From Desulfuromusa sp. (lineage in GTDB: Bacteria > Desulfobacterota > Desulfuromonadia > Desulfuromonadales > Geopsychrobacteraceae): DNA of 49,961 nt. Of the stretch, positions 1-49,961 are shown in pieces; the first letter of the stretch is position 1; every line of letters starts with the position of its first letter. The DNA lies in NCBI GenBank assembly GCA_027858895.1, contig JAQIBX010000047.1:1-49961 (forward strand), given 5' to 3'. The translations under genes and the position numbers were made by a program. The notes beneath the pieces are model-generated. The model worked only from the letters and a program-made list of their open reading frames with translations, searched no databases and was not told where the DNA came from.

Positions 1-624
1 GCCGATTCAGGAGCAGGGATTTCGCCAGAAGATCGTGAGCATATTTTTGAACCGTTTTATACCAAGAAAAAACTTGGGCACAGTGGTACCGGGTTGGGGT
101 TAGCTATTGTCTGGAACACAGTCCAAGAGCACCAGGGTTTTATTGAGGTTGAGCAGCCAGGTGTGGGGAGTCGATTTACACTCTATTTTCCGGCAACTGA
201 AAGTGAAACTGCTGATCGAGCTGTGCAGTTGGAAGACGTTGAGCTTCAAGGGCATGGTGAACATATTCTGGTTGTTGATGATGAAAAAAATATCCGTGTT
301 ATGGCCGAAAAACTGCTCACAAATTTAGGCTATCAGGTCTCTTTTGTCTCGAGTGGCGAAGCAGCTGTCGAATTTTTGCGCAATTGCACGGTCGATCTGC
401 TGTTGCTGGATATGCTGATGGAACCGGGGATGAATGGTTATCAGACCTTTAAACAGATCAAAGCCTTTCACCCGGGACAGAAGGCTTTGATTGCCAGTGG
501 TTTTTCTGCAGGCCATGACGTCAAAAAAGCGCAGGAATTAGGGGCTGGCGCTTACCTCAAGAAGCCCTATACGCTCCAGGAGCTTGGCTTGGCAATTAAA
601 CAAGAGTTGCTTGCTTGTAGGTAG
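1..624 (+). CDS. Hybrid sensor histidine kinase, C-terminal part (HATPase + receiver)
   Basis: The open frame runs in from the left edge, so the N-terminus is missing. The first ~60 residues are the end of a GHKL ATPase domain: a G1-type DSGAGI box, then IFEPFYTKK and the G2-type GTGLGLAIV motif. A receiver domain follows from about HILVVDDE, with the acidic pair at DDE, the phospho-acceptor Asp in LLLLDMLM and the conserved Lys in LKKPYT. It is therefore a hybrid kinase that autophosphorylates and passes phosphate to its own receiver. Sensor input and the phospho-His domain lie outside the window, so the signal cannot be inferred. It converges on the acyl-CoA carboxylase operon with a 59-base gap and no clear terminator. 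Domain calls are firm; the target is unknown. Confidence 0.9.
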   Translation, partial: ADSGAGISPEDREHIFEPFYTKKKLGHSGTGLGLAIVWNTVQEHQGFIEVEQPGVGSRFTLYFPATESETADRAVQLEDVELQGHGEHILVVDDEKNIRVMAEKLLTNLGYQVSFVSSGEAAVEFLRNCTVDLLLLDMLMEPGMNGYQTFKQIKAFHPGQKALIASGFSAGHDVKKAQELGAGAYLKKPYTLQELGLAIKQELLACR

Positions 625-683
625 AAACAGAACCAGATCGGGGAAAATGTCAGAAGAACCACACTTCGGTTAGACGGAAAATT

Positions 684-1199
684 CTACTTTTTGTGCGGAT
701 CTACCAAGCAAAGAAGAGATCCGGCTGAAACGGCAGTGCCTTCGACGGCGTTCATACTGGTGACAATGCCTTCAATTGGGGACCTGATTTCGTTCTCCAT
801 TTTCATAGCTTCAAGAATAATCAACAGCTCGCCCTCTTTAACGGTGTCTCCCTGGTTTTTCAGAAGTTTCCAGATATTTCCAGCCATCGGACTCTTGATT
901 TCCTGGCGTTTACCCCTCCCCCCAGCAAACGTCTTATCCAGTTTTTTCTTCTTTTCGTCGATAATCTGGATATCAAAATGGTCACCCTTGAGCATCACCG
1001 AATAGGTATCGTTGTCGACCTCATCCACATCAACCTCGTAGGATTGATTATCGATAATCAAGGAATAGATGTTTTCTTGGGCTTTGAAAAAATCGACCTC
1101 GTAATCTTCGTCGTTAATCCGCACACGGTAAACACCAGGCTTGGACTCTTCGACCTTGACCTGAAAAGCTTTGTCCTTGAAAGTTGCGATATAAGCCAT
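684..1199 (-). CDS. Biotin carboxyl carrier protein of acyl-CoA carboxylase
   Basis: A 171-residue protein whose last ~75 residues form a biotinyl/lipoyl attachment domain: it starts near IKSPMAGNIWKLL and carries the biotinylation motif EAMKMEN, whose Lys receives biotin. The first ~95 residues are a charged beta-rich region (repeated YEVD-type strands), as in stand-alone carriers of propionyl- or acetyl-CoA carboxylases. It is the last gene of a three-gene minus-strand operon and lies 13 bases after the biotin carboxylase gene. It should shuttle the carboxyl group between biotin carboxylase and carboxyltransferase in the cytoplasm. A carrier of a decarboxylase or oxaloacetate-type complex is an alternative that sequence alone does not exclude. 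Confidence 0.9.
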   Translation of the reverse strand: MAYIATFKDKAFQVKVEESKPGVYRVRINDEDYEVDFFKAQENIYSLIIDNQSYEVDVDEVDNDTYSVMLKGDHFDIQIIDEKKKKLDKTFAGGRGKRQEIKSPMAGNIWKLLKNQGDTVKEGELLIILEAMKMENEIRSPIEGIVTSMNAVEGTAVSAGSLLCLVDPHKK

Positions 1200-1212
1200 T
1201 GATATGCCTCCG

Positions 1213-2730
1213 TTAACGATTTTTGAAAGAACGTATGCGACCGGACAGTTTCCAGGGATTTAAACCGCCGCTGTCTTCTTTTGTAGCCATGACCATCCGG
1301 GTATTTTGCTGATCGAAGCGAAACGCTTTGATGGCTGCGCTGATAATGGCGACTTTCTCATCCGGCCGTTCCCGACCCGCATCCTCCATATTGAACTTGG
1401 TGTCAATGAAGTCGGTGTCGAAATCGCCACCGATAAAGTGCTCATTCAACATGACCCGTGCATGGAAGGGGATGGTGGTCTTGATGCCCTTGACGATGTA
1501 CTCGGACAGCGCCCGACGGCAACGGGCAATAGCGTCCTCCCGGTCACTCCCCCAGACCACTAGCTTGGAAATCAATGGGTCATAGTAAATAGGCACCTCA
1601 AAGCCTTCGTACATGCCGGATTCATCACGAATACCGAGACCGCCGGGAATGCGCAGGCCGATGATTTTGCCAGGAGTGGGAAGGAAATCGTTGTCTGGAT
1701 CTTCGGCAGAGATACGGCACTCGATGGCGTGTCCGCGCATCTTGACATCTTCCTGTTTGATAGTCAGTTTCTGTCCGGCTGCGATTCGAATCATCTCCTT
1801 ACACAGGTCGATGCCAGTGACCATTTCTGTGACCGGGTGTTCAACCTGCAGACGGGTGTTCATCTCAAGAAAGAAGAACTCTCTGGACTCACCCGAAACA
1901 ATAAACTCTACGGTGCCAGCACTGTCGTAATTGACTGTACGGGCTGCGTTTATCGCCGCCTCGCCCATCCGTTTCCGCATCTCTTCGTTCATGATCGGAC
2001 TTGGGGCTTCTTCAAGAACCTTCTGGTGACGGCGCTGGATGGAACATTCGCGCTCACCGACGTGGATCATGTTTCCATGTTTATCACCGAGAACCTGAAT
2101 TTCGATATGTCGGGGACTCTCTATGTAGCGCTCCATATAGATTGCATCGTCGTTGAAAGACTTGATCGACTCACTCTTGGTGGCGCGGAAAGCGTCCAAC
2201 AACTCTTCTGGTCGGTCGACCTTACGCATCCCCTTACCGCCACCGCCGGCCGCGGCTTTGAGCATCAGAGGGTAGCCAATCTTTTCGGACCACTCCTGGC
2301 AATGTTTTTCATCGAGCAGGTTCTCCTTCATTCCCGGCACCAGCGGCACATTTATCTCGGCCACGGCAACCCGGGAGGTGGTCTTGTTGCCCATGATGCG
2401 GATGGCCTGGGGATTAGGGCCGATAAAAACAATGCCATTCTTGGCGCACAATTCTGCAAATTCGGCGTTTTCTGAGAGGAAACCGTAGCCCGGGTGGATG
2501 GCATCAACCTTCGATTTTCTGGCAACCTCGATGATCTTATCCATTACCAGATAAGACTGGTTCGAAGGCGCAGGGCCAATGCAGTAGGCCTCATCGGCTA
2601 CGCGGACATGCAGACTGGCACGATCCACTTCGGAGTAGACGGCCACGGTCGTTATACCGAGCTCTTTACAGGCCCGGACCACCCGAACGGCAATTTCACC
2701 GCGATTCGCAATCAGGACTTTTTTGAACAT
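1213..2730 (-). CDS. Biotin carboxylase subunit of acyl-CoA carboxylase
   Basis: A 505-residue ATP-grasp biotin carboxylase. It begins [20 protein letters not shown], the standard N-terminus of the family. The glycine-rich ATP loop [11 protein letters not shown] and the active-site stretch [14 protein letters not shown] are visible. It carboxylates the biotin of the neighbouring carrier using ATP and bicarbonate. It is about 50 residues longer than typical stand-alone AccC because of a C-terminal tail after the biotin carboxylase C domain. The ATG is preceded by a good GGAGGAG ribosome site. The gene sits between carboxyltransferase and carrier genes, 39 bases after the former. That context favours a propionyl- or acetyl-CoA carboxylase over the fatty-acid AccABCD set. 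Confidence 0.93.
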
Positions 2731-2769
2731 AGTGTGATCTCCTCCAAGAGAAAAAAGCTTGATTGACGA

Positions 2770-4320
2770 CTAAAGTGGAATATTACCGTGCTTGCGCGGT
2801 GGATTGATGTCCCGCTTGTTCTTCAGCATTTCCAGGGCACGGATCAGCTTGGGCCGGGTTTCAGTCGGATCGATAACCTCATCGACATACCCCAACTCGG
2901 CAGCATTATAGGGGCTGGCAAACTTGTCGCGGTAATCTGCCACCAATTCATTACGGGTCGCTTCGGGGTCCTCTGCGTTAGCCATTTTATCGCGGTGAAT
3001 GATGCTGACAGCTCCTTCTGGACCCATGACGGCGATTTCAGCAGTGGGAAAAGAAAAAATGTAATCGGCGCGGATGTGTTTCGAATTCATGACACAATAG
3101 GCTCCTCCGTAAGCTTTGCGGGTAATAACCGTGAGCTTGGGAACGGTTGCTTCGGCCATAGCATAAAGTAACTTGGCACCATGCTTGATAATCCCGCCCA
3201 ATTCCTGCTGAACCCCCGGCATGAATCCGGGAACGTCCTCGAAAATGACCAGTGGGATATTGAAAGCATCGCAGAAACGGATGAACCGGGCCCCCTTCAC
3301 GGAGGAGTCGGAGTCCAGAGCTCCGGCCAGGAAGTTCGGCTGATTGGCAATAATACCGACCGGGCGGCCATTCAAACGGGCGAAACCGATCAGAATATTC
3401 TTGGCGTAGTGTTCCTGAACTTCGAAGAAATACTGATCATCCACCACAGCTGTGATGATTTTTTTCATGTCATAGGGGCTGTTGGGATTGACGGGGACCA
3501 CATCTTTTAGGGAGGGTTCACTGCGGTTGGGGGCGTCGCCACAGGTTTTAATGGGCGGATCTTCCTGATTATTGAGAGGGATGAAGGAGAAGAGTTCGCG
3601 CAGCAGCAGTAAACAGCCTTCATCATCATCGCAAGCGAAATGAGCCGTTCCCGAGGTCTCGTTGTGGGTCATAGCACCACCGAGTTCCTCTTTGGTCACT
3701 TCGTCCTGAGTCACGGTTTTAATGACTTCTGGGCCGGTGATAAACATGTGGGATGTATCACGTACCATAAAGATGAAATCAGTAATAGCTGGAGAGTAGG
3801 CCGCCCCACCGGCGCAAGGGCCCATGATGGCGGACAATTGGGGAACAACGCCGGAGGCCATGACATTGCGCAGAAAAATATCACCATAGCCGGCCAGAGC
3901 CTGCACTCCTTCCTGGATTCGGGCACCACCCGAGTCATTCAGGCCAATGATCGGAGCCCCCATTTTCATTGCCATATCCATAATTTTACATATTTTCTCG
4001 GCGAACGCTTTGGACAGGGACCCACCGAAGACACTGAAGTCCTGAGCAAAGACATAAACCAGGCGATTGTCAATCATGCCATAGCCAGTCACAACCCCGT
4101 CGCTTGGGACATGCTGCTGGGCCATACCAAAATTAGTGCAACGGTGAATGACGAATTTGTCTGTTTCTTGAAAGGAGCCATCGTCGAGAAGAATATGAAT
4201 TCGTTCACGGGCGGTGAGCTTCCCTCCCTGATGTTGCTTTTCGATACGAGTTTCACCGCCGCCGAGTTCTGCTTCGGCATTGCGTCTCTCCAACTCAGCG
4301 AGTTTATTTTCAATAGTCAT
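2770..4320 (-). CDS. Acyl-CoA carboxylase carboxyltransferase (beta) subunit, PccB-like
   Basis: A 516-residue member of the crotonase-fold carboxyltransferase family, of the usual length for propionyl-CoA carboxylase beta or methylmalonyl-CoA decarboxylase alpha subunits. Features include [12 protein letters not shown] near the N-terminus, the two oxyanion regions [13 protein letters not shown] and [12 protein letters not shown], and the C-terminal half containing [10 protein letters not shown]. It transfers the carboxyl group from biotin to an acyl-CoA. First gene of the operon; the ATG has a GAGGAG site a few bases upstream. The divergent MarR-like gene begins 115 bases away, so the intergenic region probably holds both promoters. 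Substrate (propionyl- or acetyl-CoA) cannot be fixed from sequence. Confidence 0.92.
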
Positions 4321-4435
4321 TATTGACTCCTCTTGATCTGAGATTATTCTAGAAAGTCTAAAGTTTATTTTTGTGATTTAAATTTCAACTTTTTCGCGTT
4401 AGAGTAAGAATCAAAATCCAATAAAGAGGTAAGCC
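4321..4435. promoter_or_regulatory. Divergent promoter region, carboxylase operon / MarR regulator
   Basis: AT-rich 115-base gap between two divergent genes, with a TTCTAGAA palindrome near 4349. It is the natural place for both promoters and a MarR operator. No strong -35/-10 pair could be fixed. Confidence 0.4.
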
Positions 4436-4999
4436 ATGACCAAAGATAAACCGATCAAAACGACAGTGCCAACGTCCCTTCCGACAACCAAATCAGCTGA
4501 TAACTTGCGCATTGTCACCTCTGCTCATCTCGCTACATCCTATCCCGAATTATCGGAATTCGAGTTCGGGCTCATCATTGCGTCCAATGCCTTCAGGAGT
4601 TGGCTTATCCGCTGTATGAATGCAGCTGGTGCCAAAGATATGGCGGTGCTTGATGTTTTGATCCTGCATCATGTCACCCATCGGGAAAAAGAAAAGCGCT
4701 TGGCCGATATCTGCTTCATTTTGAACATCGAAGATACCCATGTCGCCTCCTATTCCCTGAAAAAACTGGTTGCCGCCGGTCTGGTACGGAGCGAAAAGAA
4801 GGGCAAGGAGATGTTTTATTCGACAACACCCGAGGGGACAGCCCTGTGTGACCGTTATAAAGAGGTGCGCGACAGCTGTCTGGTTTCCAGTTTTTCTAAA
4901 ACTGAAGATGAAAAAAAACAACTGGCCGACATGGCCAAGTTTCTCCGCAACCTCTCCGGTTTATATGATCAGGCCTCCCGGGGAGCATCGTCTTACTAG
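4436..4999 (+). CDS. MarR-family winged-helix regulator
   Basis: A 187-residue protein with a winged-helix domain of MarR type in its middle: EKRLADICFILNIEDTHVASYSL gives the recognition-helix region and LVRSEKKGKEMFYSTTPEG the wing. The N-terminal ~60 residues and C-terminal helix would form the dimer interface. The start is supported by AAAGAGGTAAGCC just before the ATG. It is divergent from the carboxylase operon, suggesting it controls that operon (inference). Its stop overlaps by four bases the stop of pxpA coming from the other strand. Effector unknown; the neighbourhood suggests a CoA thioester or organic acid. Confidence 0.8.
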   Translation: MTKDKPIKTTVPTSLPTTKSADNLRIVTSAHLATSYPELSEFEFGLIIASNAFRSWLIRCMNAAGAKDMAVLDVLILHHVTHREKEKRLADICFILNIEDTHVASYSLKKLVAAGLVRSEKKGKEMFYSTTPEGTALCDRYKEVRDSCLVSSFSKTEDEKKQLADMAKFLRNLSGLYDQASRGASSY

Positions 5000-5763
5000 A
5001 GATCTATTTCCGGAAGCGCTACAATAGTGTAGCCAACTGCCTCCAATCCTTGCCGGACTTTCTCGGCTGTCTCAGCTGCATGCACATTGTCCCCGTGTAC
5101 ACAGACACTGTGAAACGGGGTTGGTAGGTATTTGCCATTAATGCTGACAATCCCTCCCTGCTCGAACATGCGCAGCACATGGTCTACACAAGCTTCGCTA
5201 TCGTGGAGCACTGCACCGGGTTGGCTGCGGGGAACCAGTTGGCCTGCGTCGGTGTAGGTCCGGTCTGAAAAAACCTCCAAAGCTACGGGCAAGTCTGCCA
5301 CAGTTCCGGCTTTTGCCAGCTCTGAGAGCACCGGTGCCAGCAGAATCATACCTCTATCATACTCCCGGATTGCTTCTGCAACGACCGTAGCCAGTGAGGC
5401 GTTTTCGCACGCCATATTATTGAGTGCACCGTGTGGTTTGACGTGACTGACGCGAGTTCCTGCTGCGCGAGCAATCCCATCCAGAGCACCAACCTGATAA
5501 AGGATCATGGCCTTCAACTCCAAGGCCGAGAGATGCATGGGCCTGCGGCCAAAACCCTGCAAGTCTGGAAAAGCCGGATGTGCACCGATACTGACCTTCT
5601 CTGGCAGAGCCATCTCCACAGTCTGAGTCATGACCCACGCGTCACCACCGTGAAAACCGCAAGCGACATTGGCCGACTTCACGGTTTTCAACAGCAGGGG
5701 GTCATTTCCCATCTGGTATGCACCAAAACTTTCTCCTAAATCAGCATTCAAATTTATCTTCAT
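4996..5763 (-). CDS. pxpA: 5-oxoprolinase subunit A (LamB/YcsF family)
   Basis: A 255-residue LamB/YcsF protein. The first residues MKINLNADLGESF and the following NVACGFHGGD are family hallmarks. Together with PxpB and PxpC it forms the prokaryotic ATP-dependent 5-oxoprolinase that opens 5-oxoproline (pyroglutamate) to glutamate. The ATG at 5763 is chosen rather than the upstream extension to 5826: homology begins here, an AAAGG site precedes it, and the longer form would overlap pxpC. Last gene of the six-gene minus-strand operon. Its tail overlaps the convergent MarR gene by four bases. Confidence 0.93.
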   Translation of the reverse strand: MKINLNADLGESFGAYQMGNDPLLLKTVKSANVACGFHGGDAWVMTQTVEMALPEKVSIGAHPAFPDLQGFGRRPMHLSALELKAMILYQVGALDGIARAAGTRVSHVKPHGALNNMACENASLATVVAEAIREYDRGMILLAPVLSELAKAGTVADLPVALEVFSDRTYTDAGQLVPRSQPGAVLHDSEACVDHVLRMFEQGGIVSINGKYLPTPFHSVCVHGDNVHAAETAEKVRQGLEAVGYTIVALPEIDL

Positions 5764-5776
5764 ACTGCTATACCTT

Positions 5777-6889
5777 TCATTGGTGGCTCTCAGAAGAATC
5801 GAAAGGTTCTGGGATATTGAGGGCATCCACTACACCGCTTATCAGGCTGGAGCTATACATGGCCTTTATATCCATGACACCTTTCAGCGCCAAGGGTTCA
5901 ACGCTGGAGAGCAGTCCTGTCAATTTTCTCCGGTGGGCCAGTAACAAGGTCTCTGCTGCTTCGGGTGTTATCGTTTCAAAACGTATCTGGCTACCGGGAG
6001 GCATAACAGCCAGTTTAGGCAAATCGACGGAACTCACAGTGGCAATTTTAGGGTAGCCCCCCACCGTTGGTCCATCTGCCAACAGGACAATCGGCACACC
6101 ATTGCCCGGCACTTGGATCGCTCCGGGAACAATCCCGTCAGAAATAATTTCAGGTTTTTTGTCGGGGTGGTGAACTAGGATCGGACCTTCCAGGCGGCTG
6201 CCCATTCGGTCCGATTCCTGGCTCACTTTGTAGGTGCCAGTCAAAAAATCATGCAGTGCGGCAGCTGTGAAATAATCATCTTGTGGACCCCAAATTACTC
6301 GAATACTAGCTGGTAGATCTGATTCGGGAGCAGACTGTGTAAGCCCTAGGGTTGCTAAGTCGGACGATCGGGGAAGCTGCTGATCAGGGCCAGCATCAAT
6401 GGTTTCCCGGTTAACCGCAAGGATGGAATCAGGCAATATTTTTTTGCCGGCGATCCCCCCAAACCCACCACGTAGGTACGTCGAGTTACTCCCCATGACC
6501 TGTGGCAGGTCCAAACCACCACTAATGGCTATATAGCCGGCCTTGCCGGACATCACCGACCCGACCTGCAAAGTGTCACCCGCCTCCAGGGTTACGGTCC
6601 TCCAGGATTTCAGGGTGCGCTTTACCTTGTCGCGGATCAATTTAGCAGAGAAGTCTCCAGCTAGAGCCAATCTCAGCGTTCCCTCATCCAGACGAAGGGT
6701 GGGGCCAGAGAAAAAAAACTCGATCAGCGCGGTATCTGCAGTATTTCCTGCCAACATATTGGCAACCCATGCCAGATCAGCATGGAGCACTCCAGATTGA
6801 GGTACACCGATACGGCGATAACCAAACCTGCCCTGATCTTGGATGGTGGCCAGGGTTCCAGGAGAGACGATCCTGATTCGCGTACTCAC
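5777..6889 (-). CDS. pxpC: 5-oxoprolinase subunit C (biotin-dependent carboxyltransferase/KipA family)
   Basis: A 370-residue protein of the KipA/urea amidolyase-related family. The N-terminus carries IRIVSPGTLATIQDQGRFGY, a family signature, followed by GVPQSG. It works with PxpB as the ATP-dependent part of 5-oxoprolinase. It starts with GTG overlapping the pxpB stop (GTGA) and preceded by AGGAGG, which points to translational coupling. In Bacillus the homologue KipA antagonises the kinase inhibitor KipI, but the pxpB-pxpC-pxpA order with a transporter favours the metabolic role here. Confidence 0.92.
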   Translation of the reverse strand: MSTRIRIVSPGTLATIQDQGRFGYRRIGVPQSGVLHADLAWVANMLAGNTADTALIEFFFSGPTLRLDEGTLRLALAGDFSAKLIRDKVKRTLKSWRTVTLEAGDTLQVGSVMSGKAGYIAISGGLDLPQVMGSNSTYLRGGFGGIAGKKILPDSILAVNRETIDAGPDQQLPRSSDLATLGLTQSAPESDLPASIRVIWGPQDDYFTAAALHDFLTGTYKVSQESDRMGSRLEGPILVHHPDKKPEIISDGIVPGAIQVPGNGVPIVLLADGPTVGGYPKIATVSSVDLPKLAVMPPGSQIRFETITPEAAETLLLAHRRKLTGLLSSVEPLALKGVMDIKAMYSSSLISGVVDALNIPEPFDSSESHQ

Positions 6890-7635
6890 GCGTTGACCTC
6901 CTGCAGCAAGAACTGGGAAAAATCGAGGGATCCGGCTTGCATCGCCTTGGCCAGTTCTTGATAGTGAGCTTCTGAAATAGACTGAAAATCAACCCGGTCT
7001 CCGGGACCGAGAAGCGCCGGTTCTGAGCGTTGGGCATCAAACAGAGCAAGAGGACAACGCCCCAGCAGTTGCCAGCCCCCTGGACTCTCCCAAGGATAAA
7101 TAGCAGTTTGCTGCCCAGTAATAGCGACCGACCCAACCGGAACCCGAACCCGGGGTTCTGTGTGGCGAGGCAGGTACAGCGCAGGGTCAACATCACCCAT
7201 GTAAGGAAATCCTGGCAGAAATCCAATCATGTAAACCAGATAGGTCTGGCTGACATGCAGGTCGATAACCTTTTCCTCGGTCAGTCCCAAAGAGGCGGCC
7301 GCCGACTCAAGGTCGGGCCCATAATCCTCACCATAGCAGACCGGCAGGCACCAGTGGCGAGCGGATTGCTGGACGCTGGCTTCGGTTTCGCTCAGTACTG
7401 CGATCAGGCGATCCTGCAGTTTGGTTCTGGATAGGACCAAGGGATCAAAAATGACAGTAAGCGAACGGAAAGTCGGCACGGTCTCAATGACCCCGTTCAG
7501 TCGACCAGCAGTAATTTCCCGGGTTAATCGGACATCGAGAGCGGAAACAGCAGAAACTAACTGCTGGTCGATGGTCTCACCGAATTCCAGGGTCAAGGCT
7601 CTGTCACCTAAATTTAGAAAGCGCGGCTGTGGCAT
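6886..7635 (-). CDS. pxpB: 5-oxoprolinase subunit B (allophanate hydrolase subunit 1 / KipI family)
   Basis: A 249-residue KipI/PxpB-family protein. Recognisable are the early LGDRALTLEFG, the central YMIGFLPGFPYMGDVD and the later GSVAITGQQTAIYPWESPGG. Length (~230-250) is normal. It pairs with PxpC and sits immediately upstream of it with a stop/start overlap. The 30-base gap to the TRAP permease gene places it in the same transcript as the transporter, which supports coupled uptake and ring opening of 5-oxoproline or a related cyclic amide. Confidence 0.92.
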   Translation of the reverse strand: MPQPRFLNLGDRALTLEFGETIDQQLVSAVSALDVRLTREITAGRLNGVIETVPTFRSLTVIFDPLVLSRTKLQDRLIAVLSETEASVQQSARHWCLPVCYGEDYGPDLESAAASLGLTEEKVIDLHVSQTYLVYMIGFLPGFPYMGDVDPALYLPRHTEPRVRVPVGSVAITGQQTAIYPWESPGGWQLLGRCPLALFDAQRSEPALLGPGDRVDFQSISEAHYQELAKAMQAGSLDFSQFLLQEVNA

Positions 7636-7665
7636 ATTCTTCTCAGCTAACCTGTTAATTCGATG

Positions 7666-9003
7666 TTACTGACCAACCATGAGATTGGGCAGATATAAAA
7701 CCAAGTCTGGGAAAACCGATAAAATGACAACCATCAGGATCATGATCAAAAAGAATGGTATCGTTGCCTTGATAATTGCACTAACCGGTTCAAACGCAAT
7801 TCCCTGAATGACGAAAAGGCTGAACCCGACGGGTGGAGTAATCTGTGAAAGTTCTACCATAATGACTAGGAAAATGCCGAACCAGAGAGGATCAAAACCC
7901 GCTGTGATGATAATTGGTAAAACGATTGGCAAGGTCATGACGACAATAGAAATACCGTCAAGGATCATCCCCAGAATGAGGTACATAATGGCGAGGATAA
8001 AGAGCAGCACGTAGGGTGATGTATTCAAGCCGACAATGTAGGTACTAATTCCTCGCGCAATTCCGGTAAAGCCGACCACCTGAGATAAAAAAGCAGCTCC
8101 GGAAATGATTAAACAAATCATGCATGTTGTCTGGACGGCACTGAGCAGTGCTTCGCGGAAATTATCCCAAGTCAGACAGTGATACGCTATTGCCAGAATC
8201 AGGGCTCCGACCACCCCTATTGCAGCCGATTCCGTGGGCGTGGTGAATCCGAGGTAGATCCCTCCGAGGACCACAAAAACCAACAACAATATTGGAAATA
8301 AATCTTTTAAGGCCGTCATTTTCTGTGCAAAAGAGTATGTTTCATCTTTGTCCGGCACGATGCCCGGCTTAAGTTTTGCCTGAATAATGATGTAAATCGT
8401 GTACATGCTGGCCAGAAACAACCCAGGGATGACACCAGCGATAAACAGCTTGCCAATCGAGGTATCTGATAGTACCCCATAGATAATCATGATCAGACTG
8501 GGAGGGATGAGGAAGCCGAGGGTTCCTGCCCCGGCCAACGAACCAATAGCCAAAGAACGGTCGTATCCCCGCTTTGATAGCTCGTCCAAGGTGATCTTGC
8601 CAACGGTCGCAGTTGTCGCGGCGCTTGACCCTGAAACGGCTGCGAACAGGGAACAGGCGAAGACATTAATGTGCAGCAGGCGACCAGGGATACTCGACAA
8701 CCAGGGCACAAGGCCGTTCAAAAGTCGTGTCGATATGGCCGTGCGAAACAGGATCTCACCCATCAGGATAAACAGCGGCAGGGCGGTCAAAACCGATGAG
8801 TTCATGCTGTTCCAGGCTGAATTGGCCATAAGCCCACCAATTTTGTCCCAGATCGACATCGACGGAGGCAGATTACTTGGGTATATCAGCAGCCCTGCAA
8901 TACCGACCCCGAACAGAGTAAACCCGATCCAGACTCCCCCGAGAAGAAGCACGAGCAATACGGCAAACAGGCAGAGTGTTAGGATTAATGGTTCCGAGAA
9001 CAA
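7666..9003 (-). CDS. TRAP transporter large permease (DctM type)
   Basis: A 445-residue, strongly hydrophobic polytopic membrane protein with the DctM features SGSSAATTATVG and the later GxxTPTESAAIGVVGAL. It is the ion-coupled channel subunit of a TRAP transporter in the inner membrane. The start is TTG at 9003, preceded by a strong AAGGAGG site with eight-base spacing; it overlaps the end of the DctQ gene by 19 bases. Being upstream of pxpBCA it likely imports 5-oxoproline or another small carboxylate; the substrate is inferred from context only. Confidence 0.93.
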   Translation of the reverse strand: MFSEPLILTLCLFAVLLVLLLGGVWIGFTLFGVGIAGLLIYPSNLPPSMSIWDKIGGLMANSAWNSMNSSVLTALPLFILMGEILFRTAISTRLLNGLVPWLSSIPGRLLHINVFACSLFAAVSGSSAATTATVGKITLDELSKRGYDRSLAIGSLAGAGTLGFLIPPSLIMIIYGVLSDTSIGKLFIAGVIPGLFLASMYTIYIIIQAKLKPGIVPDKDETYSFAQKMTALKDLFPILLLVFVVLGGIYLGFTTPTESAAIGVVGALILAIAYHCLTWDNFREALLSAVQTTCMICLIISGAAFLSQVVGFTGIARGISTYIVGLNTSPYVLLFILAIMYLILGMILDGISIVVMTLPIVLPIIITAGFDPLWFGIFLVIMVELSQITPPVGFSLFVIQGIAFEPVSAIIKATIPFFLIMILMVVILSVFPDLVLYLPNLMVGQ

Positions 9004-9482
9004 AACGGTAACCTCCTTACGAAATGCGCTAATAGTTGCAGCGCCAGCCCAAATAGACCGACTGCAACCATTATCTGCGGTATATAGAGTGGTGTTTCCG
9101 AGATCGAGTCTGCCAGCATGCCGTAACTGTAGGTGTCGTAGATCATGAGTACTGCATGATAGAAGATGAATATGGTGATAGCCATTGCGACCAAGGTTGC
9201 CACCAGCTCCAGATAGCGCTTTGGCTCGGGACTGAGCTTCGTCGTAAGAATGGAGATTCTGATATGCGAATCAGACTCCAGCGTGAAGCCAAGGCCCGCC
9301 ATGACAGCGGCGACCATAAGGTAGCCACTGTATTCGTCGGCAATAAAGGTTGAGAAATTAAAAAAGGTACGACAGACAATCTCAACCACGATCAAACTAA
9401 CTATTGCCAGCATACAAAGGGCAGATAGATACGCGCCCAGCTTCGAGAACGTATCTATTCCCTTGACGAATTTTTCCATCAT
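8985..9482 (-). CDS. TRAP transporter small permease (DctQ type)
   Basis: A 165-residue protein with four predicted hydrophobic segments, the standard DctQ topology, including the IVEIVCRTFFNFSTFIADE-type stretch after helix one. It bridges binding protein and large permease. Its ATG overlaps the TGA of the binding-protein gene (ATGA) and its end overlaps the DctM gene, so the three subunits are translationally coupled. Confidence 0.9.
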   Translation of the reverse strand: MMEKFVKGIDTFSKLGAYLSALCMLAIVSLIVVEIVCRTFFNFSTFIADEYSGYLMVAAVMAGLGFTLESDSHIRISILTTKLSPEPKRYLELVATLVAMAITIFIFYHAVLMIYDTYSYGMLADSISETPLYIPQIMVAVGLFGLALQLLAHFVRRLPFCSRNH

Positions 9483-10465
9483 TTAGAGTACTTATCCAAA
9501 ATCGCTGCTACGTCTTTCTTTGACTTGGCTTTAAACCCGGCAACGATCTTTTTGGCGGCTGCATCCAGAGTCTCGCCGAATTCAGCACTCTCGTTAGAAA
9601 CGACCATGCCATGCTCTTGAATCACTTTGATCCCCTCTTCATGACGTGCTTGAGAATTTTGCCATTGCTGCTTCTCTGTTTCGGCGGCGGCTTTCAGAAT
9701 CGCATCTTGTTGCTCTTTGGACAGAGCTTTCCAATAATCGAGGTTTATGGTCACCATGTTGAGTGGGTAGGCGTAGTTGATCGCTTTAAATCCTTTGAGA
9801 ACTTCCCAGAATTTACCGTTTTTAGACGATTCGGCTGAGGTAAGAACCGAGTCGATCATGCCGGTGGTCAAAGAAGAATAGACTTCACCCCAAGGCAGGG
9901 AGACTGGAGAGCCACCGAGTGAACGCAGGAATTCGGCACCATTTTTATCATACGTCCGGGTTTTGAGGTTTTTCAGGTCGGCTTTGGAATTGACAATGTT
10001 TTTTGTGACCAAACCACTCGGGGGCCAAGGTGCGGCGTAAAGGAACTTTTGCTTCCATTTAAGGGCAGATTTTTCATAAATTGGTTTGGTATCGCTATAA
10101 AGCTGTTTTGCTTCATCGAAGCTTCCGACCAGGCGAGGGAGAGAACTGATACCAAAGGCATGCTCACTGCCGGCAACGACGCCCATAAGGATGTCGGACA
10201 TGGGGACTTGGCCGTCCTTAATTGTCTTGAGCAGTTCTGGACCTTTGAAACCAAGACTGCCACCAGGATGAACGGTAATTTGTACACTACCATCGGAGTA
10301 CTTCCCAGCCAGCTTGGCAAATTCCATTGCGCCCATCGTATGGAAACTTGTTGCGCCATAGACTGCGTTTAAGTCAAGCTTTACCACATCCTTGGCCAAA
10401 GCTTGAGCTCCAAAGAACAACCCGACTAGCATCACAGTCAAAACACTCTTCTTTAGCATCTTCAT
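9479..10465 (-). CDS. TRAP transporter periplasmic binding protein (DctP type)
   Basis: A 328-residue DctP/TAXI-like binding protein with a typical Sec signal peptide (MKMLKKSVLTVMLVGLFF... cleaved near AQALA). The mature part has the DctP pattern: HPGGSLGFKGPELLKTIKDG near residue 60 and the LKNLKTRTYDKNGAEFLRSL region that holds the carboxylate-binding Arg. It delivers substrate to the membrane subunits. First gene of the operon; GAAGGGAGAA precedes the ATG. Residues alone do not fix the ligand. Confidence 0.92.
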   Translation of the reverse strand: MKMLKKSVLTVMLVGLFFGAQALAKDVVKLDLNAVYGATSFHTMGAMEFAKLAGKYSDGSVQITVHPGGSLGFKGPELLKTIKDGQVPMSDILMGVVAGSEHAFGISSLPRLVGSFDEAKQLYSDTKPIYEKSALKWKQKFLYAAPWPPSGLVTKNIVNSKADLKNLKTRTYDKNGAEFLRSLGGSPVSLPWGEVYSSLTTGMIDSVLTSAESSKNGKFWEVLKGFKAINYAYPLNMVTINLDYWKALSKEQQDAILKAAAETEKQQWQNSQARHEEGIKVIQEHGMVVSNESAEFGETLDAAAKKIVAGFKAKSKKDVAAILDKYSK

Positions 10466-10494
10466 TTCTCCCTTCTGATGTTATTGTCTATGAA

Positions 10495-10511
10495 CATCCG
10501 CCATTCGGATG
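10495..10511. promoter_or_regulatory. Palindrome upstream of the TRAP/Pxp operon
   Basis: Perfect 6-base arms (CATCCG / CGGATG) with a five-base centre, 30 bases upstream of the binding-protein ATG. It could be an operator or a leader hairpin. A second, weaker inverted pair (ACACCT/AGGTGT) lies near 10540-10569. Confidence 0.35.
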
Positions 10512-10773
10512 CCCTTTTTTAGTATTCATTTATGGACACCTTTCGCTCCCGCTAGGGGGTGGAGGTGTTCGTGGTCAATATTCTAAAATGGAATGAATTT
10601 TTACCTCTTTTGATTGAAATTACGTCGAGATTTAAGTTTTCAAATACGTGACACAGGCACCAGGTAAACCTATTAAGTGAGATCAGCAGAACATCGTTTG
10701 TTAATAGCCTAGCCATCTTCTCTCGTCATGTCAAGGCTATATTCATAATTTATCTATAAAACGTATATAAAAT

Positions 10774-10813
10774 ATTGTCGTATTGTCGTATTGTCGTATT
10801 GTCGTATTGTCGG
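10774..10813. repeat. Five tandem copies of an 8-base repeat (ATTGTCGT)
   Basis: Four exact copies and a fifth differing in its last base, in the 420-base gap between the TRAP operon and the ABC-F gene. The copy number could vary by slippage. It lies about 70 bases upstream of the ABC-F start, near where a promoter would be. The rest of the gap holds AT-rich sequence and short hairpins. Confidence 0.9.
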
Positions 10814-10885
10814 ATTGAAAGTTTTTCTTGCCCGAGGATGTTCAACATGTTAACAGAGCAAGATTTTTTTCTTGCGAGGTAAACT

Positions 10886-12520
10886 ATGGTCCATCTGACT
10901 GATATTACCAAACAGCACGGCAATCGGGTGTTGTTCAAAAATGCTGGATTTCAGATTCTGCCCGGCAGTCGAACCGGCCTGGTTGGTCCAAACGGTGCGG
11001 GGAAATCGACTATTTTTCGTCTAATCACCGGCGAGGAAGGACTTGATGGCGGGGAAATCTCCTGTGCAAAAAAGACTGTGATTGGCTATTTTTCGCAGGA
11101 TGTCGGAGATATGTCAGGTCGCAGTGCTCTGGAAGAGGTGGTTGCTGCTTCGGAAGCGACAGTGGCACTTGGGGAAGAGATCCGCAAGATGGAAACGCAG
11201 ATGTGCGAACTGCTGCCGGATGATGAGATGACACAATTGCTGGAACGCTATGGCAATGTGCAGCAGGAATTTGAACATCGTGGTGGTTATGATCTGGAAT
11301 CGCGGGCTCAAACGGTGCTCACCGGCCTCGGTATCGGTCCCGCTGACTATGATCAGCCAGTCGAGAGTTTCAGTGGTGGTTGGAAGATGCGGATTGCCCT
11401 GGCGCGGATTCTGACCCTGAACCCTGACGTTCTACTGCTTGACGAACCAACCAACCACCTGGATGTCGAGTCAATTGTCTGGCTGGAAAACTGGTTGGTG
11501 GATGAATACCAGGGGGCGCTGGCGATGACCAGTCACGACCGGGATTTTATGAATCGATTAGTCTCGCGGATTGTCGAGGTTGGTAACGGGGCGATCACCA
11601 GCTATGCGGGTAATTACGATTTTTACTTGCGTGAACGGGAAGTGCGGCGTGAACAGTTAGTTGCTAGCCATAAACGTCAGCAGGAAATGCTCGCCAAGGA
11701 AGAGGACTTCATCGCCCGGTTTGCCGCTCGCGCCTCCCATGCGGCTCAGGTTCAGTCGCGGGTGAAAAAATTGGAAAAAATAGCAAGAATTGAGCTCCCA
11801 CCCGAACAGAAAACAGTCAAATTCGAGTTTTCCAAACCGCCGCGGAGTGGTGATGATGCCATCGCCATCCAATCATTGGCAAAAAACTGGCAAATCGATG
11901 GTGGAGTTGATAAACCGGTTTTCTCAGGGATTTCGGGAATGGTCAGACGTGGTGACAAGATTGCTGTGGTCGGGATCAATGGGGCGGGTAAATCAACTTT
12001 TCTCAAAACCCTCTCCGGGCAGACCGAGCCAAGCAAAGGGACGGTAACAATTGGTGCCAACGTGTTTTCCGGTTATTTCAGCCAACATTCCATGGAGCTA
12101 CTTAATTCGAAAAAAACAGTTTTTGAGTCGGTACAAGATGCCCTGCCGCAGCTGACTATTGGCGTGCTACACAACCTTTGTGCGGCTTTTTTGTTTCAGG
12201 GGGATGATGTTGACAAGCGGGTTGACAAACTTTCTGGCGGAGAGAAGTCGCGACTGGTGTTGGCAACCCTGCTTGGTCGACCGCTTAATTTGCTGATTCT
12301 GGATGAACCGACCAACCATCTGGATATTCAATCACGTGAAGTTTTGTTGAAGGCGTTGCAGAACTTTGCTGGAACTCTGCTATTGGTGAGTCACGACCGG
12401 CATTTTCTTCGTTCACTGGTCGATCGGGTGTTCGAGATCGATCATGGTGCGATGATCCCTTATGAAGGGGGTTACGAATACTATCTGCATAAAACCGGGC
12501 GGGACCCTCAGGCTGTTTAA
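10886..12520 (+). CDS. ABC-F family ATPase
   Basis: A 544-residue soluble protein with two ABC ATPase domains and no membrane segments. Domain 1 has Walker A GPNGAGKST, signature FSGGWKMR and Walker B LLLDEPTNHLD; domain 2 has GINGAGKST, LSGGEKSR and LILDEPTNHLD. A charged linker between them (about residues 240-310) fits the P-site tRNA interaction motif of ABC-F translation factors. It probably acts on the ribosome; the length and lack of a C-terminal coiled coil fit the YbiT/EttA-like groups better than Uup. CGAGGTAAACT precedes the ATG. Monocistronic, converging on tamB. Confidence 0.92.
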   Translation: MVHLTDITKQHGNRVLFKNAGFQILPGSRTGLVGPNGAGKSTIFRLITGEEGLDGGEISCAKKTVIGYFSQDVGDMSGRSALEEVVAASEATVALGEEIRKMETQMCELLPDDEMTQLLERYGNVQQEFEHRGGYDLESRAQTVLTGLGIGPADYDQPVESFSGGWKMRIALARILTLNPDVLLLDEPTNHLDVESIVWLENWLVDEYQGALAMTSHDRDFMNRLVSRIVEVGNGAITSYAGNYDFYLREREVRREQLVASHKRQQEMLAKEEDFIARFAARASHAAQVQSRVKKLEKIARIELPPEQKTVKFEFSKPPRSGDDAIAIQSLAKNWQIDGGVDKPVFSGISGMVRRGDKIAVVGINGAGKSTFLKTLSGQTEPSKGTVTIGANVFSGYFSQHSMELLNSKKTVFESVQDALPQLTIGVLHNLCAAFLFQGDDVDKRVDKLSGGEKSRLVLATLLGRPLNLLILDEPTNHLDIQSREVLLKALQNFAGTLLLVSHDRHFLRSLVDRVFEIDHGAMIPYEGGYEYYLHKTGRDPQAV

Positions 12521-12590
12521 CAGTGCTTCTCTTGCGTCCTAGTCGTTTCCCTGTGAGTTTTTGTTTTAGCTGTTTTTGGCAGTTATCTGT

Positions 12591-15500
12591 CTATTCGATC
12601 TCGATGCGATAGAACATGTCGATACCGCTTTCAGTGCCGATGCTCGATTCAACTTCCCAGGCTGGTGTGAGGTTGTAGCGAACCTTGACTTCGTTGGTGT
12701 TGCTGAACAGGGAATAGCCAAGGCTGATATAGAGGTCGGGGCTAATGTACTTGCCGGTGGTGATAATGGAGGAGTTGACGTCTCCATCGCCGGAGCTGAT
12801 GTCGAGGACATCCAGCCCCAGTCGGCTTTTCAGCTGTTCCTGCAGCAGGACCGATTCTCCCTGCGACAGCAACGTGCTGGCCGCAGTCATCAGCAGGTCG
12901 GTCTGGCCGCTGTCGGCACCGATTGGCCGGCCGATGACGATATATGACAGAATGTCAGCTTCGGCCATGACCGGTTCTGAATAAAGCTGTACGATCGGCG
13001 CCTTAGGCGTGCCGGTGACCTTGACCCCTGCCTGTACCTCACCCGCTTTTCGCAGTGCCAAAATATCAAGAGTCGGCTGATCGAGCGGACCGCCGGTGAA
13101 AAAGAGGTTGCCGCGGCTGATGTCCAGACTGACGCCGTAGCTGGAATATTTCCCCTTGGCAACGCGGATCTCGCCGTTGGCTACCAGTTCCTGCTTGGCG
13201 GCCGACTGCAGCCGCAGATTTCCCTCCAATCGTGCATCTATTCCGGCGGTGTTAAGCAACACCCGCTCGCCGAGGACTAACTGCAGGTCGATATCATGCT
13301 GCAACTTTGGCTGGCGCGTGGACGGGGTTTCTCTGTCGACCACCAGCAGATCTGGGCTGTTGACGGCCTGCGCGGTTTTCTGCTTGCCGCTGATCAGCAC
13401 ATCGGGGAATTGCACCTGGCCCCGTATCCTGACGTTCTCGCCGGTTCCGTCAATCACCAGTTCGGGATTAGCATGAACCTGCAGTTCCGGCAGGTTGATC
13501 AGTTGAAAATTTTCTCCTTTGAGCTGTAGTTGGTAGGCAGCGGGGAACCAGTTCTGCAGTTCGAGCTGACCGCTTCCGTCGAGTCTCCCTTTGCCGGAGC
13601 TGAGTTGTAGTTTGGCAATCTCGACACGATTCTCGGCAAAATTCCCCTCCAGTTCGATTTCGTTCAACTGTACGCCGACGGTTGGGAGGAATATCCCGGC
13701 ATCAAACAGATGGAAGTTTCCCAGTAAGTTCGGCTGCTGCCAGCTTCCGGCCAGTTGCAGGTCGAGTTTGAGTTGGCCATGACTTTCCTGAACGCGGCCG
13801 GGGAAAACGATCGACAATAGGCCGAGCTCCTGCAGATGGGCGTTCAGGTTGGCGTCCACTGGCGCGGTCTGGTCGAATGCCAGCGGCAGCCTTGCGGCCA
13901 GCGGCAGACCGAAGGCGGCTTCGATGCTGCCCTGTTCGCGCAGCTGTAAGTTTAGTTTTCCCAGCAGGCGATTCTGCCACTGCCAGCTGAGCTTGGCTGC
14001 ACTGATGTCGGCACTGATAATGCTATCTTCTTCCTGCCAGTAAAAACGTCCCGCTCCGGTTTTAGCCTCCCCCTTGAGGCTCAGAGGCTCATCAGCTTGC
14101 CAGCTACCGATGGTATTCCAACCAAGTGTTCCGCTGATGTTCAGCTCTGGAGGCAGCCAGGGATGGAACATCTTCAGCGGGAAATCGCGCCCGGTCAACT
14201 GCAGGTCTCCCTGTTGTGGCCAGCTGAAATCGGCTGCTTGAGGTGAGGTCAAAACCCCGTTCAGATTGCCGCCATTCGACAGTATTATTTGCAGAGAACT
14301 GCGTAACCCCCGCTCATCCCAGTCGACCAGTATGTCACTGCTTGATAGCTTCAGGTTCAGCTGTTGGCGCTGCAATTCTCCTGCAACAGTGATTTTTCCA
14401 TGAATCTGGTTTGATTGCCCGTGCTCAAGTTCAAGAGTTCCATGACTCACTCCTGAAATATGCCAATCAGCCAACATGGGGCGGAGCAAGGACAAATCCA
14501 GATTTTGCCAGCGGAGTTTTGCGGCACCCTGCTGCAGTTCCGGGAGGTAGTTACCCTGTAGCTGCAACTCGCTGTCATTGTCGCTGCGCAGCGACAGCAG
14601 GTCGACGTTTAATAGATTTGCGGAGAGAACAACCGGCACTGCCTGTCGTAAGTGCCAGTTGCCGATACGAGCATCAGCTCCTTGAAAGTTGGACAGTTCG
14701 CCGCGCCACTGCTGCTCAATCCAGCCGCCCCTGAAACTGGCTGAAATGCTACTTGGTTGCTGTGTAAGGTTCAGCGTCAACTGGTGGTTGTCGAGAGCTC
14801 CCTGGATATCTATCTTAATCTGCTCAATATCCAGCCCCAGTTGCCGATTGTGCAGCAGCCGTCCAATAAATTGCAGTTGCCAGGGTCCGGTCGCATCATC
14901 TGTTGCTGCCTGCAGGTCTAGTTTGCCAAGCTGCCACTCTTGGAAGGCCAGTTTTTCTGCGTCAGCATTCAACTCGGCGGAAAGCTTCTGGTTGTGCCAG
15001 CGGAGCCAACCGTTCCCTGAGAATCGTCCCGTCGCGTCGGCCAGCAGTTGTTGCAAGCGTTCGATCTGCCAGTTGATTGCCAGCCTTTTTCCGGGATTGC
15101 CGCTGGCCTGCAACAGCATGCCGTCGCCGCGTAGTTGTAACTGTTCGACCTGCAGGGAATTATCTTGTAATTTGATTTGTGCCACGCCGGACAAGGGCTG
15201 ATTCTGCAGGGTAGAATCGTGTAATTGAAACTGCAACTGGCCCCGAAGTGGTTCTTCTGGACTCGCGTTAAGATCGGCCTGAAAATCCAGGTTCAGACGT
15301 CCGGCTAGCTGGGGGTGGATGTCCTGCGGATCGATACCTCGGCCTGTCAGTTGCGTCTTCAGTTGCCAGCCTTTTTTCCAGCCGATCTGAGCCTGACCGT
15401 CGAGTATACCGTTCAGCCATTCACCGTGCAGGTTGTTCAGGGTCAGTTGTTCGAAGTCTCCGGTGAAATCTCCTGCCAAGCTGGCGTCGGTCAGGCCTGT

Positions 15501-16502
15501 CCCATGATTTTTCAAGTCGAACTGGCCGCTGTATGCTTCCAGACCCCCCTTGATCTGTACCGTACCGGATAGTTGCACCGGTTGTCCGGTTTCTGCCTGC
15601 AGATCAATTTTGCTGAACTGTAACTGGCTGATCAGTTCGGGGTTGTTGCCGTTGAACAGCAAACTGCCGTTCGCAGTAATTTCCCCGGGATGATTGTGTC
15701 GGCTCAACTGCAGCTGTTGGAACTGTAATTGCTCCGCTGTTAACCCCAGTTCGGCCGCCGCTGCCAGCAACTTTCCCTCTGGCCCGGTGATGCCGAGTGT
15801 CGCGGATCCATGTAAAATTTGTCCGGCAGTTCCCGGCTTCAGGTCGATTTGTAGCTGCAGTTGCCGCCATGCTGCTGCTGAATCGCGCGCGTCGACCTGG
15901 GCGGCGAGCTTCAGCAATGGCAGGTTTAGTCCGCAACTGAAGGAACCGCTCCCTTGCAGGTCAGCGGTTTTAAGTATGAGTTCTTTGGCATGTAGGCTGC
16001 TGTTCTGCCAGAGCAGGTTGCCACGAAACAGTTCGATTTTCAGTGGTTTCTGGTCTTGCTGTTGCCAGCTGAAATTGTGTATTTCGACGTCGCTAAGATC
16101 GGCATGAAGCTGGTCCAACAGCCAGGGTGTTTTCGGCCAGTGGAAATCTTCCATTGATTTTTTCTGTTGAACTGCCGTGGATTTGATCTGCAGGTGTTCA
16201 ACGCGCAGTTGACCTATTTCCAAGGTGAGATGCAGCAGACTGCTCAGTTGATTGTGCATTGAAAAATGACCGAGGTGAAGCTGTACTTCCTTATGGCGTA
16301 ATTCAATATCGTCGAGCTGCAGCGTTCCGCCGAGTGTTCCTTCGATCTGCCCGATGCTCAGTTCAGTGCCCGTCCAGACAGGCAGGCGGTTCAGCACCCA
16401 GCGGGTTCCCGCCGGAGAATAGAGCAGCCAGCTCCCCGTGCCGAGTAGCAGCAGGGTCAACAAACCAGCAAGAACAACTGCGGACCACCAGAACCTCACC
16501 AT
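12591..16502 (-). CDS. tamB: Translocation and assembly module TamB
   Basis: A 1303-residue protein with one N-terminal membrane anchor (VVLAGLLTLLLLGTGSWLL) and a very long beta-rich body full of short amphipathic strands, as expected for the periplasm-spanning groove of TamB/AsmA-like proteins. The last ~300 residues form the DUF490 domain, ending SLGYSLFSNTNEVKVRYNLTP. It links the inner membrane to TamA and takes part in outer-membrane protein or phospholipid delivery. Its start overlaps the tamA stop by seven bases. Gln/Leu richness (LQL-type repeats) reflects the repeated strands. Confidence 0.93.
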   Translation of the reverse strand: MVRFWWSAVVLAGLLTLLLLGTGSWLLYSPAGTRWVLNRLPVWTGTELSIGQIEGTLGGTLQLDDIELRHKEVQLHLGHFSMHNQLSSLLHLTLEIGQLRVEHLQIKSTAVQQKKSMEDFHWPKTPWLLDQLHADLSDVEIHNFSWQQQDQKPLKIELFRGNLLWQNSSLHAKELILKTADLQGSGSFSCGLNLPLLKLAAQVDARDSAAAWRQLQLQIDLKPGTAGQILHGSATLGITGPEGKLLAAAAELGLTAEQLQFQQLQLSRHNHPGEITANGSLLFNGNNPELISQLQFSKIDLQAETGQPVQLSGTVQIKGGLEAYSGQFDLKNHGTGLTDASLAGDFTGDFEQLTLNNLHGEWLNGILDGQAQIGWKKGWQLKTQLTGRGIDPQDIHPQLAGRLNLDFQADLNASPEEPLRGQLQFQLHDSTLQNQPLSGVAQIKLQDNSLQVEQLQLRGDGMLLQASGNPGKRLAINWQIERLQQLLADATGRFSGNGWLRWHNQKLSAELNADAEKLAFQEWQLGKLDLQAATDDATGPWQLQFIGRLLHNRQLGLDIEQIKIDIQGALDNHQLTLNLTQQPSSISASFRGGWIEQQWRGELSNFQGADARIGNWHLRQAVPVVLSANLLNVDLLSLRSDNDSELQLQGNYLPELQQGAAKLRWQNLDLSLLRPMLADWHISGVSHGTLELEHGQSNQIHGKITVAGELQRQQLNLKLSSSDILVDWDERGLRSSLQIILSNGGNLNGVLTSPQAADFSWPQQGDLQLTGRDFPLKMFHPWLPPELNISGTLGWNTIGSWQADEPLSLKGEAKTGAGRFYWQEEDSIISADISAAKLSWQWQNRLLGKLNLQLREQGSIEAAFGLPLAARLPLAFDQTAPVDANLNAHLQELGLLSIVFPGRVQESHGQLKLDLQLAGSWQQPNLLGNFHLFDAGIFLPTVGVQLNEIELEGNFAENRVEIAKLQLSSGKGRLDGSGQLELQNWFPAAYQLQLKGENFQLINLPELQVHANPELVIDGTGENVRIRGQVQFPDVLISGKQKTAQAVNSPDLLVVDRETPSTRQPKLQHDIDLQLVLGERVLLNTAGIDARLEGNLRLQSAAKQELVANGEIRVAKGKYSSYGVSLDISRGNLFFTGGPLDQPTLDILALRKAGEVQAGVKVTGTPKAPIVQLYSEPVMAEADILSYIVIGRPIGADSGQTDLLMTAASTLLSQGESVLLQEQLKSRLGLDVLDISSGDGDVNSSIITTGKYISPDLYISLGYSLFSNTNEVKVRYNLTPAWEVESSIGTESGIDMFYRIEIE

Positions 16503-18268
16503 CCGAACCCCACACTCACATGCAGCCGATATTTATTTTTAGCCTTGCCGATCTGGCGGGCCAGATCAAGACGCAATGGGCCGATGCGGGTGTAACGACT
16601 GACCCCGATTCCGGCGCCCTGTTCAAGTTCATAATCGGAAAGTGAGTCGAAGGCGTTACCGATATCATAAAAGACCGCAATACCCCAATTCGGGTTAAGG
16701 CGTTTTTCTAATTCAAGATTTGCGACCAGCAGATGCTTGCCGCCAATGACCTGCCCCTGATCATCTGTAGGGCCGAGCGACTGATAGCTGTAACCACGGA
16801 CGCTACGATCTCCCCCGGCGAAAAAGCGCAGCGAGGCCGGCAACCCGTTAAAAGGGTCGTTGTGCCAGGTCGTTCCCCCGCGCAAGCGCAGCAGCAGGGA
16901 ATATTGACGGGGAAGGGGGCGCAGGGCGGTTATCTGCCCGGAAAGTTGCAGCAAGCTGGTATCGGATAGCAGCGCATTATGACTGCCCTGCAATTTCAGA
17001 CTGGCCTGTATGCCGCGGCGTGGGGTCAACGGATCATCGACCTGCCGCCAGCTAAGACGCACCCCTGGCAGCAGCATTTGTGATCGGTTGGTCTCGTCGC
17101 CAATCCGGGAGTGTTCCTGCGACAGGCGGACAAACAGCGAGCCGGTCAAACTTTTGCGGAACGATCGCTGGTATTCTCCTTCGCTGAACAGCTCGCGACT
17201 TAAGTAACTATCGGTTTCTTCACGATCGACACCTACGCGCAGCAGGGTTTGACTGTCAAGGCGATCCAGATCAGGAATAATGTAGGTGCTCAGGATCGAT
17301 TGCTTTTTTTCTGCCAGCACCAGTTCCCCCTGCAGTTCATGGCCGCGATGTAACAGGTTCAGATTGCGATAGCGGAGTGACCCGCGCACTCCGGTGTCGG
17401 TTCCATAGCCGATGCCGGGACGCAACCGGTGACGTGGGGCTGGCTGCAGGTCGATCTGCACCGGCATCAAATCTGCCTCTTTCTGATCGGTCAACGGGTG
17501 AATGCTGATGCTGCGGAACAGGTCAGCATTGAGCAGGTTGAGCTGGGTCTGGCCGAGCTGATTGTGAGAGAAGTATTCCCCTTCACTGTAGCTGAGATAG
17601 CGATTCAGAAAGCGTTCCGGATAGCTGCCGCGACCTACGAATAAGGTTTTTCCGAAGCGGTAACGGACACCGCTGTCAAGTCGCAGAATGATATCGACCT
17701 TACGCTTGCCGCGATCGACCAGAATCTGATGTTGTCGAAAGCCAGCATCAAGATAGCCCAGATTAACCGCCCCTTTCAGTAGCGCAGTTTTCCCTGCTTC
17801 GTAAAGATCCTGGCGCAGAATATTGTCGGTTTGCAGTGGAAATTCTGCAAGTACCTGTCGCAGTTCCGGAAGGTCGGCACCGGGTCCGGTCAGATTAAGT
17901 TCGAGATTAGTCACTCGCAGAGGTTCGTCGGGGCTGATGTCAATATTGAGTTGATACTCTCCAGGTTCGATTTGCTCGATCAGGCTGCTGACCTGGCTGT
18001 GGAAATATCCGTAGGGTTCAAGGATGCCGCTGACCAGTTCTGGCAATTGCTTTTGGTAGCGCCGGAGCCAGCGTTTGTTGATCTCATCCCCGCTGGTCAG
18101 GGAGGAAGGGAGAACCAGGGCTGTTTCAAGGATTTTCTGCAGCTCGCTGTCGATGCCCTGAATATTTAAATACAGCGATTCAGCACTGCAGGGAACAGGT
18201 AACAACAGAAGGCAGAAGAGTAGCAGGTAGAAGAAAGATTTCATCGAAACGGGTGCCCTGGCGAACAT
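16496..18268 (-). CDS. tamA: Translocation and assembly module TamA (Omp85 family)
   Basis: A 590-residue Omp85-family outer-membrane protein: signal peptide ending near PCSAES, about three POTRA-like modules (residues ~30-250), then a 16-strand barrel with the Omp85 signature GGDRSVRGYSYQSLGP near residue 490. It ends in a C-terminal aromatic (FGW), the BAM recognition signal. It partners TamB encoded directly downstream. Two ATGs are possible (18268 or 18244, giving MKSFFYLL...); neither has a clear ribosome site. Confidence 0.92.
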   Translation of the reverse strand: MFARAPVSMKSFFYLLLFCLLLLPVPCSAESLYLNIQGIDSELQKILETALVLPSSLTSGDEINKRWLRRYQKQLPELVSGILEPYGYFHSQVSSLIEQIEPGEYQLNIDISPDEPLRVTNLELNLTGPGADLPELRQVLAEFPLQTDNILRQDLYEAGKTALLKGAVNLGYLDAGFRQHQILVDRGKRKVDIILRLDSGVRYRFGKTLFVGRGSYPERFLNRYLSYSEGEYFSHNQLGQTQLNLLNADLFRSISIHPLTDQKEADLMPVQIDLQPAPRHRLRPGIGYGTDTGVRGSLRYRNLNLLHRGHELQGELVLAEKKQSILSTYIIPDLDRLDSQTLLRVGVDREETDSYLSRELFSEGEYQRSFRKSLTGSLFVRLSQEHSRIGDETNRSQMLLPGVRLSWRQVDDPLTPRRGIQASLKLQGSHNALLSDTSLLQLSGQITALRPLPRQYSLLLRLRGGTTWHNDPFNGLPASLRFFAGGDRSVRGYSYQSLGPTDDQGQVIGGKHLLVANLELEKRLNPNWGIAVFYDIGNAFDSLSDYELEQGAGIGVSRYTRIGPLRLDLARQIGKAKNKYRLHVSVGFGW

Positions 18269-18376
18269 GTTTGAAAGCTTTCCAGGAGGGCTTTACTCCT
18301 TTTCAAAGACAGAGTTAAAGATTATATTCTAGCATAAAATCAGGTTTACCCATTTAAATGAAATTCAATAGTGGCG

Positions 18377-18790
18377 TTAATCGTCCGGGCGGCCATGCTT
18401 TTTAGCTGACATCGCCAGGATATAAATAGCACCACTCAATAAAACAACAGCGCCTGAGAGGCTTAATAGTAGATAAATGTGAAAGGTATCGGTTACTTTT
18501 TGTACGTCAATGACCAAGTGCCGTGCAAGTGCGGTTATCGCAACAAAAATTAAGAATTCCACAGGCAAACGTTTCGTTTTGAAATACACACCAACCATGG
18601 CTCCCAGTTCTAGATAGATAAAAAGCAATAAAATATCTTTCAGAGCTGCATGGCCTTTTCCTACCATTTGGGCATATTCGTAGGCCGCAGACCAGACGAT
18701 GGTCATAAGGATAACGAATAATGCGAGATAGTGAAAAGAGTCAACCAGAGTTCGGCCAATTTTTTCTATCAACTTCGGGGTGTTATCCAT
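18377..18790 (-). CDS. PsiE-like small inner-membrane protein
   Basis: A 137-residue protein with four hydrophobic segments and the phosphate-starvation-inducible PsiE pattern (FIYLELGAMVGVYFKTKRLPVEFLIFVAITALARHLVID). Function in the family is unknown. The start overlaps the end of the upstream EF-G gene by eight bases, so it is probably translated from the same message. Confidence 0.8.
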   Translation of the reverse strand: MDNTPKLIEKIGRTLVDSFHYLALFVILMTIVWSAAYEYAQMVGKGHAALKDILLLFIYLELGAMVGVYFKTKRLPVEFLIFVAITALARHLVIDVQKVTDTFHIYLLLSLSGAVVLLSGAIYILAMSAKKHGRPDD

Positions 18791-20858
18791 TCGAATTTAC
18801 TCCAAATTTCTTCAATGTCGCGGGGGGTGCCTGATCAAAGTGGGAGAATTCCATGGTGAAACTCCCTTGCCCTTTGGTGGCACTGCGTAGTTCGGTCATA
18901 TAGCCAAACATTTCCAGCAGCGGTACCGTGGCGCGGATGATATCCTGCCCCGGTCGTGATGTGATTCCTTCCACCTGGCCTCGTTTTTGATTTAGGCTGC
19001 TCATGACTCGGCCAGTATAGTCGGATGGAGCGATCAGTTCCAGTGCCATGACGGGTTCTAAAAGGGTCGGTTTGCCATTTCTTAAAGCATGGGTCATGGC
19101 TCGGCTAATTGCCGCTGAGACACCAAGATCTGTTGTTTTGTTGCTGTTGTAGGGAGCCTCAATCAAACTGAGTTGCAGGTCTGTCAATGGGTACCCGGCG
19201 ATCTGACCAGATTGGCAGGCGGTGGTTAGTTTGTCCCTGATCAATTCTGCTAGTTCAGCTGGCCAGTCTTTTAGCAGTTGTTCAGGGATATCAATCTTGG
19301 TGCCACTCTTTCGCTCTGTCGGGTGGATTCTTATTTTGACTTCGCCATAATGGGTTTTTCCATCAATCTCTCGCTCAAATATTTCCTGTTGCTCTGTTGC
19401 ACAGCAGATAGTTTCGCGATAAACAACCTGCGGTCGACCGGTCTGGGTTGCCACTCCAAAATCAGTTTTCAGACGCTGGACAACGACTTCCAAATGTAAC
19501 TCACCCATCCCGGTCAACAGGGTCTGGCCGGTTTCTGAGTCTTCCCTGACGCGGAAGGTGGGATCTTCCCATTGTAGTTTTTCCAATGCCAGCGGCAGTT
19601 TATCGCGATCCTCAATGGTTTTTGGTTCAATGGCCAGAGAGACAACCGGTACCGGATATTCAAGTCCGGCTAACTGTAAAGGAAAATCGGGGTTGCTGAT
19701 GGTGTCTCCTGTGAGAACATTTTTTAGCCCGGTTGCAGTGACGATATCTCCGGCAATTGCCAGATTGATCCTCTCACGCTTGTGCGAGTGCATACGAAAC
19801 AGGCGAGCAACCTTTTCAATTCCCAAAGTGCGACTATTGTAGACAGAATCTCCGGGTTTGAGGCTGCCGGAATAGATGCGCAGATAGCTCAGTTTCCGCC
19901 CTTCGTCGGAAAGAACTTTGAAAGCTAACGCACAGAGATCAGCTGTGGGGTCAGTTGTCACTTGCCACGCTTCCTTTTTGTCGACTCGGATTGCTGTTGA
20001 TGGTGGCATGTCGAGTGGTGAGGGGAGCAGGGCGCAGATCGTATCGAGCAGTGGTTGAATCCCTTTATTGCGTAGTGCTGAGCCAAGCAGAACCGGATAT
20101 ATTTCGCAGTCGATAACTCCTTTGCGCAAGGCGGGAAGAATCCGCTCTGCTGCAATCGGTTTTCCGTCCAGAAAATCATCGAGAATTTTCTCGTCAAAGT
20201 CAGCAGCGGCCTCGACAATCCACTCCCGATGTTGCTGAGCCACTTCACGTAGTTCCTCTGGAATTTCGCCTGTACCCAAGCTTTGCCCCTGATCGTCTTC
20301 AGAAAACAAAATAGTTTTTTCAGTAATCAGATCAATGATTCCGTGAAACTTTTCTTCACTGCCCAATGGTAGTTGCAGTAGTAACGGCGTGGCATCAAGT
20401 TGTTTCACCATTGACTCCAAAACTTGATGATGGTCAGCGCCGATTCGATCCATTTTGTTGATCAGGCAGATGCGCGGTACCTGATAACGGTTGGCTTGCC
20501 GCCAAACCGATTCACTCTGTGGCTGAACCCCTTCAACGGCACTGAAAATAGCAACAGCACCATCCAACGCACGCAGGGAACGTTCAACTTCGATGGTAAA
20601 GTCGATGTGGCCGGGGGTGTCAATCAGATTGAAAACATAATCTTTCCAGTGGCAGTTGGTGGCGGTTGCGGTAATGGTGATACCGCGTTCCTGCTCCTGT
20701 TCCATCCAGTCCATCACCGCCATGCCATCATGGACTTCGCCCATTTTATGGATGGCTCCGGCGTAGAATAAAATTCTCTCAGACACGGTGGTTTTGCCAG
20801 CATCAATATGAGAGATGATGCCGAAATTGCGCACCTGATTAAGGTCAGGGTTTGCCAT
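18783..20858 (-). CDS. Elongation factor G paralogue (EF-G2-like)
   Basis: A 691-residue translational GTPase with all five EF-G domains. G motifs: SHIDAGKTT, ERGITITAT (switch I), DTPGH and NKMD. It is full length and keeps the residues for GTP hydrolysis. It stands outside any ribosomal-protein operon and instead sits among a metallo-hydrolase, a lineage-specific protein and PsiE, so it is probably a second EF-G copy of the Geobacter-type EF-G2 class rather than the housekeeping one. AAAAGGACAACCC precedes the ATG. Possible roles are recycling or stress; not determinable here. Confidence 0.88.
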   Translation of the reverse strand: MANPDLNQVRNFGIISHIDAGKTTVSERILFYAGAIHKMGEVHDGMAVMDWMEQEQERGITITATATNCHWKDYVFNLIDTPGHIDFTIEVERSLRALDGAVAIFSAVEGVQPQSESVWRQANRYQVPRICLINKMDRIGADHHQVLESMVKQLDATPLLLQLPLGSEEKFHGIIDLITEKTILFSEDDQGQSLGTGEIPEELREVAQQHREWIVEAAADFDEKILDDFLDGKPIAAERILPALRKGVIDCEIYPVLLGSALRNKGIQPLLDTICALLPSPLDMPPSTAIRVDKKEAWQVTTDPTADLCALAFKVLSDEGRKLSYLRIYSGSLKPGDSVYNSRTLGIEKVARLFRMHSHKRERINLAIAGDIVTATGLKNVLTGDTISNPDFPLQLAGLEYPVPVVSLAIEPKTIEDRDKLPLALEKLQWEDPTFRVREDSETGQTLLTGMGELHLEVVVQRLKTDFGVATQTGRPQVVYRETICCATEQQEIFEREIDGKTHYGEVKIRIHPTERKSGTKIDIPEQLLKDWPAELAELIRDKLTTACQSGQIAGYPLTDLQLSLIEAPYNSNKTTDLGVSAAISRAMTHALRNGKPTLLEPVMALELIAPSDYTGRVMSSLNQKRGQVEGITSRPGQDIIRATVPLLEMFGYMTELRSATKGQGSFTMEFSHFDQAPPATLKKFGVNSNG

Positions 20859-20876
20859 GGGTTGTCCTTTTGAAAA

Positions 20877-22685
20877 CTAAAACGCTCCAGATCTGAGCCG
20901 TTGTAGATGCTCTGTCCCAAGCTGGTTCAGGGTGAAATATTCTCGCTCCAGTTCCTCGATATAGAAATGATCAAGACCGCTGTTTGCCAGAAAATCATTG
21001 CGCAAATCGATATCGTTATTGGCAATAATCTCCGGAAGAAGCTGCCGTAGATAAATTGCTTCTTTTTTGATGTCGTAAATCACGGTCTGAAACAGTTCGG
21101 GATCCAGTGGTTTACTGATAATGCCACGCACCAACAGCTCATCATGTAATTCACTGCACAATTCATCTTGTTCAACCTTGGTATTGTAGCGTGAATAACG
21201 GGTGCGAATGCGGTCTTTGGCATGGCTAAGAACAATATTATGCAGCTTTTCCTTACTGTCAATCACCTTTAACTCAGCGGTTAATCTCTTCACTGTAGAA
21301 ACACCCGCGGCAATTGCTGCCAACCCTTTTTTAAGGCAGGTCAGTTTCTGACGTCCAAAGCGCCCCAAGTAATGGTTCATTATAATATCTTCAAAAAATA
21401 GCTTGTCGAATAACCCTTTTACCAATTTGCTGAATTCTTGACGGCTACCCAACAGGCTTTGGAGAAGCTCTTCAGTTGGGCGGTAACTTTCCATGAAGGC
21501 AATCTGACTGATGTTGGTTGAAGTGCTATCGTAACGGTCAAAAAAGGTAATAATGTAGGAAAAATCTTCCAGCAATGACAGCGGGGCTCCTTCCCGAATT
21601 TGTTCATCAAACAACTGTCCAGTTTCCAACAGGAGCTTTTCAAAACTGTGATCATGGTTACGGCGCGCATGTTGTTTGGCGAATAGTAGTTGGATCGTGT
21701 CCCGCCTGCTAATTTCCTTACGCAACAGTAGGTCGTGAAGGATATCTCTGGTAATCGCGGTGTATTCAGGTTCCTGGACGATGTTGCTGCCTTGTGCTTT
21801 TAATTTGTCATCTAACGCTGACAAGAGGACTGTGGGGATTTCTTTTCGCAGGGCGAGGGTTTTAAGTCGAGTCAGTCGAGCATGTTGCTGACGATTGATA
21901 TCCCCTTGCTGGTAACATTCAATCAGTACTTTTTTATAATCGTCAATAATCCGGTAATTATCCCGATGTCTGTACATCACATCAATGCTAATACGTTCTC
22001 TCTGGTAGGGATCAAGTCCCAGATTTTCAGCTAAATCCTGAAGAGCCGCCTGGGTATTGTTTGAGATTGAGCGGTTCCGGTAATACAGGGACTGAAACTC
22101 TTGCTGGAAGTGACGATGCTTGATAGCGGATAATCGAACCAGATAGATCGTGCACTGATCCGGCAGTTGAGCAAGTAACGATTCTGCCAACTGGGAATCA
22201 TCCTGGCGGTTGAGATTAGATATCCGTTTTAGAGCTTTTCCAAGAGAGCGAAGAATCTGCTCTTGGCGTAAGCGATGTGTTTTAGCCTTCAATCCATTGA
22301 TAAAAAAGAAATAATTATCAACGGCATGTCCTTTGAGAAAAATATCCTCATAACTCTGCTCAGTATGGTTCTGCTCGCTAATCTCTAAATGTCCGGCTTG
22401 ATTATATCCAGCCCCAAGGAGTATCAGCCGGTTGAAGATGCCTTCCTTGCTCAGGTCTGAGACCGGTTGATCCACCCCAAACATGTATTCGCAAAATATT
22501 CCACCGTTTCCTATCTGGCGTAATCCGGTTGGGCTAAGAATAAGTTCGCTCCCCGGAGCAAAAAAACGCAGATTTTGATCGGCTACTTGAAAAAAATGCT
22601 GATGAGCGGTCCTGCAACCCGCGACGGTTGCGAAATACTCAATTTTATCATTGATTTTGCCATGTAGACGTAATTCTGTGTTCAT
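20877..22685 (-). CDS. Conserved 602-residue protein, probably the TIGR04442 family of Geobacter relatives
   Basis: I recognise the overall type (EYFATVAG near residue 18, long helical body) as resembling the TIGR04442 family of Desulfuromonadales, whose function is unknown. No catalytic motif is obvious. The N-terminal ~130 residues look beta-rich (FFAPGSELILSPTGLRQIG), and residues ~200-600 look largely alpha-helical and charged. No signal peptide or membrane segment. It lies nine bases after the metallo-hydrolase gene and 18 bases before EF-G, so it is clearly in one operon with them. Confidence 0.65.
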   Translation of the reverse strand: MNTELRLHGKINDKIEYFATVAGCRTAHQHFFQVADQNLRFFAPGSELILSPTGLRQIGNGGIFCEYMFGVDQPVSDLSKEGIFNRLILLGAGYNQAGHLEISEQNHTEQSYEDIFLKGHAVDNYFFFINGLKAKTHRLRQEQILRSLGKALKRISNLNRQDDSQLAESLLAQLPDQCTIYLVRLSAIKHRHFQQEFQSLYYRNRSISNNTQAALQDLAENLGLDPYQRERISIDVMYRHRDNYRIIDDYKKVLIECYQQGDINRQQHARLTRLKTLALRKEIPTVLLSALDDKLKAQGSNIVQEPEYTAITRDILHDLLLRKEISRRDTIQLLFAKQHARRNHDHSFEKLLLETGQLFDEQIREGAPLSLLEDFSYIITFFDRYDSTSTNISQIAFMESYRPTEELLQSLLGSRQEFSKLVKGLFDKLFFEDIIMNHYLGRFGRQKLTCLKKGLAAIAAGVSTVKRLTAELKVIDSKEKLHNIVLSHAKDRIRTRYSRYNTKVEQDELCSELHDELLVRGIISKPLDPELFQTVIYDIKKEAIYLRQLLPEIIANNDIDLRNDFLANSGLDHFYIEELEREYFTLNQLGTEHLQRLRSGAF

Positions 22686-22693
22686 AATATTAT

Positions 22694-23491
22694 TTATTTC
22701 ATCTTTTTAGAATCAACATAAAAACTAAACTTTTGGCCATCATGGGCTAGATTGATGCCGTTCGGAAGTTCCCGATCATGAACGGGATGATCAACCTCAT
22801 GACTGAGGTGAGTGAGCAGGGTTTGTTTTGCGCCGATTTTTTGTGCCATTTCAACTGCCTGGGGAATGTTGAAGTGGGTCCTGTGCGGGGTAAAGCGTAA
22901 CCCATCAAGAATTAAGAGGTCCAGACCGGCTAGAAGATTCAGAGAGCTTGGCGGAATGGCGTTGCAATCGGTCAGATAGGCAAAAGGTCCACATCGATAA
23001 CCAAAAACTTGCATCCGTCCGTGTTGCATGGGAATCGGGATCATCTTCAAACCAAATAGGTCAACTGACTTATTGGTGGGATGAAGTTCCAGTCGCGGGA
23101 TATAGCTGACAGGTTCAGACTTGTCAAAAATATAACTGAAACTGTTTCTGATGATAGCTAAAGTCTGCTCCGAACCGTAGAGCGGAATCGGTTTTTTTGA
23201 GCGTAGGTTGAATCCGCGCAGGTCATCGATGCCATGCAAGTGATCGGCATGACTATGGGTATAGAAAACGGCATCAATATGACGAATATCCTCGCGGAGC
23301 GCTTGTTGCCGCAGATCGGTTGAGGTATCGATCAGAATGTTGTATTTTCCATAACTGAGCAATGCACTGCAGCGCGTTCGATGGTTGCAGGGGTGGTCAG
23401 AAAGGCAGACAGCACAACGACAGCCAATCACTGGGATGCCGGTACTGGTTCCGGAACCGAGAACGGTTATTTTGAGTGTTTCTGTTTGCAT
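22694..23491 (-). CDS. MBL-fold metallo-hydrolase, PhnP-like
   Basis: A 265-residue metallo-beta-lactamase-fold hydrolase. It has LGSGTSTGIPVIGC, a Cys cluster CRCAVC (zinc-knuckle position in PhnP-type enzymes), the metal motif THSHADHLHG, then LTDCN and a C-terminal LTHLSHE. PhnP acts on cyclic phosphodiesters; this clade may do so too. The ATG at 23491 is preferred to the TTG at 23524 because homology starts at MQTETLKITVLGSG; neither has a strong ribosome site. First gene of the MBL / 602-residue protein / EF-G / PsiE operon. Confidence 0.85.
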   Translation of the reverse strand: MQTETLKITVLGSGTSTGIPVIGCRCAVCLSDHPCNHRTRCSALLSYGKYNILIDTSTDLRQQALREDIRHIDAVFYTHSHADHLHGIDDLRGFNLRSKKPIPLYGSEQTLAIIRNSFSYIFDKSEPVSYIPRLELHPTNKSVDLFGLKMIPIPMQHGRMQVFGYRCGPFAYLTDCNAIPPSSLNLLAGLDLLILDGLRFTPHRTHFNIPQAVEMAQKIGAKQTLLTHLSHEVDHPVHDRELPNGINLAHDGQKFSFYVDSKKMK

Positions 23492-23612
23492 TTTGACGTT
23501 ATCCAGAAAACAAATAATCTGCAAATATTTTGTAAACTACCATTTTAATTCAGTTGTAGACAACAATTGTTTGGGGAATGGAGCAGATTGGAATCGTCTG
23601 TAAGGGGTCGCG

Positions 23613-23780
23613 ATGTCGGAAAAAAATCAGCCTGAAATCAACAAGCTGTGTCGTCGCTGTATTCGGCAATGTAAGCAGCCGGACAGTATCGTTATGCTCG
23701 ATTGCCCCCGCTTTCAGCCTCGGCCGTTTAAATCGGAAGAGTTGAAATTTAAGCAGTTGGATCTGTTTGATGAGGAATAG
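23613..23780 (+). CDS. Small Cys-rich protein (55 aa)
   Basis: An ORF of 55 codons: ATG after AAGGGG, protein beginning MSEKNQPEINKLCRRCIRQC and ending FKQLDLFDEE. Cys residues are spaced CxxC, CxxxC and a later single C in LDCPRFQP, suggesting a zinc or iron-sulfur site. Charged and soluble, divergent from the metallo-hydrolase. I recognise similar short proteins only as hypotheticals in related bacteria. Its stop is followed 59 bases later by the end of metX on the other strand. Confidence 0.65.
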   Translation: MSEKNQPEINKLCRRCIRQCKQPDSIVMLDCPRFQPRPFKSEELKFKQLDLFDEE

Positions 23781-23839
23781 AAGTTTCTGTTGGTTTCACA
23801 AAGTGCAACATTGGTAGTGATTATGAGACCGGTGCTGGG

Positions 23840-24952
23840 TCACTCTACCTGATCCAGAAATTCTTTAAGCAAGGGGATATATTTTTCCGGCTCGACCAGA
23901 AATGAGTCGTGGCCATAATCGGAATCGATTAAATGGTAGTTGACCGGTTTGTTCAGTTGTTGCAGTTCGGTCACCAGTTCTTCGGTTTGATGCGCTGGAT
24001 AGAGCCAGTCAGAGCTGAATGCGAACCAGAGTGATGGGCAATTGATTTGATCGAGAGCTTCGCTCAGGGAGTCGAAATTCCAGGCAACATCGTAGAGATC
24101 TAAAGCTTTCGCCAGATAAAGAAACGAGTTGGTATCGAACTGGTCGATGAAATTTTTACCGTTGTAATCGAGGTAGCGCTCAACTTCAAACTTGCCGAAA
24201 AAATCGAACATCCCGTCACGGACAGAAAAACGCCGTTCAAATTTTAACTGCATCGAGACATCTGACAAAAACGAAATATGCCCCACCGCTCGCGCCAGGG
24301 CTATTCCATCTGCAGGGGGATGTTCAGGTTGATAATTGCCTTTTTTCCATAATGGATCATTGAATATTGCTTGTCGTGCCAGGGCGTTCAAGGCAATCGC
24401 CATGGGTGACGTACGCCCGGTTCCAGCGATGGGAACAATAGAGCGTACCATCTCGGGAAAATGGATTGCCCATTCGATTGCCTGCATCGCTCCCATGGAA
24501 CCACCAATAATTGACAATAGTGATTTAATGCCAAGATGGTCGAGCAGCAGTTTTTGCGCGCGAACCATATCGCGGACCATAAGAACCGGAAAGCTGAGGC
24601 GGTAGGGTCGTTGAGTACGGGGATTGATACTGGTTGGGCCGGTTGATCCTTTACAGGAGCCAATTGTATTGCTGCAGATAACGAAATATTGATCAGTGTC
24701 GAGAACTTTTCCCGGGCCGATCATATTGTCCCACCAGCCTGGTTTACGATCTTCTTCTGAGTGGAATCCGGCCGCGTGAGCATTTCCGGTCCAGGCATGG
24801 CCGACCAGAATCACGTTAGATGCCTCTTGATTCAGTTCGCCGTAAGTTTCATAGGCCAGGGTAAGGGGACCAAGCAGACGGCCACTTTCAAGCCGGAGTT
24901 CGACATTAAACTCTGCATATTTGGTGGTCACAATGCCGACGCTGTTACTCAA
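23840..24952 (-). CDS. metX: Homoserine O-acetyltransferase
   Basis: An alpha/beta-hydrolase of about 370 residues with the MetX features: [10 protein letters not shown] near residue 50, the nucleophile elbow GGSMGAMQ, the Asp in DWLYP and the terminal His in YGHDSF. It acetylates homoserine with acetyl-CoA for methionine synthesis. I choose the TTG at 24952 ([10 protein letters not shown]...), preceded by AGGGGA. The longer frame to the ATG at 24997 would begin inside the riboswitch terminator hairpin. Expression is expected to drop when SAM is plentiful. Confidence 0.92.
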
Positions 24953-24983
24953 GCCACATCCCCTATTATGAGTGCCAACAAAA

Positions 24984-25014
24984 AAGACCCCTTCCATTTT
25001 CAGGAAAGGGCCTT
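24984..25014 (-). terminator. Intrinsic terminator of the SAM riboswitch
   Basis: On the minus strand a stem of about 11 base pairs (AAGGCCCTTTCC / GGAAGGGGTC) with a short A-rich loop is followed by a run of T. It lies between the SAM-I aptamer and metX, the position of the expression platform. Confidence 0.85.
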
Positions 25015-25025
25015 GAGGATACTAG

Positions 25026-25178
25026 TTATCAATCGTATCTCAGGCACCGTCCCCATCTGTCCCCGGGTCGCTTTGTCATCAGGGCAGGAATTGGCACCGA
25101 CCTTCTCCTTTTTACTGCAAGGAATGCCGGTTGCCGTGGCTTCAAAGGGCCTTCTCCCTCCACCACTCTGGATAAAGA
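25026..25178 (-). promoter_or_regulatory. SAM-I (S-box) riboswitch aptamer
   Basis: The minus strand carries the S-box core in order: TTATCCAGAGTGGTGGAGGG, GAAGCCACGGCAACCGGC, then GGTGCCAATTCC and, after a P4-type stem, GATTGATAA, which closes P1. These are the conserved SAM-binding and kink-turn segments. A GAGATAC / GTATCCTC pair between aptamer and terminator could be the antiterminator. It controls metX by premature termination when S-adenosylmethionine binds. Confidence 0.92.
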
Positions 25179-25357
25179 CGTTGTTCATGTTCGTTTGGAC
25201 GCTGACTCTATCTTACCCGCGCGAGGTTTGTCAATTCTCCCCACAGTGATGGCTGCAAAAAGTCGGCTGTGGTTGTTTTTGAAATATGAGGTGAAAGGTG
25301 TTTAATATTAATGTTTGTTTGGGGAAGAGTCTTAAGCAAAAATAATCTTATGAGCGT

Positions 25358-25476
25358 TTGACGGGCGTTAATGAAGTAGTAAAATGGATATACAAGTTAG
25401 TTATATTACAGAAGGCTGTGGCAGCCTTCTGCTTTGCCCTGGACTCCTAATCCCTCCTGGATTCCAGGGTTTTTTT
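25358..25476 (+). ncRNA. Candidate small RNA with own promoter and terminator
   Basis: A near-consensus promoter (TTGACG, 16 bases, TAAAAT; 25358-25385) is followed by a ~85-base stretch with no convincing gene. It contains a perfect 9-bp hairpin (AGAAGGCTG / CAGCCTTCT, 25410-25430) and an intrinsic terminator (25437-25476; CCCTGGA / TCCAGGG plus seven T). The terminator loop contains CTCCT and CCTCC, complementary to Shine-Dalgarno sequences. A 42-codon frame starting at 25383 overlaps it but has no ribosome site and reads through the terminator, so an RNA is more likely. Nothing else is seen in the 25190-25600 gap. Confidence 0.5.
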
Positions 25477-25606
25477 AATGCCTTCTCTCTTGAAAACCAC
25501 TATATCCTGTAATCTTGTAAATCGAACTTTTTGTCTGGCCAGTTCACGCCTTTTTGCGAAACTATCACATGTTGTCATGTTTGACAGGCTGCAGCTGTTC
25601 AGCAAT

Positions 25607-25640
25607 AAAAAAGGGGCGACAGGTAAGTCCTGTGCCCCTT
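25607..25640 (-). terminator. Intrinsic terminator of the Rrf2 gene
   Basis: On the minus strand AAGGGGCACAGG / CCTGTCGCCCCTT forms a stem with a short loop, followed by six T. It lies about 30 bases past the Rrf2-family gene. Confidence 0.8.
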
Positions 25641-25668
25641 TCCAGGTCGTTTGGATGTCATTCTGTTC

Positions 25669-26109
25669 TTAAGTTGTTTGGTTTTTCAGGAATTCTAATT
25701 TTTCTTTTTCCCTGCGAACCAGATCAGCGACACTATAGCGTTTAAGGACTTCAGCCATTTCGTGCTGTGCGTCATGCCAGACCTCGTGAGCAGCGCAGTA
25801 AGAATCACGGTGGCAGAAAGTGGTATCGACCAGGCAATGGTTTAGTTTTAACTGCCCTTCTTCGGCCTGCAGAATATCAAGCATGGTGATTTCACATGGA
25901 TCTTTAGCCAGGAGAAAGCCTCCGCCGACACCTCGCTGTGAGCTGACAATGCCTGCCTTGATTAGTGGTTGAAGGATTTTAGTCAAAAATGCCGGGGTCA
26001 CCTCTTGGGTGCGGCAGATATCTTTCTTCAGAACGATGGCATTCTTTGGCTGCTGAGCCAAAAAAATAACTGCCCGAATTGCGTACTCTGTTGCTCGTGT
26101 TATAACCAT
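25669..26109 (-). CDS. Rrf2-family transcriptional regulator
   Basis: A 146-residue Rrf2/IscR/NsrR-type regulator: N-terminal winged helix (TRATEYAIRAVIFLA; VTPAFLTKILQPL; SSQRGVGGGFLLA wing) and three Cys in CX6CX5C order (CLVDTTFCHRDSYC), where members of the family hold an iron-sulfur cluster. It could sense iron-sulfur status, NO or redox. GGGAGG precedes the ATG. It is divergent from gluQ and followed by its own terminator; targets cannot be inferred. Confidence 0.88.
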   Translation of the reverse strand: MVITRATEYAIRAVIFLAQQPKNAIVLKKDICRTQEVTPAFLTKILQPLIKAGIVSSQRGVGGGFLLAKDPCEITMLDILQAEEGQLKLNHCLVDTTFCHRDSYCAAHEVWHDAQHEMAEVLKRYSVADLVRREKEKLEFLKNQTT

Positions 26110-26205
26110 TTTTAGCCTCCCAAAGATAACTTTCCCGGTGATGAATACACCGAAGCTGAATGGTTGTCAATGGCCACTTTTGTTGTTATCGAGCAATCAG
26201 GTCGC

Positions 26206-26234
26206 TTGACAGTTGATTATTCCGGTTGCATCAT
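26206..26234 (+). promoter_or_regulatory. Promoter of gluQ
   Basis: TTGACA, a 17-base spacer, then CATCAT (four of six -10 bases), placing transcription start very close to the gluQ start codon. Confidence 0.45.
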
Positions 26235-26254
26235 CTTTTACAATGGATAGACGA

Positions 26255-27184
26255 ATGAATAATCAGCTCAAACAAAATCAATTGGTTGCGCCTGCTATCG
26301 GCCGTTTTGCCCCCAGCCCGACTGGACCCCTCCATTTTGGGACTTTGCTGGCTGCGTTGGGGAGTTATTTATTGGCAAAATGCTCTGGTGGAAGATGGTT
26401 GCTCCGGATTGAAGATCTTGATCCGCCACGGGTTATCCCGGGGGCAGCTGATACCATGCTTCGGCTTTTGGAACAGTTAGGCTTTGAATGGGATGGTGAG
26501 ATCATCTATCAGAGCCAACGTTACGAACGTTATCAGCAGGTTTTGGAACGGTTGCGTGGAGATGGGCGAGTTTTTGATTGCAGCTGCACTCGGCGTGAAA
26601 TTCTAGCCAGCGCTCCACATCCAGGAGAGGAAGGTCCTGTCTACCCAGGCACCTGCAGAAATGGAGTTTGTGGAGGGCGTGCCGAACGTGCGGTTCGGTT
26701 GCGTGTTGCGGATCGAGATATCCAGTATCGCGACGGTGTTTTTGGAGAACAAAGTCAAAACCTGGAACATGATGTAGGAGATTTTGTCCTGCATCGAGCC
26801 GATGGTTTGTTTGCTTATCAATTGGCAGTGGTCGTTGATGATATCGATACCGGGATTACACAGGTTGTACGCGGTGCTGATTTGCTCTCTTCAACCCCGC
26901 GTCAGATTTACCTTTACCAGTGTCTTGATGTTGTTTCTCCCGACTATTTTCATCTGCCGCTGGCTTTTGGAGATAATGGTAAAAAATTGAGCAAGCGGAA
27001 TGGGGATATTGGTTTGGTTACGGCAGACAATGGTGCACTTATGCTTTGGCGGGCATTGGAGTTTTTAGGGCAGTCGCCACCGCAAGAATTTTTAAATTCA
27101 ACTCCGGCTGAGTTGCTTAGTTGGGGACGGGGAAATTTTCAACCTGTAACAATTCCAGCAGAAGACCGTCAAATTAGATTCTAA
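26255..27184 (+). CDS. gluQ: Glutamyl-Q tRNA(Asp) synthetase
   Basis: A truncated glutamyl-tRNA-synthetase paralogue of about 310 residues that attaches glutamate to queuosine in tRNA(Asp). Visible are GRFAPSPTGPLHFGTLLAAL (HIGH region), a Cys/Tyr zinc-type cluster (CSCTR ... CRNGVCGG) and the KLSKR loop; the C-terminal anticodon-binding domain is absent, as expected. The start at 26255 is preferred because a GGATAG lies before it and the promoter sits just upstream; ATG 26243 is the alternative, giving four extra residues. Confidence 0.9.
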   Translation: MNNQLKQNQLVAPAIGRFAPSPTGPLHFGTLLAALGSYLLAKCSGGRWLLRIEDLDPPRVIPGAADTMLRLLEQLGFEWDGEIIYQSQRYERYQQVLERLRGDGRVFDCSCTRREILASAPHPGEEGPVYPGTCRNGVCGGRAERAVRLRVADRDIQYRDGVFGEQSQNLEHDVGDFVLHRADGLFAYQLAVVVDDIDTGITQVVRGADLLSSTPRQIYLYQCLDVVSPDYFHLPLAFGDNGKKLSKRNGDIGLVTADNGALMLWRALEFLGQSPPQEFLNSTPAELLSWGRGNFQPVTIPAEDRQIRF

Positions 27185-27268
27185 ACCTTTCGCATTGGGA
27201 CAACTTCTGCTACCTTTACAGACGGAACGATAAAGCTTCAGTCATGAAAAAAAATCAGGAGGTTTGCG

Positions 27269-28045
27269 ATGAAAAAATGGTTGTACTGTATTCTTTTAGT
27301 TATTTTTCTGGCTGGGTGCGGTAGCGGTAAGTTTCAGGTGCCGAAGCAAGAATATCAGGCTCGAGTTCAAGTGCTGGGTGTTTTGCCGTTACTGGTTGAC
27401 AATAATAGCTCTTTAAATTATCCGCAAAAAGATAACCTATTCAATATTCTTGCTCGCTCAGCTAACGGGAAACATGAACTTTTGGTTGAACAGCTGAAAA
27501 AGAAGAAGGGTTATTTTGATGTGCGCTCGCTTTCAGCTAGTCCCGAACTGACCGCACTGTCACTTTTGAGCGCTGGCAGCCGTCACGATGAAGCCGGGTG
27601 GCCACAAGGTTATGTTTTTGATGCTGCAACGGTGGCTGAGATGGCACGGCAGAATGTGCTTGATGCAGTGTTGGTGGTTGTTTTTTCTGGTGAACAAATT
27701 AAAGAAAACCGGCGTTCAAGGACGAAACTTGAAACTTTAGAAACTCGTTATGATGATATTCGGGCAACCGCAGCGGTGATTGATCGCAACGGCCAAGTTC
27801 TTTGGCAACTAGCTGGGATGGAGAGTTTCCAGGCGCTGGTTCTGCAGTATGCGGACTTTGACGAAGCATATTTTAATAAAACTGACCTTGTGCGAGTCAA
27901 AAATGTAAACCTGTCCGGGGTCGAACGGGTTTTGGAAGAAACTCCAAATAAGGATGGCGTGTCGCCTCTGCCAAAAATGTATAAAGATCTATTCGCTGAG
28001 ATTGTTTCCGGAATCAGCCCAAGTTTGCTTGATTCTTTACGCTAA
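27269..28045 (+). CDS. Outer-membrane-type lipoprotein of unknown function
   Basis: A 258-residue predicted lipoprotein with signal peptide and lipobox LAGC (Cys at about residue 17). The mature protein has an alternating alpha/beta pattern (RVQVLGVLPLLVD, DAVLVVVFSG, IRATAAVIDRNGQVLWQL) reminiscent of periplasmic lipoproteins that bear a TolB-N/CsgG-like fold, but I do not recognise the family. CAGGAGG precedes the ATG. It is followed by a GC-rich inverted pair (AGCGGGTA / TACCCGCT, 28107-28153) that may end its transcript. Confidence 0.75.
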   Translation: MKKWLYCILLVIFLAGCGSGKFQVPKQEYQARVQVLGVLPLLVDNNSSLNYPQKDNLFNILARSANGKHELLVEQLKKKKGYFDVRSLSASPELTALSLLSAGSRHDEAGWPQGYVFDAATVAEMARQNVLDAVLVVVFSGEQIKENRRSRTKLETLETRYDDIRATAAVIDRNGQVLWQLAGMESFQALVLQYADFDEAYFNKTDLVRVKNVNLSGVERVLEETPNKDGVSPLPKMYKDLFAEIVSGISPSLLDSLR

Positions 28046-28449
28046 ATGACCTGCACTGTTCTCTTAATTGGATTTATTTACGCTTCAAGGTTGACATGGA
28101 GAGATAAAGCGGGTAAAAGCGACTTAGTGAAAACATAAAAGCGCCTACCCGCTCTATTTCCTGCTGATGCAGGTTGGAAAATATAATTCCTCAAATTAAG
28201 ATTCTGATAAAACCATACATATAATTATTACTGCCAAAAAAATGAGTTTAAATAGTTAATTATAAATACGATGCCTGCCTCAATTCTGACCCATTCCTGA
28301 AGAGTGCAACGGTTTATTTCCGTATGGGAAGCCAGTATTACTAACTTTATTGTAATAAATAGATCACTGATTATCCCCGTTTTGCTTACATATGGAAAAC
28401 CTGTCAAGGTTTCCGTCTATGCCCTTAACTCCCGGGTTGGAGAACATTT
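28046..28449 (+). promoter_or_regulatory. Long untranslated leader upstream of rho
   Basis: A 404-base stretch with no convincing gene. It holds the inverted pair after the lipoprotein gene, a TTGACA near 28091, AT-rich sequence, a TATTAC/GTAATA pair near 28335-28352 and a hairpin (GGAAAACCT / AAGGTTTCC) about 40 bases before the rho start. A long leader fits the autoregulation known for rho in other bacteria; the mechanism here is inferred. Confidence 0.4.
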
Positions 28450-29697
28450 ATGAACCTGAAAGACCTGAAGAAAACAACAATGACTGCATTGATTGCTCTT
28501 GGCAAAGAGCTCAAAATGGAAGAAATCAGTGGAATTCGCCGACAGGATCTGATCTATTCGATTCTCAAGGCGACTGCTGCGGAAAAGAAAGCCATTTTTG
28601 GCGAGGGGGTATTGGAAATTCTGCCAGATGGTTTTGGTTTCTTGCGGGCACCGGATGCCAACTATCTGCCTGGGCCGGATGATATCTATATATCTCCATC
28701 CCAGATCCGGCGTTTTGCTTTGCGTACCGGTGACACTGTTGCCGGGCAGATCAGACCTCCCAAAGAGGGGGAACGCTATTTTGCCTTGTTGAAGGTTGCG
28801 GAAGTCAATTTTGAAGATCCGACAAAGATGCGGGAGAAGACATTCTTCGATAACTTAACCCCACTGTTTCCAGATGAACGACTCAACCTTGAAACGACTC
28901 CAGATAATCAAGCGACTCGGGTTATCGATTTGGTGGCACCGATCGGAAAAGGTCAGCGTGGCCTCATTGTTGCGCCTCCGCGAACCGGCAAAACTGTTCT
29001 GCTACAGAATATCGCCAATGCAATAGCGACTAATCATCCGGAAGTCTACCTGATCGTTCTGCTGATAGATGAGCGCCCGGAAGAAGTGACCGATATGCTA
29101 CGCAATGTTAATGGCGAGGTTATCTCATCGACTTTTGATGAGCCGGCCAACCGACACGTACAAGTAGCAGAAATGGTTATTGAAAAAGCGCGTCGTCTGG
29201 TGGAGCATAAGCGTGATGTGGTGATTCTGCTTGATTCCATCACTCGTCTCGCCCGTGCCTACAACACAATTATTCCATCCAGCGGTAAGGTTCTCTCGGG
29301 TGGTGTCGATGCCCATGCATTGCATAAACCAAAGCGCTTCTTCGGTGCTGCACGGAATATTGAAGAGGGGGGAAGTCTGACGATTATCGCCACTGCGCTG
29401 ATCGATACCGGGAGTAAGATGGATGAGGTTATCTTTGAGGAATTCAAGGGAACCGGCAACATGGAATTACACCTGGACCGACGTTTGGCGGATAAACGTA
29501 CCTACCCGGCTATGGATATCAGCCGTTCCGGAACCCGGAAAGAAGATCTTCTCCTTTCAGTCGAACAGTTGCAGCGTATCTGGCTACTGCGCAGGGTTCT
29601 TTCTTCGATGAATACGGTTGATACGATGGAGTTTTTGCTGGAAAAAATGGCTGAAACAAAGACCAATCAAGAGTTTCTGGATTCGATGAATCAATAA
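28450..29697 (+). CDS. rho: Transcription termination factor Rho
   Basis: A 415-residue Rho with an N-terminal helix bundle, an RNA-binding cold-shock-like domain ([26 protein letters not shown]) and a RecA-like motor with Walker A APPRTGKT and Walker [17 protein letters not shown]. It is standard length with no large insertion domain. GGAG lies eight bases before the ATG. It heads the rho-rpmE-prfA-prmC-murA-his cluster common in Desulfuromonadales. Confidence 0.97.
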
Positions 29698-29849
29698 TGG
29701 CGGCGCAAAAATTGTATCTCAAGAGAATCAACAGTTTTGCCGGATAATTTTGCTTGCTCAAAACAGACAAAAATGCTATTTAGCTGGTTTGTCTGACGCA
29801 AATATTACAGACCTGTACAACAAGCCAGGTCGCTAAGGAGAAAAAGAAG

Positions 29850-30053
29850 ATGAGAGAAGGTATCCATCCTAAGTATGAAGCGTGTTCCGTTCGCTGTGAT
29901 TGCGGGAACACTTTTGAGACAAGCTCAACTCTCGGCAGGGAAATTCACACAGAAATTTGTTCTGCGTGCCATCCGTTTTACACCGGTAAGCAGAAGCTGA
30001 TTGATACCGCTGGTCGGATCGAACGCTTCCGCAAAAAGTACGCCCAGGAATAG
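29850..30053 (+). CDS. rpmE: 50S ribosomal protein L31 (zinc form)
   Basis: A 67-residue L31 beginning [19 protein letters not shown], with Cys at [11 protein letters not shown] and later [13 protein letters not shown], the zinc-binding (C+) form. AAGGAGAAAAAG precedes the ATG. The protein is the usual length. A strong terminator follows. Confidence 0.97.
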
Positions 30054-30066
30054 TCGGGTAGAATCG

Positions 30067-30099
30067 AAAAAAGCGGCCCGGTGGGGCCGCTTTTTTTTT
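30067..30099 (+). terminator. Intrinsic terminator after rpmE
   Basis: GC-rich stem AAGCGGCCC / GGGGCCGC with nine following T. It separates rpmE from prfA, so prfA probably has its own promoter or depends on read-through. Confidence 0.93.
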
Positions 30100-30138
30100 G
30101 CTCAATATTTATGTGCTCGCACAAAGTGAAAGATTCCT

Positions 30139-31206
30139 ATGTTCGCTAATTTGGAAGATGTTGTTGATCGTTTTCGTGAAGTTGAGGGACTCCTCTCTGA
30201 TCCGGCAGTTATTTCTGATCAGAAGCGCTATCGTGAGCTTGCCAAAGAACATGCTGACTTGACTGAAGTGGTGATGGTTTACAGTAAATATAAACAGATC
30301 TGTAACGAAATCGAGGGAAATCGGGAGCTGCTTCAGGACAATGATCCAGAAATGAAAGAATTGGCCAAAGGAGAACTTCCAGGTCTGGAGGAACATCAGG
30401 CTGAGCTGGAAGAACAGCTGCGACTTTTGTTATTGCCTCAAGACCCTAACGATGAAAAAAATATTATCCTGGAAATTCGTGCCGGAACGGGTGGCGATGA
30501 AGCTGCGTTATTCTCTGCAGATTTATTTCGCATGTATACCCGTTATGCTGATCGAAACCGCTGGAAGGTTGAAATGCTGAGTGCCTCGGAGACTGACGGT
30601 GGCGGTTTTAAGGAAGTTGTCGCTTTGATCAGCGGAGAGCGGGTTTATTCCCGCCTTAAATTTGAAAGTGGCACGCATCGGGTTCAGCGAGTTCCCGATA
30701 CTGAAACTCAGGGGCGTATCCACACCTCCGCTTGTACGGTCGCCGTTCTTCCAGAAGTAGAAGATGTCGATATTGAAATCAATCCTGCTGATCTGCGTGT
30801 CGATCTTTATCGTGCTTCCGGAGCTGGTGGTCAGCATGTCAATAAAACTGAATCGGCGGTGCGTTTGACCCATATCCCGACTGGAGTCGTGGTTTCCTGT
30901 CAGGATGGCAAGTCGCAGCATAAAAATAAGGCCCAGGCACTTAAAGTTCTCAAGTCTCGGATCTATGATCAGATGTTGGCCGACCAGCAAGCTGAAACGG
31001 CTGCCGATCGTAAGAATCAGATTGGTAGTGGCGACCGAAGTGAACGAATTCGTACCTATAATTATCCACAGGGACGTTGTACCGATCACCGTATCGGACT
31101 GACTCTCTATAAACTGGACGCGATCATGCAAGGTGATGTCGATGAAATTATAGAAGCCTTGATTACTGATCAACAGACTGCCCAGATGAGCCAGCAGGAA
31201 GGATAG
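30139..31206 (+). CDS. prfA: Peptide chain release factor 1
   Basis: A 355-residue class I release factor. It has the catalytic GGQ in [16 protein letters not shown] and the RF1 anticodon-type PxT element in [17 protein letters not shown]. It terminates translation at UAA and UAG. It lies three bases before prmC, its methyltransferase, so the two are co-translated. Confidence 0.97.
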
Positions 31207-31209
31207 TTT

Positions 31210-32058
31210 TTGAGCGAAACCTGGACTTTGCTGAAACTGCTGCGTTGGATGACCAATTATTTTACCGAAAAAGGGATTGATAATCCTCGTCTGGATGCTG
31301 AGCTGTTGCTGGCGTATACTCTAAAGCTTGATCGACTTGGGCTCTATCTCAATTATGATCGACCATTGCTTGCGACCGAACTTGAAGTTATTCGACCACT
31401 GGTCAAACGTCGTGGCCAGCGGGAACCACTGCAATATTTGATGGGGCATGTCGAATTCTGGTCGCTAGAATTTGCTGTGACACCGGCAACCCTTATACCA
31501 CGTGCAGATACCGAAATCCTGGTGGATGAAGCACTTGCAAAAGCTGGATCAGGGGGACAATTGTTGGATGTCGGAACAGGCAGTGGCGCTATCGTTATCA
31601 GCTTGGCGAGCGAGCTTTTGAACTGGCAGATGACCGGACTGGATATCTCAGCAGAAGCGCTGGAAGTTGCGCAGCTGAACGTGGAGAAACACCAGGTCAC
31701 CGCACGGGTTCAGCTGCTTCAGGGAGATCTTGCCGAATTGCCCTGTCAGAAGTATGATTTGATCGTTTCCAACCCGCCCTACATAGCCCATCAAGAATGG
31801 GACAAACTTATGCCAGAAGTACGCTGTTTTGAACCACAAATTGCGCTTCTTGCAGATAATGATGGATTGGTCTGTTATCAACAGCTCGCTTCCCAGGCTT
31901 CGAGTCGTCTCAAATCGAATGGTTGGTTGCTGGTTGAAGTTGGGTATACACAGGCTGAAGCAGTTAAAGTATTATTTTCGAATGCAGGACTTGACGACGT
32001 ATTTATCCGCAACGATTATTCCGGTCACCCACGTGTCGTCGGTGGCCGTTTAAGCTAA
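31210..32058 (+). CDS. prmC: Release factor glutamine methyltransferase
   Basis: A 282-residue SAM-dependent methyltransferase with the NPPY catalytic motif (VSNPPYIAHQEW) and the SAM-binding LDVGTGSGAIVISLA. It methylates the GGQ glutamine of release factors. It starts at TTG 31210 with AAGGA about eight bases upstream, only three bases after prfA. Confidence 0.95.
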   Translation: MSETWTLLKLLRWMTNYFTEKGIDNPRLDAELLLAYTLKLDRLGLYLNYDRPLLATELEVIRPLVKRRGQREPLQYLMGHVEFWSLEFAVTPATLIPRADTEILVDEALAKAGSGGQLLDVGTGSGAIVISLASELLNWQMTGLDISAEALEVAQLNVEKHQVTARVQLLQGDLAELPCQKYDLIVSNPPYIAHQEWDKLMPEVRCFEPQIALLADNDGLVCYQQLASQASSRLKSNGWLLVEVGYTQAEAVKVLFSNAGLDDVFIRNDYSGHPRVVGGRLS

Positions 32059-32073
32059 GAAAGTAGGAAAGTT

Positions 32074-33327
32074 TTGGAAAAGATTGTAATCAAAGGCGGT
32101 ATTTCACTGCAGGGAGAAGTACAGGTCAGTGGCGCTAAGAACTCAGCACTGCCGTTAATGTTTGCCACGCTGCTGGCTGATGGCCAGAGTGAAATCAGCA
32201 ATGTCCCCAGTTTACGGGATATCAATACTGCCGAAAAATTACTGCGAGAACTTGGCGCTGAAGTGACTTCGCAGGATAACTGTTACCGAATCAACACCGG
32301 AAAAGTGAAAAGCGTTGAAGCCCCCTATGACCTGGTAAAAACTATGCGGGCCTCGGTTCTGGTGCTTGGCCCGCTATTGGCTCGTTTTGGGCAAGCCCGG
32401 GTCAGTCTTCCCGGTGGTTGTGCCATTGGTGCTCGTCCGATCAATTTACATTTAAAGGGAATGGAAGCGCTTGGAGCAAAAATTCACCTTGACCACGGGT
32501 ATGTCGAGGCAACCGCAGATAAGTTGCGAGGAGCAAAAATTTCATTCGACATGCCGACGGTTGGAGGCACTGAAAACCTTTTAATGGCTGCGTCCCTGGC
32601 TGAGGGTGAAACGGTCCTTGAAAATGCCGCCCGCGAGCCGGAAATAGTTCAACTTGCGGAAGCCCTGAACAGTATGGGGGCAAAGATCGAAGGTGCTGGA
32701 ACCGCAATTATCCACATCCAGGGGGTTGCCAGTCTGACGCCACTCAAGTGCCAGGTGATTCCTGATCGAATTGAAGCGGGAACATTCATGATTGCTGCTG
32801 CGATTACTGGAGGCAATATTCTGGTTCGTGGGGCGGTAAGGAAAGATCAGGAAGCTTTGATCAGTAAGCTGATTGAAACGGGAACCGTGATCCAGCCGGA
32901 AGCCGATGGATTAAGGGTTATAGGGCCGAAAAACCTGGCATCGGTTGATATTCGTACCAGTGTTTTTCCGGGCTTTCCGACCGATATGCAGGCCCAGTTC
33001 ATGGCCTTGATGACCAGGGCGGTGGGGACGAGTCGAATCTCAGAAACGATCTTTGAGAACCGTTTCATGCATGTCTGCGAATTGCAACGGATGGGCGCCG
33101 ATATCCAGATTGACGGACACAGTGCCACTATTCGTGGCACCGCTGCCATGACAGGTGCTCCAGTGATGGCAACAGATCTGCGAGCGAGTGCATCCCTGAT
33201 TCTGGCTGGACTGGCTGCAGAAAATACCACAGAAGTTTCCCGGATCTACCATCTGGATCGTGGTTATGAAAAGATTGAAAAAAAACTGGCTGGTTTAGGC
33301 GCCAATATCCGGCGTGAGCAAGAGTAA
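32074..33327 (+). CDS. murA: UDP-N-acetylglucosamine 1-carboxyvinyltransferase
   Basis: A 417-residue MurA, the first committed enzyme of peptidoglycan precursor synthesis. The catalytic Cys (fosfomycin target) is present in [18 protein letters not shown]-terminus [20 protein letters not shown] is typical. The start is TTG at 32074 with TAGGAAAG upstream. A hairpin with T-rich flank (33344-33375) follows before hisG. Confidence 0.96.
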
Positions 33328-33431
33328 CCATGGCGTCGCAAAAAGTCCGCCTTGCTGGACGAAATTTTTGCTTAGCCCTCGTAGCCAATAATGTATTTAG
33401 TTATCATATAGTTACTTAAAAGGCATAAATA

Positions 33432-34094
33432 ATGAGTGATTGGATCACCTTCGCCCTGCCAAAAGGGCGGATCATGCAGGATTCGATGGAGTTGTTCGGT
33501 CAAATCGGCATTACTTGTCCGGAAATGAATGAAACCAGTCGTAAGCTGGTATTTGAGAATCCTGAGCTTAAACTTCGTTTTATGGCCGTGCGTGCGACCG
33601 ATGTGCCGACTTATGTCGAATATGGTTGCGCCGATCTGGGTGTGGTTGGAAAAGACACTCTGCTTGAGCAAGGAAAAAACCTCTACGAACCGCTTGACCT
33701 TAAATTTGGTTATTGCCGGTTGGTCGTTGCAGAACCGAAGTCGTTGCAAAAATCAGACAATCCACTCAATTGGTCAAACATTCGGGTTGCAACCAAATAT
33801 CCCAATATTACCGAACGTTATTTTGCTGCCAAGGGAGTGCAGGTAGAGCTGATCAAGCTTTATGGTTCGATTGAATTGGCACCATTGGTTGGTTTGTCGG
33901 AGCGGATTGTCGATCTTGTTTCCACTGGGGGAACACTCAAGGCGAATAATATGGTCGAGGTTGAAACGATTGCTGAAGTCACCAGTCGCCTGATTGTTAA
34001 TCGAGCCAGTTTGAAGACCAAGCATCAGCGGATCAGCAAAATTATTGATGCTTTGGAGAAGGTTATCGGTGATGAAGTCAAAATTTCACAGTAG
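33432..34094 (+). CDS. hisG: ATP phosphoribosyltransferase, short form
   Basis: A 220-residue HisG catalytic subunit (ITFALPKGRIMQDSMELF; GIVGKDTLLEQ-type core; DLVSTGGTLKANNMVEVE for PRPP binding). It lacks the C-terminal regulatory domain of the ~300-residue long form. In the family the short form works with the regulatory partner HisZ, which must be encoded elsewhere. First histidine-pathway gene of the cluster. Confidence 0.96.
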   Translation: MSDWITFALPKGRIMQDSMELFGQIGITCPEMNETSRKLVFENPELKLRFMAVRATDVPTYVEYGCADLGVVGKDTLLEQGKNLYEPLDLKFGYCRLVVAEPKSLQKSDNPLNWSNIRVATKYPNITERYFAAKGVQVELIKLYGSIELAPLVGLSERIVDLVSTGGTLKANNMVEVETIAEVTSRLIVNRASLKTKHQRISKIIDALEKVIGDEVKISQ

Positions 34095-34109
34095 ATTGTG
34101 GAGCTCTTT

Positions 34110-35402
34110 ATGATGCGGATTTTGAAATTCAGTGATCCCGATTTTGCCAAGCAGTTTCAGCGGATTGAGCAGCGAGCTGACGAAGTTCCCGATGCTATTG
34201 AGGAAACGGTCAAAGCTATCATTGCCGACGTGCGGCAACGAGGTGATGCGGCTCTGTTCGAATTGAGCGAAAAGTTTGATCGGATTGATTTATGCGCTGA
34301 TAATATCGAAGTGAGTAAAGCTGAAATCGATGCTGCTATGGCTGCCGTGAGTGCTGAATCTCTGGCCGCATTGCAATTGGCAGCGGACCGGATTGCTACT
34401 TATCACGCCAAACAGAAGCAGGAAACCTGGCTGTCGACCGATGAGGATGACGTCCTTCTCGGGCAGCTGGTCCGCCCCCTTGACCGAGTTGGTATCTATG
34501 TTCCGGGTGGTAAAGCCGCTTATCCCTCATCGGTGCTGATGAATGCCGTTCCTGCCAAAGTAGCTGGTGTCGCAGAGGTGATCATGGTTGTGCCGATGCC
34601 GGGTGGGGAAGTTAATCCACACGTGCTGGCGGCGGCAAAAATAGCTGGAGTTGATCGGATCTTTAAGCTTGGTGGCGCTCAGGCAGTTGCGGCTCTTGCT
34701 TATGGAACAGAAACAGTTCCACGGGTCGATAAGATTACCGGACCGGGAAATATCTACGTAGCAACCGCCAAGCGGTTGGTGTTCGGCCAGGTTGATATCG
34801 ATATGATTGCCGGGCCGAGTGAAATTTTAGTGATCAATGATGGTAGTGGAAATGCTGCCCATATCGCTGCAGATCTGTTGTCGCAGGCTGAGCACGATGA
34901 GCTGGCCTCTGCGGTTCTGGTGACAACTTCTGAGAAAATGGCGGTTGCCGTACAAAAGGAAGTCGAAAAGCAACTTCGGCAGCTCAGTCGCGAAACTATT
35001 GCTCGTCAGTCGATTGAAGATTTCGGAGCAATTATTCTAGCGGAAGATTTGGATGAAGCCATCAGCTTTTCCAATCGAATTGCTCCTGAACACCTTGAAT
35101 TGGCGATTGATAATCCCTTTGAAATTTTGCCTAAAATACGCCATGCCGGAGCGATCTTTATGGGGCACAGCACCCCGGAAGCTGCTGGTGATTATCTGGC
35201 TGGCCCCAACCACACCCTTCCGACTGGCGGAACGGCACGCTTCTTTTCGCCGTTGTCGCTGGACGATTTTGTCAAGAAATCGAGTATTATTTCGTTGTCT
35301 GAAAGTGGGTTGCGGCGGCTTGGCAATGAAATCGTCCATATTGCTGAATTGGAAGGTTTGGAAGCACACGCGAAATCTGTTTCTATCCGGTTGCAGAAAT
35401 AA
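34110..35402 (+). CDS. hisD: Histidinol dehydrogenase
   Basis: A histidinol dehydrogenase of about 430 residues (VPGGKAAYPSSVLMNAVPAKVAG; GPGNIYVATAKRLVFGQVDIDMIAGPSE; zinc/catalytic region SQAEHDELASAVLVT; APEHLEL). It performs the last two oxidations of histidine synthesis. ATG 34110 is chosen because TGGAGC lies six bases before it; a GTG at 34098 is the longer option. Confidence 0.96.
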   Translation: MMRILKFSDPDFAKQFQRIEQRADEVPDAIEETVKAIIADVRQRGDAALFELSEKFDRIDLCADNIEVSKAEIDAAMAAVSAESLAALQLAADRIATYHAKQKQETWLSTDEDDVLLGQLVRPLDRVGIYVPGGKAAYPSSVLMNAVPAKVAGVAEVIMVVPMPGGEVNPHVLAAAKIAGVDRIFKLGGAQAVAALAYGTETVPRVDKITGPGNIYVATAKRLVFGQVDIDMIAGPSEILVINDGSGNAAHIAADLLSQAEHDELASAVLVTTSEKMAVAVQKEVEKQLRQLSRETIARQSIEDFGAIILAEDLDEAISFSNRIAPEHLELAIDNPFEILPKIRHAGAIFMGHSTPEAAGDYLAGPNHTLPTGGTARFFSPLSLDDFVKKSSIISLSESGLRRLGNEIVHIAELEGLEAHAKSVSIRLQK

Positions 35403-35411
35403 ATAATTTTC

Positions 35412-35464
35412 TGTAGGGGCGAATCTAGTATTCGCCCTGGGCAATCACAAGGATTGCCCCTACA
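35412..35464. repeat. Cruciform-like palindromic repeat between hisD and hisB
   Basis: An outer stem TGTAGGGGC / GCCCCTACA encloses two hairpins (GGCGAAT / ATTCGCC and GGCAATC / GATTGCC). The layout is a three-way junction typical of dispersed intergenic repeats. It ends just before the hisB ribosome site. Confidence 0.8.
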
Positions 35465-35478
35465 TTGAAGGAGGTCGC

Positions 35479-36069
35479 ATGGCCCGCACAGCAAAAATTG
35501 ACCGTGAAACCAAAGAAACAAATATCAGTATTGAGCTCAATCTGGATGGTTCAGGCCAACACCACATTGAAAGCCCGGTACCTTTTTTCAACCACATGCT
35601 CTCGGCTGTCGCCCGACATGGTTTTTTTGACCTGACGGTCAAGGCAACGGGTGATATTGAAATAGACGCTCATCATACGGTTGAAGATCTGGGCATTGTT
35701 CTGGGAGAGGTGTTTAAAAAAGCTCTGGGAGATAAAACCGGGGTACGTCGTTTTGGCCGGGCAACCATGCCGATGCACGAAGCTCTGTCCTCGGTAATTA
35801 TCGATTTTTCCGGTCGCCCTTTCCTGGTGTTCAACGTTGACCTGCCCAAGGCAAAAGTTGGCGAGTTTGATACCGAACTGGTTGCCGAGTTCTTTGTCGC
35901 TTTTTGTAATCACTCCGGGGCGAATATCCATGTCAACATGGCCTATGGTGAAAATCTTCATCATATTATTGAAGGGATCTTCAAGGCTTTTGGTCGTGCT
36001 TTGGACGAGGCTACCGGGCTTGATCCGCGTATCCAGGGGGTGTTGTCGACCAAAGGAAGTTTGGAATAG
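35479..36069 (+). CDS. hisB: Imidazoleglycerol-phosphate dehydratase
   Basis: A 196-residue HisB dehydratase without the phosphatase domain found in enterobacteria, so histidinol phosphatase must be separate. Metal-binding motifs HHTVEDLGI and [15 protein letters not shown], and [16 protein letters not shown] near the N-terminus are visible. GAAGGAGG precedes the ATG. Confidence 0.97.
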
Positions 36070-36115
36070 ATTTATTGGCTTCGATTTGATTGTTTTGAAA
36101 TTAACCACATCAAAA

Positions 36116-36234
36116 GGCAGCTCAAAAAGATTGAGATGCAAGGCATTGTGAAAGCCTGAATCCTGAAGCGTAGAACTCTACGTTGAAGGATGAGGGGTGA
36201 GCATAACGCAGCAGATTGATCTTTTTCAGCTGCC
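36116..36234. repeat. Long imperfect palindrome between hisB and hisH
   Basis: Arms of 24 bases (about 20 complementary) bracket ~120 bases, with a smaller CGTAGA / TCTACG hairpin in the middle. It resembles repeats I associate with Geobacter-type genomes. It ends one base before the GGAG ribosome site of hisH. Confidence 0.75.
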
Positions 36235-36248
36235 GGAGTAATAGCACA

Positions 36249-36872
36249 ATGATCAATATTATCGATTATGAGATGGGTAACCTGCGCAGTGTCGCCAAGG
36301 CATTTGAAAAACTTGGTTTTGCCGTACGCGTCAGTGCTGATCCGAATGATATTAACACGGCTGATAAAGTGGTTTTACCCGGAGTCGGGGCTTTCCGTGA
36401 TTGCATCCATCATTTGCATCATGGTGGCTTTGTCGAACCGTTACTGGCGCACATTGATGCGGGCAAGCCAATGCTCGGAATCTGTGTCGGAATGCAGATG
36501 CTGTTCGATGAAAGTGAAGAGTTCGGCCGGCATCAAGGGTTGGGGTTGATCCCGGGGAAGGTGGTGCGTTTCCCATCCGGGATGGTGGAGAACGGTGAAC
36601 GGCTCAAGGTGCCGCACATGGGCTGGAACAATATCGCTATACGCCAGCAGTCGCCACTTTTCCGCGACATCGAAACGGACAGCTACGTCTATTTTGTCCA
36701 TTCCTACTATTGTGCTGCAGAAAATCAGGACGATATCTCTGCCAGTTGTCGTTACGGTGAGGTCGAATTCTGCGCTTCTATCTGGCGAGATAACATTATG
36801 GCTACGCAGTTTCATCCGGAAAAAAGCCAGGAAGTTGGTCTGAATATTTTTAAAAATTTTGGAGAATTATAA
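36249..36872 (+). CDS. hisH: Imidazole glycerol phosphate synthase, glutamine amidotransferase subunit
   Basis: A class I glutamine amidotransferase of about 207 residues: MINIIDYEMGNLRSVAKAFE start, nucleophile Cys in LGICVGMQMLF, and His/Glu in ATQFHPEKSQ. It supplies ammonia to HisF, which is not in this window. ATG 36249 is chosen since it fits the family N-terminus and has CGGAG upstream. Confidence 0.96.
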   Translation: MINIIDYEMGNLRSVAKAFEKLGFAVRVSADPNDINTADKVVLPGVGAFRDCIHHLHHGGFVEPLLAHIDAGKPMLGICVGMQMLFDESEEFGRHQGLGLIPGKVVRFPSGMVENGERLKVPHMGWNNIAIRQQSPLFRDIETDSYVYFVHSYYCAAENQDDISASCRYGEVEFCASIWRDNIMATQFHPEKSQEVGLNIFKNFGEL

Positions 36873-36883
36873 TCGAAATTTGA

Positions 36884-36997
36884 ACCACAGAGTCACAGAG
36901 GCACTGAGGTATCAAAAAAGTCAAAAACAAAATTTCCAGAGGCTCTCAAGCAGAAAAACAAATTTAGGTTTTCTCCGTGCCTCTGTGTCTCAGTGGT
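36884..36997. repeat. Inverted repeat (ACCACAGAG... type) downstream of hisH
   Basis: Two ~26-base arms (left ACCACAGAGTCACAGAGGCA; right its near complement ending CTCAGTGGT) about 60 bases apart. Similar ACCACAGAG-type repeats are common in delta-type genomes. It lies between hisH and the hisA stub. Confidence 0.75.
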
Positions 36998-37015
36998 AAA
37001 AGGACTTGCCGAAAA

Positions 37016-37051
37016 ATGATTATTTTACCTGCAATTGATCTTAAAGAGTAA
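37016..37051 (+). pseudogene. hisA: hisA, truncated after 11 codons
   Basis: An ATG followed by IILPAIDLKE and a stop. This is the conserved N-terminus of HisA (phosphoribosylformimino-AICAR-phosphate isomerase; usual form VIPAIDLKDGKCVRL), located exactly where hisA follows hisH. After codon 11 all similarity ends and unrelated accessory sequence begins. The remainder is not seen in the next 12.9 kb, so the gene appears interrupted here. A second hisA or the displaced remainder beyond the window cannot be excluded. Confidence 0.7.
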
Positions 37052-37131
37052 AGACCTCCCCACTTGACTACCCTAAAATTCAACCCTAACTACGCCAGGC
37101 ATGAAGGCGAGGACTGAGTTTTCACTCTACC

Positions 37132-37177
37132 ACCTAACGTCGCAAATCAGCGGTGCGGTATTCCGCGTACGTTGTAT
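37132..37177 (-). other. attC-like site downstream of the DUF2238 gene
   Basis: On the minus strand it runs ATACAAC ... GTTAGGT. Outer arms AACGTACGC and GCGACGTT pair with one extrahelical A, and an inner GCGG / CCGC hairpin is present. 46 bases. It is the leftmost site, 80 bases from the hisA stub. Confidence 0.55.
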
Positions 37178-37222
37178 TTGTCTTGTTTGCTTTGAATATT
37201 TGCTCGATCCACTCCATAGATT

Positions 37223-37888
37223 CTAAGGGTGCCGATTGAAAAACCGTGGATTGCTTTTTATGAATGCTTCAATCCACTGTTCAAGAAAGGATTCGTTTTT
37301 GGCTGTTTTGACGTAGCCGTACCCCAACACTGCGATTATCAACGCTCCAAGTGTATCGACGATTAAATCCCACATTGTGTCGGTCAAACCAGAAGGATCA
37401 CCAAGCATCTCTTTTTGCATATTCATGCTGAAAAAACTATCCATACTAAATTCAAAGATTTCCCAGAGAGCACCCATTCCAACTGCGAACAAGAAGGCAA
37501 AGAAGGCTACAAAGCCAGGCTTCATGTGGACGTCAATATCTTCTGTTTCGTTTAATACATGCACCAATAGAAAACCAATAATTCCGAGCAAAATTCCAGA
37601 GAAGGAGTGAAGAACGATGTCCCACCACCAGAAACGGGTGTAATACCCACGAATTTCACCTAAAAATAGCGATGCAAAGACGAATACAATCACAAACAGC
37701 ACAAACTCCGGAGGAATAAAGACCCGGAAAAACTTTTTCAGGAAGAGGGGAGTAAGTGTTATAATCAGGATTCCTGTTGTTATCAAACCTGCAAGCCACT
37801 GTTGATTCCAGACAGTAACCACAACCTCAACAAGCAAAATTATCTGGAGAACAAGAGTCAGTCGTTGATGTATCGTTAATTTGCGCAC
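37223..37888 (-). CDS. DUF2238-type integral membrane protein (cassette gene)
   Basis: A 221-residue protein with about six hydrophobic segments and the DUF2238 pattern: DIVLHSFSGILLGIIGFLL, GALWEIFEFSMD and DTMWDLIVDTLGALI. Function in the family is unknown; the acidic/His residues within membranes suggest transport or lipid chemistry. Start is GTG at 37888 after TTGGAATCTGA. It is followed by an attC-like site and lies on the minus strand like the other cassette genes. Confidence 0.75.
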   Translation of the reverse strand: MRKLTIHQRLTLVLQIILLVEVVVTVWNQQWLAGLITTGILIITLTPLFLKKFFRVFIPPEFVLFVIVFVFASLFLGEIRGYYTRFWWWDIVLHSFSGILLGIIGFLLVHVLNETEDIDVHMKPGFVAFFAFLFAVGMGALWEIFEFSMDSFFSMNMQKEMLGDPSGLTDTMWDLIVDTLGALIIAVLGYGYVKTAKNESFLEQWIEAFIKSNPRFFNRHP

Positions 37889-38026
37889 TCAGATTCCAAC
37901 GGTTAACAACATAAATGCAATGAAGTGCTTTCGTAGTATCCGTGACATGGTGAATTTACCATGAAGCGAACGTCGCCAGCAGGGGCCGAAATGTGTGGCT
38001 ATGAGCTTTCGGCTTCAGATTTTGGT

Positions 38027-39202
38027 TTATTTATTTTTCGTTTCTACCACCAATACAGGTAACTGATTTAACCTGTTATGAATGGCATGATGAATAAACG
38101 ACAACTTTGTGCGTACCGATTGTGTTAACACAAACGGATAGGCATCATCCAAACCCATGCTGCGATTTAATGAATTGAGGATCACGGAGAAATCCATCCA
38201 GGCATCTAAAATATCGGCAATCGGTGTTTGCACAGAAAAATAGTATTGGTCTTGGGGTAATTGTAATTCGCCGACTTCTTCATTATCAACTGCATTGCCA
38301 GAAGTTGAACCGGTGATGGAAAAATTTTGTGCTGTCTCTAAAGTGTCGATGATGTGCATATAATGCGCCCAAGTCTCTGCCCAGTCTTCATAGGGATGCA
38401 TGGTGGCATATTCGCTAATAAACGTTTCATGCCAATTTTCTGGAGCACCTTTCTCGTAATGTTGATCCATCGCTTTTTGGTAATCTAATTCATCGTCACC
38501 AAAATATTGTTTGCATAATGCGTGTTTTTTTGGAGAATTTGCAATTAATTGGTCAAAATAATAATGGCCCAGTTCATGGCGAAAATGCCCAAGCAATGTA
38601 CGATAATGTTCGCCCATGGCCATTTTTGTATTAGAACGGGCGACGTCATCGGCTTCGGCCAAGTTAATGGTTATGTGACCACAATCGTGACCAGTAAACA
38701 CAATTTCATGATGTGTTAATTTGCTGACAAAGTGATCATTCACGTTACGGTCGGTAATAAAATCAAAACTTAATCCATTTTCTGGATCTTGACTCATATT
38801 AAGTAACGGTACGGGTAATGCGTTTAGGGTATACAAAGCGCGGCGTTTGGCCTTTTCCATTTTTTTCCACAACGGAATATGGTCAGCAATAGTTAAATCC
38901 GGAATGGTTTCATTAAAACGACAAGCAAAACACAACACTTCATCTTTATCGGCAACGGGAACAAAGGTGTTTAAATTAACCATGCCATTACAGGCTTTGA
39001 ATTGAGCATTGTTATCACATTTTTGATAACGAATTTCCGGCTGTGCTGCTTTAAAAAATTGCCCACTTTCTTCATCTAAATTGTAAGGCTCCACTTGGTT
39101 AAACTCGTCATCAGTCCCAACAGTTCTGTCGCAAGCAATACAATGGTTACTTTCAAAAAATAAAGTCGGCTGATTTTTGCAATGACATTGAAATGTTTTC
39201 AT
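38027..39202 (-). CDS. Putative zinc-binding metallopeptidase (Peptidase_Mx type, cassette gene)
   Basis: A 391-residue protein. N-terminal ~90 residues carry two zinc-ribbon-like Cys sets (CHCKNQ ... CIAC; CACRF-type at VLCFACRF). The zincin motif HELGH lies in LLGHFRHELGHYYFDQLI, with an acidic partner region further on (YEDWAETWAHYMHI). This matches the Peptidase_Mx family. No signal peptide. Codon use is AT-richer than the upstream core genes. I found no convincing attC in the 138 bases after it; only a GCCGAAA / TTTCGGC hairpin and a CATGGT / ACCATG palindrome. Confidence 0.75.
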   Translation of the reverse strand: MKTFQCHCKNQPTLFFESNHCIACDRTVGTDDEFNQVEPYNLDEESGQFFKAAQPEIRYQKCDNNAQFKACNGMVNLNTFVPVADKDEVLCFACRFNETIPDLTIADHIPLWKKMEKAKRRALYTLNALPVPLLNMSQDPENGLSFDFITDRNVNDHFVSKLTHHEIVFTGHDCGHITINLAEADDVARSNTKMAMGEHYRTLLGHFRHELGHYYFDQLIANSPKKHALCKQYFGDDELDYQKAMDQHYEKGAPENWHETFISEYATMHPYEDWAETWAHYMHIIDTLETAQNFSITGSTSGNAVDNEEVGELQLPQDQYYFSVQTPIADILDAWMDFSVILNSLNRSMGLDDAYPFVLTQSVRTKLSFIHHAIHNRLNQLPVLVVETKNK

Positions 39203-39325
39203 ATCAATATTGGATTCCCAAAAGAAGAAAATTGAGCAGAAAAATCGCGATTCAGCATAAAAAAATCATCATCACAAAATTAATAGCGCAAAGATAGCAT
39301 TATAAAACTTTTCTCTTTTATGAGT

Positions 39326-39426
39326 ACGGACGGGAGCTGAGGAGCCCCCGCAGGAGAGTCTCTTCCAGCATTTTGTTCGGGACGCGTAGCGGACCGGAGA
39401 AAATGCGCTCCTCAGCTCCCGTCCGT
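39326..39426. repeat. 101-base palindrome with perfect 20-base arms
   Basis: The arms (ACGGACGGGAGCTGAGGAGC and its exact complement) enclose 61 bases that contain a nested GCATTTT / AAAATGC pair. A further hairpin (TTCGATCCGC / GCGGGTCGAA) follows at 39426-39448. No coding frame. It could be a small inverted-repeat element, a terminator or a structured RNA between the metallopeptidase gene and its upstream attC. Confidence 0.8.
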
Positions 39427-39444
39427 TCGATCCGCGAAGCGGGT

Positions 39445-39499
39445 CGAACAACCTGCTAAGCGGCGTGTTTTTTACATTCGCTTTAGCTACTTGTTAGCA
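39445..39499 (-). other. attC-like site of a geneless cassette
   Basis: On the minus strand TGCTAAC opens and GGTTGTTC closes the site. The arms AACAAGTAGCTAAAGCG and CGCCGCTTAGCAGGTTGTT are complementary with an extrahelical A. About 55 bases. It lies only 16 bases beyond the next attC, leaving no room for a gene. Confidence 0.6.
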
Positions 39500-39515
39500 G
39501 CTTTTTCTTCAAGGC

Positions 39516-39611
39516 GCTCAACACCAGCATAACCAGCTTTTTTCGCAGAGTGCAGAGGGTGAAGCGAACGAAACGGCGCGAAAAAAGTCAGAGTTTATGC
39601 GTTTGTTATGC
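39516..39611 (-). other. attC site downstream of the P5C-reductase-like gene
   Basis: 96 bases; on the minus strand GCATAAC opens and GTTGAGC closes. The end arms AACAAACGCATAAAC and GGTTATGCTGGTGTT are complementary at 12 of 15 positions, close to the ends of Vibrio-type repeats. The gene's stop is 38 bases before it. Confidence 0.75.
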
Positions 39612-39649
39612 AGTAATTAGAAACCGCTTTTATTTGCGGGCAGTTAACA

Positions 39650-40447
39650 TTATCGAGTTTTGTTATGTGCTTTTTGATATGCAGCCTCAAGTCCATGTTC
39701 GATAGAGACAGCAAGGGAAGAAGATTTCATCGCCTCAAGCCCCGCGGCTGTTGTCCCAGCATAGGAAATCATGTCGTTAACATGCTCTCCAGGTGAAGCT
39801 TTCGATTGTGAGAGAAAGACCCCGCTTGCATGAAAAAGCTGGCGTATGGCACGATCAGCAATCAGTGGGTCGATTCCATGTTTCAATGCGTATTTCACCA
39901 TACAATCAGCATAGTAGGCAACGAATCCCGGCACAGGACCGGTTATTGCTGTGAACTGATCGATCTGATTTTCATCAGATACTTCGTCGGTCAGACCACA
40001 GGCTTCAAAAATCTTCTGGGTCCATTCTCGATCTTTGTCTACTAGATCGCTACTCGCACACCAGGGAGAATATGCAAGTCCGATTATTGCTGCTGGGTTC
40101 GACATCGCGCGGACAATTCTCTTGGTGTTTGTGTTCTGTTGGAGCTGCTTTATGGATACCCCAGCCATCACCGAAATAACCAAACGATCCTCTGCGTTGA
40201 TATCGATAGCAGGTAAAAGATGGGGTGGAACTGAGATAATCACAATCTGGCAAGAATCGACAAGATCCTGATTGTGAGTTGTAAACTTTATTCTAAGCCC
40301 CTTTTTGAACAGTGAAGTATTGCTCGAACGGCTAGAGATCCATAGTTGCTCAGGCCTAAAATATTTATTTCTAAGCAAGCCAAGCGCGATGGCACTACCA
40401 AGCTGACCGGTGCCACCGACAATACCAATGGAAGGTACAGTTTTCAT
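39650..40447 (-). CDS. Pyrroline-5-carboxylate reductase-like protein (cassette gene)
   Basis: A 265-residue ProC-family protein: NAD(P)-binding IGIVGGTGQLGSAIALGLL at the start and the P5CR signature region DMISYAGTTAAGLEAM near the end. Length is normal for the family. It may make proline from P5C or reduce another cyclic imine. GAAGGATAAC lies 13-20 bases before the ATG. The housekeeping proC is likely elsewhere, so this would be a mobile paralogue. Confidence 0.85.
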   Translation of the reverse strand: MKTVPSIGIVGGTGQLGSAIALGLLRNKYFRPEQLWISSRSSNTSLFKKGLRIKFTTHNQDLVDSCQIVIISVPPHLLPAIDINAEDRLVISVMAGVSIKQLQQNTNTKRIVRAMSNPAAIIGLAYSPWCASSDLVDKDREWTQKIFEACGLTDEVSDENQIDQFTAITGPVPGFVAYYADCMVKYALKHGIDPLIADRAIRQLFHASGVFLSQSKASPGEHVNDMISYAGTTAAGLEAMKSSSLAVSIEHGLEAAYQKAHNKTR

Positions 40448-40495
40448 AATAAAAGGTTATCCTTCAATATTGCGTTTTTGCATATAATGGGATGC

Positions 40496-40520
40496 TAACG
40501 TCGAAACTGAATTTAACATC
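40496..40520 (-). other. Half attC (3' part only)
   Basis: On the minus strand GTTAAATTCAGTTTCGACGTTAG resembles the right half of an attC. It lies about 50 bases upstream of the P5C-reductase-like gene, as a cassette boundary should, but the complementary left half is missing and the RAYT gene end is found instead. Confidence 0.4.
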
Positions 40521-40542
40521 TCTTCATGTAAAATTTATAGGC

Positions 40543-41046
40543 CTAAGTCATTCCGAACAGCGCCCCGAGCTCGTCCTGATCGAGAAGATTGTATCGCTGC
40601 CTTACCTGCATCAGTTCAGTATAACCACTCTCCGGCCAGTCAGCAGGATCTTCAACAATTCCCGCCCGAACCATATTCAAATCGATATAGGTTAGACATC
40701 GGGCAAGATGGTGGTCGGTATCCACGGCGGTTGCATGATAGCGGTCTTCCCAGAAGGCGCCCTTGCGAGTTTTTCTCTGATTGAACTCTTGTGCGACTCT
40801 GCCGGCCACCAGTTGCATACTTTTAGGGATTTCGCCCCGACCGGTATCTTTCACCAACAGATGGATGTGGTTGGAGGTCACCATGTAGTTCAGAATACAA
40901 AGCCCATAGCGTTTCCTGGCTTCAAATAGCCAACGGACCCACGCTCTGCGGTCAAGCGCAAACTTGAGAAGAAAGTTTTGTTTGTGACATCTGTGGGTAA
41001 TGTGCCAGACATGGCCTGGCAGAAAATAACGATTGGCACGTGGCAT
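40543..41046 (-). CDS. REP-associated tyrosine transposase (RAYT), C-terminally short
   Basis: A 167-residue Y1/HUH transposase: the metal-binding NHIHLLV motif, GRVAQEFNQRKTRKGAFWEDRYHATAV, then CLTYIDLNMVRAGIV with the nucleophile Tyr region. The start at 41046 (MPRANRYFLPGHVWHITHRC) has GGAGGGGG upstream. Related proteins usually run on well past the ELGALFGM region where this one stops, so it is probably truncated by the junction with the half attC. Such enzymes act on REP palindromes; a REP-like repeat lies just upstream. Confidence 0.85.
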   Translation of the reverse strand: MPRANRYFLPGHVWHITHRCHKQNFLLKFALDRRAWVRWLFEARKRYGLCILNYMVTSNHIHLLVKDTGRGEIPKSMQLVAGRVAQEFNQRKTRKGAFWEDRYHATAVDTDHHLARCLTYIDLNMVRAGIVEDPADWPESGYTELMQVRQRYNLLDQDELGALFGMT

Positions 41047-41109
41047 TTTGTCCCCCTCCATTTCACGGCAAAAATGACAATTCTAAGCTAGATATTTGGT
41101 TTTATTTTG

Positions 41110-41175
41110 TAATATTACCTTTATAAATCAGGGGTATGGCTAGGTCCGACCCCAGGCTCCGCCAGTTTGGTCCCT
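41110..41175. repeat. REP-like direct repeat, copy 1
   Basis: About 66 bases, nearly identical to the copy at 42573. It contains GGGGT...ACCCC arms around GGCTAGGTCCG, forming a small REP-like hairpin. It lies ~65 bases upstream of the RAYT gene. Confidence 0.85.
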
Positions 41176-41216
41176 GTTTAGGCACCACAAAAAAGGAAAA
41201 TATTCTTATTGTTGGT

Positions 41217-41297
41217 ATGGATATCGGTTACTCAAACTTGAAGCTCGTATATGGTCGTGGCGATAGCAATCTAACCGTTCAGATTCATCCTGATTAA
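41217..41297 (+). pseudogene. Remnant of a ParM/StbA-type actin-like ATPase
   Basis: A 26-codon fragment: MDIGYSNLKLVYGRGD... then loss of similarity and a stop. The in-frame codons before the ATG (VG) and the GMDIGYSNLK stretch match the first phosphate loop of plasmid-segregation actin homologues. Only the N-terminal tip remains. It suggests that plasmid-type DNA contributed to this block. Confidence 0.5.
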
Positions 41298-41368
41298 GAA
41301 ATTTGTCAGATGTTGCTGCTACAATCACGTTGTTAATTCTTCAATCTTTTAGTTGGAGGGCAGATAAC

Positions 41369-41767
41369 ATGTCACAGAAAACGGCCCTGGTGCTGGATGA
41401 TGACCGCAGCTTGCGGACATTGCTGACTGCAATTCTGGAAGAGAAGCAGTTCCAGGTCACTGCTTTTGCCGATCCTCTACTGTATCTGGATACTTTGGGG
41501 CGAGGTCATAATGAAAAAACCTGTCCTGGCTTTGATATTGTTCTGACAGATAGCCAGATGCCCGGTATGACTGGATTGGAGTTTCTTGAGAAGATAAGAT
41601 CGACCGGTTGCCAAATTCCGGCACACCGCAAGGCGATCATCTCCGGAGACTGGCAAAAGCAAGACTTGGAGCAGGCAAGGAGCTCAGGCTTTCGCATATT
41701 CCATAAACCTTGTCCAATCGATCAGATCTATGCCTGGCTCGATGAAGTCAGTGGTCAGAACTCATAA
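41369..41767 (+). CDS. Single-domain response regulator
   Basis: A receiver domain of about 132 residues with no output domain. It has the acidic triplet LDDDRS, phospho-acceptor Asp in DIVLTDSQMPG, Ser/Thr switch in AIISGDW and the Lys in FHKPC. The start MSQKTALV is supported by TTGGAGGG upstream. It is plus-strand, opposite to the cassette genes. No kinase is nearby; it may relay phosphate or act by protein contact. Confidence 0.85.
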   Translation: MSQKTALVLDDDRSLRTLLTAILEEKQFQVTAFADPLLYLDTLGRGHNEKTCPGFDIVLTDSQMPGMTGLEFLEKIRSTGCQIPAHRKAIISGDWQKQDLEQARSSGFRIFHKPCPIDQIYAWLDEVSGQNS

Positions 41768-41800
41768 CAGAAATAAAATCACATTAGAGGGGGGGGCCTC

Positions 41801-42211
41801 ATGAAACGACACATTATCGCAATCTTGATTCTGTTAATTGGAATCAGTACCACTGTCTCTGCCAAACTTTTATCCTCTGCAGCACTTCTAACCGCAGAGT
41901 CCTTTGTCGCGGCCATCGATAACGGGGATTTTCTTAAAGCCTACAGCAGCGCATCTCCCGACCTCCAATTGCTTAAACCAGAGAAACAATGGATCGATGA
42001 GCAGAGCCTGACTTTTCAGTTATTGGGGAAACCTTTGCATCGTCGATTGATGACGGTCGATGCCAGAGACATCTATCCCGGATTGCCTGATGGAAATTAC
42101 TTGTTAGTCAGCTATCAGACCACGACCGAACACAAAGCAAAGGCGATTGAAGTCCTGTTGCTGAAAGAAAAGGGGGAGGAATGGATGGTTTGCAAGTACT
42201 CAATCCGCTAA
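41801..42211 (+). CDS. Exported DUF4019-type protein
   Basis: A 136-residue protein with an N-terminal signal peptide (cleaved near VSA) and a DUF4019-like domain: AESFVAAIDNGDFLKAYSSASPDLQ, then LMTVDARDIYPGLPDGNYLLVSYQT. Periplasmic location is likely; the family function is unknown. GAGGGGGGGG precedes the ATG. It probably shares a transcript with the response regulator 33 bases upstream. Confidence 0.75.
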   Translation: MKRHIIAILILLIGISTTVSAKLLSSAALLTAESFVAAIDNGDFLKAYSSASPDLQLLKPEKQWIDEQSLTFQLLGKPLHRRLMTVDARDIYPGLPDGNYLLVSYQTTTEHKAKAIEVLLLKEKGEEWMVCKYSIR

Positions 42212-42265
42212 GGTTACCTTGTTAAAAAATCTTTGCTGTTATTTTCTGATCAATAGCTGGAGTTC

Positions 42266-42433
42266 ATGGTTAAATCTCTAGCCCTTGTCACACTTATCTT
42301 CATTTTGACTGTTAACGGCAGTTTTGCGGCAACCTTTACCGGCAAAGTCGTCCGTGTTCTTGATGGTGACACTATTGAAGCTCTGATCAATAAAGTGATA
42401 AAAGGGGTCAGATCTCTCTTTGGCTTTTCTTAA
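42266..42433 (+). pseudogene. Truncated thermonuclease (SNase family)
   Basis: A signal peptide followed by AATFTGKVVRVLDGDTIEAL, the first strand and catalytic-site region of staphylococcal-nuclease-like proteins. Similarity stops at codon ~41, where a GGGGTCA-ended element begins. CTGGAG precedes the ATG. The gene kept its start but lost its body, so no nuclease is expected. Confidence 0.65.
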
Positions 42434-42562
42434 GTAACGTTTCGATCTTTTGAAAGTTTTCACGCACAACGCCATATTTGGGTGGATTTTGGTGATTCCC
42501 CGTCGTGAAAACAACAGCCATGTCTCATGGACATAAGAAGAGTCAACAGCAGACTTGACCCC
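42404..42562. mobile_element. Small element with GGGGTCA inverted ends
   Basis: Inverted ends GGGGTCA / TGACCCC are about 145 bases apart; the minus strand holds short reading frames without a ribosome site. Motifs of this type commonly accompany RAYT genes. It interrupts the SNase gene. Confidence 0.45.
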
Positions 42563-42572
42563 TATGCTCTAG

Positions 42573-42639
42573 TAATATTTCCTTTATAAATCAGGGGTAT
42601 GGCTAGGTCCGACCCCAAGCTCCGCCAGGTTGAATCCCT
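42573..42639. repeat. REP-like direct repeat, copy 2
   Basis: Second copy of the 41110-41175 repeat, same orientation, with only a handful of differences. The two copies bracket the ParM remnant, response regulator, DUF4019 gene and SNase remnant. Confidence 0.85.
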
Positions 42640-42667
42640 CCTTCGGGCTTGTTGATGAAACTATTGC

Positions 42668-42747
42668 GCCTCAACGCTAAGTTAAGCGGCGCGCGTCTTT
42701 TTGCGCGTCCGGCGACCATGGGGAGCGAACTTAAACGCCATGTTATG
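42668..42747 (-). other. attC site downstream of the nitroreductase gene
   Basis: 80 bases; on the minus strand CATAACA opens and GCGTTGAGG closes. Arms GCGTTTAAGTTCGC and GCCGCTTAACTTAGC are complementary with extrahelical bases, and an inner GACGCGC / GCGCGTC-type hairpin is present. It lies 17 bases after the gene's stop. Confidence 0.75.
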
Positions 42748-42763
42748 TTGCAGTGCTAAGTTG

Positions 42764-43369
42764 CTACGAAAACCTGTTTTTGATAATCACCTCATCTAGC
42801 TCAAGCTGACCCGGTCGTGCCCACGCCTCTTTTGTCCCCTTGCCAATTGCAACAAACATTGCAATCACATGATCGTCGGGAAGAAGAATAAGTTCAGCAA
42901 CTTTTTCGAAATCGAAACCATCCATTGGGCACGAGTCATATCCCATCGATTTTGCGGTGAGCATTAATGTTTGCGCGGCTATACCACAGGATCTCATTGC
43001 CTCATCTCTCTGAACTTGATCTTTGCCTTGATAGTAATCATCGATAGCTGGAAGCATAAATTCCTGGACCTCTTTTGCGGCATTAATCCAGTATCGACTA
43101 GGCTGCTTCTCCCATGATTTCAGGTCGGCACATAGAACAATGAATAACGACGCATCTGTCACCTGTGCTTGACCCCAAGCTACTTCCCTAATTTGTGCTC
43201 TTAGCTTCTGGTCGGTTACCACGACATAGCGCCAATTTTGAATATTGAACGCCGTAGGAGAAAGCACGGCCAAAGACAGAACCTCATTTACTTCTTTTTC
43301 GGTCATACTATGGCTTGCATCAAATTGCTTCACAGCTCGACGTGAACGTATTGCATCTACTGTCTTCAT
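42764..43369 (-). CDS. Nitroreductase-family FMN oxidoreductase (cassette gene)
   Basis: A 201-residue nitroreductase: IRSRRAVKQFDASH for FMN phosphate binding, LSPTAFNIQNWRYVVV, and GIAAQTLMLTAKSMGYDSCPMDGFD in the C-terminal part. Likely a homodimeric NAD(P)H-dependent reductase of nitro or quinone compounds. TAAGGAG precedes the ATG. Flanked by attC sites on both sides within about 25 bases, a typical cassette. Confidence 0.9.
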   Translation of the reverse strand: MKTVDAIRSRRAVKQFDASHSMTEKEVNEVLSLAVLSPTAFNIQNWRYVVVTDQKLRAQIREVAWGQAQVTDASLFIVLCADLKSWEKQPSRYWINAAKEVQEFMLPAIDDYYQGKDQVQRDEAMRSCGIAAQTLMLTAKSMGYDSCPMDGFDFEKVAELILLPDDHVIAMFVAIGKGTKEAWARPGQLELDEVIIKNRFS

Positions 43370-43393
43370 ACGATTTCTCCTTATTGTTTAAAA

Positions 43394-43441
43394 ACATAAC
43401 GTGGAAATCACCGGTTTATCCGGTGCATTTTATTGTTGGAA
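43394..43441 (-). other. attC site downstream of the DUF4276 gene
   Basis: A compact 48-base site; on the minus strand TTCCAAC opens and GTTATGT closes. Arms AACAATAAAATGCACCGG and CCGGTGATTTCCACGTT are complementary with one extrahelical G and a five-base loop. It lies 15 bases after the gene's stop. Confidence 0.75.
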
Positions 43442-43456
43442 TGAAGTGTCATGTCA

Positions 43457-44113
43457 CTAAAATTCCGCCAATTCCATTATTTTTGTCCGGAGATAGCCAA
43501 AGCTAGGGGATGCATTATTATTCACATCCATATGTGGTGTGATTTTCTCAGCCCATATAGACTTCTCGGCCCCGATGGCTTGCCAACCTTTGATTGAAAG
43601 TGCCGCCGATCCACCTGGGAAAATGGCATCGGCAAGTTTCTCCCATGTGCCACAAATGGAATCATTAGCATATGTGTTCAGAACAGCATCTTTTGCTTTT
43701 GGATATGCTATCTTCATCGCGGGAATGTCGCCGAGAAACCATGCTTCACCTTCCTCTATGGCAACACAAAAACGTGTTTCGGGCTTTGGATCACATGCGT
43801 TGAGAATCGCATATAATTCTTCGCGGAAGGCTTTCAGACACTTAGCGTCCAAGTCGCAAATCAAGATCACCGCAGCAGGACAATTTTCCGGGTAATTGGC
43901 AAATGTATTTCCGTAGCCCCTCAGCAATTTAGGGAGTTGAGTTAATAAGATGCGTTTGCTTGTATCGGCATTGGCACCAAGATTTTTTGGGATCCGGCCA
44001 ATTCCTTTATACGCATGAACTTTGAATGTATGCTCAAGGCCGATGAGCTTGGGGAGCAGAATATCGAGAGCCTTTTTCCCGGACTGGTCTTCAACGAGTA
44101 TTTCAAAATGCAT
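43457..44113 (-). CDS. DUF4276-type, TOPRIM-like protein (second gene of ATPase pair)
   Basis: A 218-residue protein. MHFEILVEDQSGKKAL at the start, ILICDLDAKC (DxD) in the middle and CVAIEEGEAWFLGD later are the three acidic clusters expected of DUF4276/TOPRIM-like folds, so metal-dependent nuclease activity is plausible. The start at 44113 is chosen because GAGG lies upstream and the gene then begins four bases after the ATPase stop. It has no signal peptide. It pairs with the upstream AAA ATPase in one cassette; by analogy to PARIS (AriA/AriB) or OLD-type modules it may be an effector held in check by the ATPase. The function is inferred. Confidence 0.75.
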   Translation of the reverse strand: MHFEILVEDQSGKKALDILLPKLIGLEHTFKVHAYKGIGRIPKNLGANADTSKRILLTQLPKLLRGYGNTFANYPENCPAAVILICDLDAKCLKAFREELYAILNACDPKPETRFCVAIEEGEAWFLGDIPAMKIAYPKAKDAVLNTYANDSICGTWEKLADAIFPGGSAALSIKGWQAIGAEKSIWAEKITPHMDVNNNASPSFGYLRTKIMELAEF

Positions 44114-44117
44114 CTGA

Positions 44118-45410
44118 TTACCTCGCATCCAAATAATCGCTGTACCAGAGCCCGCCCAAAGGCAATCCCTCCGCAACCAGGTTCTTCACTATTTCGTCTT
44201 CGCTTGCCCTCCGGATAATTGAAAAACCATCCGAACCCTTTTCCAGAATCCAGACCTCGGAAGGTTCCAAGGCATCAACCAAATACGGTTGATGGGTAGT
44301 GATGAAAACCTGAGATCCGCCTTTGCGGCCTGTCGCGTGTTCACGAAATTCCTTCGCTAAGGATTCCAGAAGTTTGTGGTACAAGCCATTTTCCGGTTCT
44401 TCTATGCATAAAAACGGCGGTGGTGTCGGATCTTCAAGCAAAAGTAGATAGGCGAATACCTTTAGTGTCCCGTCAGACATCTGTTGGGAATAAAATGGGT
44501 CCTGAAAGCCTTTGTCATTGAACCGAAGAAGCAACCGGCCATCGTTAGTCGGTTCCGTATCAATCTTGTTGATACCGGGAATTTTTTCAGTAATCTGGTT
44601 GAGAATCGTTTGGAAACGCTTTGGGTGCTCCCGCTCCATGAACTGCACAACATTACCAAGATTATCGCCATGGATGTTGAGATGCTTTTGGGGCCCGACG
44701 AGCGGCAGACTGCGAGCTGCATCCGGAGTGAAGTAACTGAGGTACCAACCTTCGATGAACCTGCGAAACGCTGAAATTCTCGGATGTTGTTTCAACGACC
44801 CCAGAGTTGCGATTCCGAGCTTGCGTATATCCTCAAGTTCGACCACCTCGGTTTCCTTGGACTCTTCTTTTGCTTCACCTGACAGAAAGGATCTCATCAG
44901 ACCAAACAGGTCAAAGTCCCCCTGATTTTCATCGATTTGCAGACCTTCCTGATCCCCCTTCCAAACAACCCCCTTTCCACTATTCAACACAAGAAATGAA
45001 AAAGGCCACCCACGTTTTTGGCCTTTGCGCCTTTGCCTTAGACGCTCTTTCAACACATATGGACGGCTAGAACTATCTATATCAATTGCAATCTCATAAG
45101 TAATGGGCCGAGCATTTCCATCTTCCTTGTAATACACCTCGAATTCGATTGGTTCTTGTTGACCTTGTGCCCTAATTCTATTAAAGCCACCTCGACCGCG
45201 AGAGTCGCACGCCTCTTCAACTCCTGATTTCAAAGCATCCGCCAAGAAGCCGAATGCATCAAATAATGTGCTCTTCCCAACACCATTTTTGCCAATAACC
45301 GCAGTCATGGGCGTGAGAGGCTCGGCCTGTTGCTGATTCCACAGCCGGCCAAGAGTAACGTCCTTCAATGACCTAAAGTTTTTGATTCTGAATCCTTCTA
45401 TCTTTGCCAT
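44118..45410 (-). CDS. SMC-like AAA ATPase (AAA_21 / COG4637 type)
   Basis: A 430-residue ATPase: FRIKNFRSLKDVTL start, Walker A VIGKNGVGKST, a middle section of ~200 residues without a long coiled coil, ABC-type signature SQQMSDGTL, Walker B FLCIEEPENGLY and the H-loop ITTHQPYLVD. These mark the OLD/RecF-like ATPase group. ATG 45410 has GAGGAG five bases away; the longer frame to 45539 is unlikely. The gene is the first of a two-gene cassette with the DUF4276 protein. Candidate anti-phage sensor or switch. Confidence 0.88.
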   Translation of the reverse strand: MAKIEGFRIKNFRSLKDVTLGRLWNQQQAEPLTPMTAVIGKNGVGKSTLFDAFGFLADALKSGVEEACDSRGRGGFNRIRAQGQQEPIEFEVYYKEDGNARPITYEIAIDIDSSSRPYVLKERLRQRRKGQKRGWPFSFLVLNSGKGVVWKGDQEGLQIDENQGDFDLFGLMRSFLSGEAKEESKETEVVELEDIRKLGIATLGSLKQHPRISAFRRFIEGWYLSYFTPDAARSLPLVGPQKHLNIHGDNLGNVVQFMEREHPKRFQTILNQITEKIPGINKIDTEPTNDGRLLLRFNDKGFQDPFYSQQMSDGTLKVFAYLLLLEDPTPPPFLCIEEPENGLYHKLLESLAKEFREHATGRKGGSQVFITTHQPYLVDALEPSEVWILEKGSDGFSIIRRASEDEIVKNLVAEGLPLGGLWYSDYLDAR

Positions 45411-45507
45411 AATTCTCCTCACATTCTTGCAGTCGGTCGGTCGTAACACATTAACAGTTATAACTCTTCTTCGAGATCCAGCGGGGTTGGTTCTCGCATT
45501 GTAACAT

Positions 45508-45600
45508 CTAATGAATTTTAATAAAGATTGGCGATGCAATAATAATAAAAATGCCTATTAATATTGCGAATTTGTATTTGTCTGGTACCAATAGAAACAT
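45508..45600 (-). CDS. Possible 30-residue hydrophobic peptide in the ATPase leader
   Basis: A 30-codon frame encoding a peptide with one membrane-like segment (FAILIGIFIIIASPIFI). GGAA lies nine bases upstream. It sits in the 385-base leader of the ATPase cassette, upstream of the ATPase gene. A second weak frame of 37 codons (45626-45739, MPIVTPFLDRR...) has AGGAAACAGGA upstream. Either may be chance; the rest of the leader holds no recognised motif. Confidence 0.25.
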   Translation of the reverse strand: MFLLVPDKYKFAILIGIFIIIASPIFIKIH

Positions 45601-45794
45601 GATTATTCCAATGTGTTTTCGTGAGTTAATTCAGGGTACAACGAGTCTGTAGGAAAACCCAGTGCTCTGAATTTCGAAAAAATTGGCTTTCAAATTTGCC
45701 CTCTGCGCGACGATCTAGGAACGGGGTGACAATTGGCATTCCTGTTTCCTCATAAAAACTGATATTTACTGCATGTGTTGAGGTTTTTCTACAG

Positions 45795-45898
45795 TCTCAA
45801 CGGTTGAGATAAGCGGCGGCTACGCGAACTTCGAGTCCCACAGAACTTTTCGAAAACCACGCCTGCATATTCCGTCCGCTTGATCTACGTGGTTATGT
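45795..45898 (-). other. attC site downstream of the membrane winged-helix gene
   Basis: 104 bases, directly after the stop codon. Minus strand: ACATAAC opens, GTTGAGA closes. Arms AACCACGTAGATCAAGCGGACGG and CCGCCGCTTATCTCAACCGTT pair well with extrahelical bases. The partly cut site at 49671 has the same arm design. Confidence 0.85.
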
Positions 45899-46408
45899 CT
45901 ATTTTACGTCTGAAAACACTCTTCTTCCTTTGGCGCTGAGCGTGTAAAGTTTTCCGTGTTCTCCTTGTGAAGTTGTCGCTAAACCATGATCCATCAGCCA
46001 ACTTATCATTCGTTTTACATCAGCTTCAGGTTGTTGTGATTCTTTCAAAAGACCACCAAAATATCTCCATGTGTATTTGGAATTATTTAATGCTTTTATT
46101 ACTTTTTGGTCATTTTCATTTGTGCCGTATGCTTCAACTTTGGCCCGACCGTCACTCTCATGTTGGGTCGGCTCCGTTTCCTTTTCAATAATAGCCTCTA
46201 TCTTTTCCCGCATCTCGGCTTCGAAACCAGCACCTTTAAATTTCTTTATTTTGTCAATATTCAGGAATGCAAGGCTTATCGCCCCTGCAAGTATTGATAA
46301 CCCCATCTCCGCTGACTTGCCGAGAAGACCTAAGAAAAAACTACAGCCAAGGAGGACTATAAAGGAAGCAATCTGAAGGTTGTCTTTTGACATGATTTTT
46401 TCTTTCAT
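45899..46408 (-). CDS. Membrane-anchored winged-helix protein (cassette gene)
   Basis: A 169-residue protein. Two hydrophobic segments lie near the N-terminus (IASFIVLLGCSFFLGLLG; MGLSILAGAISLAFLNI). A charged helix follows, and the last ~70 residues look like a winged helix (VIKALNNSKYTWRYFGGLLKE; GLATTSQGEHGKLYTLSAKG). I do not recognise the family. AGGAATAAA precedes the ATG, which lies 12 bases from an attC end; the stop abuts the next attC, so this is a textbook cassette. The DNA-binding-like fold tethered to the membrane suggests sensing or regulation at the membrane (inference). Confidence 0.7.
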   Translation of the reverse strand: MKEKIMSKDNLQIASFIVLLGCSFFLGLLGKSAEMGLSILAGAISLAFLNIDKIKKFKGAGFEAEMREKIEAIIEKETEPTQHESDGRAKVEAYGTNENDQKVIKALNNSKYTWRYFGGLLKESQQPEADVKRMISWLMDHGLATTSQGEHGKLYTLSAKGRRVFSDVK

Positions 46409-46420
46409 TTTATTCCTAAG

Positions 46421-46440
46421 GCATAACGTTTCGTTTCAGG
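46421..46440 (-). other. attC, fragment split by the group IIC intron (right end)
   Basis: GCATAAC (minus-strand GTTATGC) and the following TTTCAG are one half of an attC whose other half lies past the intron at 48417-48448, ending ATTTAAC on the minus strand. Rejoined they give a hairpin TCAG-GCTA-CTGA at the centre. Confidence 0.5.
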
Positions 46441-48416
46441 GGCGACTTGACCGCGGGAACCGCGGGAAAGTGGTCCCCTGCAAACGTTTGTGTACGCCCA
46501 GCATGGGCATGAACTCATGGGGTGCAAGTCCCCTGTTGGAAGATCACCGCCAGAAAACCATGTTGTGAGTATGGTGTTAACAACTAGCAAATGGCAAGGG
46601 CATTTTCGTGAGGAGATGTCTGAAGGAAGCCTGATGCAAAACTGCGGACTGATGAACAAGAACATCATAGTAGGCGTAGGCTGGAGGCGAGTTGGCACAA
46701 GACAACGAAGCCATGTGATCTAACGGCCGCCGTAAATGATGCAGTGGTGCAGGGAAAGTTCATGCTCTTATCTGGGGAGATCTGTTTAACTTGCTCTCGG
46801 TCAATTACCAGTAAGGCACTGGTATAGAAATGCCTTGGCTACCCGGCAGCCATCAACCGGGATAGAGCGAACATGATGGAAACCGATAGCGCTCTGTCAG
46901 GTAACTGCCGGGGTGATTAAGCAGAAGTCAGCAGAGACCATAGTAGCCAAACGCCTGTCGTAATGGACAGGACAAGGTGAAGGGTCGAACAGCAACCACA
47001 AGGAGGAGGAACATTGAACTTGAAGCTATCCCATTCCCCGACCGGGGAAGATATGCAGCAGCGTGACAATGGAAACCCAGCCTTGAATGACCACCTGCTC
47101 CAGCAGGTACTTGAGAGTACTAATATTCAGGCTGCTTGGAAGCAAGTCCGCCGGAATAAAGGTGCTGCGGGTATTGATGGTATCACAATCTTGCAATTTC
47201 CCGAATGGATACGCCCGCAGTGGCAGACCCTTGAGGGAAAACTGCGCAGTGACCACTATCGTCCGCAACCTGTCAAACGAGTCCGCATTCCCAAAGATGA
47301 TGGGTCGGAACGTTTGCTGGGAATCCCCACTGTATTAGACCGAGTCCTACAACAATCCATTGTGCAGGTATTATCCCCCCTGCTTGACCCAACGTTCTCT
47401 GAGCATAGTCATGGCTTTCGGCCAAACCGCTCAGCACACGATGCGGTTAAACAGATTAGCCAATACTGCCAGCAGCAACGTAAGATAGCGGTCGATATTG
47501 ATCTGTCAAAATTCTTTGATCGGGTCAATCACGATCTCTTGATGACGCTACTGGGACGCAGGATTGCGGACAAAGGGTTGTTGCAACTGATCGGTCGCTT
47601 TCTGCGCTGCGGTATCATGGATGATGACACCCTGATACCCAGCAGAGCAGGAGTCCCGCAAGGAGGCCCCCTGTCGCCTCTCTCTTATCCAATATTATGC
47701 TCGATGTCCTGGATAAAGAACTGGAAAAACGGGGTCACCGTTTTGCCCGCTATGCCGATGACCTGATCATTATGGTCAAAAGCCAGAGAGCAGGAGAGCG
47801 GGTGATGCAAAGCCTCACCCGATTTATCGAAAGAGACCTGAAACTCAAGGTCAACACTGAGAAAAGTCAGGTGGTACCAAGCTCTCAGTGTAAATTTCTC
47901 GGCTTTCGTTTCAGAGGAAAACAAATCCTCTGGCACCTCAAGAGCATGGACAAGTTCAAGCACCATGTACGAGAACTGACTAACCGCACTTGGGGCGTCT
48001 CCATGAGAACAAAGCTCAGAAAACTCAGCATCTATCTGCGTGGCTGGATCAACTATTACGGCATTGCCAATCAATACCAGCAGTGCATTGATTTGGATCA
48101 CTGGATACGTCGCCGAGTCAGGATGTGTTACTGGAAACAGTGGCGAAAGCCCCGCACCAAAGTACGCAAACTGTTACAACTGGGTGTGCCGCTACGAGCT
48201 GCTATCAGCTGTGGCATAACGAGTAAAAGCTACTGGCGCAGTTCAAAAACGGCAGGTATCAATATGGGGTTGGGGAACAAGTATCTGCAACAACAAGGGC
48301 TGTTTGCCCTACGAGACGGCTGGATTACATTTCATCATGGTTGATGAACCGCCCTGTGCGGGGCCGCATGCAGGGTGGTGTGGGGGCTGGGGGAGAAAAA
48401 CCCCCGGCTACCCGAT
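46440..48416 (+). mobile_element. Group IIC intron inserted in an attC
   Basis: About 1.98 kb. The 5' end GGGCGACTTG is followed by GC-rich stems of domain I. A reverse transcriptase lies in domain IV. Domain V is at about 48350-48382 (GAACCGCCCTGTGCGG ... CCGCATGCAGGGTGG), then domain VI with the GGGGG / CCCCC stem and the end CCCGAT. The RT is opposite in orientation to the cassette genes and the flanks reassemble into an attC, both typical of the group IIC-attC class. Boundaries may be off by one to three bases. Confidence 0.85.
47014..48344 (+). pseudogene. Intron reverse transcriptase/maturase, frameshifted
   Basis: Two frames together make one group II intron RT. The first (TTG 47014 after AGGAGGAGGA, to 47766) covers RT0-RT4: WKQVRRNKGAAGIDGIT, SHGFRPNRSAHDA, AVDIDLSKFFDRVNH, VPQGGPLSPL. 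The second (in frame through ~48344) begins LLSNIMLDVLDKELEKRG and holds the catalytic YADD, CKFLGFRF and the maturase region WINYYGIAN. The frames differ by two bases: CCTCTCTCTTA at 47677-47687 carries one CT more than the family's PLLSNIM needs. No endonuclease domain, as in group IIC. As read, no intact RT is made. Confidence 0.85.
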
Positions 48417-48445
48417 TAGCCTGATTTTTGAATATGTAGTTAAAT

Positions 48446-49141
48446 TTACTCTGGAAAATCATTTCGTGCATCAAGGTATTTTTCAAGATTGATCGCCATG
48501 TCGTAGTCTGCTGTTTTCCATGTTTCATAAAGTGGATCCCAGTAAAAGGCGGCAGTAATATTTTCTTTTTGCCTTTCCTCGCCAAGACCGAGAGCGGGGA
48601 CAAAAAACCAAACTTTAGCAAATGCAAACAGCTCAGGCTTTTGCGCATCATTTTGATTCTGAAGTGAGTCCTTTAGCCACAACCAGTGCTTTTCGTCAAC
48701 TTGCAGCAATGTGTTACGAGCTCTGTTCCGAGATATATTGAAGTTTTCAGGTAACCACCTGAGAACTTGGCCTTTTGTGTTTTCGGGCCGATAGATAATA
48801 TAGAGGGCTCGTCGAATGTCTTCTGCTGTCCCGCCGTTGTTTTTGATGCCCCATTTGGTACTTACTTTTTCTGGGGAAATCTCAAAAATTTCAGGAAACA
48901 ATATTTCTATCTCTGGAAGGTTTGCTTGCCGAAACTGCTGATAAAGTTGCTGCCTTTGTTCCGCGACTTCCACCCATGATTGGTATGCAATTATGGCCAA
49001 GACAATTGTGACACACGCTGATACAAGGGCAGATAGCGCTGTGATTTCAGTGTGGTACTTTCTGATCCAGTTATGTTTTTGATGGCAAGTTTTTTGATCC
49101 TCTTCGCTTGTTTTCATATTGGCTGGATCATTGGTTGCCAT
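48446..49141 (-). CDS. One-helix membrane protein (cassette gene)
   Basis: A 231-residue protein with a ~30-residue polar N-terminus, one membrane helix (ITALSALVSACVTIVLAIIAY), a short charged helix (EVAEQRQQLYQQFRQA) and a ~150-residue beta-rich C-terminal domain (FEISPEKVSTKWGIKNNGG...). I do not recognise the family; the layout resembles many small membrane proteins of phage-defence islands and cassettes. GAGGAAAAATC precedes the ATG, 28 bases from an attC end. Its own attC is split by the intron. Confidence 0.7.
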   Translation of the reverse strand: MATNDPANMKTSEEDQKTCHQKHNWIRKYHTEITALSALVSACVTIVLAIIAYQSWVEVAEQRQQLYQQFRQANLPEIEILFPEIFEISPEKVSTKWGIKNNGGTAEDIRRALYIIYRPENTKGQVLRWLPENFNISRNRARNTLLQVDEKHWLWLKDSLQNQNDAQKPELFAFAKVWFFVPALGLGEERQKENITAAFYWDPLYETWKTADYDMAINLEKYLDARNDFPE

Positions 49142-49169
49142 GATTTTTCCTCAGATCTAAATTTTTGCA

Positions 49170-49229
49170 GGCTAACGGGCCGGGCTGTTGAGCCGAGAAT
49201 CGCAGTCAGCTCGAACGCCATTGTTATGA
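49170..49229 (-). other. attC site downstream of the 145-residue hypothetical gene
   Basis: 60 bases; minus strand TCATAAC opens and GTTAGCC closes, both matching the RYYYAAC / GTTRRRY rule closely. Arms GTTCGAGC and GCTCAAC pair with one extrahelical base. The gene's TAA lies inside the opening TCATAAC. Confidence 0.88.
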
Positions 49230-49658
49230 ATTTTCTGCTTCTTGATAAATCGATATTCCGACCGCTTTGTACCTAGCAAACGGGTTTTCTCCGTTCCAAT
49301 CTTCTGGCATTTCAATATTCAGTTTCGCATCTTTTAATTTTTGGTCTTCTTCATAAGTTATCTTTGTTACCACATGAAGTTGATTCAAAATATTTGAGAC
49401 TGATTTAGAATTGACATCCTTAAGCCCCATTAATTTGTCACGGAGAATTCTAAAAGGTACTGTATGCTCATGGATAACCTTTTGATCTGGGTTCTTTTTT
49501 ACAGAGTCCGATACAAATGTTGAATCCTTTTCCAGTTCATTAAGGGCATAGCGAAAATATGTAGACCAAACTCTGTTAGGTGTTCCCATTTGCTTGTGTT
49601 CCTGACAATCTTTGATGACCTTAATCATCATATTGATATGTTTATCTGTGTATTTCAT
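49224..49658 (-). CDS. Hypothetical cassette protein (HEHTVP motif)
   Basis: A ~144-residue soluble protein starting MKYTDKHINMMIKVIKDCQE. The stretch KVIHEHTVPFRILRDKLMGL is the most distinctive, but I cannot assign a family or activity. The ATG at 49658 is preferred to the upstream frame start since it lies just 13 bases inside the cassette; a GGATTACC precedes it weakly. Its stop overlaps attC, as often in cassettes. Confidence 0.7.
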   Translation of the reverse strand: MKYTDKHINMMIKVIKDCQEHKQMGTPNRVWSTYFRYALNELEKDSTFVSDSVKKNPDQKVIHEHTVPFRILRDKLMGLKDVNSKSVSNILNQLHVVTKITYEEDQKLKDAKLNIEMPEDWNGENPFARYKAVGISIYQEAENS

Positions 49659-49670
49659 GTTTTTGGTAAT

Positions 49671-49779
49671 CCATAACGGTTCATGATAACCGGCGGCGAT
49701 GCGAACTTGCGTGACCCACCGCAATCTGGTTTTGCTTTTTGACCAAAAGCAGAAGCGGCTTCCGTCCGGCTGATCTACT
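49671..49779 (-). other. attC site, 5' end lost to the IS at the right edge
   Basis: On the minus strand GTAGATCAGCCGGACGG and CCGCCGGTTATCATGAACCGTTATGG are the complementary arms, the same design as the 45795-45898 site. The expected opening AAC is replaced by AGGGTAATA, so the site is cut within a few bases of its left end by the adjoining element. Confidence 0.75.
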
Positions 49780-49961
49780 ATTACCCTAATCTTTCAAAAA
49801 AAGAGGGCTCCTCCCTGTCATAATCACCGTAGTTCGGACGGCGCGCCTACGAGCGTGACCTTTGCAGATCCGCCAATTGTTTGCATGATCAGAGAGGAGC
49901 CCAAATGAATATTACCACTCAAAACAAGATTAATCATCCCGCAATTCTGGCTTTTGACGTC
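49780..49961 (+). mobile_element. IS110/IS1111-type element, left end (continues past window)
   Basis: A 127-base noncoding left end followed by a transposase start. GGGCTCCTCCCTG (49805-49817) and CAGAGAGGAGCCC (49890-49902) are inverted copies with one mismatch; the second doubles as the GAGGAG ribosome site. The element abuts a cut attC, as known for the IS1111-attC group. The window ends 55 bases into the gene. Confidence 0.65.
49907..49961 (+). CDS. IS110-family transposase, first 18 codons
   Basis: Not long enough for full identification. MNITTQNKINHPAILAFDV ends on the FDV stretch that in IS110-family DEDD transposases carries the first catalytic Asp (followed by SK in the family). 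GAGGAGCCCAA precedes the ATG. Confidence 0.6.

Follow-up and report, generated by a model that had tools for sequence, protein, structure and literature searches.

A full-length group IIC-attC intron with an interrupted reverse transcriptase gene in a split cassette attC of Desulfuromusa sp.

The cassettes near the end of the window, by which we mean the whole stretch of DNA analysed (49,961 nt of contig JAQIBX010000047.1, Desulfuromusa sp. assembly GCA_027858895.1), are interrupted by a group II intron. Here we report that this intron separates the two parts of an attC, and that its reverse transcriptase (RT) gene is divided over two open reading frames (Table 1). The attC sites beside the cassettes and an IntI integron integrase encoded on another contig, C122 (452 bits, above the cut-off), identify an integron cassette array, the link between integrase and array being putative. 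The integrase ORF (L032:244-1641) encodes 465 aa, of which about 150 residues precede the Pfam phage integrase SAM-like match.

Elsewhere in the window we found a SAM riboswitch (25050-25178, - strand, 71.4 bits) and, at 40543-41061, a protein resembling REP-associated tyrosine transposases, whose 74.2 bits fall slightly below the NCBI cut-off of 80. A two-gene pair on the - strand (43457-45539) matched the PADLOC models HEC-01A (658 bits) and HEC-01B (318 bits), and may be a defence system, close to the cassettes.

Table 1. Intron, attC and cassette features, in window coordinates
Feature	Position	Strand	Support or remark
ORF of the adjacent downstream cassette, 169 aa	45899-46408	-	no family match
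Larger attC part (R' side, central stem, hairpin on intron strand)	46421-46491		joined-flank folding; ends with IBS1 TTGT (46488-46491)
Full-length group IIC-attC intron	46492-48416	+	1925 nt; end patterns as in 61 full-length relatives, and Rfam
Domain I region, Rfam D1-D4-3	46602-46766	+	RF02001, 134 bits, model 1-170 of 170
EBS1, ACAA	46697-46700	+	would pair with IBS1 TTGT; same loop in relatives
D1-D4-1 module (Rfam name), 5' of RT ORF	46890-46985	+	RF01998, 62.6 bits, model 1-84 of 84
First RT ORF (TTG start)	47014-47766	+	RT frame through GVPQGGPLSPL; out of frame past the CT run
(CT)4 run	47678-47685	+	site of frame change
Second RT ORF, YADD and maturase domain	47697-48344	+	RVT_1 3.3e-12, GIIM 1.5e-18
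Domains V and VI, CGC triad, 3' end ACCCGAT	48347-48416	+	RF00029, 43.6 bits, complete model
attC remainder (R'' side), 3' exon starting TA	48417-48427		end comparison and folding
ORF of the cassette with the split attC, 231 aa	48446-49141	-	no family match
Neighbouring ORF	49224-49724	-	

The presence of a group II intron, put forward in the original prediction, is borne out by the matches to two D1-D4 modules, obtained in a whole-window Rfam search at gathering thresholds, and to domains V and VI. The latter match (RF00029, gathering score 40) came from a narrower search, being absent from the whole-window one, and covers the region around 48350-48382 where domain V had been expected. The intron had been placed at 46421-48448 and does lie within that interval, the rest of which is an attC half and some 3' flank; from a comparison of its ends with those of full-length relatives, we set its limits at TTGT|TA. 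When the alignment was read by eye, the domain V triad proved to be CGC, aligned with AGC in the RF00029 consensus, and CGC is the triad that marks group IIC-attC introns, AGC being found in other groups (PMC7923331). The 3' end fits the consensus AXX(X)XRAY. The 5' end, GTACG, differs from the published GUGYG and fits it only loosely; the relatives share GTACG, in a search whose pattern favoured it. The ribozyme parts appear complete from their sequence, and, apart from the 5'-end consensus, the features agree with the definition of group IIC-attC introns in PMC7923331, in keeping with the class first proposed. Two further Rfam matches in the RT region, mir-1000 and sR44, were dismissed as falling below their own gathering scores.

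For comparison we assembled 87 relatives: the best 80 of 472 confirmed in a species-genome scan with an alignment of RT C-terminal halves, and seven plasmid loci. Since relatives were sought by C-terminal-half peptides, copies lacking that half escape the sample. By their end patterns 61 are full-length (54 genome and seven plasmid loci), and the other 26, in which the pair of ends was not recovered at the set spacing, were left out of these counts. By tree label, the best 80 of 472 comprise 79 Pseudomonadota and one MAG titled Planctomycetota. A distant search of plasmid DNA matched 430 records, of which 85 span 80% or more of the query. In the 30 matches listed, the aligned part makes up 80-96% of the query and is 67-70% identical at the DNA level, and in 14 of the 430 records the best place reaches 80-95% identity. 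Matches were also found in 21 of 5426 E. coli genomes, and among viral contigs there were three relatives, at 43-46%, as well as a contig carrying the 5' end of the intron. The seven plasmid records all carry an annotated group II intron RT, some beside dfrA14, catB3, aadA or qacE cassettes. In one of them, from Klebsiella (L024:1400-3430), the intron has on one side serA, with a hairpin behind it that by eye is terminator-like, and on the other the end of an aadA11 cassette, a mixed arrangement resembling that of the cassette-formation model in PMC7923331.

In an RT tree rooted by us, whose root fork has 5% support, the long-branched window row falls among the 87 relatives beside L094, and a long branch (98%) sets off three RTs of other introns from the host family. 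A search of 136 genomes of the host's order found a close RT only in the window's own, two others matching at 51%.

Target recognition can be followed across this sample. The 5' exon of the 61 full-length relatives ends in TTGT in 57, TGGT in two, TTAT in one and TTTG in one, and the 3' exon starts with T in 58; in the three exceptions (L041, L043, L052), which are retained in the counts, the pattern probably miscalled the 3' end. Among 69 placed loci, the window included, 56 have the TTGT/ACAA pairing, and four show covariation between EBS1 and IBS1 (TGGT/ACCA in L050 and L098, TTTG/CAAA in two, one being L111), which serves as a check on target recognition. The remaining nine do not display the pairing, mostly because the search anchor landed elsewhere, and in two further loci no loop was found. 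The window's predicted 4-bp EBS1-IBS1 pairing lies within the 3-4 bp expected, and the intron's insertion point TTGT|TA fits TTGT/T (IBS1/IBS3) in the attC bottom strand.

The flanks of the intron had been predicted to rejoin into one attC, and when 46421-46491 and 48417-48427 are joined they indeed form a single hairpin, with a DNA folding energy of -21.9 compared with -11.2 (sd 2.3) in shuffled sequences; none of 500 shuffles was as stable, nor was any of 785 junctions taken from elsewhere in the window. The antiparallel position of the intron is likewise confirmed, as it lies on the + strand with - strand ORFs on either side. Class C-attC introns occur in Shewanella integrons, and because one of these has cassette orientation, opposite orientation is a strong and not an absolute rule (PMC9229058). 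Two neighbouring attC-like sites, 45808-45885 and 49685-49775, have boxes in common that also recur in a site on contig C159, and the stretch 49670-49800 has partial matches (82-90%) on contigs C7, C159 and C65. Folding energy did not distinguish the three neighbouring candidate sites or the site in another Desulfuromusa genome, G006, which were reached by 166, 120, 17 and 203 of 300 shuffles, and a one-box pattern was about as frequent as its reversed control (3+5 vs 3+4 places).

At the contig end, 49793-49961, a + strand ORF starts near an attC-like site. It may encode a transposase of the IS110 family, some members of which target attC; an IS1111 report is cited in PMC9229058.

The RT was predicted to be broken by a surplus CT in the (CT)4 run that follows PLSPL and precedes the YADD half, and this description holds: the run is there, the frames switch there (between intron frames 1 and 3), RVT_1 is divided over the two ORFs, and the interval from GVPQGG to YADD measures 101 nt compared with 99 nt in all 79 relatives with both motifs (87 were examined, and eight lacked one motif as searched). 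Residues encoded at 47014-47673 match RVT_1 (1.5e-20) and TIGR04416 (6.8e-73), and the second ORF is 61-70% identical to the 87 relatives. The Pfam search of the intron ORFs returned RVT_1 and GIIM, and no endonuclease domain. Ordinary translation gives no full-length RT, which bears on activity and not on lineage. Differences from the relatives at codon positions 1/2/3 amount to 0.381/0.242/0.645 in the first half and 0.295/0.208/0.585 in the second, and this third-position bias in both halves, with frames otherwise open, suggests that the break is young. In bacteria, truncated or inactivated intron copies are in the majority, according to the review PMC4424553. By a tblastn count, a stop or frame change breaks the RT in eight of the 61 full-length relatives, which also come from assemblies (an earlier count by open-frame length, superseded by this one, gave six clear cases). 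Judged from these sequences, RT breakage is not special among full-length relatives.

The frame break might be an assembly or sequencing error in an ordinary, intact and active group IIC-attC element. We consider this unlikely, since eight-base dinucleotide runs are not known as a usual site of such errors, and the long ORFs in the rest of the window, taken together, have no obvious breaks. The lesions counted in the relatives also speak against an error, with the reservation on assemblies already made. On the other side, the break is the sole lesion seen, with RT halves open and conserved on either side of it, and the contig belongs to a draft of 183 contigs. In addition, degenerate RTs are described as rare among non-truncated bacterial introns in PMC4424553; intact copies would then be the rule, which counts against decay. 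A different suggestion is that the break can be reversed, either through slippage in the CT run, as considered in the original prediction, or through a slip of the ribosome, so that some full-length RT is made. The data did not favour it. The run has just four units, and the window holds two dinucleotide runs of at least 8 nt, the CT run included, whereas 20 Markov sequences have 5.65 on average (sd 2.2), which makes such runs no more frequent than chance. Over the 30 nt examined, the CT units in the 79 relatives with both motifs number one (45 relatives), two (27), three (5) or none (2). Because none has four, we see no conserved slippery tract. By eye, an AAGGAGG at 47660-47666, 11 nt 5' of the CT run, and an in-phase heptamer G AAA AAC at 47724-47730, where the two ORFs overlap and from which a -1 slip would reach the YADD frame, could be taken as recoding signals. 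AAGGAGG is, however, accounted for by conserved QGG codons, the CT run itself has by eye no -1 slippery heptamer, and a slip at 47724-47730 would alter about 15 residues at positions largely invariant in seven aligned RTs. A literature search, hardly aimed at this question, returned no title on a slippage-controlled intron RT. We therefore regard a reversible break as very improbable, and a switch in the CT run or the ORF overlap that would make intron mobility phase-variable as scarcely credible.

It has also to be asked whether a dead intron is kept because it supplies an outward promoter to the downstream cassette at 45899-46408. According to the review PMC8876359, outward promoters are active in S.ma.I2 and in further group IIC-attC introns, and by analogy with S.ma.I2 the intron may contain one. 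Promoter-like sites in 45700-48700 are, however, as numerous as in shuffled sequences (four found vs 3.9, sd 1.7); in view of this lack of excess we reject an outward promoter as a demonstrated function, and we give retention for its sake very little credence.

The original prediction called for a look at other copies in the genome, and the assembly (183 contigs, 98.66% complete) contains the one full-length copy only; since it is in 183 contigs, a second could be missing. Nor did we find another RT of the same lineage in it, the remaining group II RT matches being a different intron (contig C65) and a fragment (C53). With neither a second copy nor a same-lineage RT found in the draft, the element is probably non-autonomous. 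Help in trans from the C65 intron was considered and rejected as improbable, since that intron matches another Rfam module, D1-D4-7. It is a group II intron of other type (L028:300-2610), with a domain V/VI match of 60 bits and an RT in one open frame, and it lies directly after an attC-like site and, by eye, in the orientation of the preceding ORF; UHB.I2 (PMC7923331) may be compared. Within the same genus, four of 13 other genomes (G006, G011, G012, G014) contain 5' stretches resembling the intron, in G006 a 24-nt stub after an attC-like site, and no RT match was found in the stretches taken from these four. From their sequence they look like remnants of the same intron lineage.

Based on these observations, we think it likely that a known attC-targeting intron inserted in the way usual for it, after which a small frame break deprived it of its RT; it looks like a new copy of a known element in ordinary decay. 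The intron would have recognised the attC hairpin together with the 4-bp EBS1-IBS1 pairing, reverse-spliced into the bottom strand of the folded attC at TTGT|TA, and been copied in by an RT of its lineage; anatomy and family are the grounds on which we deduce this insertion step. Either later or already in the parent, the RT gene would have changed in length by 2 nt, so that the catalytic YADD half came to lie in another frame. Because no full-length RT is readable and no same-lineage RT was found in the assembly, the intron is probably immobile and poorly spliced at present. With its attC split, the cassette encoding the 231-aa protein should be blocked from integrase-mediated excision at that site. 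A full-length, RT-disabled group IIC-attC intron and the 5' remnants in the same genus illustrate invasion and decay in integrons, and leave the known picture of these introns unchanged.

Among solved structures, those nearest to a profile of the RT C-terminal halves are the GsI-IIC RT (PDB 6ar1, E 1.3e-61) and the 7uim RT (E 2e-56), compared with which the window RT is interrupted; neither of these RT lineages is known to target attC. Together with the tree, these matches agree with an RT of the class C lineage. The group IIC-attC introns of class 1 integrons (L021-L027) share with the window copy the TTGT|T target, the 5' and 3' ends, an RT with YADD and X domain and, where annotated, adjacent cassette genes on the opposite strand, and differ from it in that the RT of the window copy is out of frame. 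These seven are of the S.ma.I2 lineage, a name that also appears in the review on promoters mentioned above. UHB.F1, from a soda-lake cassette array, is like the window intron in lying antiparallel in an environmental array and in being described with frameshifts, and differs in being 5' truncated, the window copy having both ends (PMC7923331).
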